This document shows positions 1 through 56,859 of a DNA stretch of 56,859 nucleotides, piece by piece. The notes beneath the pieces are model-generated. The model was not told the DNA's origin, searched no databases, and worked only from the letters and a program-made list of their open reading frames with translations. This DNA comes from Candidatus Omnitrophota bacterium. Its GTDB lineage: Bacteria > Omnitrophota > Gorgyraeia > B26-G9. Location of the stretch: positions 1-56,859 of the forward strand of contig JAHJAO010000123.1 in the NCBI GenBank assembly GCA_018813905.1. The letters are read 5' to 3'. The position numbers were made by a program, and so were the translations under genes. How positions within the stretch are numbered: the stretch's first letter is position 1; every line of letters begins with the position of its first letter.

Positions 1-115
1 CGGAACCGCCGCCGAACATTTCCGATAACCCTTCCCCTTTTCCGCCCTGGACCAAAATAATGAATATCAAAAATAAGGAAACGATAACATGGATAACAAG
101 TAAAAACATGTACAT
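1..115 (-). CDS. secG: SecG, N-terminal part (cut by window edge)
   Basis: Minus-strand reading frame of 38 residues that runs off the window start. It opens MYMFLLVIHVIVSLFLIFII, a hydrophobic first membrane helix, followed by LVQGGKGEGLSEMFGGGS, the typical SecG loop (LVQ..KG.GL...FGG). SecG is the small two-helix subunit of the SecYEG translocon in the inner membrane. The start ATG at 115-113 is preceded by a strong GGAGG on the minus strand (plus positions about 122-128). The second membrane helix lies outside the window. The leader contains a hairpin (listed separately). Identification is firm from the loop motif despite the truncation. Confidence 0.9.
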   Translation of the reverse strand, partial: MYMFLLVIHVIVSLFLIFIILVQGGKGEGLSEMFGGGS

Positions 116-138
116 TTTATATTCCCTCCTTAAATGAA

Positions 139-178
139 CACATTACTTATGGAGCACAAGCGACATAAGTAATCTGTG
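139..178 (-). promoter_or_regulatory. Hairpin in the secG leader
   Basis: ATTACTTATG at 142-151 and CATAAGTAAT at 164-173 form a perfect 10 bp inverted repeat with a 12-base loop, extendable by three more pairs across a bulge. It lies between the secG ribosome site and an AT-rich stretch at 195-230 that holds TATAAT-like hexamers on the minus strand (207-212 and 224-229) without a convincing -35. It could be a leader structure or a protein-binding palindrome. It is too far from the start to hide the ribosome site directly. Confidence 0.4.
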
Positions 179-239
179 TGAATTTATCCCGCCGAATATA
201 AGAAAAATTATAAAAGAATTTTTATTATATCTTATGAGA

Positions 240-397
240 CGGGGTCCGCCTCTATTCTTCTATTAATGAGCCCCACCCTGGCGGGGCGAATTATCCCTCA
301 AGTGATTAGAAAAATTTCTTAGAAATTTTTCAATCGTTTACGCCGAGGGGGCACCACCTCTATTTACCCCTCCTTGGCGGGACGAATTATATTTTTT
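240..397. repeat. Palindromic repeat region downstream of the LacI-like gene
   Basis: The 282 bp between secG and the next gene has no credible coding frame. GAAAAATTTC / GAAATTTTTC at 309-318 and 322-331 form a perfect 10 bp stem with loop TTA, extended by GATT/AATC. The stem is enclosed by CCCTC (about 296) and GAGGGGG (about 343). Two related flanks, CCCTGGCGGGGCGAATTAT (about 268) and CCTTGGCGGGACGAATTAT (about 371), lie on either side. The organisation (GC-rich GGGG block, then an AT-rich palindrome bounded by CTC and GAGGGG) resembles the elements at 30941 and 53746. It may also end transcription of the upstream minus-strand operon. Confidence 0.45.
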
Positions 398-1243
398 TTA
401 TTTCTGACAGCTGGCACAAGATTCCCTTTTGATAAGCCGGGCCGTCAGCCTGGATTTTGCCGGCAATTTTTCTTTTCCCGAAGTTATCCGGTGCAAGGTT
501 TCAAGACCAAGCCTGGCCATTTCCGATATCGGCTGACGCACGGTTGTAAGCCCAAGCGAACTATAAACATTCAACGGATTATCGTCAAACCCAACGATCG
601 ATAATTGCCGGGGAATTTTCAATCCTTTTTGTTTTGCCACATCCATCGCCTCCAGGGCCATTACATCGCTTGCGGCAAAAATCGCCGTGGGCAGCGGAGT
701 AACGGAAAAAAGCTGAGTTGCCGCCTGACGGGCCGGAGTACGCAGGAAATCTCCGTTTTTTATATAGCGTTCATTAACGCTGATTTTGTGCGCTCTTAAT
801 CCGTCGCGATACCCTTTTAACCGCTCCATACCGGCTTCGGTATTCAAATCCCCGCAGATAGTCGCAATTCTTTCATGGCCTAAACTCACCAGATATTCTA
901 TAACTTTTAGTGTAGCGCGGTAATTATCTATCGCCAGACAATTGATCGGCTCTTCAAAATAATTATTCAATACAAGATACGGGATCTTGCGGCTGATAAT
1001 CTTATAAAGCGCAGTTCGGTCATGATCGATATCGGCAAAAAGTATCCCGTCGGAAAGCTTGGACTTAAGGGTAACAGAGCTAAACCAGTCGTCATGGGTA
1101 TCCCGGTCCGTAATATGGATAAGTAAATCCGCCTTTAAGCGGCTGGCGGAAGAACTTGCCCCTTTTATGACTTCCTGGGCAAAATATGAATGAAAAATAT
1201 CTTCAAACCTCGGGATTATCAGTGTATAGATTTTTGTTTCCAT
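398..1243 (-). CDS. LacI-family sensor domain protein without a DNA-binding domain
   Basis: This 281-residue protein matches the periplasmic-binding-protein-like effector half of LacI/GalR regulators: DGILFADID, PYLVLNNYF, AIDNYRA, GHERIATICGD, GYRDGL, PTAIFAASDVMALEAM, LSIVGFDDNP and the end LTTVRQPISEMARLGLE...RLIKRESC. A normal LacI protein has about 60 more N-terminal residues with an HTH. Here none exists: an in-frame TAG lies six codons upstream of the ATG, overlapping the end of larC. The ATG has no clear ribosome site, and the gene follows larC after 7 bp, so translation may be coupled. There is no signal peptide, so it is probably a cytoplasmic sugar or ligand sensor acting through a partner, or a decayed regulator. 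The family call is strong; the ligand is unknown. Confidence 0.82.
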   Translation of the reverse strand: METKIYTLIIPRFEDIFHSYFAQEVIKGASSSASRLKADLLIHITDRDTHDDWFSSVTLKSKLSDGILFADIDHDRTALYKIISRKIPYLVLNNYFEEPINCLAIDNYRATLKVIEYLVSLGHERIATICGDLNTEAGMERLKGYRDGLRAHKISVNERYIKNGDFLRTPARQAATQLFSVTPLPTAIFAASDVMALEAMDVAKQKGLKIPRQLSIVGFDDNPLNVYSSLGLTTVRQPISEMARLGLETLHRITSGKEKLPAKSRLTARLIKRESCASCQK

Positions 1244-1250
1244 GGGAAAA

Positions 1251-2432
1251 TTACATTCCTATCTTTTTAACGGCCTGAGCCTTAATGCGTTCATAGACGG
1301 TTTTAAAAGGTAATTTCTTTTTCTTGCTTACTTTTTTGCAGTCTTCGTACTCGGGCGCGATATTCATTATCTCACCGTCCAGATACGCGGTTTTCACTCT
1401 CACAATTATCCCATAATCGGTTTTTAGATTCAAGGTTTTTCTCTCGAGCTTGCGCCGCATTACACGGTTTATCCTGATGCCTAAAGTTGTGGTCTCTGAA
1501 AAAATCACTTTTAAAATTTTATCCAAATCTTCATCCTGCGCCTGGACACTCAGCAAGATTCCCGGCCGGTTTTTTTTCATCATGACGGAACTGCTATACA
1601 CATCCAAAGCTCCGGCCGAAAATAATCTTTCAAACAATATCTCGAAATTAAGCGGCAGGCAATCATCGATATTTGTTTCCAGGACATTTACCCAGTCCGT
1701 TACCTTGGGCGCAACAGAATCCGCGATAAGCACACGCAGAACATTGGGCAATTCGGGGCGATTATAAGCTCCCGCCCCATAACCGATCTTTTCTACCTTT
1801 ATCGATAAAGAATTGTCTATCTGGCAAGCTAAACTCGCGATTATGGCCGCCGCGGTCGGGGTAACCGTCTCATAACGGATTTGGGAATTAATTTCGATCT
1901 TAAATTTCTTGAGCAGCTCCAATGCTGCCGGAGCCGGCAAGGGCAGTTTTGTATTTTCAAACTCCACCGAACCCGCGCCGATTGTAAGCCGGTCTATATA
2001 TACGCATTCTATCTTTAACATTTTTAACGCAATCAGGCAGCCGACAATATCGATTATCGTATCCAATTCCCCGATCTGGTGAAAGCAAAGCTTATCCAGC
2101 TTTTCTTTATGCACCTTTGCCTCGGCCCGGGCGAGATTTAAGAATATTGTTTTCGCTTTTTCCTTAATTTCTTTATCCAGCCGGCTTCGGTCAATAACCC
2201 GAAATATGCTTTTTAAATCGGGCAGGCGCTTATTCGCCTGCGTAATCACCTCAAGCTGTGTCGCCCAGGCATGTCCCCGCCTTACTTTTTTCGTCGACAA
2301 ATCAAACTTGCCGATTTTCAATTTTGACAGTTCCTGCTTTAAACTCTTTATGCTCAGGCCCAAATCAATAAAAGCGGCTAAAATCATATCGCCGCTTGCG
2401 CCCCAGCAACAGTCGAAATAAGCAATCTTCAT
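1251..2432 (-). CDS. larC: LarC, nickel insertion protein for the nickel-pincer cofactor
   Basis: The 393-residue protein starts MKIAYFDCCWGASGDMILAA, the LarC signature (DC..G.SGDM), and continues with KVHKEKLDKLCFHQIGELDTIIDIVG, the LarC His/Glu-rich segment. It ends with the second half (NVLETNIDD, SVMMKKNRPG, TTLGIR), which in Lactobacillus plantarum is produced by a programmed frameshift. Here both halves are one uninterrupted frame. LarC uses CTP to insert nickel into the pincer nucleotide of lactate racemase-type enzymes. larB lies upstream beyond a repeat-filled 166 bp gap; larA and larE are not in this window. Start MKIAYF is the only sensible one. Confidence 0.92.
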   Translation of the reverse strand: MKIAYFDCCWGASGDMILAAFIDLGLSIKSLKQELSKLKIGKFDLSTKKVRRGHAWATQLEVITQANKRLPDLKSIFRVIDRSRLDKEIKEKAKTIFLNLARAEAKVHKEKLDKLCFHQIGELDTIIDIVGCLIALKMLKIECVYIDRLTIGAGSVEFENTKLPLPAPAALELLKKFKIEINSQIRYETVTPTAAAIIASLACQIDNSLSIKVEKIGYGAGAYNRPELPNVLRVLIADSVAPKVTDWVNVLETNIDDCLPLNFEILFERLFSAGALDVYSSSVMMKKNRPGILLSVQAQDEDLDKILKVIFSETTTLGIRINRVMRRKLERKTLNLKTDYGIIVRVKTAYLDGEIMNIAPEYEDCKKVSKKKKLPFKTVYERIKAQAVKKIGM

Positions 2433-2440
2433 AATAAAAA

Positions 2441-2580
2441 AGTTAATACCAGTTACAATCAGTTAATATCGGTTAATAAAAGTTGCGCCTTGGAAATTTT
2501 ACTTATGGCAACCAATAGTAACTTTTTTTAACCTTAGTAACCCCTGGTAACCCTTAGCAACTATTAGTAACCTTTAGCAA
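2441..2580. repeat. Two inverted arrays of 10 bp degenerate repeats
   Basis: Between larB and larC the sequence reads in 10 bp units. The first array, AGTTAATACC AGTTACAATC and so on, occupies 2441-2490. The second, with units such as ACCTTAGTAA, CCCCTGGTAA and CCCTTAGCAA, fills 2531-2580. On the minus strand the second array also becomes GTTAC/GTTGC-led decamers, so the two arrays are inverted relative to each other around about 40 bp. No gene is visible here. The 10 bp period equals about one DNA turn. Confidence 0.6.
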
Positions 2581-2598
2581 CCAACTTTTAATTATTCC

Positions 2599-3312
2599 CT
2601 ATTTGTTTATCAACGCAGCCATATATCCCGCGCCAAATCCGTTATCAATATTTACAACCGCTACCCCCGGCGAGCAACTGTTCAGCATAGTTAATAGCGG
2701 CGCGATACCGGAAAAATTTGCGCCGTAGCCGACACTGGTCGGAACGCCAATAACCGGCTTTTTTACCATGCCGCTTACCACGCTCGCCAACGCCCCCTCC
2801 ATGCCCGCAACTACCACCAAAACTTTTGCTTTCACCAGGAGCGGCGTTTTCTCAAGCAGCCGGTGAATCCCCGCTACCCCCACGTCATAAAGCCGCCTGA
2901 CTCTTGCACCCATTAATTCCGCGGTCATCGCCGCTTCCTCCGCTACCGGAATATCCCCGGTACCCGCGCTGACCACCAAAACCAGGCCTTTTTTTATAAT
3001 CTTTTTTTTCTGGATATAAACCAGCTTTGCCGCCGGATTATAAAAAGCTCGCTTATCCAATTTCTTTACGCGTTTGTAAACCTCTTCATTTGCCCGGGTC
3101 AACATCACGGTATCGTTATGCCTGTAAATACACGCGGCGATCCGTTCAATCTCCTCTATTGTTTTTCCCAAGCAGAATATCACCTCCGGAAATCCCCGCC
3201 TTCTCTGCCGGTCAATGTCGATTCTGGCCGTGCACAAATTCTGGCTGGAAGTTATCGGATAGGTCTTGGCAAAACGATGCAACGCTTTCTTTTTTTTCTT
3301 TTTCAGCTCCAT
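2599..3312 (-). CDS. larB: LarB, pyridinium-dicarboxylate mononucleotide synthase
   Basis: The 237-residue protein has the LarB layout: an N-terminal segment with ARIDIDRQRRRGFPEVIFCL and a C-terminal half related to AIR carboxylase (PurE) with VSAGTGDIPVAEEA, RLYDVGVAGIHRL, VVVAGMEGALASVV and VIGVPTSVGYG. LarB carboxylates nicotinic acid adenine dinucleotide in the first step of nickel-pincer nucleotide synthesis. Its start overlaps the 3' end of the MgtC-like gene by 10 bp, so the two are co-transcribed. The first residues (MELKKKKKKALHR) are unusually lysine-rich. Together with larC it implies a lactate racemase-type nickel enzyme elsewhere in the genome. Confidence 0.93.
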   Translation of the reverse strand: MELKKKKKKALHRFAKTYPITSSQNLCTARIDIDRQRRRGFPEVIFCLGKTIEEIERIAACIYRHNDTVMLTRANEEVYKRVKKLDKRAFYNPAAKLVYIQKKKIIKKGLVLVVSAGTGDIPVAEEAAMTAELMGARVRRLYDVGVAGIHRLLEKTPLLVKAKVLVVVAGMEGALASVVSGMVKKPVIGVPTSVGYGANFSGIAPLLTMLNSCSPGVAVVNIDNGFGAGYMAALINK

Positions 3313-3965
3313 TTTACCAAAGTAACGCCCGTAAGGCCGGACATTGTTTCTATAACCTGGCTGCTTAAGCGGTCCGTGCTTAATTTTAACTGCACAGAGA
3401 GAATGAATTTATTTTCCTGGGGTGATTTTTCTATATCCATATCTTTTATTTCTATCTGGTAATCGGCTAAAACTTTTCTTATACTGCAAAGCTGCTCAAT
3501 ACCGCCTTTGGCTTCCACTTTCAAAATTTTATAAACATCCCGCCTGATTCTGTTTTCCAGGCGCGATAATGAAATCAGGACAATTATAATTACCGAAGTA
3601 CTTATCAGCGCCGGAGCAAAAAATCCGCATCCTACCGCAAGGCCTATTCCGGCCACGGCCCAAAGCGCCGCCGCGGTCGTCAAGCCTCGAACGGATGCCC
3701 GGAACCGTAATATTGTGCCCGCGCCCAAAAAGCCGATCCCGCTTACCACCTGCGCGGCAATACGCCCCGGGTCCACCGTAGTCAGGCCTTTATATAACTC
3801 GAACAGATGCATTGAGGTAAGCATAATCAGGCAGGATCCCACGCCCACAAGAATGGTCGTCCTTAAACCCGCCGCCCGGCCGTGCAATTCGCGTTCAAAG
3901 CCGACAATACCGCTTAAAACCGCCGCAAGTAAAATACGCAGCATAATCTGATAACTGTCCGTCAT
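3303..3965 (-). CDS. MgtC/SapB family membrane protein
   Basis: The 220-residue protein carries the MgtC/SapB signature: LLAAVLSGIVGFERELHGRA near the N-terminus, then GLRTTILVGVGSCLIML, DPGRIAAQVVSGIGFLGAGTI and TTAAALWAVAGIGLAVGCGF, which together give about four membrane helices. A soluble C-terminal ACT-like part of about 75 residues follows. Family members sit in the inner membrane and in pathogens affect magnesium starvation survival and F-type ATPase; the role here is unknown. It begins 14 bp after purA ends and overlaps larB by 10 bp, so it belongs to the purA-larB-larC transcription unit. Confidence 0.88.
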   Translation of the reverse strand: MTDSYQIMLRILLAAVLSGIVGFERELHGRAAGLRTTILVGVGSCLIMLTSMHLFELYKGLTTVDPGRIAAQVVSGIGFLGAGTILRFRASVRGLTTAAALWAVAGIGLAVGCGFFAPALISTSVIIIVLISLSRLENRIRRDVYKILKVEAKGGIEQLCSIRKVLADYQIEIKDMDIEKSPQENKFILSVQLKLSTDRLSSQVIETMSGLTGVTLVKWS

Positions 3966-3979
3966 GATTTTAACCTCTT

Positions 3980-7718
<3,739 letters not shown>

Positions 7719-7759
7719 AATTCCTCCCTTTGCGATCCGGTGGCGATAATAAAAATATA

Positions 7760-9328
7760 TTATTTATTTAAGAACCGATCCATTTCCCTTTTGATATTTT
7801 CGTATTCGCTTTTTGTCTCGCGATATTTATTTTCGACTTCAAGCTGCTGGGTTACACTCGACTCCAAAGCCTGCTTCAAGCGGTCATATTCTTTCTGCAG
7901 TTCCGATACCGAAGCATTTTTATTTCCTAACGAATCCTTTATCTTCGCCATTTCATTTTCCAAGTCTCTGCTTCTGGCTTCCAAATCTTTTATTTCTTTT
8001 TCCAAAGATTCTTTTCTGGAATCAATTTTTTCCAGTTCCTGCTTCATCTCTTCGAATTTTTTGCTGCGCGTTTCAATATCTTTAACGGCGGATTCTTTTA
8101 ACTGTTTTTTCTCTTCGTACTCATTTTTTATTTTTGAATACCTGCTGCTTACCGCGTCCATCTGCTCCTGCAAAGCTTTCTTCTCAAGCTCGATTCCGTC
8201 CAATTTATTTTTAATCGCGTATGCGTTTGTGTTCAAATCATCCGCTTCCCTGGTTATTTCATCCCGTTTTTGAGAGATAGAATTGAATTCTTTCTCTAAT
8301 TTTGCGTATTCTCTTTTCTTGGATACTAAATCCTCGATTCTACCCGTCAATTTATCTTTCCTTTTCACCTTTTCATCCAATATATCCTTGATTTCCCCGA
8401 GTCTCGACATGATTTTTTCTATCTGGCCTTCAAGTTTGGATTGCTCCCCCTGAGACATGTTAAGTTCTTCTTCCATTTTTTTTACTTCCGAGCTTAAACC
8501 GTCTATCTCGCTGATTGTCTGTTCTTTCTCTTTTATCACATCCTGCACGATTTTATCTATCGGATATGCGGGCCTGTCCGAAGCCGCAATTTCTTTTCTT
8601 TTCGGCTCTTCTTTTGTTTTTACTTTCGCTTTTTCCTTCGGCTCTTTCTTTTTTCTTTCTTTTTTCTTTCTCTCTTTTCTAATCCTCTTCGGCTTTCTCG
8701 TCTTTTCCTCTTTAGACAATTCGGCTTTTTTGGCCGGGATAGGTCTGGCGGCCGCTATTCTGATATCTTTTTTCTCTTCTCGCTTTACTCTTTGCTTTAC
8801 TGTCTGTTTTACTTCTTGTTTTATTTCTTTTTTCTCTTCTTTCTTTACTTGCGGTTTAGCTTCTATTATTTTCTTTTCAATCGTTTTGGCCGCACGAATC
8901 TGGGCCGGACCGATATTTAAATCGATTATCGTGCCATTTTTGCTTACGTCGTAATCAGCGGGGTTTTTTAAATTTGCCGCTAAAAAATCCAGGGCATAAT
9001 AATCCTTGCTAAAAATAGTAATCTTTTTTTCCTCCCCCCGGATCAGGCTTATCTTATCCACTATCCCTTTATTCACTTCTATAATCGGCGGTAAATCGCA
9101 ATAAACATCGCCGATAAAATCCAGCACGATATAGTTATTCGAACCGGATTCATTCTTGAACGTTTCTATCTGCAAGGCTTTGTTTGCGGCTATTGATATC
9201 TTCACGGTATCACCCTGGATATCAAAAACAATATCGTTTACGATCGCCGGTTCTTCGCATAACGCCTTTACCGGAATAATCAGCGATACGGTAATAAAAA
9301 GAAACAGTATGATGGATTTGATTTTCAT
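7760..9328 (-). CDS. Secreted AMIN-domain protein with long coiled coil
   Basis: 522 residues. The signal peptide MKIKSIILFLFITVSLIIPV ends near ALCEEP. An AMIN-like domain lies at about 28-145 (IVNDIVFDIQGDTVKISIAA, YIVLDFIGDVY, VNKGIVDKISLIRG, YYALDFLAANLK). A Lys/Glu/Arg-rich linker at 150-255 leads to a nearly continuous coiled coil at 260-520. There are no TPRs. It aligns strand by strand with the N-terminus of the following gene and probably arose by tandem duplication. The coiled-coil ends suggest oligomerisation or a partnership between the two, probably in the periplasm. The exact function is unknown. Confidence 0.82.
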   Translation of the reverse strand: MKIKSIILFLFITVSLIIPVKALCEEPAIVNDIVFDIQGDTVKISIAANKALQIETFKNESGSNNYIVLDFIGDVYCDLPPIIEVNKGIVDKISLIRGEEKKITIFSKDYYALDFLAANLKNPADYDVSKNGTIIDLNIGPAQIRAAKTIEKKIIEAKPQVKKEEKKEIKQEVKQTVKQRVKREEKKDIRIAAARPIPAKKAELSKEEKTRKPKRIRKERKKKERKKKEPKEKAKVKTKEEPKRKEIAASDRPAYPIDKIVQDVIKEKEQTISEIDGLSSEVKKMEEELNMSQGEQSKLEGQIEKIMSRLGEIKDILDEKVKRKDKLTGRIEDLVSKKREYAKLEKEFNSISQKRDEITREADDLNTNAYAIKNKLDGIELEKKALQEQMDAVSSRYSKIKNEYEEKKQLKESAVKDIETRSKKFEEMKQELEKIDSRKESLEKEIKDLEARSRDLENEMAKIKDSLGNKNASVSELQKEYDRLKQALESSVTQQLEVENKYRETKSEYENIKREMDRFLNK

Positions 9329-9373
9329 TGCCCCTCCCCGTCTTTTTTAAAAAAAGAAATGTGAAAATGCATT

Positions 9374-10951
9374 TTAGAGCTTTATAAGTTTAACATCCAA
9401 TATATCTTTGGATTTTTTAATCTCTTCAAGCACCTTTTGGGGAACTTCATTATCCACATTAAGAACGATCAGCGATTCTCCCCCTCGCTCTATGCGGCCA
9501 AAGTTCATCGCCGCGATATTAATATTATTATTTCCCAGGATAGTTCCAATATGCCCCACAATACCCGTGCGATCGATATTGTGAGTAATAATCATATTCC
9601 CTTCCGGGATAGAATCTATATAAAATCCGTTTATAATCACGATGCGCGGATTGTTGCGCGTAAACAACGTTCCCGCGACAAAAGTCTTTTCCTTGTTCGT
9701 CTCTACTTCCACGCTTACCAGATTAGCAAACTGTTCGGTTTCAAGCACTTTCGTCTCGCTAACCGTAATCCCTCTTTCCTTAGCGATAAACGGGGCATTA
9801 ACGTAATTCACCGATTCACCTAAGATGTGGTGAAGCAATCCTTTAACTAAAGCCAAGGTTATCGGCGCAACTTCGTAATTTACAACCTCTCCCCCATATT
9901 TTATACTTACTTTATTGATATGTCCAGATATAATCTGCGCTTGCAACCTGCCCAGTTTCTCCGCGAGACGAATATAGGGATCGATTGCCTTGCAAACCTC
10001 CCCTTCTACGCACGGGAAGTTTACCGCGTTGCGTATTCCTTTTCCCTCTAAGACATCCGCTACCTGGCACGCGATTTCCAAAGCCACATTTACCTGCGCT
10101 TCTTCGGTGGATGCGCCTAAGTGGGGCGTAACAATTGCGTTGTCCATTCCGATAAAGGCGCTATTTTTCGGCGGTTCCTGTTCGAATACATCCAACGCGC
10201 ACCCGGAAACAATCCCTTTTTGAATCGCCTCATACAGCGCCTGTTCATCAACGATCCCGCCTCTGGCGCAATTTAAGATTTTAACCCCTTTTTTCATCTT
10301 GTTAAACTCTTTCTCGCCTAACATATGCTTTGTCGCATCGCTAAGAGGCGTGTGCACGGTTATAAAATCCGCGCGTTTTAGCAATTCATCCATCTCGACA
10401 AGCTCGATATCGTACTGCTGCGCTTTCTTTGTGGATAGGAACGGATCATAAGCGATTATCTTCATCCCAAACGCGTACGCTCTCTTTGCTACCTCTAGTC
10501 CAATCCTGCCTAAGCCGATTATGCCAATATGTTTTCCAAAAAGCTCTGTTCCCAAAAACTTTTTTCGGTCCCAGGCGCCGCTTTTTAAGGAAGCGTTTGC
10601 TTGCGGTATGCTACGCGCAAGGCTTAACAGCATGCTAAATGTATGTTCCGCGGTAGATATCGTATTTCCCCCGGGGGTATTCATAACCACGATCCCCTGC
10701 CTGGTAGCGGCTTCCACATCAACATTATCCACCCCCACGCCGGCGCGGCCGATAACCTTCATTTTTTTGCATTCTTGGATAATTTCCGCGGTCACCTTGG
10801 TGCCGCTGCGCACAAGCAACGCGTCATAATCTGCGACTGCCTTTTTCAATTCATCTTTGGAAAGTTTCGTTTTGACATCTACCGTAAATCCTCTGTCTTT
10901 TAAAATCTTGATGCCTTCTTCCGATAAAGGATCGCTTACTAAAATCTTCAT
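9374..10951 (-). CDS. serA: D-3-phosphoglycerate dehydrogenase SerA
   Basis: 525 residues, the long three-domain form. The substrate/NAD-binding 2-hydroxyacid dehydrogenase domain (1-310) has VIGRAGVGVDNVDVEAATRQ, the Rossmann motif GIIGLGRIGLEVAKR, NCARGGIVDEQAL, and the catalytic His in VTPHLGASTEEAQ. An allosteric-substrate-binding domain follows, and a C-terminal ACT domain (about 450-525, NMIITHNIDRTGIVGHIGTI) is a likely site of serine feedback. It makes 3-phosphohydroxypyruvate, the first step of serine synthesis. The class V aminotransferase 57 bp upstream probably catalyses the next step. The ribosome site GAGGAGG is strong. Confidence 0.96.
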   Translation of the reverse strand: MKILVSDPLSEEGIKILKDRGFTVDVKTKLSKDELKKAVADYDALLVRSGTKVTAEIIQECKKMKVIGRAGVGVDNVDVEAATRQGIVVMNTPGGNTISTAEHTFSMLLSLARSIPQANASLKSGAWDRKKFLGTELFGKHIGIIGLGRIGLEVAKRAYAFGMKIIAYDPFLSTKKAQQYDIELVEMDELLKRADFITVHTPLSDATKHMLGEKEFNKMKKGVKILNCARGGIVDEQALYEAIQKGIVSGCALDVFEQEPPKNSAFIGMDNAIVTPHLGASTEEAQVNVALEIACQVADVLEGKGIRNAVNFPCVEGEVCKAIDPYIRLAEKLGRLQAQIISGHINKVSIKYGGEVVNYEVAPITLALVKGLLHHILGESVNYVNAPFIAKERGITVSETKVLETEQFANLVSVEVETNKEKTFVAGTLFTRNNPRIVIINGFYIDSIPEGNMIITHNIDRTGIVGHIGTILGNNNINIAAMNFGRIERGGESLIVLNVDNEVPQKVLEEIKKSKDILDVKLIKL

Positions 10952-11008
10952 CTTCCCTCCTCAATAAATCCTGCGGTTTAAATCCGGGATACTACGACTT
11001 CTAATTAG

Positions 11009-12142
11009 CTATTTCAAAAGCTCTGCCTCGAAAGCCCCGATACCTTTTCCCAGTTCAAACTTATATCCCATTTTTGAAAGCACGGTTTCAAGGCAGCTTA
11101 TCCCCATAACAAGATCAAATTCGTTTACATAACCCAATTGCGCGATACGGAAAATTTTTCCTTTCAGTTGCGCCTGGCCTCCGGCGATACTGACTCCGTA
11201 TTCGTCCCGCATAATCTTTACCAGTTTATCCGAGTCCACTTCCTTGGGAGAACAAACTGCAGTAACCACATCTGCCGGGTCTTTCGCAAAAATTTTCAAG
11301 CCCATCGCCCTCATTGCGGCTCGCACAGCGCGGGCAAGCTTCCTGTTGCGTTCAAAAATTACTTCCAGCGTTTCCCGTTTAATCATCTTCAGTGCTTCGT
11401 TCAATCCGATACAAAGCGTAATAGCCGGCGTAAAAGCGGTATCGCTTTTATCCAGCGCTTTCTTTGACAGACGGAAATCAAAATAATAACGCGGTGATTT
11501 GGCTTTCTCGACTAACCCTTGCGCCTTTTTGCTTACCGAGCAAAAAGCAAGCCCGGGCGGAATCATAAGCCCTTTCTGAGAACCGGTAACGACAACATCC
11601 ACTCCCCAACTATCGGTCTCGAGATTAACCCCGCCTAAAGAACTAATCGCATCCACCACCAAAACCGTATCCGTACCTTTTGTAATTTCAGCGATTGCCT
11701 TGATATCATTCAATACCCCGGTTGAGGTCTCACATTGCGTAGTAAATACCACTTTTGCGTCCTTATGTTTTTTTAAAACCTGCGCAATTTCTTCCGGTTC
11801 AACCGCGATCCCCCACTCCACATCTATAGGCACAAAATCTATATTGTAGGCGCGGCAAATTTCGCCCCAGCGTTCGCCGAATTTCCCTCCTTGCACGCAG
11901 ATAGCTTTATCCCCGGCAGAGAGCAGGTTCACAACGGCAGCTTCCATCGCACCCGTACCCGAACAAGCAAACGTAAATACATCGTTTTGGGTCTGAAATA
12001 AATATTTTAAATTCTCGTTCATCTCTTTAAAGATGGCCTTGAACTGCGGCGTGCGATGATGAATACTTGGCGTGGCCATGGCTAACAATACTTCTGCCGG
12101 CACAGGCGTAGGGCCAGGGGTAAGCAGAAAATTCTTCTTCAT
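11009..12142 (-). CDS. Class V aminotransferase (serine/alanine-glyoxylate type)
   Basis: 377 residues, starting KNFLLTPGPTPVPAEVLLAM, the mark of PucG/AGXT-type class V PLP enzymes. Next come TFACSGTGAMEAAVVNLL, VDAISSLGGVNLETDSWGVD, and the PLP lysine in VVTGSQKGLMIPPGLAF. Named family activities are alanine-glyoxylate, serine-pyruvate and serine-glyoxylate transamination. Direct association with serA suggests it serves in serine synthesis as a substitute for SerC, or in serine/glycine interconversion with fhs-linked one-carbon metabolism. That role is inference from context. It lies 17 bp downstream of clpP. Confidence 0.88.
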   Translation of the reverse strand: MKKNFLLTPGPTPVPAEVLLAMATPSIHHRTPQFKAIFKEMNENLKYLFQTQNDVFTFACSGTGAMEAAVVNLLSAGDKAICVQGGKFGERWGEICRAYNIDFVPIDVEWGIAVEPEEIAQVLKKHKDAKVVFTTQCETSTGVLNDIKAIAEITKGTDTVLVVDAISSLGGVNLETDSWGVDVVVTGSQKGLMIPPGLAFCSVSKKAQGLVEKAKSPRYYFDFRLSKKALDKSDTAFTPAITLCIGLNEALKMIKRETLEVIFERNRKLARAVRAAMRAMGLKIFAKDPADVVTAVCSPKEVDSDKLVKIMRDEYGVSIAGGQAQLKGKIFRIAQLGYVNEFDLVMGISCLETVLSKMGYKFELGKGIGAFEAELLK

Positions 12143-12159
12143 ATTTTGAATCTCCCTAT

Positions 12160-12768
12160 TTATTTTTTCTTTTTCTTTTCTTCGTTTTCGATTACTTTAT
12201 CCACCAACCCGTACGCGGCCGCTTCCTGGGCGCTCATAAAATAATCGCGGTCCGTATCTTTCTCTATCTTTTCGAGCGGCTGGCCGGTATGTCCGCTCAA
12301 AATATGATTTATACGGTCGCGCATTTTTAAAATCTCTTTTGCCTGGATACTAATATCCGCGGCCGCACCCTGTACCCCTCCCCAAGGTTGATGAATCATA
12401 ACGCGCGCGTTCGGCAATATAAACCTTTTTCCTTTTGTTCCGGCCGCTAAAAGTACCGCTCCCATGCTCGCCGCCTGCCCGACACAATACGTATTTACGT
12501 CGCATTTGACGAACTGCATCGTATCATATATGGCCAGCCCGGCCGTTACTATACCTCCGGGCGAATTGATATATACATTAATATCCTTGTCCGGATCTTC
12601 CATCTGTAAAAAAAGCATCTGGGCGATTACCATATTGGAAACTTCATCCTCAATCGCGGTACCGATAAATATAATCCTGTCTTTTAAAAGGCGGGAATAT
12701 ATGTCATACGCTCTTTCTCCGCGGCTGGTTTGCTCTACCACCATCGGCACTAAAATTTGTCCTTTCAT
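12160..12768 (-). CDS. clpP: ATP-dependent Clp protease proteolytic subunit ClpP
   Basis: 202 residues, normal for ClpP. The catalytic Ser lies in [16 protein letters not shown], the His in [11 protein letters not shown], and the Asp in [15 protein letters not shown]. The N-terminal part has [20 protein letters not shown] and the pore-loop region [10 protein letters not shown]. It forms the tetradecameric peptidase chamber with ClpX/ClpA. It lies 9 bp after tig, the common tig-clpP pair; clpX is not next to it, being replaced by the aminotransferase and serA. Confidence 0.97.
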
Positions 12769-12777
12769 TTTTCCTCC

Positions 12778-14085
12778 TTATTTTGGATTTTTACCGGTTT
12801 TCTTCGCGGGAACTTCCTCTATTTTACCATTTTGGATAAGAAAAGAAGTTATTTTATCCTCCCAGATTTCCCAGTGTATATTTTCAAGGAGCTTGTTTTC
12901 GCTAAGATATTTAAGCAGATCTTCTCTTTTTTGATTATAGGAAGCGGCGATGGAATCAATACGGGCTTCCATTTCTTCTTCTTTCACCCGGATATTTTCT
13001 TTTTCGCCGATTTCTTCCAGGATGAAAAGTATCCTCACCAGCTTCAAAGCTTCCCGGTCAAAAAAATCGGAGGATTTATCTTCCTCTTCTTTTATCTTCT
13101 GCTCGTTCCAGCCTTGCCGCTTAAGGGCGTCGCGGCTTGAATTCTTTAAACTTTCTTTTCTCTTTTCGACCAAAGAAGCCGGCACGTCAATCGGCATCGC
13201 CCGGGTTAGGTGTTCAAACAATTGCCGTTTTACATCCAGATTGACCTGCGTTTCTTTTTCCCGTAACAGGTCTTTGCGAACCTCTTCTTTTAATTGTTCC
13301 AGGGAACTTTTCCCAACCACTTTAGCAAATTCATCGTTTAATTCCGACAGCTGTTTTTCCTTAATCTCCTTAACCTGAAAGCTGAAATGCGCTGTTTTCC
13401 CGGCGAATTCATCCGGTTTAAACTTGTCCGGCAATTTTAAATCAAATTCTTTTTTTTCACCTGCCGTTACGCCGACAAGCTGGAGGGACAGTCCGGGTAT
13501 AAACAATTCTTTTGCTATTTCAAACCACACGTGTTCTTTTTGCTCCAATGTCTTACCTTCGGCCGCGTAACTGTAATCACAAATGATATAATCCCCTATT
13601 TTTGTCGCGCGGCCCTCGACCGGGAGAAATTGAGCGTAACGTTCCCGTAAAAATGCTAAGACCTTGGCTATTTCTTCTTCTGTAATATCCACGCGCTGCT
13701 TGGTGATTTTTATTCCCCGGTAATTTTTAAGATTAATTTTCGGGCGGATATCCACTGTTGCCTCAAACGTCAGCTTTTCATTTTTTTTGAAGTCCACGTT
13801 GGTAATTTGAGGCAGCTGAACCGGATCAATTTTTTCCTGAGTTATCGCTTTCTGATAATTGTCCGATACAAGATAGCTTAAAACTTTTTCCTGCGCCTTG
13901 CCGGAAAAATACTCTTCAAGGACATTCCGCGGCACCTTTCCTTTGCGAAATCCGGGCACTTGCGCTGTTTTTTTCAATTCCTCGTAGTAGCGGTCGAATT
14001 CTATTTGAATCGTGTCTTTTAGAATTTCGATCTGTAGGTGTTTTTGACATTTATCCAGATCTTTGACGTTTATTTTTATTGACAT
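12778..14085 (-). CDS. tig: Trigger factor, ribosome-associated chaperone
   Basis: 435 residues. The ribosome-binding signature is present as VPGFRKGKVPRNVLEEYF (usual GFRKGK.P). A PPIase-like (FKBP) middle part runs about 155-245 (GDYIICDYSYAAEGKTL, FIPGLSLQLVGVTAGEKKEF), and the helical C-terminal arms follow (SELNDEFAKVVGKSSLEQLK). It binds nascent chains at the ribosome exit. Ribosome site AAAGGA. The gene starts 28 bp after an 87 bp dispersed repeat that separates it from tRNA-Gly, and no clear own promoter is visible, so read-through from the tRNA cluster is possible. Confidence 0.95.
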   Translation of the reverse strand: MSIKINVKDLDKCQKHLQIEILKDTIQIEFDRYYEELKKTAQVPGFRKGKVPRNVLEEYFSGKAQEKVLSYLVSDNYQKAITQEKIDPVQLPQITNVDFKKNEKLTFEATVDIRPKINLKNYRGIKITKQRVDITEEEIAKVLAFLRERYAQFLPVEGRATKIGDYIICDYSYAAEGKTLEQKEHVWFEIAKELFIPGLSLQLVGVTAGEKKEFDLKLPDKFKPDEFAGKTAHFSFQVKEIKEKQLSELNDEFAKVVGKSSLEQLKEEVRKDLLREKETQVNLDVKRQLFEHLTRAMPIDVPASLVEKRKESLKNSSRDALKRQGWNEQKIKEEEDKSSDFFDREALKLVRILFILEEIGEKENIRVKEEEMEARIDSIAASYNQKREDLLKYLSENKLLENIHWEIWEDKITSFLIQNGKIEEVPAKKTGKNPK

Positions 14086-14112
14086 TTTTTCCTTTCAAAT
14101 ACAAATGCAGGT

Positions 14113-14199
14113 GGTCGCTCCGTTTCCGTCATAAATCTCGACGAGACCTCGCCACAGGCAATATCTTCATGGATTCGCTTGGCGGGCACTCCGCTTCGA
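14113..14199. repeat. 87 bp dispersed repeat, copy 1 (downstream of tRNA-Gly)
   Basis: Starting GGTCGCTCCGTTTCCGTCA and ending GGCACTCCGCTTCGA, this stretch is repeated at 16707-16793 with six mismatches. In transcription sense it begins about 20 bp after the tRNA-Gly 3' end. Its start forms a small hairpin (CTTCG/CGAAG) with a GGATTCGAA core that looks like a tRNA T-arm. It has no credible gene. Confidence 0.75.
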
Positions 14200-14218
14200 A
14201 TCCCGAAGCTGAATTTTT

Positions 14219-14294
14219 TGGAGCGGCGGATGGGATTCGAACCCACGACATTCTCCTTGGCAAGGAGACATTCTACCAGCTGAATTACCGCCGC
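14219..14294 (-). tRNA. tRNA-Gly (anticodon GCC)
   Basis: A 76-base cloverleaf including an encoded CCA: acceptor GCGGCGG pairs with CCGCCGC. The anticodon loop within CTCCTTGCCAAGGAG gives GCC, and the T-arm is GTGGGTTCGAATCCCAT. The discriminator is U. It is the last of three clustered minus-strand tRNAs, 52 bp after tRNA-Leu. Confidence 0.96.
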
Positions 14295-14346
14295 CTATTT
14301 CATTAATTAACTTCTGTATTTATTTATAATTAGCGCGCCATGGAAT

Positions 14347-14430
14347 TGGTGCGGACGGAGAGACTTGAACTCTCATCCCAATGGGATACGGTCCTAAGCC
14401 GTACGCGTATGCCAATTCCGCCACGTCCGC
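14347..14430 (-). tRNA. tRNA-Leu (anticodon UAG)
   Basis: 84 bases including an encoded CCA. The acceptor GCGGACG pairs with CGTCCGC. The anticodon stem TACGG/CCGTA with loop CTTAGGA gives UAG. A class II variable arm (ATCCCATTGGGAT region) and T-arm GAGAGTTCAAGTCTCTC are present. It belongs to the Lys-Leu-Gly tRNA cluster. Confidence 0.96.
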
Positions 14431-14549
14431 CTACGTTAAATCCTAAGCGGAGTCAAAGGCGTTCAACCCGCTTCGATTTCTTTGCTTATGTCAAATATGG
14501 CTTACCATCCGTAGCCTACTTCTCCGAAAACCACCATATAGGCGTAGGA
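14431..14549. repeat. Inter-tRNA spacer with imperfect inverted repeat
   Basis: Between tRNA-Lys and tRNA-Leu, ACCATCCGTAGCC (about 14499) and GGCGTAGGATGGT (about 14541) form an imperfect stem around a 26-base loop. The ACCATCCGTAGCC arm probably belongs to a dispersed element, although no second copy is in this window. No promoter is obvious, so the three tRNAs may be one transcript. Confidence 0.35.
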
Positions 14550-14625
14550 TGGTGGGCCGTGAAGGAATCGAACCTTCAACCCCCTGATTAAGAGTCAGAT
14601 GCTCTACCGATTGAGCTAACGGCCC
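14550..14625 (-). tRNA. tRNA-Lys (anticodon CUU)
   Basis: 76 bases including an encoded CCA. The acceptor GGGCCGT pairs with ACGGCCC. The D-arm is TAGCTCAATCGGTAGAGCA, the anticodon loop CTCTTAA gives CUU, and the T-arm is GAAGGTTCGATTCCTTC. It is the first gene of the tRNA cluster, directly downstream of a strong promoter. Confidence 0.97.
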
Positions 14626-14653
14626 TCTGTTGAAAAACTGAAAAAGCTGTTAA

Positions 14654-14682
14654 ATTATAACAAAAAAAAGAGTTAAGGTCAA
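14654..14682 (-). promoter_or_regulatory. Sigma-70 promoter of the tRNA-Lys-Leu-Gly cluster
   Basis: On the minus strand TTGACC (14682-14677), a 17 bp spacer and TATAAT (14659-14654). The predicted start lies some 20 bp before tRNA-Lys. The match to the housekeeping consensus is 11 of 12 with ideal spacing. Confidence 0.85.
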
Positions 14683-14700
14683 CACTTAGGTGCCTGTTTT

Positions 14701-16461
14701 TCATATCCGGTCATTATCTTCAAAAAGCTTATGCACATATCTGCGTTTTACCTTCAGAGTCGTGGTTTTCGGCAATTCTTTATTGTAAATTCTAAAATCC
14801 ACAACCCGCTTATAACCGGCCAAATGCCGGCTTATTGTGTTAATTTCCTGTTTTATCAGGGCCTGCATCTGTTCTTGAGTCGCCAGCTTAGCCGTAGAAA
14901 TAAAATAATCCAGATCCGGGACAATAATCGCTTTTACCTCCTCCGTCCCCTTGCGCAATCCCTTTTTGGCAATCGAGCCAAATACACAAGCATCTTTTAT
15001 GTAGGGGCTGCGCAGAAGTTCTGTTTCTATTTCTTCCGGATGTATTTTCTTGCCTTTGCCGGTTACGATAACGTTCTTTATCCGGCCGGTAATATACAAA
15101 AATCCTTTCCGGTCAAAGTAGCCGATATCTCCGGTATGCAGCCATCCGTCCCTGATAATCTGCGCTGTCTTTTCCGCATCTTTATAATAACCGCGCATCA
15201 GGTGCGGGCCGCGGGTTATTATTTCTCCTTCCTTATCTCTATCTTTTTCCTTCAATATCTTCACTTCAATCCCGCCTAAAGGTTTTCCCACCGAACCAAT
15301 CTTATTATCTCCGAATCTGTTTACGCTGATAACCGGAGACGTTTCGGTCAAGCCATAACCTTCAAGGACCGTTATTCCGAATATCTCAAAATCGCGCGTA
15401 ATTTTAGGGTCGAGCGCCGCCGCGCCGCAAACAAAGGCGCGCAGTGACGTTCCAATCTGCGTGCGTATCTTCCGGAATAAGCGCGGCCCCAGGAACCTTC
15501 CGATATTTCTTAAAGATAAACACAAAAATCTTGCGCCCCAGAAACATAACCGTTTCCAACGCGTCAATTTTTCAACCTTGCGCATAATGCCGTTGTGAAT
15601 TAATTTTAAAGCAAGCGGCACGATAACCATCAATGTGATCTTATGCTCCCCAATCGCCTGGATGATGTCTTTGGACTTAAAACTTCCCAGATATACCACC
15701 GCAGAGCCGTTAAACAGCGGCCCTAAAAGCCCGCAGGTTATTTCAAAAGTGTGGCTAAGCGGCAGAATCGATAAAAATCTATCGTTAAAGCCGGGAGTCA
15801 GAATTTTAGTGTAAGCCCGCAACTGAAAACTTAAATTTGCTAACGTAAGCTGAACCCCCTTCTGGCTGCCCATCGTGCCCGAAGTATACACGATTAAAGC
15901 CACATCATTGTTATCGCGCACGCTGCTGATAACCGGCTCAACGGTGTTTTCAATAATAGCGGCTAAGCCAATAATGTTCTCACAATCCCCGCCTTCCAAG
16001 GTAAAATCAATATCGTCGAGACAAATAATCCATTTTAAGCTGGGGCAGGTTTTTCTTAAAATCACGGCTTTCTCTAAAAATTCCCGGCTTGCGAATATAA
16101 CCCGGCTTTGGCAATCGCCAATGATATGGCTTATCTCTTTTTCGGCAAGTTTTATTTCTATCGGGACAACGGCACAGCCCCCTAAAACCGCGCCAAAAAA
16201 ACAAACCGCCCATTCCGGACGGTTTTCCAACAATAAAGCAACACATTTCTGCTGCCCGATATCCAGCTCCTGCAAGTAAGCCGCGATTTTTTTGCTTTTG
16301 TGCCACAATTCTCTAAAACTAATCTGACGGATACGGCCGTCCTCTTGCGCTATCTTCACAGCGCACATGTCTTCGAGTATGCGACACGCCTGTTCAAAAT
16401 GTTCGACAAAACCAAGATATGTGTTATTAAACAGCTGTCTTATAATCTCTTGTCTATCCAT
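14701..16461 (-). CDS. AMP-forming acyl-CoA synthetase (fatty-acid--CoA ligase family)
   Basis: 586 residues with all ANL-superfamily motifs: ATP-binding loop VALIVYTSGTMGSQKGVQLT (about 190), DRFLSILPLSHTFE, ALDPKITRDFEIFGITVLEG, YGLTETSPVISVN, GWLHTGDIGYFDRKGFLYI and the hinge GRIKNVIVTGKGKKIHPEEI. These enzymes activate a carboxylate as acyl-AMP and transfer it to CoA or a carrier protein. Long-chain fatty acid is the likeliest substrate, since the N-terminus resembles FadD15-type ligases (ENRPEWAVCFFGAVLGGCAV). It stands alone between the tRNA clusters. No ribosome site is obvious; start MDRQEIIRQLF. Confidence 0.9.
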   Translation of the reverse strand: MDRQEIIRQLFNNTYLGFVEHFEQACRILEDMCAVKIAQEDGRIRQISFRELWHKSKKIAAYLQELDIGQQKCVALLLENRPEWAVCFFGAVLGGCAVVPIEIKLAEKEISHIIGDCQSRVIFASREFLEKAVILRKTCPSLKWIICLDDIDFTLEGGDCENIIGLAAIIENTVEPVISSVRDNNDVALIVYTSGTMGSQKGVQLTLANLSFQLRAYTKILTPGFNDRFLSILPLSHTFEITCGLLGPLFNGSAVVYLGSFKSKDIIQAIGEHKITLMVIVPLALKLIHNGIMRKVEKLTRWKRLCFWGARFLCLSLRNIGRFLGPRLFRKIRTQIGTSLRAFVCGAAALDPKITRDFEIFGITVLEGYGLTETSPVISVNRFGDNKIGSVGKPLGGIEVKILKEKDRDKEGEIITRGPHLMRGYYKDAEKTAQIIRDGWLHTGDIGYFDRKGFLYITGRIKNVIVTGKGKKIHPEEIETELLRSPYIKDACVFGSIAKKGLRKGTEEVKAIIVPDLDYFISTAKLATQEQMQALIKQEINTISRHLAGYKRVVDFRIYNKELPKTTTLKVKRRYVHKLFEDNDRI

Positions 16462-16595
16462 AGCTTAAAATCAGATTTATTATTGGCGCGTCCAGAAGGA
16501 CTCGCCTGCGCTCACCCAGATTTTTCAACTTGAAAAATCTGCCCATAGGGCCGATCGATTAAATAAAGTTACGATTTAATCATGCTTACCCCTAA

Positions 16596-16694
16596 GAATT
16601 CAAAGAATTCCGGGACTATGTCCTCGCAATGCTCTGCATTGCAGGGGGTCGGGGTGGTCTTTCTGACCACTAAATTTGCCATCCCGGCAAATTT
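16596..16694. repeat. Array of five consecutive hairpins
   Basis: Within 99 bases: GAATTC-AAA-GAATTC (16596-16610, a direct copy of a palindrome), GGAC-TAT-GTCC (16613-16623), GCAATGC-TCT-GCATTGC (16626-16642), GTGGTC-TTTCT-GACCAC (16654-16670) and AAATTTGCC-ATCCC-GGCAAATTT (16672-16694). All arms are perfect. The array leads directly into the 87 bp repeat. Confidence 0.6.
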
Positions 16695-16706
16695 GAGCTC
16701 CCATAA

Positions 16707-16793
16707 GGTCGCTCCGTTTCCGTCACAAATCTCGACGAGACCTCGCCACAAACAACATCTTCATGAATGCGCTTGGCGGGCACTCCGCTTCGA
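16707..16793. repeat. 87 bp dispersed repeat, copy 2
   Basis: Same orientation as the copy at 14113-14199 and differs at six positions. It also lies downstream of a tRNA gene in transcription sense (tRNA-Arg, about 250 bp away). Confidence 0.75.
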
Positions 16794-16816
16794 GCCCTCT
16801 TTGATGTTAAAACTTT

Positions 16817-16837
16817 AAGCGCGCCCAGGAGGACTCG
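16817..16837. repeat. 21 bp copy of the tRNA-Arg 3' end
   Basis: A 21 bp stretch beginning AAGCGCGCCCAGGAGG is identical to 17039-17059, which covers the 3' acceptor strand and part of the T-arm of tRNA-Arg. Both copies have the same orientation, 222 bp apart. This is the pattern left by integration at a tRNA 3' end, or by a tRNA-derived repeat. No integrase is present. Confidence 0.6.
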
Positions 16838-17041
16838 CCTCCTACGTTCACAACATCGTGCCTGTCCCGCCTGCGGCGGGATTGCTCTCTGCGTAGGCTC
16901 CCCTGCGCTCACTTGCACTCGCAATCCTGCCCGCCTAGCCGTCATCTTGAGTTTCCACAAAAGGCGGCAAGGCTGGCTCGCTCATCCTCGCATTTGCTCG
17001 GCGTGAGCTTGCTTCGAGTCCTCAGAAGTTATTATATCAAG

Positions 17042-17114
17042 CGCGCCCAGGAGGACTCGAACCCCCAACCCCTTGGTCCGAAGCCAAATGCTCTATCCGT
17101 TGAGCTATGGGCGC
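17042..17114 (-). tRNA. tRNA-Arg (anticodon UCG)
   Basis: 73 bases: acceptor GCGCCCA/TGGGCGC, D-arm TAGCTCAACGGATAGAGCA, anticodon stem TTTGG/CCAAG with loop CTTCGGA giving UCG, and T-arm GGGGGTTCGAGTCCTCC. The discriminator is G and is followed by CTT, so unlike the three other tRNAs in this window the CCA end is not encoded and must be added by a CCA-adding enzyme. It lies 36 bp after the flavodoxin gene. Confidence 0.95.
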
Positions 17115-17126
17115 AAATATCAGATA

Positions 17127-17154
17127 AAGTTACAAGTTACAAGTTACAAGTTAT
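17127..17154. repeat. 7 bp tandem repeat (AAGTTAC)x4
   Basis: Three exact copies of AAGTTAC and one AAGTTAT, overlapping the stop codon of the flavodoxin gene and ending about 13 bp from tRNA-Arg. It belongs to the short-period intergenic repeat style seen throughout the window. Confidence 0.85.
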
Positions 17155-17624
17155 TTAAACAGCTTTTTGGCCAGCTCGGTTATCCTCTTGGCGAGCCGCT
17201 TGCATTCTTTTAAGCTGCGTTCATCCGGATTATTAATCGCCACAGGCCCGTAATGGTCGCCGTGCGGATCGCCCTGGATTATCATCCCGTGGATTAAAAA
17301 GGCGTTCAGGATATCCAGAATCGTCGTTTCGTTGCCGCCGGCAATATTGGCGGCGGTGGAAAACGCCGCGCCGATTTTACCGTCTAATTGCCCGTGCCAC
17401 TGCACGCTTTCATCCAAAAGTTTTTTCATCTCATACGCCATCGTGCCATAATAAGTAGGCGAACCAAATATTATGACTTCATAGTTTACTAAATCCCCGG
17501 CCGCGACTTCGGTCACTTTCTTCAATTCAACCTGCATGCCTTCCGCCTTTAAACCACCCGCTATCTCCTCGGCCATGCGCTTTGTGTTGCCGGAACGGGA
17601 ATAATACGCGACTAATGCCTTCAT
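17151..17624 (-). CDS. Flavodoxin-like protein (WrbA/NAD(P)H-quinone reductase type)
   Basis: 157 residues from the chosen start MKALVAYYSRSGNTKRMAEE, the FMN phosphate-binding loop (YYSRSGNTK). IIFGSPTYYGTMAYEMKKLL and AAFSTAANIAGGNETTILDI form the remaining FMN-contacting loops, as in WrbA (GSPTRFG; FTS.GTQHGGQE). It should carry FMN and shuttle electrons or reduce quinones in the cytoplasm. An upstream in-frame ATG at 17633 overlaps the AAGGAG ribosome site, so the ATG at 17624, 8 bases after AAGGAG, is preferred. Confidence 0.88.
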   Translation of the reverse strand: MKALVAYYSRSGNTKRMAEEIAGGLKAEGMQVELKKVTEVAAGDLVNYEVIIFGSPTYYGTMAYEMKKLLDESVQWHGQLDGKIGAAFSTAANIAGGNETTILDILNAFLIHGMIIQGDPHGDHYGPVAINNPDERSLKECKRLAKRITELAKKLFK

Positions 17625-17710
17625 TTTTTTCATCTCCTTTTTATCGATTAGTTTTGAACTTTATACCGAGAGAAACGCAAAGGCGAAGGGAACGTAACAA
17701 CTGTATTTAA

Positions 17711-17739
17711 TTAGTTACCACTTTTTCAGTGGCAACTAA
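17711..17739 (-). terminator. Hairpin at the end of the PilZ gene
   Basis: TTAGTTACCACT and AGTGGCAACTAA pair with one mismatch around TTTTC. It overlaps the stop codon of the 127-residue PilZ gene and is followed on the minus strand by TTAAATAC rather than a long U-run. It is a plausible but weak terminator of the rmuC-PilZ operon. Confidence 0.55.
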
Positions 17740-18119
17740 TTATAACCGGAAAAAAACGACTGTTTGATATATCGGGAAATGCAATCGCGGTCTTTATCCT
17801 TTATCTCGCTAAAAAAAAGGCCAAGATGGTAGCTCTCTACCGATTCTTTCTGCTCTTCCGGCACGATACGCACCACTACCGCAGAACAATCGATTTTCTG
17901 CTCTACCTGTTCCCGTTTTACAATCAGCGGCACAAACAGCGTTACCGCCAGCTTGCTCATCACCGGAACAAATCTATTCACCTGGCAATACAACCCCGAA
18001 CGGCTTATATTTTTGGTGCTGCTAATTATCTGAAAATTACTGCTGCCGATTTTTATCGGCACCTGCAAGGAAACTCTTCGTTCCCGCCGTTTTTCCAGGT
18101 TCCGGTCTCTTTCGTCCAT
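17736..18119 (-). CDS. PilZ domain protein (127 aa)
   Basis: A single PilZ domain. RRERRVSLQVPIKI holds the arginine-rich RxxxR motif, and TKNISRSGLYCQV holds the (D/N)xSxxG motif that together bind cyclic di-GMP. The C-terminal strand YHLGLFFSEIKDKDRDCISRY is typical. It lies 5 bp after the larger PilZ gene and is probably its paralog. Predicted cytoplasmic c-di-GMP effector; the target is unknown. Confidence 0.85.
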   Translation of the reverse strand: MDERDRNLEKRRERRVSLQVPIKIGSSNFQIISSTKNISRSGLYCQVNRFVPVMSKLAVTLFVPLIVKREQVEQKIDCSAVVVRIVPEEQKESVESYHLGLFFSEIKDKDRDCISRYIKQSFFSGYN

Positions 18120-18124
18120 CTTCT

Positions 18125-18676
18125 TTAGTCCAGGGTTTTAAGTTCGTTTATTTCATGATCTAAAATATGCGCTATCGTATCCAGCTCGGATACGGCTTTT
18201 TCGATGACTTTTCGAAAATGTTTTGCCGTGGGATGGCCTTCTTCAAGCTCTACAAGTTTTGCTTCCATTTCTTTCAGGTCTAAATACATTTTTTTCAGTT
18301 GTTTTGCTTCTTTCACATTTTTCTGCTGGATGAACTGCAATAGATATTCCTGGTTTTTATCCCGCAAACTGGCGAATCTTATACCCACATGAAAGTTCGT
18401 GGTTTTTCTGCCTTTATCTTGTTCGATTCTCGCGATTTTTGCCGGGAAATTCAGTATTTTTTTTATTTTGCGGCCGTCTGCGACCAAACTAAGCTTTATC
18501 TTTACCGTTATTTTTGTCTTAAGCGGAATATATTTATCGATATCGCAAAAGATGCCGGAACAGCTGATATTCCTTGTCCGGGCGGCGACATGAAAATCTT
18601 TATGGTTTATTTCAAGCGGCAAATCAAAAACAAAACGCGGGCATTCTCTTCTTTCGTTACCGGCGGTCTTTATCAT
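18125..18676 (-). CDS. PilZ domain protein with C-terminal helical extension (183 aa)
   Basis: The N-terminal PilZ domain has NERRECPRFVFDLPLEI (RxxxR as R-ECP-R) and TRNISCSGIFCDI (NxSxxG), with the closing strand FHVGIRFASLRDKNQEYLLQ. Residues 120-183 form a charged helical region (KQLKKMYLDLKEMEAKLVEL) that may be a coiled coil or output helix. Its start overlaps the end of rmuC by 20 bp, so the two are translationally coupled. c-di-GMP binding is predicted, not shown. Confidence 0.84.
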   Translation of the reverse strand: MIKTAGNERRECPRFVFDLPLEINHKDFHVAARTRNISCSGIFCDIDKYIPLKTKITVKIKLSLVADGRKIKKILNFPAKIARIEQDKGRKTTNFHVGIRFASLRDKNQEYLLQFIQQKNVKEAKQLKKMYLDLKEMEAKLVELEEGHPTAKHFRKVIEKAVSELDTIAHILDHEINELKTLD

Positions 18677-19757
18677 CGCTCAAAAACTCCTCTTTTTTAT
18701 TATTAAATTGGCAGACATTCAACAATTTATCTTCGAAATTCGACAATTTCTTATCGGCATCATCGAACTTGTTCTTGATATTTTTAATATGGACGCCTAA
18801 AACATCGAAATCTTCCTTGAAATGCTGCACATCCGCGCAAAGGCGCGACAAACTCTGAATAATATTCTGTACATTTTTTTCGATGGTCAGCCCTTTAAGC
18901 CCTAAAATAATCGTCACCAGGTACGCATACAGCGAATTCGGGCTTACCGGAATCACTTTTTTCTCTAAAGCGTACGAGTTCAGATTCTGATCTTGTTCCG
19001 CATCATCCTTTATAATTATCTCGTAATAAACATTTTCCGCCGGGATATACATGAGGGCAAAATCAAACGTTCCTTCATCCGGCACGATATATTTCGCGGC
19101 AATTACATCGATATGTTTCTTTACGTCGCCGATAAAGCTTTTGCGGGATTTGCGCCGTTCGCTATCGTTGCCGGATTCTACAATCCGCCTGAAATTTTCC
19201 AGAGGAAATTTTGAATCCACGCTTACCAGCCGCCCTCCCAAATTTATCGCCGCATCTACCGTGTCTCCGCTTTTAAAACGGTGCTGCAGCTTAAAATGCG
19301 AAGGCGGTAAAATCTGCTGCAGAAGCTCTGTAAGAAAAAGCTCTCCCAATCCGCCGCGCAACTTCGGCGCCCGCAATATCTCATCTAAAGAAGCGATCTC
19401 CTTGCCCACCTCCAGAACCTGCTGTGTAGCCTTCGCCAGAGAGCCCAGATCGTTCTGCACCTGCGTAACCAGCTGTGCGGCCGCGTCCAGACGGTCGCCC
19501 ACCAGCTTCTGAGAAGAAAACATCTGATGGGTCATCGAATTCAGATTATTGCTTATGTTTGAGGTCAATTCGTTTAACTGCTGGTTTATACCCTGGGAGC
19601 TCTGGGCAAGAGATTCGCTTAACTGCTTTCTTAAAGCGTCAATTTGCTGCTGCATGAGCAAAAAGCCTTCCTCCTTAGAGTGCTTGCGGGGCCGCAAGTA
19701 CAGAAAAAAAAGAACGACCAAAATAATAAAAAGTAAAATCAGAATAACAATGTCCAT
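18657..19757 (-). CDS. rmuC: RmuC family DNA recombination protein
   Basis: 366 residues. The N-terminal membrane anchor is MDIVILILLFIILVVLFFLY, followed by a coiled coil (30-130). The RmuC nuclease-like core comes next: LGSLAKATQQVLEVGKEIAS, LRAPKLRGGLGELFLTELLQ, VDAAINLGGRLVSVDSKFPL, YIVPDEGTFDFALMYIPAEN and VIPVSPNSLYAYLVTI. RmuC limits recombination at inverted repeats and contains a PD-(D/E)XK-like fold. That is worth noting in a genome so rich in palindromes. It is the first of a three-gene unit with two PilZ proteins. Confidence 0.92.
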   Translation of the reverse strand: MDIVILILLFIILVVLFFLYLRPRKHSKEEGFLLMQQQIDALRKQLSESLAQSSQGINQQLNELTSNISNNLNSMTHQMFSSQKLVGDRLDAAAQLVTQVQNDLGSLAKATQQVLEVGKEIASLDEILRAPKLRGGLGELFLTELLQQILPPSHFKLQHRFKSGDTVDAAINLGGRLVSVDSKFPLENFRRIVESGNDSERRKSRKSFIGDVKKHIDVIAAKYIVPDEGTFDFALMYIPAENVYYEIIIKDDAEQDQNLNSYALEKKVIPVSPNSLYAYLVTIILGLKGLTIEKNVQNIIQSLSRLCADVQHFKEDFDVLGVHIKNIKNKFDDADKKLSNFEDKLLNVCQFNNKKEEFLSDDKDRR

Positions 19758-19804
19758 CTTTTATCCGTTTTAAGATTAATAAAAAAATATCGGGCGCGAT
19801 AATC

Positions 19805-20197
19805 TCAGGCGCTTTTTCCCGCTTCTTGAGCTTTTTTTGGTTCCTGGCTCTTTTTATATGCCTGCCAGCATTTCTGGTTACAGAAAAACTGCATATTCCG
19901 ATAATAGCGCATTTTTCTTATCGGTTTTTTACAGGCACCGCAGTTTTTGGGGATTTCCACTTTTGGGGCAGGTCCTGTTTTTTTCTCTTCCGGCTTTTTT
20001 CCTTCCGGTTCAGGCTGGGGTGCCGCCGGAGGTGTTTGCTGAATAGTTTCTTCTTTTTTCACTTCTTCTTTCACTTCTTCTTTTACTTCTTCTTTTTTCT
20101 CTTCTTTTACCTGTGGCTGTGCTTGCGGCTCAGAAAAATCATTCCCCGGCTCCTGCGGCAACGGTGATTGCTGATTCGGGTTCTCTACCTCGGACAT
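19805..20197 (-). CDS. Hypothetical protein: acidic/Pro-rich tail and zinc-ribbon-like end
   Basis: 130 residues, not recognised as a named family. The first 90 residues are low complexity (Gln/Pro, then KEEVKEEVKEEVKKEE, then Pro/Lys). The last 45 hold NCGACKKPIRKMRYYRNMQF followed by FCNQKCW, i.e. CxxC and CxxxC pairs that probably bind zinc. No signal peptide. It is encoded just upstream of rmuC, with a typical ribosome site (GGAGC region). The zinc site is inference from cysteine spacing. Confidence 0.72.
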   Translation of the reverse strand: MSEVENPNQQSPLPQEPGNDFSEPQAQPQVKEEKKEEVKEEVKEEVKKEETIQQTPPAAPQPEPEGKKPEEKKTGPAPKVEIPKNCGACKKPIRKMRYYRNMQFFCNQKCWQAYKKSQEPKKAQEAGKSA

Positions 20198-20292
20198 AAC
20201 AATGTTGCTCCTTTCATTGGGTATTTTTACTTTTTTCTAATCTGCAAAATCAAAAGAATATGCGTCTTTTTTAAAATGGGAATTATAATGAC

Positions 20293-20331
20293 TATTGGAC
20301 CCCCGCAAAGTTTCCTTCGCAGGGGCCAATA
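20293..20331 (-). terminator. GC-rich hairpin between two small genes
   Basis: TATTGGACCCCCGC and GCAGGGGCCAATA pair almost perfectly around an 11-12 base loop. It lies 23 bp past the stop of the 77-residue gene and 96 bp before the next minus-strand gene. There is no U-run, so it may be a factor-dependent or bidirectional terminator, or a palindromic repeat with the same GCAGGGGCC end as other elements in the window. Confidence 0.5.
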
Positions 20332-20353
20332 ATGTTGATTAACAATCCTTGTA

Positions 20354-20587
20354 TTATTTTTTCTTTTTGCGTCTAGCCATCTTCGCTCTGGAAATATCAC
20401 CTTGCTTGTCGATGAAATACAAATACCCTTCAGCTCTCTTCACACCAGCTTTAGTTACCTTTTCCGGCTTGCCGCCTTTCTTTCCTCCTCTAGCCATCTT
20501 CGCTCTGGAAACGTCACCCTGTTTATCCAGATAATAAAGATAACCTTTCTCCCGTTTCACGCCTACCTTTAACGCTTTTTCTGCCAT
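20354..20587 (-). CDS. Small basic protein made of two near-identical repeats
   Basis: 77 residues, pI clearly high. Two ~30-residue units: GVKREKGYLYYLDKQGDVSR-AKMARGGKKG and GVKRAEGYLYFIDKQGDISR-AKMARRKKKK. At DNA level CTAGCCATCTTCGCTCTGGA is shared by both halves, so the duplication is fairly recent or conserved. The ribosome site AAGGAGGTGA is a perfect match to the anti-Shine-Dalgarno, suggesting strong expression. Function unknown; the Y-L-x-D-K-Q-G-D core and Arg/Lys tails suggest a nucleic-acid-binding or small structural protein. Confidence 0.8.
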   Translation of the reverse strand: MAEKALKVGVKREKGYLYYLDKQGDVSRAKMARGGKKGGKPEKVTKAGVKRAEGYLYFIDKQGDISRAKMARRKKKK

Positions 20588-20605
20588 TTTTTCACCTCCT
20601 TCCCA

Positions 20606-20627
20606 GAACTAACATTGAACTAACATT
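20606..20627 (-). promoter_or_regulatory. 11 bp tandem duplication in the leader of the 77-residue gene
   Basis: On the minus strand AATGTTAGTTC occurs twice in perfect tandem, ending 9 bp upstream of the AAGGAGG ribosome site. It could be a paired operator or leader element. Confidence 0.5.
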
Positions 20628-20644
20628 CTAAACGACTAATCTTT

Positions 20645-20842
20645 TTATCGCTTGGACTTCAAAAAGCGATTTACGGACCGGTCGTATGTTCTCTCATCGT
20701 CTTTGCCGAAGAAACACGCGGGCAATTCATTCATCCGGCGATGATAATGCAAACATTCACAACACGTGCCTTTGCGCGCACAGGGCTCATATGTACAATT
20801 GCACACATCCCGATTGGTCTTCGTATTTATACACTCCATCAT
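20645..20842 (-). CDS. Small cysteine-rich protein (DUF6485-like)
   Basis: 65 residues with eight cysteines: [33 protein letters not shown] and LPACFF, then [18 protein letters not shown]. The C-N-C-(T/S)-Y-x-x-C, G-x-C-C-E-C-L-x-Y-H-R and L-P-A-C-F-F pattern matches a family of short proteins annotated as DUF6485 or cytosolic protein (from memory, moderate certainty). The cysteines probably bind metal, perhaps zinc. It follows nadX by 20 bp. Start could be either of two adjacent ATGs. Confidence 0.78.
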
Positions 20843-20862
20843 ATCAGCCTTTTTTGTGCTTG

Positions 20863-21669
20863 TTACGTTCCCAGCTTTATATTGCTCAATATCGAATCAA
20901 GCGTCGCCAGAGCTGAGAGCATTGCCAGCTTGCTTGTCTTCGGATTCTGCTCCGAGGGCACATTCTCGGTACAACTTATTATTTTACCAAAATTTCCCTC
21001 AATTTCAATAGTATGTGTATTTCTGCTCAATTTGCGGGAGGCGATGATGCAAACACGTGTTTTCTTGGCGCCAATACCGGCCAGGCTTAAAATCGCCGCG
21101 ACATTTATATTTTTTGGAAATCCTTTAACCGCTTCCTCGGCTGTTCCTTCGAAAATTTTCATTTCCTTTTTAATTTTTGCCAGGTTAATCTTGTTTTTCC
21201 TGATAAAATCCGCGCCGCTAAGGCCGGCAACGGGTTTTTTTGTCACTAAAGTCACTTTATCAATTCGCTCCATCCGCGCCGCCTTAAGCGCGTCTAATCC
21301 GGCAATCGCGCCGCTGGGCACATATAACCTGATTTTTTTCTTTTCAATCTTTTTAATCAGATTTGGTTTATTCAGGAGCCCGCCGACACTCATAATCATA
21401 ACATCTTTTCCGTATTTCACCGCCTGTTCGACTACATCGCCGGCTACGGCTGTTCCGGCGGCTTCAATTACCAAATCGCATTTCTTGCATAACTGGCTAA
21501 TGGTAAATGTGCGGATATTTTTTTTCAAAGAACGTCTTAAGGCCTCAACCCGGCCCGCATCCCGCTCGCAGACACCGGACAAACATACTTTTTTCTTATA
21601 CCGTTTTACGATTTCTCCGGCTAAATACGAACCGATACTTCCTAAACCGACAATTCCAATCTTAACCAT
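20863..21669 (-). CDS. nadX: L-aspartate dehydrogenase (NAD synthesis)
   Basis: 268 residues. N-terminal Rossmann motif [18 protein letters not shown], then [68 protein letters not shown] and the [14 protein letters not shown] end typical of AspDH. It oxidises L-aspartate to iminoaspartate with NAD(P)+, replacing the oxygen- or fumarate-dependent NadB. nadA lies 7 bp upstream and uses the product directly. nadC is not seen here. Confidence 0.93.
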
Positions 21670-21676
21670 TTTTGAT

Positions 21677-22636
21677 CTATTTTTTGGGTAAAACCGCCAG
21701 CATCCGGTCCAAAGACTTTCTGGCTTTTTTTCTCGTTTGTTCGGGCACCTTTACCTCATACACCATATTCTCTAAACTATACGCTATCCAACCCAGAGTC
21801 GTCAGCTTCATATCCGCGCAAATAAAATGCTCGCTGGGGCTATAAAATTTTTTGCCGGGATTTTCCTGCTCCAGGCGGTAGATCATACCCGATTCGGTAC
21901 CAATGATAAATTCCTTATCTTTCGATTCCTTAATATAACGCATCATCCCGCTGGTCGAGCCGATGTAATCGGCATGCTGCAATAATCTTTGCGGGCATTC
22001 CGGATGGGCGATAAACTTAGCCTGGGGATACTTCTTTTTGGCTTGCATAATTTCCTCTTCCGAAACCCGGATATGTGTCGGGCAAAATCCTTCCCAGAGG
22101 ACAATCTGTTTATTTTTTAATTTGGATTGGATATAACTTCCTAAATTTTTATCGGGGATAAAAATAACCTCTCCATCGGACAAGGAATTGACGACTTCCA
22201 AAGCATTGCTTGAGGTACAGCAGACGTCGCTTTCCGCTTTTACCTGAGCGGAGGAATTCACATAACAGACCACCGGCACGCCGGGATACTTCGCTTTTAG
22301 CTGCTTCAGTTTCACGAGAGTAATCATATCCGCCATAGGGCAGCCGGCTTCTTTAACCGGCAGAAGAATTTTTTTGTTCGGATTGAGGATAGAAGCGGTT
22401 TCCGCCATGAAATGCACTCCGCAAAAAACCACTACTTTCGCGTTAACTTTTGTCACGGCCCGGCTCAACTCCAAAGAATCGCCCAGAATATCCGCCACCT
22501 GCTGTACTTCAGGCCGTTCGTAGTTATGGGCGATAATAACCGCTTTTTTCTCCCTTTTCAGTTTAGCAATTTTAGTCTTTAAGGCTTGCGTGTATTTCTT
22601 ATTGTTATCCATATCCAAAAAATAATCTTTTGTCAT
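21677..22636 (-). CDS. nadA: Quinolinate synthase NadA
   Basis: 319 residues. VIIAHNYERPEVQQVADILG and DSLELSRAVTKVNAKVVVFCGVHFMAETA are the NadA signatures. The three [4Fe-4S] cysteines lie in VFCGVHFMAE, SDVCCTSSNA and AHPECPQRLL. It condenses iminoaspartate with dihydroxyacetone phosphate to quinolinate. The cluster is oxygen-sensitive, in line with anaerobic life. It lies 6 bp after panD in the pan-nad part of the operon. Confidence 0.96.
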   Translation of the reverse strand: MTKDYFLDMDNNKKYTQALKTKIAKLKREKKAVIIAHNYERPEVQQVADILGDSLELSRAVTKVNAKVVVFCGVHFMAETASILNPNKKILLPVKEAGCPMADMITLVKLKQLKAKYPGVPVVCYVNSSAQVKAESDVCCTSSNALEVVNSLSDGEVIFIPDKNLGSYIQSKLKNKQIVLWEGFCPTHIRVSEEEIMQAKKKYPQAKFIAHPECPQRLLQHADYIGSTSGMMRYIKESKDKEFIIGTESGMIYRLEQENPGKKFYSPSEHFICADMKLTTLGWIAYSLENMVYEVKVPEQTRKKARKSLDRMLAVLPKK

Positions 22637-22642
22637 ATAAAC

Positions 22643-23002
22643 TTATTTTCTTTTTTTTACTATCCTGTTTTTCGTATCCACGAATACGACTTTTGGCCGG
22701 CATTTACCTGCGGTTTCGGTATCCAAGAGGCAATAGGAAATAATAATCACAAGATCTCCAACCTGGGCCCATCTGGCCGCCGCGCCGTTCATGCAGATAA
22801 CGCCGGAGCCGGCTTTTCCTTCCATGGCATATGTTTCTACGCGTGAGCCGTTATTTAAATTCACGATTTGCACGCGTTCGTTCGGCAGAATATCCGCGGC
22901 TTGCATGATTTTCTTATCAATAGTCACGCTGCCCATGTATTTTAAGTTCGCGTCGGTGACTTGCACCCGGTGAATTTTTGACTTGCACATTATTCTAAGC
23001 AT
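22643..23002 (-). CDS. panD: Aspartate 1-decarboxylase PanD (proenzyme)
   Basis: From the chosen start [20 protein letters not shown] the self-cleavage pair Gly24-Ser25 (KYMGSVTID) falls at exactly the classical position, which is why this ATG is preferred over the one 12 bases upstream. Further motifs are [19 protein letters not shown] (R54/Y58 region) and [20 protein letters not shown]. After cleavage the pyruvoyl group at Ser25 decarboxylates aspartate to beta-alanine, the substrate of the PanC encoded just upstream. Confidence 0.96.
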
Positions 23003-23022
23003 TTTACTCACCATCCGTTTGT

Positions 23023-23883
23023 TTACACTTTTAATATTAGATTATCGATTAAACGCACCTTGCCGATAAAAACCGCTAAAGCTATCAATGCCCTGCCGGA
23101 AATTTTTTTCTTCTCGGACAGGTCTTTGGCATCGACGATACGAATGTAGTCTATTTTAGCAGAATCTACTTTTTTTATCAACTTTCGCATTTCGACGATA
23201 ATCCGCCGGCTATTACGTTCTCCCCTTTTTACCATATCCCGGGCTTTCTGTAAAGCCCGATATAAAATAAGGGCGTCCTGCCTTTCTTGCCTTTCAAGAT
23301 AGCGGTTACGCGAACTCATCGCCAAACCCCCGCTTTCCCGGACAATCGGCAATACTTTGATCTTAAGCGGCATATTCAAATCGCGAACCATTCTCTTAAT
23401 AACCACCGCCTGCTGGGCATCCTTCTGTCCGAAATAACCGATATCCGGCCCGACGATATTAAAAAGTTTAGCGACAACGGTCGTCACGCCTTTAAAATGC
23501 CCGGGGCGCGCAGCGCCGCAGAGTGTTTTCGTAATTTTATCCACACAAACTTCGGTAAGATATCCCTGCGGGTACATCTGTTTATCCGTAGGGAATAAAA
23601 TATAATCCACTCCCGCCTCTTTTGCCGTCTTTAAATCTTTTTTTAAGTCGCGCGGATATTTCTTAAAATCCTCTTTAGGGCCAAACTGCAGCGGATTGAC
23701 AAATATGCTCATAACGGTAACATCGCATTCCTGCTTCGAACGCCGGGCAAGAGACAGATGCCCCGCGTGCAGGTAACCCATGGTGGGAACAAATCCGATT
23801 CTTTTACCCCGTTGCTTAAGAGTTGCGGTAAGCTTCCGTATTTCTTTTATGCTCCTGATCAATCTCATCTTCTTCGCATGCAT
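23023..23883 (-). CDS. panC: Pantothenate synthetase PanC
   Basis: 286 residues. [18 protein letters not shown] (HIGH-type ATP motif), [73 protein letters not shown] and [10 protein letters not shown] are all present. It ligates pantoate and beta-alanine with ATP. It begins 1 bp after folK ends. A start five codons later ([10 protein letters not shown]) is equally possible. panB is absent from this cluster. Confidence 0.96.
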
Positions 23884-23884
23884 T

Positions 23885-24370
23885 TTAAAACCGCAATTTC
23901 AATTCATCAAGTAATTTCTTTACTGTTTTTTTAAAATTCGGGTGTTTATAACGCGGCGCGATCTGGGCCAGCGGCCTCAAGACAAACAGCCGTTCGGTAA
24001 CTTGCGGATGCGGCACAGTTAAATCTTTTGTCCTCATTACCCGTTTATCGTAAAAAAGAATATCCAAATCGATTGGTCTCGGCCCCCAGCGAACCGAATT
24101 AAAATTGCGGCCTAATCTTTTCTCGATATCTTTTAACAAAGACAAAAGTTGTTTCGGTGAAAGTTCAGTGCGGACAATCGCCGCCGCATTCAAAAATCCC
24201 GGCTGCTTTGGCCCGCCGACAGGTTTTGTTTCATAAAAAGAAGACGTTTTAAGCAGTTTAACCGTATTCTCCCTAGTTAGAAGTGAAAGAGCAGTTTGGA
24301 TGTTCAGCTTGCGCCTTCCTAAATTCGACCCGATTCCGATATAGGCCTTATGACAGCATTCGCGTTTCAT
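23885..24370 (-). CDS. folK: HPPK, 6-hydroxymethyl-7,8-dihydropterin pyrophosphokinase
   Basis: 161 residues with KAYIGIGSNLGRRKLNIQTA, SSFYETKPVGGPKQPGFLNA and the HPPK signature RWGPRPIDLDILFYD. It transfers pyrophosphate from ATP to the pterin in folate synthesis. ATGA overlap with the upstream dapL. The folate made here would feed the C1 enzyme Fhs encoded further along. Confidence 0.95.
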   Translation of the reverse strand: MKRECCHKAYIGIGSNLGRRKLNIQTALSLLTRENTVKLLKTSSFYETKPVGGPKQPGFLNAAAIVRTELSPKQLLSLLKDIEKRLGRNFNSVRWGPRPIDLDILFYDKRVMRTKDLTVPHPQVTERLFVLRPLAQIAPRYKHPNFKKTVKKLLDELKLRF

Positions 24371-25527
24371 AAAGCGGCCATACGCCGAATTGCTTCCTTT
24401 ATCTTATTTTTATTCTGTGTAAGCGCAAACCGGACATAGCCTTCTCCGTATTTGCCAAAGCCGATACCCGGCGTCGCCACAATATCCGCTTTTTTAAGCA
24501 AGAGCCGGCAGAAATCAATTGAGCTCATTTTAAAGGGAATCCTGGTCCAGATATAAAACGTGGCGCGAGGCGCCTGCGCCGGCCAACCAAGATTTTTGAG
24601 GCCGCCGACAAGCGCGTCTCTTCTTTCCTTATATACGTTGCACAGGCTATTTATCAAACTCGCCGGGCTCTTTAAAGCCTCTACGCCGGCGATCTGAATG
24701 GCCTGAAAAATCCCTGAATCGATATTGGATTTAAATTTTCCCAATGCCGCAACCACATCCCGGTTGCCGCACACCCAGCCGGCTCTCCAGCCGGTCATAT
24801 TATACGTTTTAGACAGGGAATGAAATTCCACGGCAACTTCCTTTGCTCCGTTTAATTCTAAGATGCTGGGCGGCGCATACCCGTCATAACTCAATTCCGA
24901 ATAGGCCAGGTCCGAGCAAACGATAATATTGTATTTGCGCGCGAATTTTATAACATTTTTGTAAAAAGCAAGATCCGCTATGGCCGAAGTCGGATTGTTC
25001 GGATAATTTATAAACATCAACTTTGTTTTTTTCGCCTGAGTAAGAGTAATTTTACTCAAGTCCGGCAGAAAATTATTCTCTTCTAAAAGCGGCATAACTA
25101 CCGGCACCCCGCCGGCTAAAACAGCGGCGTTGCGGTAAGCCGGATATGCCGGATCCGGCACAAGGCACACATCCCCCGTGTCTAAAAACGCAAACGGAAT
25201 ATGAGCAATGCCTTCTTTGGAACCGATCAGCGGCAGGATTTCCGTATCTTCATCCAAACACACTTTGAATCTTTTCCGGTACCAGTTCGCGATTTCCTGC
25301 CTGAATTTAGGCATTCCCGCGTCCAGGGCATAACGATGATTCACCGGCTCTTGCGCCGCTTTGTATAATGCCTCGATGATATGCTTGGGTGTAGGCAGAT
25401 CGGGATCCCCGATGCCCAAATCTATTAAATCCCTTCCTTCTTGCCTGGCCTGTCTTTTTGCCCGGTCAATCTCGACAAAAAGATAAGGAGGTAATTTTCT
25501 TAAATTTTTTGCTGTTTCAATCCGCAT
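24367..25527 (-). CDS. dapL: LL-diaminopimelate aminotransferase
   Basis: 386-residue class I aminotransferase: LIDLGIGDPDLPTPKHIIEA, HRYALDAGMPKFRQEIANWY, EILPLIGSKEGIAHIPFAFL, VPDPAYPAYRNAAVLAGG, MFINYPNNPTSAIADLAFY and the PLP lysine in EFHSLSKTYNMTGWRAGW. These match the DapL subgroup. With dapA, dapB, dapF and lysA directly upstream, it completes a lysine route that goes from tetrahydrodipicolinate to LL-DAP in one step, with no acyl intermediates. The assignment depends partly on this context. Confidence 0.92.
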   Translation of the reverse strand: MRIETAKNLRKLPPYLFVEIDRAKRQARQEGRDLIDLGIGDPDLPTPKHIIEALYKAAQEPVNHRYALDAGMPKFRQEIANWYRKRFKVCLDEDTEILPLIGSKEGIAHIPFAFLDTGDVCLVPDPAYPAYRNAAVLAGGVPVVMPLLEENNFLPDLSKITLTQAKKTKLMFINYPNNPTSAIADLAFYKNVIKFARKYNIIVCSDLAYSELSYDGYAPPSILELNGAKEVAVEFHSLSKTYNMTGWRAGWVCGNRDVVAALGKFKSNIDSGIFQAIQIAGVEALKSPASLINSLCNVYKERRDALVGGLKNLGWPAQAPRATFYIWTRIPFKMSSIDFCRLLLKKADIVATPGIGFGKYGEGYVRFALTQNKNKIKEAIRRMAAL

Positions 25528-25550
25528 CTTTCTCTATGCCCTTTCCTGTC

Positions 25551-25620
25551 GTTTTAAACTTTCAACTTTATAAACTTTTCAACTTTTATTTCTTGAGTCT
25601 TGTAAGTTGTGATTTGCAGC
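25551..25620. repeat. Short-period repeats between dapB and dapL
   Basis: Units of the type AACTTT-nnn (AAACTTTCAACTTTATAAAC...) pass into CTTG units (CTTGAGTCTTGTAAGTTGTG, CAGCTTGTGTC). This is the same two-part composition as around the giant genes at 48-54 kb. No gene is visible in the 110 bp gap. Confidence 0.65.
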
Positions 25621-25637
25621 TTGTGTCTTTCTTGCCC

Positions 25638-26354
25638 TCAATATTTCCCCAAGACATCCTGCATGCTATAAAGCCCTTTTGGCTGTTTTATCGCCCACTT
25701 CGCCGCGGCCAGGGCCCCCAAGACAAAAATATCCCGCGTCTTGGCGCTGTGTTTTAAAATTATCACGTCCTGCCCGCTTTCAAACCTGACCTCATGGTCT
25801 CCGATTATCTCCCCCTCGCGGATAGACCGGATATTTTCAATCTTCTTCCCGCATTTGGCCTCTAAAATTTCCGCCAGTTTCTTTGCGGTCCCGCTCGGCG
25901 CATCTTTTTTATGGACATGGTGTGCCTCGGTAATCCCTATTTTATAAGCTTTGAGTTTTTCCGCGGCTTCCGCTACCAATTTAAACAGCAGGTTCACCCC
26001 CAAAGACATGTTCGGCGAAAATAATATCGGGATAAATTCGGCTGCATCTTTAACCTCAGCCAGCTCTTGTTCGGACAAACCGGTCGTGCCGATTACCAGC
26101 GCTTTTTTAAAAGCCACGGCGGGTGGCAACAGTTCCCGCACACCGGGATTTGAGCTAAAATCAATCACCACATCCGCCTGTTTAATCTGGGTTACGTCAC
26201 CGCAAACCGTCAAATTGTTAATCCGGCTTCCGATAGCCTCATGATTCTTGCTTTCCAAAGCCAAAACTATTTTGAAATCAGAATCAAGGCCGGCAAGCTC
26301 AACCGTCCGGTTTCCCATCTTTCCCATGCAGCCATTTACCGCTAATTTTATCAT
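25638..26354 (-). CDS. dapB: 4-hydroxy-tetrahydrodipicolinate reductase DapB
   Basis: 238 residues from the ATG at 26354, which overlaps the dapA stop as ATGA; the longer frame upstream only reads through dapA out of frame. MIKLAVNGCMGKMGNRTVEL is the Rossmann loop (GxxGKMG), then ADVVIDFSSNPGVRELL, VIGTTGLSEQELAEV, FSPNMSLGVNLLFKLV and the catalytic EAHHVHKKDAPSGTAKKLAE. It reduces HTPA to tetrahydrodipicolinate. Slightly shorter than the usual 250-270 but complete. Confidence 0.95.
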   Translation of the reverse strand: MIKLAVNGCMGKMGNRTVELAGLDSDFKIVLALESKNHEAIGSRINNLTVCGDVTQIKQADVVIDFSSNPGVRELLPPAVAFKKALVIGTTGLSEQELAEVKDAAEFIPILFSPNMSLGVNLLFKLVAEAAEKLKAYKIGITEAHHVHKKDAPSGTAKKLAEILEAKCGKKIENIRSIREGEIIGDHEVRFESGQDVIILKHSAKTRDIFVLGALAAAKWAIKQPKGLYSMQDVLGKY

Positions 26355-27253
26355 CTCTTCTTCTTTTTCCTCTGGTTTCTCAGCAGGCCATAACCAGAAA
26401 GCGCCTTTCTTAATTTTTTCAAGTTCTTCTCGTCCATGGGCGAAAGCGGCAGTCTCAGCCCCGGAGCGCACATCCCCAAAAGCTCCATGGCTGTTTTTAC
26501 GCAAATCGGGTTTGTCTCCAAAAACATCGCCTTAACCAAAGGCAGAAGTCTATAGTGCCACTGTTGCGCTTTATCCAAATTTCCCTTTTCAAATTCTTCC
26601 ACCATCTTTGCTACATCCTGCGGCACGATATTCGCAACCACCGAGATTACTCCTGTCCCGCCGATGGAAAGCACCGGCAAGGTAAGCGAGTCATCGCCCG
26701 AGATCAATACAAAATTCTTAGGCGCAAGCAATCGCACACGGGACATCTGATCCAAATTCCCCGACGCCTCTTTCACGCCCACAATATTTTTACATTCATA
26801 TGCCAGCTGGGCAATAGTTTCCGGCTCGATATTCACGGCGGTGCGGGAAGCAATATTATAAAGAATTAAAGGCAAATCAACGCTTTGGGCTATTTCCCGA
26901 AAATGCAGATATAGCCCTTTCTGCATAGGCCGGTTATAATATGGAGCTATCAATAAAGCCGCGTCTGCGCCTGAGGCCTGAGCGCGCCTTGTAAGATGTA
27001 TCGCTTCTTGAGTGTTATTTGAGCCGGTGCCGGCGATAACCGGGATTCTCTTCGCGGCAGTTTCTACAACCAACTCGATCACGCGCTCATGTTCGGCTAA
27101 AGATAAAGTTGCCGATTCTCCGGTCGTTCCGCAAGGCACAAGACCACTCGTTTTATTCTTTACATGGAACTCAACTAATTTTTTTAGCGCGATTTCATCT
27201 AATCTGCCGTTTTTAAACGGAGTAATTAAGGCGACCATCGAACCTTTAAACAT
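26351..27253 (-). CDS. dapA: 4-hydroxy-tetrahydrodipicolinate synthase DapA
   Basis: 300 residues from MFKGSMVALITPFKNGRLDE. The ATG at 27253 has the ribosome site GGGGGAG 5-8 bases upstream, while an in-frame ATG 21 bases earlier does not. Motifs: GLVPCGTTGESATLSLAEH, TGSNNTQEAIHLTRRAQ, LLIAPYYNRPMQKGLYLHF, LILYNIASRTAVNI and the Schiff-base lysine in NIVGVKEASGNLDQM. It condenses pyruvate and aspartate semialdehyde. The last residues (LLRNQRKKKKR) form a basic tail, echoing the basic DapF tail. Overlaps dapF by 8 bp. Confidence 0.96.
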   Translation of the reverse strand: MFKGSMVALITPFKNGRLDEIALKKLVEFHVKNKTSGLVPCGTTGESATLSLAEHERVIELVVETAAKRIPVIAGTGSNNTQEAIHLTRRAQASGADAALLIAPYYNRPMQKGLYLHFREIAQSVDLPLILYNIASRTAVNIEPETIAQLAYECKNIVGVKEASGNLDQMSRVRLLAPKNFVLISGDDSLTLPVLSIGGTGVISVVANIVPQDVAKMVEEFEKGNLDKAQQWHYRLLPLVKAMFLETNPICVKTAMELLGMCAPGLRLPLSPMDEKNLKKLRKALSGYGLLRNQRKKKKR

Positions 27254-28283
27254 AACACTCCCCCTTATAAACAATTCTCGCTTTTCCTTCCATCCATATG
27301 TTTGTATATTCGTTATTCTGGTAATTAAAGTAAATCTTCAGCATCTCGCCGCTGGGCGGATGAATCTCGATCACGAAATTACCTTCAGATTGTAAAAACT
27401 TCTGATGATAAATCAATGCCGCCGCGACTGATCCCGTTCCGCAGGCCATGGTTTCGTCTTCCACGCCGCGTTCGTAGGTGCGGATTTTCAAACTATCCAG
27501 CTCCTCGATCTTTACGAAGTCGACATTTGTGCCTTCGGGCTGGAAATCCCGGTAATACCGGACCAGGCGCCCCAGGAGCTTCACATTAACCCCGTCCAGA
27601 TCTTCTACGAAATAGACGGCGTGTGGTACTCCGGTATTAACAAAATTTACCTGATAAATTTTGCCGTTTATATCCAGATTCATATTGAGCTGCAGGTTTT
27701 TCGGCGGCGTCATCTTTATCTTGACCGCTTCTTCTTTAAGCTCCGCTTTCAATATTCCCGCCAGCGTCACAACCGTTGAATTCTTCTTGCCCTTATAAAA
27801 AGCGGCGCAGCGAATTCCGTTACCGCACATTTCCGCTTCCGAGCCGTCCGGATTAAATATTCTCATTTTAAAATCCGCCTTTTTCGACCGCTCGATAAAA
27901 ATTAATCCGTCCGCGCCGATACCTTCGGTGCGTTTGCATAAACGTACGGCCAGATCGCTCCCGTCCTTAAATGCCCCGGCGCGGTTATCATAAACAATAA
28001 AATCATTTCCCGAAGCCACCATTTTAGTGAATTCGATTTTCCGTTTTTTTGCGGGTTTGGTTTTTTGCTTTATCTGTTTTTCCTTTTTCTGCCCCGCAGC
28101 TTTAACTTTTACCGGTTTTGCCTTCATTTTTTTGGCCGGTTTTTTCTTTCTAATGTTGGCTTTTTTCTTAACCAGTTTGTGTTTTTTCTTCATGACGCGC
28201 TTGGCCTTTCTTGCGGGTTTTCTGCGTAACTTTATTTTTTTCTTCGCCGCTTTCTTTTTTACCATTTTCTTCTTTTTTTTCAT
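27246..28283 (-). CDS. dapF: Diaminopimelate epimerase DapF with a histone H1-like N-terminal tail
   Basis: 345 residues. The DapF core starts near residue 82 (IEFTKMVASGNDFIVYDNRA) and has both catalytic cysteines, in CGNGIRCAAFYK and in DETMACGTGSVAAALIY. Before it comes an 80-residue tail made almost entirely of Lys, Arg, Ala and Pro (KKKAAKKKIKLRRKPARKAK), resembling histone H1-like tails. No start codon with a ribosome site lies at the core boundary. The ATG at 28283 follows AAGGGGTGG, so the tail appears to be translated. It epimerises LL-DAP to meso-DAP. The tail has no role in known DapF enzymes. lysA ends 9 bp upstream. Confidence 0.93.
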   Translation of the reverse strand: MKKKKKMVKKKAAKKKIKLRRKPARKAKRVMKKKHKLVKKKANIRKKKPAKKMKAKPVKVKAAGQKKEKQIKQKTKPAKKRKIEFTKMVASGNDFIVYDNRAGAFKDGSDLAVRLCKRTEGIGADGLIFIERSKKADFKMRIFNPDGSEAEMCGNGIRCAAFYKGKKNSTVVTLAGILKAELKEEAVKIKMTPPKNLQLNMNLDINGKIYQVNFVNTGVPHAVYFVEDLDGVNVKLLGRLVRYYRDFQPEGTNVDFVKIEELDSLKIRTYERGVEDETMACGTGSVAAALIYHQKFLQSEGNFVIEIHPPSGEMLKIYFNYQNNEYTNIWMEGKARIVYKGECYV

Positions 28284-28292
28284 AACCACCCC

Positions 28293-29552
28293 TTACTTTT
28301 TAATAAGCGTTTCATTTCTTATTAAATCATCGTACGTTTCTCTTTTGCGGATTAGGTAAAATCTGTTCCCGCAGACTAAAACTTCCGCCGCGCGAGGGCG
28401 GCTGTTGTAATTGCTGGACATGGAAAACCCGTATGCGCCGGCGCTCATAACCGCAAGGATGTCTTTTTGCCTTATCCCGGCCGGCAACCGGCGGTCTTTT
28501 GCCAGGAAATCGCCGCTTTCACATACCGGCCCCACGATATCGCACTTTTTAACCTGAACCCGGGCTTCTCTCCTAACCGAAACAACCTCGTGATAAGCCT
28601 CGTAAAAAGAAGGCCGAATCAAATCGTTCATGGCCGCGTCCACGATCACAAACCTCTTAGCCGGTGTATCCTTTACGTAAAGAACCTGTGTAAGCAATAC
28701 GCCGGCATTGCCGGCGACAAATCTGCCCGGCTCAAGGATCAGCTTTAAGTTTTTATTTCTAATAAGCGGAATGACCGCTTTTGCGTACTGTCCGGCGGTC
28801 TGCGGTTTTTCCCGGTGATAGATTATCCCCAGGCCTCCGCCGATATTCAAATATCGTATCGCTGCGCCGTGCGCGTTTAAATCTTCGATCAAAGCAACCG
28901 TTTTCTTTAGCGCCCGGACAAACGGCTGCGCATATATGATTTGCGAGCCGATATGGATATGAATTCCGCACAACTCGATATTTTTTAAATTTCGCCCAAG
29001 CCCTAAAAATATCGCGCGGGTTGTTTTTATATCGATACCGAACTTATTTTCGCTTTTCGCGGTCGTAATATACCGGTGCGTACGCGCTTCCACGTCGGGA
29101 TTGACGCGCACCGCTACTTTTTGCCTTCGCCCCAGTCGTCCCGCGATTTTGTTTATCAGCTCTAACTCCGGAATAGATTCCGCGTTAAAAAACAGTATCT
29201 TAGCCTTTATCCCCGCTTCAATTTCCTGTTCTGTTTTACCGACGGAGGCATAGACGATTTTATCTGCCTTTGCCTTGATTTTTCCTGCCCGGAAAAGTTC
29301 TCCGCCGGAGACGATATCCAAGCCGGCGCCGGCTTCAAGCAGCAGCCGGCAAATCGTTAAGTTCGAATTTGCCTTCATCGAATAGCAAATAAGCGGATTT
29401 ATCTCGCGAAACGCGGTTTTGAGATTGCGAAAATGGTCAAGCAAAGTCTTTTGGCTGTAGACAAACACCGGCGTGCCTACAGCGTCGGCGATACGCTCTA
29501 AATCCGTATTTTCGCAATATAACCGGTTGTTTTTAAATTGGAAATCATGCAT
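28293..29552 (-). CDS. lysA: Diaminopimelate decarboxylase LysA
   Basis: 419-residue fold III PLP enzyme. The PLP lysine lies in ICYSMKANSNLTICRLLLEA. GLDIVSGGELFRA, FGIDIKTTRAIFLG, CGIHIHIGSQI, YLNIGGGLGIIYH, LILEPGRFVAGNAGVLLTQV and the substrate site VCESGDFLAKDR are all present. It makes lysine from meso-DAP. Overlaps argH by 8 bp, linking the arginine and lysine clusters into one unit. Confidence 0.96.
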   Translation of the reverse strand: MHDFQFKNNRLYCENTDLERIADAVGTPVFVYSQKTLLDHFRNLKTAFREINPLICYSMKANSNLTICRLLLEAGAGLDIVSGGELFRAGKIKAKADKIVYASVGKTEQEIEAGIKAKILFFNAESIPELELINKIAGRLGRRQKVAVRVNPDVEARTHRYITTAKSENKFGIDIKTTRAIFLGLGRNLKNIELCGIHIHIGSQIIYAQPFVRALKKTVALIEDLNAHGAAIRYLNIGGGLGIIYHREKPQTAGQYAKAVIPLIRNKNLKLILEPGRFVAGNAGVLLTQVLYVKDTPAKRFVIVDAAMNDLIRPSFYEAYHEVVSVRREARVQVKKCDIVGPVCESGDFLAKDRRLPAGIRQKDILAVMSAGAYGFSMSSNYNSRPRAAEVLVCGNRFYLIRKRETYDDLIRNETLIKK

Positions 29553-30915
29553 TTTTTATCTTCGGCACCTTTCTCGAAATCGACTTTTTTGATTCAACCG
29601 CATATTTTGCGTTCATCGCTTTATTTACAACTTTTTTGTTTAAGCTTTTATGAAACCGGCTTAATTCTTCATCGGACATCGATTTTATTTTGCTGTTTTT
29701 ATCTTCGCTGTACCTTATGAGTTTACCGACAAGATCATGCGCGTCACCAAATGCGACCTTCTCTTTTACCACCAAATATTCAGCCAGTTCCGTCGCGTAC
29801 AGGCTCTCGTCTTCCAGCGCTTTTTCGATTACCAGCTTGTTCAGCTTTAATTTCCCGATGAACTTGGCCATGATTTTAAGCTCTGTGCTGACGATTTCAA
29901 CCGATGAGAACAGCGGTTCTTTATCCAGCTGCATGTCCCGGTTATACGATAAGGGCAGCCCTTTCATCATGGTCAGAACCGATATCAGGTTGCCGTATAT
30001 CCTGCCGGTATATCCTCTTACCAGCTCCAGAAAGTCCGGATTTTTCTTATGCGGCATCAGGCTTGAGCCCGTGCAAAACTCTTCCGGCAAATCCACAAAG
30101 CCAAACTCCTTAGTCGAGTATAAAATCAAATCTTCCGATAACCTTGACAGATGCATCTGGACAATACTCAATATGCTCAAAAACTCCACAATAAAATCCC
30201 GGCCGCTTACGTTATCTAAAGCGTTTTCCGCTACCTTCACGTTAAATTCTTTTATAAAACTTCCCATTGCCCCAATCGCCTTCGCATACGCCTGTTTCGT
30301 TATACTTGTCCCCGCCAAAGCTCCGGCGCCGATATAAGCGGTAAGGCCATGCAAAAACTTATCTATCCTATCCGCGTCGTTCTGGAACATACTAATATAC
30401 GCTTGCAGGTATTGTCCAAATAAAATTACCTGCGCCCGCCGGGTATGGGTATATCCGATAAACGCGCAATTTTTATGTCCTGCCGCGCGGCTCTTAACAT
30501 TTTTAAGCAGCGAAGACAATCCGCCCAAGATTTCTTTTGCAAAAGTCATGCAATACAACTTTTCGCCGAAGACAACCTGGTCATTTCTCGACCGCAAACT
30601 ATGCAGTTTTGCCGCCGGATGTCCGATCTGATTTTGCACCCGGTTATGTATCTGGGTATGGATATCCTCGGCCGAACTATCCGGCTTGAATTTTCCGGCC
30701 TTTACTTGCCTCAAAATCATTTTTAAAGCCGCACTAATTTTATCTGCTTCTTTTTTTGTAATAATCCCCGCGTATGTGAGCGCCTGCGCATGGATAAGGG
30801 AATGATAGGTATCAAACTCCGCCAGCTTATAATCATACTGTACAGACTTCGAAAACTCCTCAAAATCCCGATCTATCTTCTTCTTGAACCTGCCGCCCCA
30901 TAATTTCTTCGCCAT
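29545..30915 (-). CDS. argH: Argininosuccinate lyase ArgH
   Basis: 456 residues with KKLWGGRFKKKIDRDFEEFS, AEDIHTQIHNRVQNQIGHPA, LHSLRSRNDQV, the family signature TGSSLMPHKKNPDFLELVRG (usual GSSxMPxKxN), and GLPLSYNRDMQLDKEPLFSS. It splits argininosuccinate into arginine and fumarate, the last arginine step. Start MAKKLWGGRF. Separated from argG by a palindromic element and short repeats. Confidence 0.96.
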   Translation of the reverse strand: MAKKLWGGRFKKKIDRDFEEFSKSVQYDYKLAEFDTYHSLIHAQALTYAGIITKKEADKISAALKMILRQVKAGKFKPDSSAEDIHTQIHNRVQNQIGHPAAKLHSLRSRNDQVVFGEKLYCMTFAKEILGGLSSLLKNVKSRAAGHKNCAFIGYTHTRRAQVILFGQYLQAYISMFQNDADRIDKFLHGLTAYIGAGALAGTSITKQAYAKAIGAMGSFIKEFNVKVAENALDNVSGRDFIVEFLSILSIVQMHLSRLSEDLILYSTKEFGFVDLPEEFCTGSSLMPHKKNPDFLELVRGYTGRIYGNLISVLTMMKGLPLSYNRDMQLDKEPLFSSVEIVSTELKIMAKFIGKLKLNKLVIEKALEDESLYATELAEYLVVKEKVAFGDAHDLVGKLIRYSEDKNSKIKSMSDEELSRFHKSLNKKVVNKAMNAKYAVESKKSISRKVPKIKNA

Positions 30916-30940
30916 TTGTTCCTCGCTTTAAATTTGTAAT

Positions 30941-30995
30941 CCCCTGCGGGGACTCCAGCTCGAAGATTTACTTAAAAGTAAATCTTCGAGGGGCC
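30941..30995. repeat. Palindromic repeat element between argH and argG
   Basis: CCCCTGCGGGGACTCCAG is followed by a perfect 15 bp palindrome: CTCGAAGATTTACTT and its complement on either side of AA at 30959-30990, closed by GGGGCC. The same layout occurs at 53746-53854 (CTCGAAAATT...AATTTTCGAGGGGCC). It could act as a terminator or attenuator between argG and argH, but the conservation of the ends argues for a repeat family. Confidence 0.65.
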
Positions 30996-31021
30996 TCTAA
31001 TTAACTTTTAACTTTCAACTT

Positions 31022-32194
31022 TTAACTTTTATACGGCATTCCCCACAGCTTGATAAACCCTTCGGCCAGCTTCTGATCGAATTTATCCTTTTCCGTGTAG
31101 GTCGCCAACTCTTCCTTATATAACGAGTAAGGCGATTTCCTGCCGACGCAGATACAGCTTCCTTTATATAGTTTCAGCCTTACCTGGCCGGTTATCCTCT
31201 TCTGAGTTTGGTGAATAAACCCGTCCAACGCCTTTTTCAAAGGAGAATACCAAAGCCCGTAATAAATAAGCTCTCCGTATTTTGTATCTATTCCCTGTTT
31301 GAAATGCGCCAGTTCCCGGTCCAATACCAAAGCCTCAAGTTCTTTATGCGCGGTATGGATAATCCATCCCGCCGGTGCCTCATACACCTCTCTTGATTTT
31401 ATACCGACCAGCCGGTTCTCCACCACATCGCTGCGGCCCACACCGTGCATGCCGCCTAATTTGTTCAGCCGGGAAATCAAATCCTGCGTCCGGTATTTTT
31501 TGGCGTCGATACTTACGGGCACGCCTTTTTCGAATCCCAGAACAATATATTTCGGCTTTGCCGGACAGTCTTGAGGCGCCCGGGTTATCTGATACGCATC
31601 TTGTGGCGGTTCTTTATACGGATTCTCCAGCGCCCCGCACTCAATACTCACGCCCCAGATATTCTTATCCAGGCTATAGGGTTTTTTCCGGGTAACATCC
31701 AGCGGAATTTTCCTTTTTCTGGCAAACTCGATTTCCTGTTCCCGGGATTTAAATTCCCATTCCCTCACCGGAGCGATAATTTCCAAATTCTTATCCAGAA
31801 TATTCGCAGTTAACTCAATTCTTACCTGGTCGTTTCCCTTGCCCGTACAGCCGTGGGCGATATATTTTGCCTTCTCCTTATGCGCGACCTCCACCAGATA
31901 TTTCGCGATCAGCGGCCGGCCGAGCGCCGTAGCCAAAAGATATTTATTCTCGTATACCGCGTTCGCCTTGATTGCCGGCAGAATAAAATCCTGCACAAAT
32001 TCTTCCTTTAAATCCTTTATATACACCTTCGCCGCGCCGATTTTCTTTGCCCGCTCACCCAGCTTTTTCAAATCTTCCTGTTGCCCCAAATCCGCGAGAA
32101 ACGCTACGACCTCGAATCCCCGCTCGGCAAGCCACAATACGATACAGGAAGTATCTAGACCGCCGGAATACGCTAAAACAACTTTCTTCTTCAT
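31022..32194 (-). CDS. argG: Argininosuccinate synthase ArgG
   Basis: 390 residues. The ATP-pyrophosphatase motif is VVLAYSGGLDTSCIVLWLAE. AHGCTGKGNDQVRIEL, NIWGVSIECGALENP, GGMHGVGRSDVVENRLVGIK and SREVYEAPAGWI are classical. It joins citrulline and aspartate with ATP. The stop codon lies within an AACTTTTAACTTTT repeat tract. Confidence 0.97.
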   Translation of the reverse strand: MKKKVVLAYSGGLDTSCIVLWLAERGFEVVAFLADLGQQEDLKKLGERAKKIGAAKVYIKDLKEEFVQDFILPAIKANAVYENKYLLATALGRPLIAKYLVEVAHKEKAKYIAHGCTGKGNDQVRIELTANILDKNLEIIAPVREWEFKSREQEIEFARKRKIPLDVTRKKPYSLDKNIWGVSIECGALENPYKEPPQDAYQITRAPQDCPAKPKYIVLGFEKGVPVSIDAKKYRTQDLISRLNKLGGMHGVGRSDVVENRLVGIKSREVYEAPAGWIIHTAHKELEALVLDRELAHFKQGIDTKYGELIYYGLWYSPLKKALDGFIHQTQKRITGQVRLKLYKGSCICVGRKSPYSLYKEELATYTEKDKFDQKLAEGFIKLWGMPYKS

Positions 32195-32215
32195 TACTTT
32201 CTCCGTTCTTCCGTT

Positions 32216-32260
32216 TTTTTAACTTTTAACTTTTAGCTTTTAGCTTTTAACTTTTACTTT
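32216..32260. repeat. Short-period AACTTTT/AGCTTTT repeats between argF and argG
   Basis: Five or six 8-10 base units (AACTTTTAACTTTTAGCTTT, then TAGCTTTTAACTTTTAC) run into the argF stop codon. The same unit type occurs at 31001-31030 downstream of argG and near the giant genes. Confidence 0.65.
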
Positions 32261-33162
32261 AGTAACAACGCCATTACCGCCTTTTGCACATGCAATCTGT
32301 TCTCCGCCTGCTCATAAACGATAGAATGTTTTGAGTCCATAACTTCCGCCGAAATCTCTTCTCCCCTGTGCACCGGCATACAATGCATTACCAGGCACCC
32401 TTTCCCAGCGGATTTCAAAAGCCGGCTGTTAACCTGGAATTTCTTAAAATCCCGCATCCTCTTTTTTCTCTCTTTTTCCTGACCCATCGACGTCCAGACA
32501 TCCGTATATACAAAATCCGCGCCGTTTACCGCCGCTTGTATATCATTGGTATGCGTTAGGCTCGCGCCTGTTTTTTTGGCGATATTTTGCGCCGCTTTAA
32601 AAATATTCCTATCCGGTTCATACCCTTTCGGTGTCGCCGCGCTTAAAGTCATCCCTGTTTTAGCCGTTATCGCCAAAAGCGAATGCAAAACATTATTGCC
32701 GTCGCCGATAAAAGCGATTTTCACCTTATCCAGTTCTGATTTTCTTTCATATATGGTAAATATGTCCGCCAGCGCCTGGCACGGATGATACAAATCGCTC
32801 AACCCGTTGATCACAGCAATATCCGCTGCTTGTGCCAGCTCTTCCACATGCGCATGTTTAAATGTGCGGGCGACAATCGCGTCCAGATACCGGGAAAGCA
32901 CCCGGGCTACATCTGTTATCGGCTCCCGCTGCCCCAGTTTTACGTCCTCCGGAGCAAGATATATGCACCGCGCGCCCAAATGTTCTGCGGCCACCTCAAA
33001 AGACACCCGCGTCCGCACTGAAGGTTTTTGAAAAATAAGGCCGATAATCTTGCCGGTAAGTAACGGCTGCCTTTTTTGTTTTTTCAATTGCGCTGCCCGC
33101 GCAAACACTTTTTGGATATCAGTCGTTTCGATATCGAACCCGGAAATCAAATCTTTATTCAT
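32254..33162 (-). CDS. argF: Ornithine carbamoyltransferase ArgF
   Basis: 302 residues. The carbamoyl-phosphate site is QKPSVRTRVSFEVAAEHLGA (usual S-x-R-T-R). DVARVLSRYLDAIVARTF, INGLSDLYHPCQALADIFT (HPxQ) and VMHCMPVHRGEEISAEVMD (ornithine site, usual HCLP) are present. It converts ornithine and carbamoyl phosphate to citrulline. Preceded by a 162 bp gap with alternative hairpins. Confidence 0.96.
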   Translation of the reverse strand: MNKDLISGFDIETTDIQKVFARAAQLKKQKRQPLLTGKIIGLIFQKPSVRTRVSFEVAAEHLGARCIYLAPEDVKLGQREPITDVARVLSRYLDAIVARTFKHAHVEELAQAADIAVINGLSDLYHPCQALADIFTIYERKSELDKVKIAFIGDGNNVLHSLLAITAKTGMTLSAATPKGYEPDRNIFKAAQNIAKKTGASLTHTNDIQAAVNGADFVYTDVWTSMGQEKERKKRMRDFKKFQVNSRLLKSAGKGCLVMHCMPVHRGEEISAEVMDSKHSIVYEQAENRLHVQKAVMALLLK

Positions 33163-33254
33163 AACCTCATCTTTCCCATTTTTTCAAGCTATTTAGCATA
33201 CCCCAATACCAATCATCGAGGCTTATTCCTTAATATCAGGCTTGACACTGAGCA

Positions 33255-33314
33255 GACAAGCCCCCCTTCGGGCCTGCAGTTTTGATTCCCCAATGGCAAG
33301 CATTGGGGCTTGTC
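33255..33314 (-). promoter_or_regulatory. Overlapping, mutually exclusive hairpins between argD and argF
   Basis: GACAAGCCCC at 33255-33264 pairs perfectly with GGGGCTTGTC at 33305-33314. CCCCAATG at 33288-33295 pairs with CATTGGGG at 33301-33308. The two stems share the GGGG at 33305-33308, so they cannot both form. This resembles an attenuator or processing element upstream of argF (minus strand), but no leader peptide or U-run is clear; it may be another palindromic repeat. Confidence 0.4.
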
Positions 33315-33324
33315 GCCGAATGTG

Positions 33325-34512
33325 TTAACATTTAGCCAGGGCCTGCTCTAAAATACCCAGCGCCTGGTTAATTTCTTTTTTTGTAACCGTTAAAGCCGGC
33401 ATAATCCTCAACACCGTATTCTGGGTGCAGTTAATAAGTAGGCCGTGCTCCAGACAAAAGTCATAAGCTTTCGGCGCGTTCATCACCAGATCCAGGCCCA
33501 GCATCAATCCCATGCCGCGCACCTGTTTTATCACCGCGTAACGGCTTTTTAAATTTACAAGTTTATCAAAAAGGTAATTCCCCATTTCCCGAATATTATT
33601 AAGTAATCCTTCTTTTTCAATCGCCTCAAACACCGCCAATGCCGCCGCGCACGCAATCGGGCTGCCACCAAAGGTAGAAGCGTGCATGCCCGGCTTTAAA
33701 ACGCCGGACAATTTTGTCTGGGCCACCATCGCCCCAATCGGCATGCCGTTGCCCAGGCTTTTGGCCAACGTCATAATGTCCGGGGTAATGCCGTAATTCT
33801 GATAGCAAAATAACTTACCGGTCCGGCCCATGCCCGTCTGCACTTCATCTACGATAAACAGCATATCCTTTTCGTCGCAAAGATTCCGCACGAATTTAAC
33901 ATATTCTTTATCGGCAACATTGATTCCGCCTTCGCCTTGGATCAATTCCAACATCACGGCAATCGTTTTTTCATTCACGGCCCGGGCTAACGCTTCTTTG
34001 TCGTTGAAGGGCACGCTTTTAAACCCTTCCGGTATTGGCGCGAATCCCAATTTGCATTTTTCCTGTCCCGTAGCGGCAATACAAGCAAGCGTCCGGCCAT
34101 GAAAAGATTGCTCCATGGTAATTATTTCAAACCGCATGCCATTACCGTAAGCGCGCGCCAGTTTAAACGCCGCTTCGTTCGCCTCGGCGCCGGAATTACA
34201 GAAAAACACTCTGCCGCCGAAAGAATTCAGGCTGAGGCGTTCGGCAAGCCTTCCTTGTTCTTCGCTATAATAATTGTTCGAGACATGCATTATCTTCGCC
34301 GCCTGCTGCGCAATCGCCCGGGCCACGCGCTTGTGGCAATGCCCCAAGCCGCTTACCGCCCAGCCCGGGAAAAAATCCAGGTATTCATTGCCGTCGATAT
34401 CGAAAACCGTGCTGCCCTGCGCTTTGGCAATTACCAGGTCTTTCCTGGTATAATTCTGTATCACATAGTTGTTATACAGCCCGATTATTTCCTGCATTTT
34501 TCTGGACGCCAT
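33325..34512 (-). CDS. argD: Acetylornithine aminotransferase ArgD
   Basis: 395-residue class III aminotransferase: DIDGNEYLDFFPGWAVSGLG, FFCNSGAEANEAAFKLARAY, MEQSFHGRTLACIAATGQ, VMLELIQGEGGINVADKEYV, FIVDEVQTGMGRTGKLF and the PLP lysine in MTLAKSLGNGMPIGAM. It makes N-acetylornithine. 22 bp after argB in the argCJBDF order. Confidence 0.95.
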   Translation of the reverse strand: MASRKMQEIIGLYNNYVIQNYTRKDLVIAKAQGSTVFDIDGNEYLDFFPGWAVSGLGHCHKRVARAIAQQAAKIMHVSNNYYSEEQGRLAERLSLNSFGGRVFFCNSGAEANEAAFKLARAYGNGMRFEIITMEQSFHGRTLACIAATGQEKCKLGFAPIPEGFKSVPFNDKEALARAVNEKTIAVMLELIQGEGGINVADKEYVKFVRNLCDEKDMLFIVDEVQTGMGRTGKLFCYQNYGITPDIMTLAKSLGNGMPIGAMVAQTKLSGVLKPGMHASTFGGSPIACAAALAVFEAIEKEGLLNNIREMGNYLFDKLVNLKSRYAVIKQVRGMGLMLGLDLVMNAPKAYDFCLEHGLLINCTQNTVLRIMPALTVTKKEINQALGILEQALAKC

Positions 34513-34534
34513 AACATTTTTCCTCTCTCTTCGC

Positions 34535-35401
34535 TTACTGCTTCTGGCTTAAAATTTCCGTCCCGATTCCCTGTTCGGTATAAATCTCTAAAAGCAACGC
34601 GTGCGGTATTTGCGCGTTAATAATATGCGTTTTCGCCACACCAGAGTTCGCCGCCTGAATGCACGCATTCACTTTTGGAATCATGCCGCCGGAAACCACT
34701 TTCTTTTCAATTAACTCTTGAAGTTTCGCCACATCAATACTTGAAATCAAGCTCTCCGGCCGATTTATATCTTCCATTATTCCCTGCACATTGGTTAGGA
34801 TAACCATTTTATCGGCATGCATCGCGCGGGCGATTTCCGCGGCGACCGTATCCGCGTTCAAGTTATATAACTCGCCGTCTTCTCCCACGCCCAAAGGCGC
34901 CACGACCGGGATAATCTTCGCCTGCAACAAGCTATAAATCAATTTCTTGTCAAATCCGGTTACCTCTCCCACATAACCGATATCCGCCGCCACCGGCTTT
35001 TTTTTCGCCGTAATCAGTTCTCCGTTGCGGCCGACAAAACCCTTTGCTTCGTTACCCAGTTCTTTCAATTCTTTAATGATATTCCTGTTTACTTCCGCTA
35101 AAGCCTGCTCCGCAATCGCCAGCGTTTCCTTGTCCGTAACTCTCATGCCGTTTACAAACTTCACTTCCAACCCGGCTTCTTTCATCTTCTTACTGATAAA
35201 GGGGCCGGCGCCATGCACAACTACCGGATGCATTCCCAACTGATTCATAAACGTAATGTCTTCAAGGATCGTATGGTTCAATTCCGCCTGCTCCACCGCG
35301 CTGCCGCCGTATTTGACGACCACGACTTTACCGTGGAACCGCTTGATGTACGGCAGCGCTTCAACTAAAATATCAACTTTTTTGGAAGCCTCTTTAATCA
35401 T
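34535..35401 (-). CDS. argB: Acetylglutamate kinase ArgB
   Basis: 288 residues: KVVVVKYGGSAVEQAELN, GMHPVVVHGAGPFISKKMKE, FVNGMRVTDKETLAIAEQAL, VAPLGVGEDGELYNLNADTV and KVNACIQAANSGVAKTHII (usual MIPKV..C). The N-terminal helix (MIKEASKKVDILVEALPYIK) is of the type found in hexameric, arginine-inhibited enzymes, so feedback control by arginine is likely. Confidence 0.95.
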   Translation of the reverse strand: MIKEASKKVDILVEALPYIKRFHGKVVVVKYGGSAVEQAELNHTILEDITFMNQLGMHPVVVHGAGPFISKKMKEAGLEVKFVNGMRVTDKETLAIAEQALAEVNRNIIKELKELGNEAKGFVGRNGELITAKKKPVAADIGYVGEVTGFDKKLIYSLLQAKIIPVVAPLGVGEDGELYNLNADTVAAEIARAMHADKMVILTNVQGIMEDINRPESLISSIDVAKLQELIEKKVVSGGMIPKVNACIQAANSGVAKTHIINAQIPHALLLEIYTEQGIGTEILSQKQ

Positions 35402-35421
35402 AATAAATATTTATCCAAGTT

Positions 35422-36618
35422 TTAATTATACGCGGTATTAATCCGCACGTATTCGCAGGTCAAATCACAACTAAGCAGAGAATATTCATGCTTGCCGCTG
35501 CCAAGGTTAATATCGATTTCCACTTCTTTCTTTTTCAGAAGCTTAATCAGTTTTTCTCTTTTTATACCGCCCGGCGCCGAATTTCTATAGACAACCTGTT
35601 TCTGTAGCGCAATCTTCAGTTTTTCTGCAGCAAAGTCTACTTTTGCCGCTCCCAGAGCGGCCGGAATCCGGCCCCAGTTGGGATTCGCGCCCGCGATCAT
35701 CGTCTTCACCAAAAGAGAATCCGCTACCGCATAAGCGGCCTGCTTGGCTTCTTTATTACTTCTTGCTCCGGCGACCAAAATCCGAATAACTTTTGTCGCG
35801 CCTTCGGCATCTTCCACGATCATTCGCGCAAGCTTTTGGCAGACAAACGTAAGCGCGCAAGTAAACAGCCGCAAATTCCGCCCTTGTTTGCAAATTAACG
35901 GGTTTCTGGCTAAGGCATTTGCCAGGATAATCACCGAATCATTCGTGCTCATTTGAGCGTCCACGCTTATGCGGTTAAAAGAGCCGTCCACCGCTTCTTT
36001 TAACGCCAGTTTAAGCGCCGTGCTGGTTATATTGGCGTCGGTCGTTATAAAGCAAAGCATTGTCGCCATGTCCGGCCGGATCATGACCGCGCCTTTGGCC
36101 ATCGCACCGATCTGAACTTTTTTGCCGGCGATATTAATTTCCATGGCCGCCTGCTTGGAAAAAGTATCGGTGGTCATTATTGCCGTTGCCGCCTCTTTTC
36201 CTTTATTAAAATCCAACCCGTCCACAAGATCCGGTATCGACCGGACAATCTTATCCACAGGCAGAAATTTACCGATTACGCCGGTGGAAGCAACCAATAT
36301 TTCTTCTTTTTCGAGTTCCAGCTGTTTGGCCAAAGCGCTAACCACCCGCCATGCGTCTTTTTTTCCTTTTTGGCCGGTGCAGCAATTCGCATTTCCGCTG
36401 TTTACAATAATCGCCTGCGCCCGGCCCCGGCGTAAATTAAGCAAGTCAATATCCACGCAAGCGGCCCGCATCCGGTTAGTAGTAAACACTCCCGCGGCGT
36501 TAGCGCAGATTACCGAATAAATCAGCGCAAGGTCTTTTTTCTTTTTTATCCCGCAGCAAAGCGCGTTCGCCCTGAACCCCAAAGGAGTTGTGATTGTACC
36601 GTATTTTATTTCTTTCAT
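35422..36618 (-). CDS. argJ: Glutamate N-acetyltransferase ArgJ
   Basis: 398 residues. The autoproteolysis site with the nucleophilic Thr is GAVMIRPDMATMLCFITTDA (usual K-G-x-x-M-I-x-P-N-M-A-T-M-L). ANALCCGIKKKKDLALIYS, SGNANCCTG and GATKVIRILVAGARS are present, as is the closing IAGANPNWGRIPAALGAA and the terminal YRINTAYN-like end. It cycles the acetyl group from acetylornithine to glutamate and may also use acetyl-CoA, since no argA is in the cluster. Overlaps argC by ATGA. Confidence 0.95.
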   Translation of the reverse strand: MKEIKYGTITTPLGFRANALCCGIKKKKDLALIYSVICANAAGVFTTNRMRAACVDIDLLNLRRGRAQAIIVNSGNANCCTGQKGKKDAWRVVSALAKQLELEKEEILVASTGVIGKFLPVDKIVRSIPDLVDGLDFNKGKEAATAIMTTDTFSKQAAMEINIAGKKVQIGAMAKGAVMIRPDMATMLCFITTDANITSTALKLALKEAVDGSFNRISVDAQMSTNDSVIILANALARNPLICKQGRNLRLFTCALTFVCQKLARMIVEDAEGATKVIRILVAGARSNKEAKQAAYAVADSLLVKTMIAGANPNWGRIPAALGAAKVDFAAEKLKIALQKQVVYRNSAPGGIKREKLIKLLKKKEVEIDINLGSGKHEYSLLSCDLTCEYVRINTAYN

Positions 36619-37637
36619 TTAAGTAACGCCATGGTTTCTTTAAATCCGCACATAATATTCATATTCTGCACTGCCTGGCCGGCCGCGCCCTTCACCAGAT
36701 TATCAATAACCGATACGACCACCAGCCATTTGCCGGCGACTTTAATACCGATATCACAAAAGTTGGAATACGCCACATCTTTTATCTGCGGGAACTCATC
36801 CGCTTCTTTTATCCGGATAAACGGCTCATCAGGATAGAATTTCCGGGCGATGTCCACCGCTTCAAACACCGAGATATTTTTCTTTAATTTCAGATATATC
36901 GTGCTCAATATTCCCCGGCTCATGGGAACGAGGTGCGGAACAAAGGTCAAACCTATCTTATCCTGGTAAATTTCTTCCAATTCCTGCACGATTTCCGGGG
37001 TATGCTGATGCGTACCAACTTTATAAGCCTTAAAATTTTCGTTTACTTCCGAAAAAAGTAAATTTATCGATACAGTGCGGCCCGCGCCGCTGGTGCCGGA
37101 CTTGGCATCGACAATCAACTCCGGCTCAACCAGGCCGCTTTTTAAAAAAGGCGCGCAAGGCAGAATTATCCCCGTTGGATAGCAGCCGGGATTGGCAAGG
37201 AGCATCGTTTTTTTTATTTCTTCTCTTTTTAGTTCGCACAATCCATAAACGCTGTCTTTTAAAAATTCCTTGCTTTTATGCTTTACCTCATACCATTTTT
37301 CATATTCGATCGGGTCTTTTAACCGGTAATCCGCGCTGAAATCGATAACTTTTTTCTCCAGGTTTAAAAACGTAGGCGCTATTTCCATCGATACCCGGTG
37401 CGGCAAAGCGAGAAATATCAGATCGCTTGTCTTGGCAATATCCTCGACTTCGATTTTATTTTTGCACTCAAGCTCAAGCAGTGTAGTCATCCAGGGGAAA
37501 ATTTTATTTATCGGGCAGCTGCGTTCGATTTTAGCTACCAGATTTGTGATTTCCGCTTGCGGATGCCTGATTAAAATCTTCAGCAATTCTTCTCCGGCAT
37601 AACCCGTAGCTCCGATTACCGATACTTTTAACATCAT
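36615..37637 (-). CDS. argC: N-acetyl-gamma-glutamyl-phosphate reductase ArgC
   Basis: 340 residues: MLKVSVIGATGYAGEELLKI Rossmann loop, FLALPHRVSMEIAP, VIDFSADYRLKDPIEYEKWY, the catalytic Cys in LLANPGCYPTGIILPCAPFL, GTSGAGRTVSINLLFSEVNE and TFVPHLVPMSRGILSTIYL. First gene of the biosynthetic run. Two adjacent ATGs follow AAGGAAGG; either may be used. The leader from the predicted promoter is about 37 bases. Confidence 0.96.
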   Translation of the reverse strand: MMLKVSVIGATGYAGEELLKILIRHPQAEITNLVAKIERSCPINKIFPWMTTLLELECKNKIEVEDIAKTSDLIFLALPHRVSMEIAPTFLNLEKKVIDFSADYRLKDPIEYEKWYEVKHKSKEFLKDSVYGLCELKREEIKKTMLLANPGCYPTGIILPCAPFLKSGLVEPELIVDAKSGTSGAGRTVSINLLFSEVNENFKAYKVGTHQHTPEIVQELEEIYQDKIGLTFVPHLVPMSRGILSTIYLKLKKNISVFEAVDIARKFYPDEPFIRIKEADEFPQIKDVAYSNFCDIGIKVAGKWLVVVSVIDNLVKGAAGQAVQNMNIMCGFKETMALLK

Positions 37638-37680
37638 TGCCTTCCTTTTTTTTACCGTTTTCAGAGAAAAACAGAATTAT

Positions 37681-37709
37681 ATTATAAAGCAAAAAATTTA
37701 TCCCGTCAA
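37681..37709 (-). promoter_or_regulatory. Sigma-70 promoter of the arginine-lysine cluster
   Basis: On the minus strand TTGACG (37709-37704), 17 bp spacer, TATAAT (37686-37681). No clear ARG-box palindrome overlaps it. The remaining 190 bp up to rpsI are AT-rich with nothing else that I can identify. Confidence 0.82.
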
Positions 37710-37903
37710 CAAATTTTTCGACGAAAAACACATACTTTTATCTCAATATCTTCTGAACAAAAAGGATACCCATATTTTTAAATGCTTTTTAAAACTAATT
37801 ACCTATTTCTTTTTTAAACATAACATTATCAAAATAAACAGGTTAAAACAAACACTATTCGTTGCGCTATTATTTGGATTGTTGGAAATAGATTAAGATA
37901 AGC

Positions 37904-38296
37904 TTAACGCTTAGTCCACTGGAAGCGAGCGCGCGCGCCTTTGCGGCCGTATTTCTTACGCTCTTTCATGCGCGAGTCGCGAGTGAGGAAATGAGATTTT
38001 TTTAAAACCGGTCTTAAGGCGGCGTCGTATTTGAGCAGAGCCCGGGCTAACCCGTGGCAAGTAGCTCCGGCTTGGCCAGAGAGCCCGCCGCCCCGGACAT
38101 TAACTGCGATATCGAATTTTGTTAATGAATTAGTCGCGATTAAAGGCTGCCGGATAAGCATAACTAACGCCTCTCTTTTAAAATACGCGTCCACAACCCG
38201 GTTATTCACCAGAAATTCTCCGTTGCCGGTTTTAAGCCGGACCCGGGCTACAGCTTCTTTTCTTCTGCCGGTAGCTGCATACGTTAAGTCTTTCAC
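37904..38296 (-). CDS. rpsI: Ribosomal protein S9
   Basis: 130 residues: YAATGRRKEAVARVRLKTGN, VRGGGLSGQAGATCHGLARA and the basic tail RKKYGRKGARARFQWTKR, whose last Lys-Arg reaches the P-site tRNA. Starts with GTG after AAAGGAGATAT. 23 bp after rplM, the universal L13-S9 pair. Confidence 0.98.
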   Translation of the reverse strand: MKDLTYAATGRRKEAVARVRLKTGNGEFLVNNRVVDAYFKREALVMLIRQPLIATNSLTKFDIAVNVRGGGLSGQAGATCHGLARALLKYDAALRPVLKKSHFLTRDSRMKERKKYGRKGARARFQWTKR

Positions 38297-38319
38297 TAAA
38301 ATATCTCCTTTTGATTATT

Positions 38320-38748
38320 CTAAACTTTTAATTCTTCGAGTTTTTGTTCCTGATGCGGATGCGTTGCCTCAGCGTATACCTTTAACCGCTTCAGCATCTT
38401 CCGGCCTAACGTATTATGCGGCAGCATGCCTCTTACTGCCCGCCTAATAACTTCGTCCGGCTTATTTTTGAGCATGGTCTGCAGATTATATGATTTCTGC
38501 CCGCTCGGATAACCGGAAACGTATTGATATATTTTGTCTTTCATCTTTTTACCCGTCACACAGACCTTTCCGGCATTGACCACAACAATGTGGTCGGACA
38601 TGTCCACGTGCGGCGTAAAATCCGCTTTATTTTTGCCTCTTAAAACCGTAGCGATTTTACTGGCCATCCGGCCCAAAATCTTCCCTTCGGCGTCGATAAT
38701 ATACCACTTTTTCTTTAAATCTTCTGCCTTGCGCATCAATGTCTTCAT
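38320..38748 (-). CDS. rplM: Ribosomal protein L13
   Basis: 142 residues: KKWYIIDAEGKILGRMASKI, ADFTPHVDMSDHIVVVNAGK, YQYVSGYPSGQKSYNLQTML and the signature VRGMLPHNTLGRKMLKRLKV. First gene of the L13-S9 operon behind a good promoter. Confidence 0.98.
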   Translation of the reverse strand: MKTLMRKAEDLKKKWYIIDAEGKILGRMASKIATVLRGKNKADFTPHVDMSDHIVVVNAGKVCVTGKKMKDKIYQYVSGYPSGQKSYNLQTMLKNKPDEVIRRAVRGMLPHNTLGRKMLKRLKVYAEATHPHQEQKLEELKV

Positions 38749-38821
38749 TTTGCTGCTTTTTCCGCCTTTGTTGTTTTTAAGAGAGTTTTTTACTAAAAAT
38801 GGTTGAAAATATTAGATAGAA

Positions 38822-38850
38822 AATATAGCACGACATCTATCTTCTGTCAA
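38822..38850 (-). promoter_or_regulatory. Sigma-70 promoter of rplM-rpsI
   Basis: On the minus strand TTGACA (38850-38845), 17 bp spacer, TATATT (38827-38822). The leader to rplM is about 65 bases. Confidence 0.85.
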
Positions 38851-38893
38851 GGGCAAAAATAATTTTTCTCTCCCGTCTCCCCGCGTCCTTACT

Positions 38894-38971
38894 GTGTAGG
38901 TTACAATTTGGAGCTTGGAATTTGGTGTTTGTTATTTATAACTTATAACTTATAATTTATAATCTATAATT
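38894..38971. repeat. Heptamer and decamer repeats downstream of the PEBP gene
   Basis: On the minus strand CCAAATT-CCAAGCT-CCAAATT forms three 7 bp units. Next to them ATAACTTATAACTTATAATT (plus strand) forms AT-rich repeats of about 8-10 bp that reach the stop codon of the neighbouring gene. Confidence 0.65.
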
Positions 38972-39521
38972 ATCTCTTATACAACCCCATCAGCTCGGCC
39001 TGGCCGATAATCCTGTCTTCTATTCTTTTTAATACTTCGCTCTTCCTTAATCCCGGCGGCAGGTCCAAACGCGTATTCAAAGCATAAAGCTTAAAGAAAT
39101 ACCGGTGCGCTTTTCCCGGCGGCGGCATGGGCCCGCCATAACCGCTCTTTCTGAAATCATTAATTCCCTGTTTTGACCCGTCGGACAAGCTTTCTTTAAC
39201 CGGTATATTTTCCGGCAACGCATTATTCTGTGCCGGGATATTATAAATAACCCAATGCACCCAGGTGCTTATAGGCGCGTCCGGGTCGTCACAGATAAGC
39301 ACAAAACTTTCCACTCCCGCCGGAGCATCCGTCCAAAAAAGTGGCGGAGAGATGTCTTTTCCCTCGCCGGTATATTGCCGGGGTATGTATCCCCCGGGCG
39401 CAAACGCCGAACTTTTCAGCTCCATAGCCATAACAACCTCCCCGGTTACCAATAAAAAGGCGGCGATAATAATACCGCACCCTATCATCCATTTTGCCGT
39501 GATAACCTTTTTTTCTCTCAT
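38970..39521 (-). CDS. PEBP/YbhB family protein with signal peptide
   Basis: 183 residues. N-terminal hydrophobic segment WMIGCGIIIAAFLLVTGEVV, then the phosphatidylethanolamine-binding-like fold: ELKSSAFAPGGYIPRQYTGE, DISPPLFWTDAPAGVESFVL, DDPDAPISTWVHWVIYNIPA, GKAHRYFFKLYALNTRLDLP and a C-terminal helix VLKRIEDRIIGQAELMGLYK. Bacterial members (YbhB, YbcL) have no firmly known role. The signal implies periplasmic or membrane-anchored location. 33 bp after sufB, probably co-transcribed. Confidence 0.9.
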   Translation of the reverse strand: MREKKVITAKWMIGCGIIIAAFLLVTGEVVMAMELKSSAFAPGGYIPRQYTGEGKDISPPLFWTDAPAGVESFVLICDDPDAPISTWVHWVIYNIPAQNNALPENIPVKESLSDGSKQGINDFRKSGYGGPMPPPGKAHRYFFKLYALNTRLDLPPGLRKSEVLKRIEDRIIGQAELMGLYKR

Positions 39522-39554
39522 TCCGGCCGCCGCCTCTTTTTTGTCCTGTATAAA

Positions 39555-40775
39555 CTAAAACGCTTCTTTCTCCAGAGTATCCAATATCCCGTCCATTTCC
39601 TTTTTTAACACCTGAGGTAATCCTTCAATCTGCACGTTCAGAAACCCGCGCACAATCGTTGCCGTAGCTTCCTCCCGGCTGATGCCCCGGGACATCAAAT
39701 ATTCGATTTCCTCCTGCGCGATTTTGCCGACGGCCGCCTCATGCGATAAGTCCACGCCGCTGACCTTTCCGATAAGTTCCGGGATAGCGTGAATCATGCC
39801 GGATTCTTTAAGAATCAGGCCGCGGCATTCCAGATGCGCCTTTACGGATTTCACCTCGCCGATTAACTGGCCGCGGGCGATAATATTGCCGCCGGTGGTT
39901 AAGGTGCGGGCAACGACTTCGGCTTTTGTATTCGGTGCCGCTAAAACCACTTTTGAGCCCACGTCCATATTCGAACCCGGCGGGGCGACGAGTATTGTGT
40001 TATACCGCGCGGTAGCTCCCGGCCCGACAAGGTTGCTTACCGGATACATCTGTAACGACTTCACCGGCTTCATGCAGATATAATTAGAGAGAAACAACCC
40101 GTTTTCCTCGACAATCGTTCCGGTCCGGGGCCGCACAGAAACGTCTTCCGCCCAGTTATGCACCATGGTAAAAGTTATTTTCGCGTTTTTCTTTACATAA
40201 AATTCGGAAACGCCCAGATGCAACCCGGCCTTGACATTCTTGGCCACGGTGCAACCGGTAATAATATGCAGGCTCGCGCCTTCTTCGGCGATAATCACGT
40301 TATGCACATGCTGGGATGTGCCTTGCATGCCCAGGTAAAGACAGGCCTGAAGCGGAAATATCGTCTCCACTCCGGCCTGGGCGCGGATAAAATAACCAAA
40401 ATGGGGCTCAAGTTCGGCTTGGGCGGTATATTTATCCGCGTCCACCTTCACCGCCTTCCACCAATAATCTTCGAACCAACTGTATTTATCCCGGGCCTGA
40501 TCCACGCTCATCAGCTCCAACCCTTCCTGTTTGACGCTGCAATGCACGACGTTGTGGTCCATCTGCAGATACGTTCCCGAGCGTTCCTTTCCGGTCAAGT
40601 CAATACCGCTGGTAAGCAGGTTTTCTCTTTCCGCTTCTTTTATGTTGGATAAATCCCGGATATAAGCGTGGGAGGACTTTTTCTTTCCAAAACTTTTAAT
40701 GTCCACGTCCTCGCCAAAGGCGGCCTTTTTTTCTTTCGCGGCTTTGGCTAGCTTTTTATGGTCTATTTTCGGCAT
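39555..40775 (-). CDS. sufB: SufB/SufD-type Fe-S cluster scaffold protein
   Basis: 406 residues from MPKIDHKKLAKAAKEKKAAF. The ATG at 40775 lies 8 bases after AGGAG, better than an in-frame GTG 9 bases upstream. The beta-helix core includes QGTSQHVHNVIIAEEGASLH, NAKITFTMVHNWAEDVSVRP, GPGATARYNTILVAPPGS, GQLIGEVKSVKAHLECRGLI (a Cys near the position of the SufB active Cys) and the end SHEAAVGKIAQEEIEYLMSR-GISREEA. Paired with sufC and without sufS, sufU or a second sufD here, it resembles the minimal two-gene SufBC type of archaea and deep anaerobes. Confidence 0.92.
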   Translation of the reverse strand: MPKIDHKKLAKAAKEKKAAFGEDVDIKSFGKKKSSHAYIRDLSNIKEAERENLLTSGIDLTGKERSGTYLQMDHNVVHCSVKQEGLELMSVDQARDKYSWFEDYWWKAVKVDADKYTAQAELEPHFGYFIRAQAGVETIFPLQACLYLGMQGTSQHVHNVIIAEEGASLHIITGCTVAKNVKAGLHLGVSEFYVKKNAKITFTMVHNWAEDVSVRPRTGTIVEENGLFLSNYICMKPVKSLQMYPVSNLVGPGATARYNTILVAPPGSNMDVGSKVVLAAPNTKAEVVARTLTTGGNIIARGQLIGEVKSVKAHLECRGLILKESGMIHAIPELIGKVSGVDLSHEAAVGKIAQEEIEYLMSRGISREEATATIVRGFLNVQIEGLPQVLKKEMDGILDTLEKEAF

Positions 40776-41488
40776 ACGGCACACTCCTGGTATCCGCTCC
40801 TATGGATATCCTTTAAAAGTTCGCGCGGGTTGCCGCGGCAGATAAAATTACCGTTTATCAATACGCAGCCGCGGTCCGCCTCCACGTAATCAAGTATATA
40901 TCCGGTATGGGTAATAATCAAACCGGCTTTTGTCCGGTCGCGGCGATGGTGATCTTTCTGCAATAATTTATTTATCGTTTTACCCATCACGCAGATATTT
41001 TCCAGATCCACGCCGGATTCGGGCTCGTCCAAAAGCACGAAATCACACCCCTGCGCCATAAGCTGCAGGAGTTCTGAACGCTTAATCTCTCCGCCCGAGA
41101 ACCCGTAATTTATATCCCGCTCAAGAAAACTCTCCATGTTCAACTGGTCCACCCACTCCTTTGCGTAATCTTTTTTCCCGGAGCAGACTTCGACCATCTG
41201 TTTTAAACTCACTCCTTTTATCGTCGGCGGCCTCTGGAACATCAGCCCCAGCCCGCGTTTTGCCCGTTCATCCACGGGCAGATGCGTGATATCTTCGCCT
41301 TTAAAAATTATCCGGCCCGATGTTACCTTATAATTAGAAAAACCCATTATCGCCATAATCAACGTCGTCTTTCCCGAACCGTTGGGCCCGAACAGGACAA
41401 ACGTCTCTCCGGCGTTAACTTCCAGATTAACGTTTTTTAGAATTTCTTTTCCCGGGATTTCCACGCATAGATTTTCGATTTTTAACAT
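40763..41488 (-). CDS. sufC: SufC, ABC-type ATPase of Fe-S cluster assembly
   Basis: 241 residues. Walker A is FVLFGPNGSGKTTLIMAIMG, the Q-loop region is GLGLMFQRPPTIKGVSLKQM, the ABC signature is YGFSGGEIKRSELLQLMAQG, Walker B is CDFVLLDEPESGVDLENICV, and the switch His lies in GLIITHTGYIL. It drives the SufB scaffold. Overlaps sufB by 13 bp. Confidence 0.95.
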   Translation of the reverse strand: MLKIENLCVEIPGKEILKNVNLEVNAGETFVLFGPNGSGKTTLIMAIMGFSNYKVTSGRIIFKGEDITHLPVDERAKRGLGLMFQRPPTIKGVSLKQMVEVCSGKKDYAKEWVDQLNMESFLERDINYGFSGGEIKRSELLQLMAQGCDFVLLDEPESGVDLENICVMGKTINKLLQKDHHRRDRTKAGLIITHTGYILDYVEADRGCVLINGNFICRGNPRELLKDIHRSGYQECAVCRK

Positions 41489-41612
41489 ATCCGTTTACCC
41501 GTCTTCCCTTTTATTTTTTTCTATGTTAAAACCTGGGCCTTTGGGATTGCCTCCGGAATTTTGCAGGTTAACTTTTCGCTGTTCATAGCGGTAAACTTTT
41601 ATAGTGAAAACT

Positions 41613-41641
41613 ATTTAACTATAAATAGCCGGTAACGTCAA
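41613..41641 (-). promoter_or_regulatory. Possible promoter of sufC-sufB, back to back with the fhs promoter
   Basis: On the minus strand TTGACG (41641-41636), 17 bp, TTAAAT (41618-41613, 4 of 6 matches). Its -35 lies 12 bp from the -35 of the divergent fhs promoter, and the two form a GTCAAG/CTTGAC inverted repeat. The rest of the 118-base leader shows nothing clear. Confidence 0.4.
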
Positions 41642-41653
41642 GCGAATATTTTC

Positions 41654-41682
41654 TTGACACATCCCGGGGTAAATCCTATAAT
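41654..41682 (+). promoter_or_regulatory. Consensus sigma-70 promoter of fhs
   Basis: TTGACA at 41654-41659, exactly 17 bp, TATAAT at 41677-41682: both hexamers are perfect. The transcript should start near 41689, giving a leader of about 57 bases without an obvious riboswitch. Confidence 0.92.
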
Positions 41683-41746
41683 AATTTTAAGTTTTTTTGA
41701 CGGAAAAATGGCTTTTTCTCTTTTTATAACCGAAGGGAGACCCCTC

Positions 41747-43441
41747 ATGCTCAGCGACCTGGACATTGCCCAATCGATAACCCTGAAACCGATAGACCAG
41801 ATCGCCTCTTCTGTCGGGATAAAAGCGGACGAACTCGAATTATACGGCAACCACAAAGCCAAGATAAAACTGGAAATATTAAACCGCCTCCAGAACAACC
41901 CCAACGCCAAATACATTGATGTAACCGCGATAACGCCTACGCCGCTAGGCGAAGGCAAGACCGTAAATACTATCGGTTTATCCTTGGGCTTAAATAAAAT
42001 CGGTAAGAAATCAATCGTTTGTATTCGTCAGCCGTCGTTGGGCCCGGTGTTCGGCATAAAGGGGGGCGCGGCCGGCGGCGGATATTCCCAGGTTCTGCCT
42101 ATGGAAGATTTCAACCTGCACCTGACCGGTGATGTACATGCGGTCGGTCTTGCCCATAATTTATGCGCGGCATTCCTGGACAACCATATCTTCAAAGGCA
42201 ACCCGCTCAATATCGACCCGCACACAATCAGCTGGAAGCGGGTCATCGACGTCAGCGACCGTTTTCTGCGCAATATCACTATCGGCCTGGGCGGAAAAGA
42301 AGACGGAATTCCGCGTGAGAGCGGGTTTGATATTACCGTAGCCAGTGAGGTCATGGCTATTTTAGCTTTAACTACAAGCCTTGCGGATTTGCGCAAGCAA
42401 TTGGGCAAGATATTTCTGGCTACGACATCCGACGGAAAAGCCGTCACTCCGGAAGACATAAAGGTTGCCGGCTCCATGGCCGTACTGTTAAAAGACGCCA
42501 TAAAGCCGAATCTTCTGCAGACAACCGAAGGCACCGCGTGTTTTGTCCATGCCGGGCCCTTTGCCAATATCGCTCACGGCAATAGCTCTATCTTAGCGGA
42601 CAGAATCGCCGTGAAACTTACCGACTTCGTGGTCACCGAAAGCGGCTTTGGCGCGGATTGCGGCGCGGAAAAATTCATGAACATCAAATGCCGCTACAGC
42701 GGCTTAAAACCGGATTGCGTGGTTATGGTTTGCTCCATCCGCGCTTTAAAAATGCACAGCGGCCGGTTTAACGTCGTTGCCGGAAAACCGCTGGATGAGG
42801 GCTTGCTAAAAGAGAACCTACAAGCCGTGGAAGAAGGCTGCTGCAACCTGGAAAAGCAAATCGAAAATATGCTTCTTTTCGGCATTCCGGTAGTTGTCGC
42901 CATTAACCGCTTTACTGCCGATACAGACAAGGAAATCGAAGTGGTAAAACGCAACGCCATGGCCGCTGGAGCTATGGACGCGGTTATCAGTCTGGCGCAC
43001 GCCAAGGGCGGTGAAGGCATGCAGGAGGTAGCGCAAGCGGTTGTGCGTGCGACTGCTCAACCCGCTAACTTCAAATTCCTGTATCCTGTAGAAGCTTCCA
43101 TAAAGGAAAAAATAGAAACCATCGCCACAAAAATATACGGGGCGAAAAACGTAAAATATCATCCGCTGGCCGAATCTAAGATAAAACAATACACCGACCT
43201 CGGTTTTGATAAGCTGCCCATTTGCATGGCCAAAACACACCTTTCCCTTTCGCACGACCCCGCATTAAAAGGACGGCCGCGCGATTTCACCCTGCCGATT
43301 AGGGACGTGAACGCCTCGGTAGGCGCGGGATTTATCTATCCTCTGTGCGGGACAATGCGGACCATGCCCGGGTTGCCGACAACGCCTTGCGGGACAAAGG
43401 TGGATATCGACGAAACCGGTAAGGTCGTCGGGCTATTCTAA
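41747..43441 (+). CDS. fhs: Formate--tetrahydrofolate ligase
   Basis: 564 residues from the ATG at 41747, which follows GAAGGGAG; the frame extends further upstream only through the promoter. The ATP loop is TAITPTPLGEGKTVNTIGLS. IRQPSLGPVFGIKGGAAGGG, TGDVHAVGLAHNLCAAFLDN, TEGTACFVHAGPFANIAHGN, ESGFGADCGAEKF and FVTKMHLSLSHDPALKG-like (here MAKTHLSLSHDPALKG) are FTHFS hallmarks. It makes 10-formyl-THF from formate and ATP, as in acetogenic or C1 metabolism. It is the first gene of the plus-strand run. Confidence 0.97.
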   Translation: MLSDLDIAQSITLKPIDQIASSVGIKADELELYGNHKAKIKLEILNRLQNNPNAKYIDVTAITPTPLGEGKTVNTIGLSLGLNKIGKKSIVCIRQPSLGPVFGIKGGAAGGGYSQVLPMEDFNLHLTGDVHAVGLAHNLCAAFLDNHIFKGNPLNIDPHTISWKRVIDVSDRFLRNITIGLGGKEDGIPRESGFDITVASEVMAILALTTSLADLRKQLGKIFLATTSDGKAVTPEDIKVAGSMAVLLKDAIKPNLLQTTEGTACFVHAGPFANIAHGNSSILADRIAVKLTDFVVTESGFGADCGAEKFMNIKCRYSGLKPDCVVMVCSIRALKMHSGRFNVVAGKPLDEGLLKENLQAVEEGCCNLEKQIENMLLFGIPVVVAINRFTADTDKEIEVVKRNAMAAGAMDAVISLAHAKGGEGMQEVAQAVVRATAQPANFKFLYPVEASIKEKIETIATKIYGAKNVKYHPLAESKIKQYTDLGFDKLPICMAKTHLSLSHDPALKGRPRDFTLPIRDVNASVGAGFIYPLCGTMRTMPGLPTTPCGTKVDIDETGKVVGLF

Positions 43442-43444
43442 ACT

Positions 43445-43512
43445 AGACACAAGACCCAGGACTCAAGAAAAAATAAAAACCTTGGGACTTGAGTCTTGAG
43501 GCTTGAGCCTAA
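43445..43512. repeat. CTTG heptamer repeats and hairpin between fhs and the short mfd
   Basis: GGGACTT-GAGTCTT-GAGGCTT-GAGCCTA are four 7 bp units. GACTCAAG (about 43460) can pair with CTTGAGTC (about 43490), which could end fhs transcription. The mfd-like start follows with no ribosome site. Confidence 0.6.
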
Positions 43513-43515
43513 GAT

Positions 43516-45402
43516 ATGTTTAAGATCCTAAAACTATATCCAAAACAATCGATAGATTTAGAAAAAATCTCTGCCCAGCTTATCGATTTCGGCTACGAAC
43601 GCAACCCGGATAAAATCTCCCGAAAAGGCGAATTTTCCCGGCGCGGGTCGATATTCGACATCTATCCCGTAAATTACGAGCATCCGGTAAGGGTGGAGCT
43701 GGATTTTGAAGTTATAAAAAAAATATTCACCTTTTCCCTTTTTTCCGGCAAAATCATCAGCGAGCAGAATCCGCTGATAATCCTTCCCCGCCGGCACACG
43801 CTGAAACTCGTCTTTAGCCCGCAGCGGCTGTCCATAAACAAATTCGAAGAGCTGGAAAAAAGCGATTATGTTGTGCATATCGACCACGGTATCGGCAAAT
43901 ACCTGGGCATGAGTAAGCTAAAATCCCGGCGGCATATAAAGCTCAAATACGCCGACGGCGCCGTCCTGTATGTACCTTTAAACCAGAAACACCTCCTGCA
44001 GAAATATATCGCTTTTGCCGGCCGCGCGCCGCGCCTGCACAAACTCGGCGGAAAACTCTGGCAGAAGACAAAAATAAAAACCCAAAAAGGCATTAACAGT
44101 TTTGCGCAAGGATTATTAACCATCAACGCCAAGCGCGCTTCCCTATCCGGTTTTGCCTTTTCCAAAGACAGCGACTGGCAGCGGGAATTCGAAAAGAGGT
44201 TCCCTTACAAAGAAACGCCGGACCAGGAAAAAGCCACTTTCCAGACAAAAAAAGATATGGAATCACAACGGCCCATGGACCGGCTTCTCTGCGGCGACGT
44301 CGGTTACGGAAAAACCGAAGTCGCTTTCCGGGCGGCCTTTAAAGCCGTCATGGACAACAGGCAAGTGGCGATGCTGGTGCCCACGACCATTTTAGCCGAA
44401 CAACACTATCATAATTTTATTGAGCGTGTCCAGGATTTTCCCGTAAACATCCAGATGCTCAGCCGGTTCAAGAACGCATCCGAGCAAAACCGGACGATAA
44501 AAGACTTGAGGCTGGGCAAAGTGGACATCGTCATCGGCACACACCGGCTCCTATCCGAAGATATAAGCTTTAAAGACCTGGGCATGGTCATTATTGACGA
44601 AGAACAGCGTTTCGGCGTGCGGGCAAAAGAAAAATTAAAACATATCCGCGAACTGGTCGACGTTCTCACCTTGACCGCGACCCCTATTCCCCGCACCCTT
44701 TACATGTCGCTTCTCGGAGTTAAAGACATGTCTACGATTAACACCGCTCCGGAAAAGAGGCTGCCCATCGAAACCTTTGTCCTGACCTACGACGATGAGC
44801 TGGTAAGCGGCGCTATCCGTAACGAGCTCGAACGCGGCGGCCAAGTGTATTTCATCCACAACCGCATAAAAGATATCGGGCATATTTCCACGCGTCTTAA
44901 AACTCTTGTGCCCGAAGCCCGGATTGCTATCGGCCACGGCCGCATGCCTGAACACGAGCTGGAAAAAGTCATGCTCGACTTTATCGAGCATAAAGTCGAC
45001 ATCCTGGTATCCACGACCATCGTCGAATCCGGGCTGGACATCCCCAACGCCAACACGCTTATTGTCAACCACGCCGAATGCTTCGGGCTTGCCGACCTGT
45101 ACCAATTGCGGGGCCGGGTGGGACGGTTCAACAAAAAAGCTTACGCCTACTTTCTCACTCCTAAACACACCACTTTTAACCCCGAAGCGCAAAGGCGCCT
45201 GAAATCCATCCAGAAATTCACGGCTTTGGGCTCGGGATTTAAGATCGCGATGGAGGATTTGGAGATCCGGGGCGCGGGTAATCTTCTGGGCGAAGCCCAG
45301 CACGGCTTTATCCTGGCCGTCGGATTTGACCTCTACTGCCAGCTTCTATCCGCGGCCATAACTACTCTCAAAACAGCACCTAAGATGTCCGGGCTGCTTT
45401 AA
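43516..45402 (+). CDS. mfd: Shortened transcription-repair coupling factor (Mfd-like translocase)
   Basis: 628 residues against about 1150 for normal Mfd. Residues 1-95 match only the end of the UvrB-homology region (ERNPDKISRKGEFSRRGSIF, DIYPV..EHPVRVEL). Residues 105-180 are the CarD-like RNA polymerase-interacting domain (SDYVVHIDHGIGKYLGMSKL). The RecG-like translocase follows: Walker A CGDVGYGKTEVAFRAA, DEEQ box VIIDEEQRFGV, LTATPIPRTLYMSLLGVKDM, VSTTIVESGLDIPNANTLIV and the TRG region LGSGFKIAMEDLEIRGAGNL. It stops at YCQLLSAAITTLKTAP, so the C-terminal D7 domain is missing, as are D1a, D2 and most of D1b at the front. The gene is intact, with no frameshift visible. Confidence 0.9.
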   Translation: MFKILKLYPKQSIDLEKISAQLIDFGYERNPDKISRKGEFSRRGSIFDIYPVNYEHPVRVELDFEVIKKIFTFSLFSGKIISEQNPLIILPRRHTLKLVFSPQRLSINKFEELEKSDYVVHIDHGIGKYLGMSKLKSRRHIKLKYADGAVLYVPLNQKHLLQKYIAFAGRAPRLHKLGGKLWQKTKIKTQKGINSFAQGLLTINAKRASLSGFAFSKDSDWQREFEKRFPYKETPDQEKATFQTKKDMESQRPMDRLLCGDVGYGKTEVAFRAAFKAVMDNRQVAMLVPTTILAEQHYHNFIERVQDFPVNIQMLSRFKNASEQNRTIKDLRLGKVDIVIGTHRLLSEDISFKDLGMVIIDEEQRFGVRAKEKLKHIRELVDVLTLTATPIPRTLYMSLLGVKDMSTINTAPEKRLPIETFVLTYDDELVSGAIRNELERGGQVYFIHNRIKDIGHISTRLKTLVPEARIAIGHGRMPEHELEKVMLDFIEHKVDILVSTTIVESGLDIPNANTLIVNHAECFGLADLYQLRGRVGRFNKKAYAYFLTPKHTTFNPEAQRRLKSIQKFTALGSGFKIAMEDLEIRGAGNLLGEAQHGFILAVGFDLYCQLLSAAITTLKTAPKMSGLL

Positions 45403-45407
45403 TTTTC

Positions 45408-45436
45408 TTGTGTTATATTTCATTGTATGTTATATT
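45408..45436 (+). promoter_or_regulatory. Probable promoter of the SurA-like gene
   Basis: TTGTGT at 45408-45413, 17 bp spacer, TATATT at 45431-45436. A weaker match than the other promoters, but correctly spaced and just downstream of the mfd-like stop. Confidence 0.5.
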
Positions 45437-45475
45437 AAAACATTGTAGCCATTGTCAGTAATTTTGGAGAAGTTG

Positions 45476-46474
45476 ATGTCCCGATTAATCCCGAAACTCA
45501 CGATTTTCCTTGCGGCTGTATTGACGGCTGCGCAGTTTTTTTCGTCTGGTCTTTTATCCCAGCCTGAATTTACCGAAAAGATTTTAGCCGTGGTAAACGG
45601 CAACCCGATCACACAAACTGATGTTGACGAAATCCTCAACCCCATATATCTGCAGTACAAAAATACTTACAGCGGTAAAGAGCTTGAGCAGAAGATGGAA
45701 ATCGCCCGTTCGGATATTTTAAAACAGCTGATCGAAGACGAGCTCATGCTGGAGGAGGCAAAAAGACAGGAATTGAAAATCGAAGACTCAGAAATAGACA
45801 AGCTGGTTAACGATTTAAAAGCTAATTTTAACACTCCGGACGAATTCCTTGCGGTTTTAGAAAACCAGAACGTAAGCTTAAACGAGTTAAGAAACCGTTA
45901 CCGCAAACAACTCCTGATTAAGAAAGTCGCGGATAAAGAAGTCCTGGCAAAAATAATCATCTCTCCTTCTGAAATAAGCGAATATTACGAAAAAAACAAG
46001 GAACAATACAAAATCCCGGAACAGGTGCGTTTAAGAAATATTTTCCTGCAAGCCAAAAAAGAAAACGAAGCCGAAGTCGCCAAAAATATAAACGATATCT
46101 ATGAACAGCTAAAAAAAGGCGCGGAATTCGTGGAACTTGTGGAAAAATATTCCCAGGACACGAACATTGTCGATTCCGGCGATACGGGCTTTATGAAACG
46201 CGGTTCCATGCGCAAGGAAATCGAAGACGCCGTGTTCGGCCTCAAAGAGGGTGAATTCACCCCGCCCATAAAAACACCTACCGGTTATTATATCTTCCGC
46301 TTGGAAGAAAAACAGCCCGTTTCTTTTCCGCCGGCGGAACAAGTACAGGAAAAAATCCGGGGCCAGTTATACCAGCAAAAAGTAAAAGAAAAACTTAAGG
46401 CGTGGGTTAACGCATTAAAAAACTCCGCCTTAATCGAAATAAAAACTGACCTGTTTAAGAACAAACAAAATTAA
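45476..46474 (+). CDS. SurA/PrsA-like peptidyl-prolyl isomerase chaperone
   Basis: 332 residues from MSRLIPKLTIFLAAVLTAAQ, an N-terminal signal; this ATG follows TTGGAGAAG, while an upstream in-frame ATG has no ribosome site. ILAVVNGNPITQTDVDEIL opens the SurA N-terminal chaperone domain. A parvulin domain follows at about 185-285 (EQVRLRNIFLQAKKENEAEV, SQDTNIVDSGDTGFMKRGSM, FGLKEGEFTPPIKTPTGYYI). It should assist outer-membrane protein folding in the periplasm. The order surA-pdxA-rsmA that follows is the one seen in many Gram-negatives. Confidence 0.9.
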   Translation: MSRLIPKLTIFLAAVLTAAQFFSSGLLSQPEFTEKILAVVNGNPITQTDVDEILNPIYLQYKNTYSGKELEQKMEIARSDILKQLIEDELMLEEAKRQELKIEDSEIDKLVNDLKANFNTPDEFLAVLENQNVSLNELRNRYRKQLLIKKVADKEVLAKIIISPSEISEYYEKNKEQYKIPEQVRLRNIFLQAKKENEAEVAKNINDIYEQLKKGAEFVELVEKYSQDTNIVDSGDTGFMKRGSMRKEIEDAVFGLKEGEFTPPIKTPTGYYIFRLEEKQPVSFPPAEQVQEKIRGQLYQQKVKEKLKAWVNALKNSALIEIKTDLFKNKQN

Positions 46475-46492
46475 CCGAGGTGATAAATAATC

Positions 46493-47548
46493 ATGAAAAA
46501 AAGAAACGTTAAAATCGGGATAACTTTAGGCGATCCGGCCGGAATCGGCCCGGAAGTCATCTTAAAAGCCCTAAAAGACAAAAAGCTCGCCGAATCCGCC
46601 TCTTTTCTGCTGATCGGCGACTACGGCCTGATCACGCACTTAAAACGCCAGCTTAAAATAAACATGAATTTTAACATCATTTCCGATATCGGCCGTCTGC
46701 ACTTAAGCGAAGAGATGATAAATTTCCTGAACCTGGGTAATATCACTTACCCCATTCCTTACGGCAAAATCGATGTCCGCTGCGGCAAATCCGCTTACGA
46801 ATATATCACCATGGCCTGCCTCCTCTTGCGGTCCCTGAACAACCTCGACGGGCTTGTCACCGGTCCGATTAATAAAGAAGCTCTGAACCTGGCCGGTTAT
46901 CGTTTTCAGGGGCACACCCAGATTCTGGCCCAGAGGTTTAAAGCCCGCTATGTACGCATGATGTTCGTCGCGGAGAAGCTGCGCGTGGTTCTGGTTACCG
47001 TGCACACGGCGCTTAAGGATGTTCCCGGCCTGATCACGAAAAAATCGGTTCAGGACACCATCTTCACCACGCACCGTACTATGGACAAATACTTCAAGAT
47101 AAAAAAACCCAATATTGCCGTCTGCGGCCTGAACCCGCACGCTTCCGAAGATGGCCTTTTCGGCAACGAAGAAGCCGAAGAAATCCTTCCGGCGATAAAA
47201 AAAGCCCGCGCGCAAAAGCTGAAAGTCGAAGGCCCGTTCCCGGCAGACACCCTGTTCTGGAAGGCCAAAGAAGGCGCCTACGATGCGATAATCGCGATGT
47301 ACCACGATCAGGCCTGTATTCCGTTTAAAACCCTGTATTTCAACAATGGCGTAAATGTAACCTTAGGCCTTCCTTTTGTCCGCACCTCTCCGGACCACGG
47401 TACGGCGTTTGATATCGCGGGTAAAAACATGGCCGACCCCGAATCCATGAAAGAAGCGATTAAGCTGGCGGTGGAGATGGCGAATAACGTGCCGCAAAAA
47501 CGCAAGAAAACCAGGCTTTATGTTCCCTATAAAGACCGAGCTCGTTAA
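46493..47548 (+). CDS. pdxA: 4-hydroxythreonine-4-phosphate dehydrogenase PdxA
   Basis: 351 residues: IGITLGDPAGIGPEVILKAL, GLVTGPINKEALNLAGYRFQ, GHTQILAQRF (metal His), VTVHTALKDVPGLI, AVCGLNPHASEDGLFGNEEA, GPFPADTLFWKAKEGAYDAI and MYHDQACIPFKTLYFNNGVN with metal His. It acts in the DXP-dependent route to pyridoxal phosphate, the cofactor of the many aminotransferases encoded in this window. Ribosome site GAGGTG. Confidence 0.96.
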   Translation: MKKRNVKIGITLGDPAGIGPEVILKALKDKKLAESASFLLIGDYGLITHLKRQLKINMNFNIISDIGRLHLSEEMINFLNLGNITYPIPYGKIDVRCGKSAYEYITMACLLLRSLNNLDGLVTGPINKEALNLAGYRFQGHTQILAQRFKARYVRMMFVAEKLRVVLVTVHTALKDVPGLITKKSVQDTIFTTHRTMDKYFKIKKPNIAVCGLNPHASEDGLFGNEEAEEILPAIKKARAQKLKVEGPFPADTLFWKAKEGAYDAIIAMYHDQACIPFKTLYFNNGVNVTLGLPFVRTSPDHGTAFDIAGKNMADPESMKEAIKLAVEMANNVPQKRKKTRLYVPYKDRAR

Positions 47549-48362
47549 ATACCGGCTGCGAGCAAAAAAGCGGCTTGGTCAAAACTTCCTTGCAGATGAG
47601 CCCTCGCTTCAAACCATTGCCGATTTCTGTTTTCAAAACAATCCGGCGGCCCATGTTCTGGAAATCGGCGCAGGCATCGGGAATTTAAGCGTCCTACTGG
47701 CTAAAGCAGCGGAAAAATTTTTCGCGCTGGAAAAAGACCCGTCTTTTGGGCCGATCCTTACCGAAAAGCTAAAACAATTCACTCACGCCAAAATTATAAT
47801 CGCAGACATCCTGGAAAGCCAAATAAAAGATTTTTTTACGGGAAAAAAGCTGACCGTTGCCGGGAATCTTCCTTTTTATATTACCACGCCGATTCTCACG
47901 CATCTGTTGCGGCAAAAAGAATACATAAGCACCATCCTCATTACCGTACAAAAGGAAGTAGCTTATCGGATTGTTGCCTCGCCCGGCACAAAGAAATTCG
48001 GCCGCCTAAGCTGTTTTATTCAATATCATACTCAGGCGGATATTCTAAAGATTTTTCCGCGCCATTTATTTTTCCCCCAGCCGGAAGTAGACGCCGCGCT
48101 CATCCGGCTCAAAATTCTTGCCCGGCCAAAAGTGGAAGTAAAATCCGAAACTTTCTTTTTCAAGCTGGTAAAGGCAATTTTTTCCCATAAACGCAAAACC
48201 CTGATTAACAGCGTATTTGCCAGCGGCGGCCTGGGCCTTGAGAAAAAAACTCTGGGGGAAATTCTGGAGGGTTTAAAAATAGCGACGAATTCCCGCGCCG
48301 AACAACTCTCGCTTGAAGAGATCGCAAAGCTCTGCGACAAAATCCACGACTTAAAAAACTAA
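47520..48362 (+). CDS. rsmA: 16S rRNA dimethyladenosine transferase RsmA (KsgA)
   Basis: 280 residues: YRLRAKKRLGQNFLADEPSL, the SAM motif HVLEIGAGIGNLSVLLAKAA, NLPFYITTPILTHLLRQKEY (NLPY-type catalytic motif), TVQKEVAYRIVASPGTKKFG and FFPQPEVDAALIRLKIL. It methylates two adenosines in helix 45 of 16S rRNA. Overlaps pdxA by 29 bp in another frame. Last gene of the plus-strand run; it converges with the giant-gene block. Confidence 0.95.
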   Translation: MFPIKTELVKYRLRAKKRLGQNFLADEPSLQTIADFCFQNNPAAHVLEIGAGIGNLSVLLAKAAEKFFALEKDPSFGPILTEKLKQFTHAKIIIADILESQIKDFFTGKKLTVAGNLPFYITTPILTHLLRQKEYISTILITVQKEVAYRIVASPGTKKFGRLSCFIQYHTQADILKIFPRHLFFPQPEVDAALIRLKILARPKVEVKSETFFFKLVKAIFSHKRKTLINSVFASGGLGLEKKTLGEILEGLKIATNSRAEQLSLEEIAKLCDKIHDLKN

Positions 48363-48423
48363 CCCTTATTTTTTGCTATCTGTAATGCTTTTTTTATATG
48401 TCCTCTATTTTCTATTATCTATA

Positions 48424-48562
48424 ACGTGCAACCTGCAGCATGCAACCTATAACTTTATAACTTTACGAACTTTTTAACTTTATGAACTTTTCAACTTTAC
48501 GAACTTTTAACTTTATAACTTTATAACTTTTATGTCTTGTGGCTTGCGACTTGTAGCCTGTG
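48424..48562. repeat. Short-period repeat tract in the convergent gap
   Basis: About ten units of 7-10 bp of the type AACTTTATA/AACTTTACGA/AACTTTTTA (48450-48530) lie between CTTG/CCTG heptamers (GCAACCTGCAGCATGCAACC before; TGTCTTGTGGCTTGCGACTT after). It separates rsmA from the 3' end of the 434-residue gene and contains no gene. Units vary, so this is not a CRISPR array. Confidence 0.8.
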
Positions 48563-48568
48563 TTTTCC

Positions 48569-49873
48569 CTATATCGCCTGCTCAATCAGCGCCTGCGTTT
48601 TTGCTATGGCTTTAAGTTGTCTAACGCTCTCCTGCTTATAAAAAGTATTGATAACTTTTACTATCCTGTCTATTCCCTCGCTCATATCCCTATTCCTGCC
48701 CCGCTGCACAGCTCCGATAACATTTTCCAATGTTTTTACTATTTGTTTATACCGGCCGATTCTTTCAAGCTGCGCTTCCGGCAGAAATTTACTCTGCAAG
48801 TCCTCTTCCCATATTGCCAGCCAGCCGGGATAATCCCTTGTCCGGCCATGCTCTCTTATGCGTTCATAGCTGTGCGAGAAAAAATCGCGCAGGGAATTCA
48901 TATTCATCTCTTCTTTTGCTTTTAATCCTCTCGCTTTTATGTCCGCCAGCAGCCACTCCATCAGGTCAAGCCGCTCTGTGATTAATACGGGAAAATGCAT
49001 CTTCCCGTATCTAGCCAATTGATTAGTGACCGTCTTTTGCGAAACTCCTAAATCCCGCGCCATAACTTCCCGCTCTCCCCTCAACTCTTCTATGGCCGCG
49101 ACCAGTAAAAAGAGCCTCTTTTCTTCTTCAATGATTTTTGCCTGCCGGCGCAATTTTTCTATTTCTTCGCGATGCCCTGACAATCTGTCCCGGCTCAGCC
49201 CCAACCTTCTTGCCGCTCTTGTAACATTGCCTTTTTCCTGCCTTAACGCCTTAAGTTCCAATTCTTCTCTTATATCGGCGATAACGATGCCGTGTCTTCT
49301 GATCTTATCCCGCAAGGTTCCGCGGGGGATACCCAGTTCTTCTGCCGTATTTTTAAGCCAGCCCCGGTACAGGCAATGCTTTCTTAAGCTGCGGATGAGT
49401 TCCTGTTTTTCCCTTTCTTTTTTATTCGCGCGTATCGCATTCCGCTGCTGTGTGGAAGTGAATTTTAAGATTGTATTTCGATGCATTTTTAAATCGCGTG
49501 CAGTTTTAGACACATTGCCCCGATTCAATTCTAATTGGCGAATTATTATTTGCCGTTTTCTCTCTTGCGCCAGCTTGGCAATAGCAGCAATCTTTTCTCT
49601 TGGGATAAGCCGGTATATGGTTCGGGGGCTGATTCCTGTGGCTTTGGCGGTTTTGGGCACATAGCCATCATTTTCTTCCAAAGCGGAAATGATAACTTTC
49701 GTCAAGAACCTATCTCTTAATCCCGGTAGATCTATCTGAATCGCCGGCGCCAATGTGCTCTTTCCGCTGCATGGCAACGCTTGAGAAAAGACTATTTCCT
49801 GCGCCCAAGCGCAGCTTGGCATGAACGCCTGTATGAGTATAATTGCGGTTATTCTTAAAAGTATCTTTTTCAT
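48569..49873 (-). CDS. Signal-bearing protein with five Fis-like HTH units and a terminal LIEQAI tag
   Basis: 434 residues, not a known named protein. Residues 1-24 form a signal-like leader (KKILLRITAIILIQAFMPSC, then AWAQ). A STLAPAIQI motif lies at 39-47. Five HTH units like the Fis/NtrC C-terminal domain follow: about 62-92 (YVPKTAKATGISPRTIYRL), 109-138 (GNVSKTARDLKMHRNTILK), 159-193 (LKNTAEELGIPRGTLRDKI), 207-236 (GNVTRAARRLGLSRDRLSG) and 257-290 (EVMARDLGVSQKTVTNQLA). The remainder (291-434) is helical, ending ALIEQAI. Leader and tag are shared with the next two genes. No ribosome site precedes the ATG (AAAGTTAAAAATG). Location and targets are unknown. Confidence 0.8.
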   Translation of the reverse strand: MKKILLRITAIILIQAFMPSCAWAQEIVFSQALPCSGKSTLAPAIQIDLPGLRDRFLTKVIISALEENDGYVPKTAKATGISPRTIYRLIPREKIAAIAKLAQERKRQIIIRQLELNRGNVSKTARDLKMHRNTILKFTSTQQRNAIRANKKEREKQELIRSLRKHCLYRGWLKNTAEELGIPRGTLRDKIRRHGIVIADIREELELKALRQEKGNVTRAARRLGLSRDRLSGHREEIEKLRRQAKIIEEEKRLFLLVAAIEELRGEREVMARDLGVSQKTVTNQLARYGKMHFPVLITERLDLMEWLLADIKARGLKAKEEMNMNSLRDFFSHSYERIREHGRTRDYPGWLAIWEEDLQSKFLPEAQLERIGRYKQIVKTLENVIGAVQRGRNRDMSEGIDRIVKVINTFYKQESVRQLKAIAKTQALIEQAI

Positions 49874-49974
49874 TTTTAACTTTTTTGTTCTTGCGACTTG
49901 CTGCTTGCAACTTTATGAACTTTATAACTTTTATGCCTTGAGACTTGCAGCCTGCAACCTGTAACTGTATTTAC
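49874..49974. repeat. Short-period repeats between the first two large genes
   Basis: AACTTTATGAACTTTATAAC units lie next to CTTG units (TTCTTGCGACTTGCTGCTTG, CCTTGAGACTTGCAGCCTGC). This tract is the leader of the 434-residue gene and the trailer of the 1249-residue gene. No promoter consensus is evident in it. Confidence 0.7.
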
Positions 49975-52900
49975 CTAAATTGCCTGTTCCACCAGCAGAT
50001 TAAACTTATTAACCTTGGCCTTTTTGTTTTTTAGTGCCGGCATCTCCGCGGACAATTTGCTCCGCAGCTTTTGCGCAAGATAGCTGCGCCAGTCTCTTTT
50101 CCGGACAAACTCATTTGGCTGATTGTAAAAGTATCCGGTTATCTCCGTGCCGATTTTTTTTGCGTTTTCCGCGCCGGACACAACCTGCGGCTCAATAATG
50201 GGAATTCGTGAATTCTCATTTGTCGCGGGCAAGATAATCGCGCTTTCTCCCGGCTGTTTGATGATCGATATGTCGGGATAACTCACAACCAAAGTCAGCG
50301 CCTGGCCGTGGTTCTGAAAGACTCCCGCATATCCTTTTTTTGACCCAAAAGACCTCTTGTATATAATCGCGTCTTCAACCTTCACTTTGCCGTTGTTGTA
50401 TCGGTTGACAAAACCATCTCCGTTATCCATAACCGTTATCTGCGTATAATCCTTGAATTTCTGCCGGATAACTAAGGCGGTACCATGCTCGACATGCTGG
50501 GCGATATTTTCTGCCGCGTATCTTATGAAATTGTCTTCTCCCATGGACAAATTCCTAATATATGCGCGTGGGCTGAACCAGGCCTGGTTTATTTCGTCTT
50601 TTTCTACAATAACGTCCACGCCGTCGCGCAACTTGAGTTCTTCGATTAAGATATTAAACTGCCGCCAGTCGGGATTTTTACTTTTAGAAGAAGGCATCGC
50701 TTTTCTTATGTCATTTATCAGTTCTTCATTTGACAGACGCGCGGTCCGGGCGTCCGGCTTGGCCGAAAACGAGGTAAATCCAAGCTTTTCCATATCCCGT
50801 TCATAAAAATCAACCGTCTCGATAATATCCTCCAGCCGGTCGATAAGGAAAAGATAGTCGGCGCTTTTACCCGGCTGATGGTTTACGATAAAAGTTTGCA
50901 GTGATTTTATCGTCCTGCCGCAGGCATTTATTTTCGCTGCCAGTTCGAACGCGGGATAAACCTTTTCTATGTAGGCGTCTAGCCCCTTCATGATTTCTGC
51001 GGCGCGAAACAGGTGGAAATCGCTGGTGCGGTGAAACATCCTTACTGCGTTTTCATTGCTGCGGTCCAAAGAAAAAGCTTTTTGTTTTATATTTGAAAAA
51101 ATATTATCGATAACCATCAGCTTTACTTCCAGGCGGTAAGCATGCAGCGTTGCCGGCGAGATCTCAAAAAGATAATATTTATCCATCCACTCATGCAGCG
51201 TTTTTTCTGCGATACCGATTTCCGCCGCCGTACGCGCTTTATCCCCCCTCTGCGCTTCGATCGCATCCGCGACCAGGACCGTGCGCTGTTTTCTTATATT
51301 TTCTTCATGTTCTTTCTTTATTTTCTCTATCTGAATTCCGAACCTTTCCATTAAAACCCCGGCATCTATGCCCAGCCTCTGGTTGGCGCGAGAAACGTTG
51401 CCTTTTGTCAGCTTCAGAACCGGGACAACCCGGTCCTCATCGAATTTCATATCGGTAAACGAGATACTGTATCTGGCCAGTTTATCGTTGAGCGTGGCTC
51501 GGGCTATCCCAAGGTATTGCGCCACTTTTATCAGGCAGTCGTTATGTTTTAAAAACATTTTTATCGCTTTGATTATTTCTCGTTTTTCTTTTTCTGCCTG
51601 CTCGTCGTTATATTGCTTGCGCTGCCGGGCAATCCAACCGCGCGAAAGTATGGTATTTATTTCGCTTGGGCCAAGTCTTAATTCCAACAGTAACGGGTCC
51701 CGGCTTGTCTCCAGCACGTTCCAATTATGCCCTTTTAAAACGGCTTTGACTTTTTCTCTTAAAATTAAGGCGGCTTTTTTGCGGCCTGTGCGGATAAAAT
51801 TTAAGGTGAGCATTTTATATATTCGGCTCGGGTATATCTCTAAAGCATTGGCCGCCTCTTTTACATTCCAGCCGTATGCCTCCAGGGCGCAGATAATCAT
51901 CTCCTTTTCCCGCTCCCGGAGCTTTAACCTTCCCTGTTTGATTGTCTGGACACCGACTAGCGCACGAATTCTTTTCCTATTCGTTCCGAAAACAGCGGCG
52001 GCTTGTAATACGTTCCAGCCGTTTCTTTCCAGTTCCCGGGTTACATCTTCCCGCCTTATCCGGCGGCCTTCAAAATCCTGCTGTTTGGCAATCGCCTCAC
52101 AAAATCCCCTTAAACCCGCTTTTATTATCTTGCCCGGATCCTTAACTAAATATATTCCCGTACCCCGGTTTCGCAGTCTTTGTTCCCAAATCGGTCTTTG
52201 CGGAAAAAAGTGATTGAAGGTCAAAAGTTTTGCCCCGGGTATGCGCAGTACCGGCAACTCATCCTCTCCCTTTCCCTTTGCCAATATTACAATATCCGTG
52301 GGTTCGGTGATATAACGAGTATTTTCCTTGCATAATGCGCCGATAATATTACGCGTGGATAGATACGTGTTCAAAATACGCGGCAAATCTTCGATCTTGA
52401 TCTCCTTCATATCTATATCCGCGTTCGCAAGAAACGCGTTTAAATACGTAATATGGCGATGAAAAATATAATCTCCTTTTCTGCCTTTTCCTATCTGTTT
52501 TAGCTTAGCCGCATCCAGCGCATTCGCGCGAATAATCCGTGTCCATATGTTCATACTTAAGCTTCTATCAAAATATTTCTTGTATTCACCCTCTTCATAT
52601 GGATCTCTAAACTCTTTTCTGTAGGCCCCATTATTCAATGCGTCAAAGATTGGTTTTGCATTTCTTAACGGATACTCGTTGGTATCAATAGCGATAAGCC
52701 TCAAGCGCCATTTGCCTCTTTCCTCTTCTACGACTGTTTCTCTTATTGCCCGATCAAAAGCCTTGATTAACTGTATCGCCTCCGTCGGCTCCCGGCCTAA
52801 CCCGATTTCGTAGATAACTACTTCTTTCTCCTCTCCCAAACGCTCTTTTTCGGCAATTACGGCCTTAAAATCCTGGATAATTAAATTCAGCTGGTTATCC

Positions 52901-53724
52901 TCTTCCGTAGAGACGATATTAAAGGCATAATCGGCAAAAATATTGAAATGTATTTTTGAAAGCGCCTCTTCAATCTCATCATCGTCAAACCCAAGTTCGT
53001 TCACTTCCGTCAGGAAAGAACGCGCCAGTCCTCTATCTATCTTGAAACGATAATCCCATTCCTGTTCTGCTGTCTGGTCAATTTCGATATCTTCGAAAAA
53101 CTCTGCAACTGCTTGCGCTATTTCCGGCAAAATTTCGCCGTTGTCCTCCGGATGAATATTAAATGCTCCTGACAACAAAACCGCCTGCATAATTTTATCT
53201 ACAGGAATTTTTTTCCGGCCATACGTCTTTTTATCTGCCCGGTCCCGCAGCGCCTTTTCCAAAACTTTAAGAGAAATGCTAATATTATCTGTTTTTCTAT
53301 CCTTTTCTGCAGCTCTAGATGGATAAGCGGGATAAAGCGTAAATTTAGTGCGAAAACTTTTCAGTATTCCAACCGCTTCCTTTTGCGAATATGGATAAGC
53401 AAAAATACTGTCTTGCACGGTTGCGGAATTTATTAATTGTATAAGGTATTTCAAGGCTGCTGCCTTTTGTTCCTGCTTCTTGTTTTGGCAATCGGCTATC
53501 ACCTGCTGCAACCCGCTTCTGCCTTCAAAGACGATTGTTTGACTTAAATCTTGCATTTCTTGAAACGCGTTTTGGTATTTATTAATACCGATAAACAGCC
53601 TCGGCGCCAGAGTGCTCTTTTGCGTATTATCTTCCGCGCAAAATACCGCTTCCTGCGCCCCGGCGCAGCTTACAAACATCGCCTGTATCAGCATTATTGT
53701 GATTATCTTAAATATGCTTTTCAT
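49975..53724 (-). CDS. Giant signal-bearing protein: Rossmann-like domain, Fis-like HTH array, GHKL ATPase, LVEQAI tag
   Basis: 1249 residues. Leader 1-24 (KSIFKIITIMLIQAMFVSCA-GAQ) and STLAPRLFI at 37-45. Residues 55-290 are helical and unassigned. Residues 300-430 look like a CheR-type methyltransferase fold (VVIYEIGLGREPTEAIQLIK, LIAIDTNEYPLRNA, YIFHRHITYLNAFL); this call is weak. Six HTH units follow at about 560-590, 608-640, 656-693 (with an insert), 714-751, 765-795 and 815-848 (NVKEAANALEIYPSRIYKML, LIKVAQYLGIARATLNDKLA, KARTAAEIGIAEKTLHEWM). Residues 1060-1165 form a GHKL ATPase: N-box AAENIAQHVEHG, G1 MDNGDGF, G2-like NHGQALTLVVSY. No phospho-acceptor His box is obvious. It ends FNLLVEQAI-TAG. 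No ribosome site. Confidence 0.8.
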   Translation of the reverse strand: MKSIFKIITIMLIQAMFVSCAGAQEAVFCAEDNTQKSTLAPRLFIGINKYQNAFQEMQDLSQTIVFEGRSGLQQVIADCQNKKQEQKAAALKYLIQLINSATVQDSIFAYPYSQKEAVGILKSFRTKFTLYPAYPSRAAEKDRKTDNISISLKVLEKALRDRADKKTYGRKKIPVDKIMQAVLLSGAFNIHPEDNGEILPEIAQAVAEFFEDIEIDQTAEQEWDYRFKIDRGLARSFLTEVNELGFDDDEIEEALSKIHFNIFADYAFNIVSTEEDNQLNLIIQDFKAVIAEKERLGEEKEVVIYEIGLGREPTEAIQLIKAFDRAIRETVVEEERGKWRLRLIAIDTNEYPLRNAKPIFDALNNGAYRKEFRDPYEEGEYKKYFDRSLSMNIWTRIIRANALDAAKLKQIGKGRKGDYIFHRHITYLNAFLANADIDMKEIKIEDLPRILNTYLSTRNIIGALCKENTRYITEPTDIVILAKGKGEDELPVLRIPGAKLLTFNHFFPQRPIWEQRLRNRGTGIYLVKDPGKIIKAGLRGFCEAIAKQQDFEGRRIRREDVTRELERNGWNVLQAAAVFGTNRKRIRALVGVQTIKQGRLKLREREKEMIICALEAYGWNVKEAANALEIYPSRIYKMLTLNFIRTGRKKAALILREKVKAVLKGHNWNVLETSRDPLLLELRLGPSEINTILSRGWIARQRKQYNDEQAEKEKREIIKAIKMFLKHNDCLIKVAQYLGIARATLNDKLARYSISFTDMKFDEDRVVPVLKLTKGNVSRANQRLGIDAGVLMERFGIQIEKIKKEHEENIRKQRTVLVADAIEAQRGDKARTAAEIGIAEKTLHEWMDKYYLFEISPATLHAYRLEVKLMVIDNIFSNIKQKAFSLDRSNENAVRMFHRTSDFHLFRAAEIMKGLDAYIEKVYPAFELAAKINACGRTIKSLQTFIVNHQPGKSADYLFLIDRLEDIIETVDFYERDMEKLGFTSFSAKPDARTARLSNEELINDIRKAMPSSKSKNPDWRQFNILIEELKLRDGVDVIVEKDEINQAWFSPRAYIRNLSMGEDNFIRYAAENIAQHVEHGTALVIRQKFKDYTQITVMDNGDGFVNRYNNGKVKVEDAIIYKRSFGSKKGYAGVFQNHGQALTLVVSYPDISIIKQPGESAIILPATNENSRIPIIEPQVVSGAENAKKIGTEITGYFYNQPNEFVRKRDWRSYLAQKLRSKLSAEMPALKNKKAKVNKFNLLVEQAI

Positions 53725-53745
53725 TTTTAGCTTTTATGTCTTGAG
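53711..53745. repeat. 35 bp repeat spanning the start codon, copy 1
   Basis: A 35 bp stretch starting AATATGCTTTTCATTTTTAG is identical at 56812-56846. It contains the first five codons and the leader of both large genes, and it does not include a ribosome site. Confidence 0.9.
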
Positions 53746-53854
53746 GCCCCCTGCGGGGACTCCCTCTTACGAGGACTCCAACTCGAAAATTCACCTAGTG
53801 ATAAATTTTCGAGGGGCCAGCTCAGATATTTATTCAAAAATAAATCTCTGAGGG
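53746..53854. mobile_element. Palindromic element apparently inserted in the leader repeat
   Basis: The related leader upstream of the 985-residue gene reads CTTGAG-ACTTGTG without interruption. Here 109 bp lie between CTTGAG and ACTTGTG. The insert begins GCCCCCTGCGGGGACTCC, has a second GAGGACTCC, a palindrome CTCGAAAATT...AATTTTCGAGGGGCC (53782-53818) and a second hairpin CTCAGATATTTATT/AATAAATCTCTGAG (53821-53852, one mismatch). It encodes nothing, so if mobile it must depend on an enzyme encoded elsewhere, like REP or MITE elements. It resembles 30941-30995. Confidence 0.5.
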
Positions 53855-53867
53855 ACTTGTGTCTTTC

Positions 53868-56825
53868 CTATATCGCCTGTTCAATCAGCTTCTCTGTCCC
53901 GGCCGCAGGCGCTTTCAAAGCTATAACCTCTGCTGGCTCTCGCTGCACCCTGACGGTATCCTCTAATAAATCCACCAATTCAAACCGGACAAGTTTCTTC
54001 CTCATCGTCTTTTCATGGCACTCGATAATTTCCAAAATCTTTCCCAAACGTTCGCTCATTGTCCAAACATGTTCCCGGTCGATATCGATCGCCGCGCCTA
54101 TTTTTTTTATGGTTACCGCGTAAGCCGTAAACCGGGGGAAAAATTCCCGCACCCCGTTAATCTCGTTTAAAAACTTTAGCGCGCTCATCAGCTCGTTAAA
54201 AGTCGTCCGGTAAAACTTCTGCAATATTTCTTTGGTCTCTTTAGTATTATTGACAGCATTATGTGCGCCATTTATTTTATTTTTAAGCTGCGTTATCTCG
54301 CGCTTTAATCTATCGAGCATCTCGTTTATTTCTCTTTCTACGGCGGTTATCTTCCTGAGTTTCTCGTCCAACTTTGTTTTTATCGGCGCCTTTGCCGTAT
54401 TTTCCAAATGCCGGTTTACTTCCAAAAGATGTTTAGCTATAGACCGTTCGCTTATTCCGGTTAAATCAGCGAGCTCCTCAATTGCCCATTCTTTATTTAT
54501 CTGCTCAAGATTCCTGTTTAAAGCCCAGAGGTATAATTTCCCCCCGGGATTATTAATATGCAGCTTAAATTTAATTAACGGCTCTGCCTGTTCCCTCAGG
54601 CGGTTCTGGACAGCTACAATATGATCGGATACGGACGCCCGGCCGATCCCGGCCTGCGCGGCTATTTCTCCCTGTGTCCACTCTTTATCTATCTGCTTTT
54701 TGGTCCTATTTATCGCCCATTCGTAGATTCGCTTTTGCGGGTCAGTTGTAACTTTAAACAATCTGATTAATGTTTTTCTTTCATTTTTCAAACGCTGCTG
54801 CAGTTGAGGAAGATGCTTTTTCACCGAGTCCTCACTTATTCCCGCCCCCTTGGCGATTTCCTGCAACGTCCATACTGTTTTCTGTTTAGGCTTGCCTTTT
54901 CTTCTGACCACAAAGCGGTATAATTTCTCCTGCGGGCTAAGTTCCAACAAAATCTCCGGCCTGTTTTCCTCTTTAAGCTGTTTTTGTACTGCGTCCAGAT
55001 AGTTACCTATTGACGCTTCGCTGATTCCGGCATGTTCGGCCAACTCACGCCGGCTCCAGCGTTTCTTAATCTGCTGTTTATCTCTGGCTACAGCCCAGCC
55101 GTAAAACTGTTTATAGGCATCGGCCAGCCCGACTAAAATCTTCGGCCTGTTTTCCTGTTGTAACCTCTCCTGGACTATCTCCAGATATCTGGGCATAAAA
55201 CTCTCGGCGATGCCAACGCGTTTACTCAATTCCCTTTGGTTCCACAGCTTATTTATCTGTCTTAACGTTCTAGCAATTGCCCACTTATAAAGTTTATCTT
55301 CCGGCGCCGGCTTTATTTTAATTGGCGGTAATTTTTCCTTTTTCAAACGTTCCTGCAAGAAAGCAAAATGGTTGGATAATGCGGATTCGCTTACTCCGAT
55401 AACCTCGGCGATTTCTTTTTGGGTCCACTCTTTATCTGTCTGGTTTTTGTCCCGATTTCGGGCCCACCGGTAAAGTGCTTTCGCAACATCCACCAGTTTT
55501 TTCTTAATCGCGGGCCTTTTTTCCTCTGCCAGCCGCTTTTCTATTGCCGGCAAATGTTTAGTCACAGCCCCTTTACTTATCCCGGCCGCTTTGGCGATAC
55601 TGCGATGTGTCCAGGCCTGGCTGATTTGTTTTTCGTCCGGGCTTATCGCCCACTGGTATAATAATTCCCGCGGGTCAGTTACACGTTTTCTCAATTTTTC
55701 CTCGGGCATGGGGATAGTGATGATAAAATTCGCGCCTAAACGGTCGGGCCTGTTCTGCGCGCTTATTTTACCTTTGAAATATTTTTCGATAACCTGCCGG
55801 CTCAGCCACATCCCCAGGCCGTACGCTTTGCCTTTTACATAACGGCGGCTGAATCCTTTTTTGAAGATAAGCTCGATTGTCTCCGGCTCTTTTGCCGAGG
55901 CGGCCTTTTCCTTGTCCCAAAATCCCAGCTCAACCGCTTTATTTTTCAATTCCCGGAGGTCAAATCCCCGGCCCGTGTCTTTTATTTCTATAACGATATT
56001 GTTCGCGTCTTTTTTTACGGACATTTCAAAATATACAGATATCGCACGGCCGTGCTCGATGATGTTGCGGATGATATTCTTGATGACAAATTCCATGCCG
56101 TCGCGGTATCCGAAAATTTCAAGGCCCAATCCTTTCTCGATAGAAATACCCCCTTTATCTTCTTCCTGTTTTAAAAGCTCTCCCAAATCAAAATACTCTA
56201 AATTTATCCCCTCCCTCACCGCCTGTATCCGGCGGTTTACAAACTCAGTAGCGGAAATCATCCTGGCTATAAGGCCGCTTATTTCTACCGAAATATCTTC
56301 CGTTTTTACCCGCTCCAGCTCTTTGAGTACAGCGTATTTTTCATTTAGCTGTTTAACTTTTTCGTTTAAATACAAAATATCCGCTTCGATAATAATATCC
56401 ATAGCGGAAAAAATAGACGTGATATCAGCTAAGCCCTCGACCATATCTTTAACAAACGCAGTTATGGCCTCTTCGCCATCTTTAAGTTCATCCTCTGTTT
56501 CGAGAATATCAATGTCCCCGCGGACCACCTGCAAAACATTATTCAACTGGTGAAAAATCATATTGAACTCCAGATAAGTTGTTTCCGCGGTTCCGATTTC
56601 TTCCTCGTCATCCGGGCCGGGGCCAGTTAAAAACCCTTCTTTTGCCGAAGCGGCAAAAATATCCTGAAAGGTATTGATATGGATATGGACAGCAGGCGAA
56701 AGCGCTGCGCCGCTACAGCCGCCGCGGCGGCGGCCGGCCGGCGGCAATAACACACCGGCCCAGGCGCAATTCGCAAGCAGCGCCTGTACGAGCATCACTG
56801 TAGTTATTTTTAATATGCTTTTCAT
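53868..56825 (-). CDS. Signal-bearing histidine kinase with seven tandem HTH repeats and LIEQAI tag
   Basis: 985 residues. Leader 1-23 (KSILKITTVMLVQALLANCA-WA) and ALSPAVHI at 41-48. A histidine kinase core lies at 80-375: H-box FHQLNNVLQV with His92, N-box VIKNIIRNIIEHG (N250, N254), G1 DTGRGF (283-288), F-box IFKKGFS (320-326), G2 YGLGMWLS. Seven repeats of 61-65 residues follow (about 384-446, 447-507, 508-568, 569-629, 630-692, 693-757, 758-820), each with K-x-Y-x-W-A-x-x-R, then WTQxEIAxxAGIS and a recognition-helix-like stretch ending in QxRL. Residues 822-875 form a coiled coil; the end is EKLIEQAI-TAG. It has no receiver or sensor domain, and the leader has no ribosome site. Role and location unknown. 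Confidence 0.82.
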   Translation of the reverse strand: MKSILKITTVMLVQALLANCAWAGVLLPPAGRRRGGCSGAALSPAVHIHINTFQDIFAASAKEGFLTGPGPDDEEEIGTAETTYLEFNMIFHQLNNVLQVVRGDIDILETEDELKDGEEAITAFVKDMVEGLADITSIFSAMDIIIEADILYLNEKVKQLNEKYAVLKELERVKTEDISVEISGLIARMISATEFVNRRIQAVREGINLEYFDLGELLKQEEDKGGISIEKGLGLEIFGYRDGMEFVIKNIIRNIIEHGRAISVYFEMSVKKDANNIVIEIKDTGRGFDLRELKNKAVELGFWDKEKAASAKEPETIELIFKKGFSRRYVKGKAYGLGMWLSRQVIEKYFKGKISAQNRPDRLGANFIITIPMPEEKLRKRVTDPRELLYQWAISPDEKQISQAWTHRSIAKAAGISKGAVTKHLPAIEKRLAEEKRPAIKKKLVDVAKALYRWARNRDKNQTDKEWTQKEIAEVIGVSESALSNHFAFLQERLKKEKLPPIKIKPAPEDKLYKWAIARTLRQINKLWNQRELSKRVGIAESFMPRYLEIVQERLQQENRPKILVGLADAYKQFYGWAVARDKQQIKKRWSRRELAEHAGISEASIGNYLDAVQKQLKEENRPEILLELSPQEKLYRFVVRRKGKPKQKTVWTLQEIAKGAGISEDSVKKHLPQLQQRLKNERKTLIRLFKVTTDPQKRIYEWAINRTKKQIDKEWTQGEIAAQAGIGRASVSDHIVAVQNRLREQAEPLIKFKLHINNPGGKLYLWALNRNLEQINKEWAIEELADLTGISERSIAKHLLEVNRHLENTAKAPIKTKLDEKLRKITAVEREINEMLDRLKREITQLKNKINGAHNAVNNTKETKEILQKFYRTTFNELMSALKFLNEINGVREFFPRFTAYAVTIKKIGAAIDIDREHVWTMSERLGKILEIIECHEKTMRKKLVRFELVDLLEDTVRVQREPAEVIALKAPAAGTEKLIEQAI

Positions 56826-56846
56826 TTTTAGCTTTTATGTCTTGAG
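56812..56846. repeat. 35 bp repeat spanning the start codon, copy 2
   Basis: Identical to 53711-53745, followed without interruption by ACTTGTGGCTTGC, the CTTG heptamer type that runs off the window edge. Confidence 0.9.
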
Positions 56847-56859
56847 ACTTGTGGCTTGC

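What the first reader, a model, noticed from the sequence alone, without database searches (positions are those of the whole stretch)
48569..56825. Three adjacent large proteins share leader and tail but carry different HTH/ATPase bodies
Seen: all three start with MK-(K/S)-I, a hydrophobic segment ML-(I/V)-Q-A and C-A-(W/G)-A, have TLAP/ALSP plus I-x-I about 40 residues in, and end (L/V)-(I/V)-E-Q-A-I-TAG. Between these ends are five Fis-like HTHs (434 aa), a Rossmann-like domain with about six HTHs and a GHKL ATPase (1249 aa), or a histidine kinase with seven HTH repeats (985 aa). Known: Fis-type HTH, GHKL ATPase and histidine kinase cores are cytoplasmic. Inference: either the leader is not a Sec signal but a membrane anchor or targeting tag, or DNA-binding proteins are exported to an unusual compartment or outside the cell. 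I know of no described system with this bookend design.
Basis: partly seen in the sequence, partly recalled or inferred. Interest (0 to 1): 0.92.

Follow-up and report, generated by a model that had tools for sequence, protein, structure and literature searches.

The report
Two-ended address tag on bacterial proteins
In one family of uncultured Omnitrophota bacteria, dozens of unrelated proteins that look as if they belong inside the cell share the same short sequences at both ends, as if addressed for shipment out of the cell, possibly into a partner or prey cell; I found no description of such a system.

Summary
The window is one contig of a 2.15 Mb Omnitrophota genome. A leader model finds 49 matches there and 6-49 in each of 12 genomes of its family (335; the model was built on this genome, so counts elsewhere run low). 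Of 106 complete leader-bearing ORFs, 93 end in [AS]I (consensus [LF][IV]EQ[AS]I-COOH), against 18 of 191 leaderless ORFs; outside the window's genome 56 of 65 against 8 of 64. Tail codons vary synonymously. Bodies are unrelated and, where recognisable, cytosol-type: HTH arrays, CheA-like kinases, methyltransferases, helicases, glycolytic kinases, SecA-like giants. Cysteine is depleted threefold in the own genome (0.47% v 1.45%, p=3e-12), which favours true export. The locus beside ksgA carries bookended genes in three genera, so a recent local duplication is excluded. The TM helix and basic end of PEP-CTERM-like tags are absent. Best reading: a two-part export address (Sec-type signal plus terminal hexapeptide) on a large set of exported, once-cytosolic proteins, most likely bound for a partner cell. 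Export, sorting and destination are inferred, not shown.

The parts
53868..56825 (-). bookended protein 3 (985 aa): leader, CheA-like GHKL kinase, seven HTH repeats, tail LIEQAI
56670..56825 (-). leader of protein 3: MKSILKITTVMLVQALLANCAWAG...ALSPAVHI
55704..56102 (-). HATPase_c domain (residues 242-374), N-box, DTGRGFD and GLGMWL motifs kept; relatives in two other genera
54381..55673 (-). array of seven HTH repeats of about 62 aa (residues about 385-815)
53868..53888 (-). tail LIEQAI plus TAG of protein 3
49975..53724 (-). bookended protein 2 (1249 aa): leader, unassigned N-half, Fis-type HTH array, GHKL-like C-part by motif only, tail LVEQAI
53578..53724 (-). leader of protein 2: MKSIFKIITIMLIQAMFVSCAGAQ...STLAPRLFI
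51145..52062 (-). HTH array of protein 2 (residues about 555-860), homologous to a bookended HTH protein of another genus (32% over 250 aa)
49975..49995 (-). tail LVEQAI plus TAG of protein 2
48569..49873 (-). bookended protein 1 (434 aa): leader, five Fis-type HTHs, C-part without a named domain, tail LIEQAI
49724..49873 (-). leader of protein 1: MKKILLRITAIILIQAFMPSCAWAQ...STLAPAIQI
48989..49702 (-). HTH_8 array of protein 1 (residues about 58-295)
48569..48589 (-). tail LIEQAI plus TAG of protein 1
47520..48362 (+). neighbour, not part of the class: KsgA-like gene at the end of a surA-pdxA-ksgA-like run; bookended genes lie convergent to it here and in two other genera
   Evidence: gene names recalled from the look of the sequences, not from a family search

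Best explanation
The three genes belong to a large class of exported proteins that, in this form, I found only in one Omnitrophota family. Each precursor carries a two-part address. The N-terminal part is a Sec-type signal peptide (K/R, about 15 hydrophobic residues with a frequent Q, then an AWA|G-like site) followed after a variable spacer by (S/T)xL(S/A)Px(I/L)x(I/V)...FQxxF. The C-terminal part is the last six residues, [LF][IV]EQ[AS]I-COOH. Steps in the order I think most likely: (1) Sec export and cleavage [inferred from the leader's make-up and from cysteine depletion]; (2) the mature N-terminal motif and the free C-terminal carboxylate are read by a dedicated envelope machine, the tail perhaps as a PDZ-type ligand and one of the many secretins as the exit [inferred]; (3) the cargo, enzymes, kinases, helicases and multi-HTH DNA binders with cofactor motifs kept, acts where ATP, SAM and DNA are present, which for an exported protein means another cell's interior, a host or prey [inferred; about 0.4]. 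Shown here: the class, its size, the coupling of the two ends, protein-level conservation of the tail, presence of the leader in 9 genera, the cargo types, and the cysteine depletion.
For: Leader found 49 times in the own genome and in 12 of 12 family genomes (335). Coupling: 93 of 106 complete leader ORFs end [AS]I, 18 of 191 leaderless. Of the 13 exceptions 3 end in AV and 3 are followed by an ORF piece with an [AS]I end; of the 18, 8 are cut at the 5' end of the stretch, 2 are such pieces and 5 more show an L(S/A)(P/A) motif near the start. Signal- or TM-like non-members: 6 of 41 end [AS]I, 4 of the 6 with that motif. Synonymous codons and all three stops at the tail. In alignments of 27 and 42 relatives the only runs of consensus are at the two ends. 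Cys median 0.47% in 45 members, 1.45% in 51 soluble leaderless, 0.71% in 17 signal-like non-members. Cofactor motifs kept: kinase boxes in three genera, SAM motif [VI]LD[VI]GTGxG in four genomes of three genera, SecA-type TGEGKT in two genera, radical-SAM CxxxCxxC in three members, PGK residues. Cargo list. Family genomes hold more secretins (mean 7.6 in 12) than 75 others of the class (4.3). Omnitrophota are proposed predators or parasites (PMC10066038, abstract and passages); intron RNA of one was seen in dead prey cells and open cytoplasmic contact is cited from earlier micrographs (PMC13153191, passages).
Against: No localisation data exist and no sorting machine was identified. The coupling is weaker in two genomes (G251 10 of 14, G285 5 of 9). 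Cys depletion has the same direction in all seven other genomes compared but is significant only in G268 and G285, borderline in G288, not in G251, G287, G152, G275, with 1-7 controls each; Trp and Asp are raised in members but not in signal-like non-members. Radical-SAM cargo would need an Fe-S cluster, awkward for an exported protein. Pfam finds nothing in 25 of 44 own-genome members scanned besides the window's, so 'cytosol-type' describes only the recognisable part. ATP/ADP translocase, a marker of intracellular energy parasites, was not found, but the control was silent.
Confidence: 0.6

Rival explanations
1. The proteins are exported but stay in the producer's own envelope or in an internal compartment, as a second, extracytoplasmic set of enzymes and regulators; the tail is an address or retention tag for it.
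For: Same address evidence. The cargo of the family includes both kinds of enzyme that make ATP by substrate-level phosphorylation in glycolysis: a PGK-like domain with active-site residues kept in the own genome and a pyruvate kinase domain in a relative. I did not show both in one genome.
Against: No compartment is known here; substrate supply would need transporters that I did not look for; DNA-binding arrays have no obvious use there.
Confidence: 0.2
2. The leader is a non-cleaved membrane anchor and the bodies work in the producer's cytoplasm.
For: Cofactor motifs of ATP-, SAM- and Fe-S-dependent enzymes are kept.
Against: The positive n-region (119 of 123 leaders) puts the body outside by the positive-inside rule; cysteine depletion; does not explain the tail.
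Confidence: 0.15
3. The ends are relics of common ancestry: one exported ancestral gene whose ends were kept while bodies were swapped by recombination; the tail has no sorting role.
For: Members cluster (26 of 54 have a same-strand member within 400 nt) and share modules (C101 genes share a 286-aa N-part and a 309-aa C-part), so swapping happens.
Against: A pair of orthologues at 64% identity over 1,397 aa keeps both ends and kinase relatives at 32-37% keep both; a six-residue end kept through such divergence, with synonymous codon change, points to selection.
Confidence: 0.12
4. The proteins form an extracellular coat or adhesive layer, with the enzyme folds used as inert building blocks, as proposed for Omnitrophota giant proteins.
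For: Two giant ORFs of this genome carry the leader, one of them both ends; published view of giants as coat or adhesins (PMC10066038, passages).
Against: Active-site motifs are kept in those inspected, which inert blocks would tend to lose.
Confidence: 0.13

Closest known systems
PEP-CTERM / exosortase (EpsH)
   Same: Many unrelated, signal-peptide-bearing proteins of one genome share a short C-terminal sorting motif (PMC1569441, abstract).
   Different: TM-like stretch near the end in 1 of 93 and basic end in 0 of 93; own genome has no exosortase hit; recognisable cargo is cytosol-type.
MYXO-CTERM / myxosortase and GlyGly-CTERM / rhombosortase
   Same: C-terminal tags on many proteins; MYXO-CTERM predicted to reach the surface by type II secretion (PMC11980579, abstract; PMC3237569, search listing).
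   Different: MYXO-CTERM has an invariant Cys, a TM helix and an Arg-rich end; GlyGly-CTERM also precedes a TM helix (recalled). Here the motif is the extreme C-terminus without these.
Type IX secretion C-terminal domain
   Same: Cargo needs a C-terminal signal for export (PMC11285876, search listing); Sec signal in front recalled.
   Different: That signal is a folded Ig-like domain; here only about six residues are shared.
Omnitrophota giant ORFs (Seymour et al. 2023)
   Same: Same phylum; two giants of this genome carry the same leader, one both ends.
   Different: The passages I read describe no shared leader or tail and no link to smaller cytosol-type proteins ('signal peptide' occurs 0 times in the main text).

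Membership tests
PEP-CTERM/exosortase | TM helix after the motif, near the C-terminus | tested here: not met
   TM-like stretch in the last 50 residues in 1 of 93
PEP-CTERM/exosortase | basic cluster at the very end | tested here: not met
   0 of 93 with two or more K/R in the last six
PEP-CTERM/exosortase | exosortase in the same genome | tested here: not met
   0 hits in the own genome (92% complete); 9 of 12 family genomes have one
MYXO-CTERM | invariant Cys in the C-terminal motif, TM helix, Arg-rich end | tested here: not met
   tail counts and TM test
Lipoprotein (SPase II) leader | lipobox with Cys at +1 | tested here: not met
   8 of 123 leaders lipobox-like, 56 of 123 hold a Cys in the stretch; the three window leaders do hold a Cys
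Sec/SPase I signal peptide | positive n-region, hydrophobic core, small residues at -3/-1 | tested here: inconclusive
   119 of 123 net positive; the AxA-like pattern matched 123 of 123 and is too loose to count; W[ACSG]-type site in 57 of 123; no SignalP, no cleavage data
Type IX secretion CTD | folded C-terminal domain of conserved sequence | tested here: not met
   no run of consensus before the last residues in 69 relatives; no such family nor among the 25 families shown in each
Outer-membrane beta-signal | aromatic last residue | tested here: not met
   93 of 106 end in Ile; of the other 13 one ends in Phe, in a stretch with masked bases
Histidine kinase / CheA | GHKL ATPase boxes and phospho-accepting His | tested here: inconclusive
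   HATPase_c and CheA match; a His-box read by eye in three relatives; activity not testable
Effector delivered into another cell | shown delivery | not testable with these tools
   uncultured; no localisation data

The most novel reading that the evidence does not exclude
A previously undescribed export route reads both ends of its cargo and ships the products of about fifty genes (54 ORFs or ORF pieces, 7.65% of the assembly), including multi-HTH DNA-binding arrays, CheA-like kinases, methyltransferases, helicases and SecA-like motors, into the interior of a partner or prey cell, where they take over its signalling, gene expression and metabolism: a secreted stand-in for a cytoplasm.
Probability: 0.3. 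Interest if true: 0.96.

Novelty: categorically new. Interest (0 to 1): 0.88.

Why it matters
Omnitrophota are widespread, uncultured and suspected to be predators or parasites, but what they use against partners is unknown. A tag that can be read from sequence alone turns a largely unannotated part of these genomes, giants included, into one testable set of exported proteins, predicts the outward-facing proteome of each species, and gives a handle (two short peptides) for finding the machine. It would also be a new sorting code, set at the free C-terminus without a membrane helix.

Tried and rejected
Local duplication: rejected. DNA-level element (repeat or recombination site) as cause of the tail: rejected, codons vary synonymously. 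Chance: rejected. Lipoproteins, PEP-CTERM, MYXO-CTERM, T9SS, beta-signal: see membership rows. ATP/ADP translocase as a sign of intracellular life: no hit in 12 genomes, but the control was silent, so no conclusion. Structure of the 434-aa protein from a single sequence: mean pLDDT 46, only residues about 140-245 confident, not used. PADLOC hits of window proteins are short HTH matches; the two helicase members match MkoA helicase parts; not followed as defence. Named relatives by protein alignment: 2 loci, enough for the phylum, not for a family name. Paper searches for a described leader or tail showed none in the listings, and passages of four papers showed none; bioRxiv is not held, and West-Roberts et al. 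2023 on giant genes (cited in PMC12057145) could not be read, so a prior description there is possible. The [AS]I criterion was chosen after seeing own-genome tails; the other genomes serve as the independent test (56 of 65 against 8 of 64). The leader model was built on own-genome leaders, so counts in other genomes are likely low.

Full report
What was checked. The window is the whole contig C78 of a 2,148,859-base, 135-contig genome, 92.46% complete. A search with two orthologues of another tagged protein hit contig JAHITE010000094.1, titled Candidatus Omnitrophota; its length, 58,959, equals that of G268:C31, a same-family genome, so the phylum is Omnitrophota.

Not three genes but a class. 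A model of the three leaders found 31 matches at E<=10 in the own genome. A model of 29 own-genome leaders found 55 at E<=1, 49 of them at E<=0.001. All 12 held genomes of the family, 9 genera, have 6 to 49 matches, 335 in sum.

The two ends go together. In the stretches fetched, 106 leader-bearing ORFs have their stop; 93 end in [AS]I. Of 191 leaderless ORFs of 120 codons or more, 18 do. Split: own genome 37 of 41 and 10 of 127; other genomes 56 of 65 and 8 of 64. By genome the leader ORFs give G152 5 of 5, G193 1 of 1, G251 10 of 14, G268 7 of 7, G275 3 of 3, G285 5 of 9, G286 2 of 2, G287 7 of 8, G288 16 of 16; G227 and G243 had no complete one. Of the 18, 8 are cut at the 5' end of the stretch, 2 are pieces after a leader ORF without tail, 5 more show an L(S/A)(P/A) motif that the model missed, 3 are unexplained. 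Of the 13 leader ORFs without [AS]I, three end in AV and three are followed by an ORF piece with an [AS]I end. Among 41 signal- or TM-like non-members 6 end in [AS]I. Residue counts from the end in the 93: Ile 93 (by choice), A 73/S 20, Q 59, E 48, I 52/V 28, L 41/F 20; codons for E, Q and A vary synonymously and stops are TAA 55, TAG 26, TGA 12, so the conservation is of protein. As DNA, the tail pattern occurs 86 times in 8 family genomes against 12 for the control; I did not sum the other 277 rows, which mostly show 0-3 hits against 0-3 in the control, with exceptions such as G004 (8 v 0, six in one array), G132 (7 v 2), G159 (6 v 0) and G044 (6 v 1).

Old, not a recent copy. A 1,412-aa member and its orthologue in G268 are 63.7% identical over 1,397 aa and both are bookended. 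The kinase part of the 985-aa protein has bookended relatives in G286 (37%) and G288 (32%), ending LEQSI and FIEQAI. In G288 the order is four plus-strand ORFs (625, 326, 352, 296 aa, like the 628-340-351-280-aa run of the window) and then, convergent, the kinase, a 488-aa HTH array that matches the 1249-aa protein (32% over 250 aa), and a helicase member. In G286 the kinase lies convergent to a KsgA-like ORF.

Bodies. Besides the window's three, 44 own-genome ORFs with leader and/or tail were scanned whole; 19 have a Pfam hit at E<=0.001, some weak: SAM methyltransferases most often, an SF1 helicase, NAD(P)H-hydrate dehydratase with cytidylyltransferase and APH kinase, starch synthase, guanylate kinase, PGK, metallophosphatase, HAD, an HTH_3 array. 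In 69 relatives: HATPase_c, methyltransferases, SecA_DEAD, radical SAM, B12-binding, pyruvate kinase, PEP-utilising enzyme, HEAT and TPR repeats (first 25 of 30 and of 56 families shown). Motifs for cofactors are kept in those inspected (the roles of kinase and PGK residues are recalled). Two giant ORFs carry the leader: one of 7,423 codons has both ends and an AAA_5 domain; one of 7,288 codons, of which 5,783 aa were read, a SecA-like motor.

Exported? The leader has a positive n-region (119 of 123) and a hydrophobic core; the AxA test was too loose to count. An independent sign is composition: median Cys 0.47% in 45 own-genome members, 1.45% in 51 soluble leaderless proteins (p=3.4e-12), 0.71% in 17 signal-like non-members (classes by crude hydropathy; leaderless ORFs ending [AS]I left out). 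In the seven other genomes compared the direction is the same; it is significant in G268 and G285, borderline in G288, not in G251, G287, G152 or G275. Trp and Asp are also raised in members, but not in signal-like non-members, so the likeness to ordinary exported proteins is partial. Exclusion of cysteine is known from exported, and cytoplasmic, proteins of Firmicutes (PMC9974433, passages).

Where to? Not shown. Cofactor-dependent cargo with kept sites suits a cytoplasm-like place; for an exported protein that is most simply another cell. Omnitrophota are proposed predators or parasites (PMC10066038); for one, intron RNA was seen in dead prey cells and open cytoplasmic contact is cited (PMC13153191). 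The family has 5-10 secretins per genome, mean 7.6 in 12, against 4.3 in 75 other genomes of the class. A locus with two secretins and, by eye, a GspC-like and an ATPase gene occurs in G288. These are leads to the machine, no more.

Novelty. Known C-terminal sorting tags share the idea (many cargoes, one short motif, signal peptide) but those tested differ in defining features (membership rows). None that I know marks cytosol-type proteins at both ends. I call the system categorically new and the mechanism open.

Noticed in passing
L042/L043 (G000:C64:25247-47518) and L046 (G000:C93): Giant ORFs belong to the class; the C93 giant holds a SecA-like motor near the N-end, and the read part of an 8,031-codon ORF of G288:C129 the same Walker A TGEGKT.
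   Followed up: partly
L226-L245 (20 large ORFs of non-family Omnitrophota): A similar signal peptide, in many followed by TLA[PV]xSxFQ-like motifs, occurs on large ORFs elsewhere in the phylum; the complete ones do not end EQAI but often in A, L or I after small residues.
   Followed up: partly
window 48423-48561, 49871-49962, 56815-56859: Imperfect repeats of CAAG- and ATAAAG-type units lie between and before the tagged genes.
   Followed up: partly
own-genome members: Shine-Dalgarno-like sites are rarer before members (15 of 44) than before other window genes (22 of 34), p=0.01; starts were assigned roughly.
   Followed up: partly
L248 (G288:C18); pairs on one contig also in G287:C48, G251:C40, G268:C10: Two secretin genes close together, in L248 with coiled-coil/TPR ORFs between; in the own genome a secretin ORF lies on C131 about 7 kb from two members.
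   Followed up: partly
L207, L221, L183: Three members in other genomes keep a radical-SAM CxxxCxxC motif, odd for exported proteins.
   Followed up: no
L157 (G000:C60:696-4710), L170 (G000:C76:3469-4755): Two members look broken: a leader ORF without tail followed by an ORF piece with an [AS]I end.
   Followed up: no
G004:C79:147-1088: Six copies in a row of DNA that reads EQ[SA]I-stop in an unrelated Omnitrophota family.
   Followed up: no
12 family genomes: Exosortase is found in 9 of 12 family genomes but not in the own one, G152 or G286.
   Followed up: no
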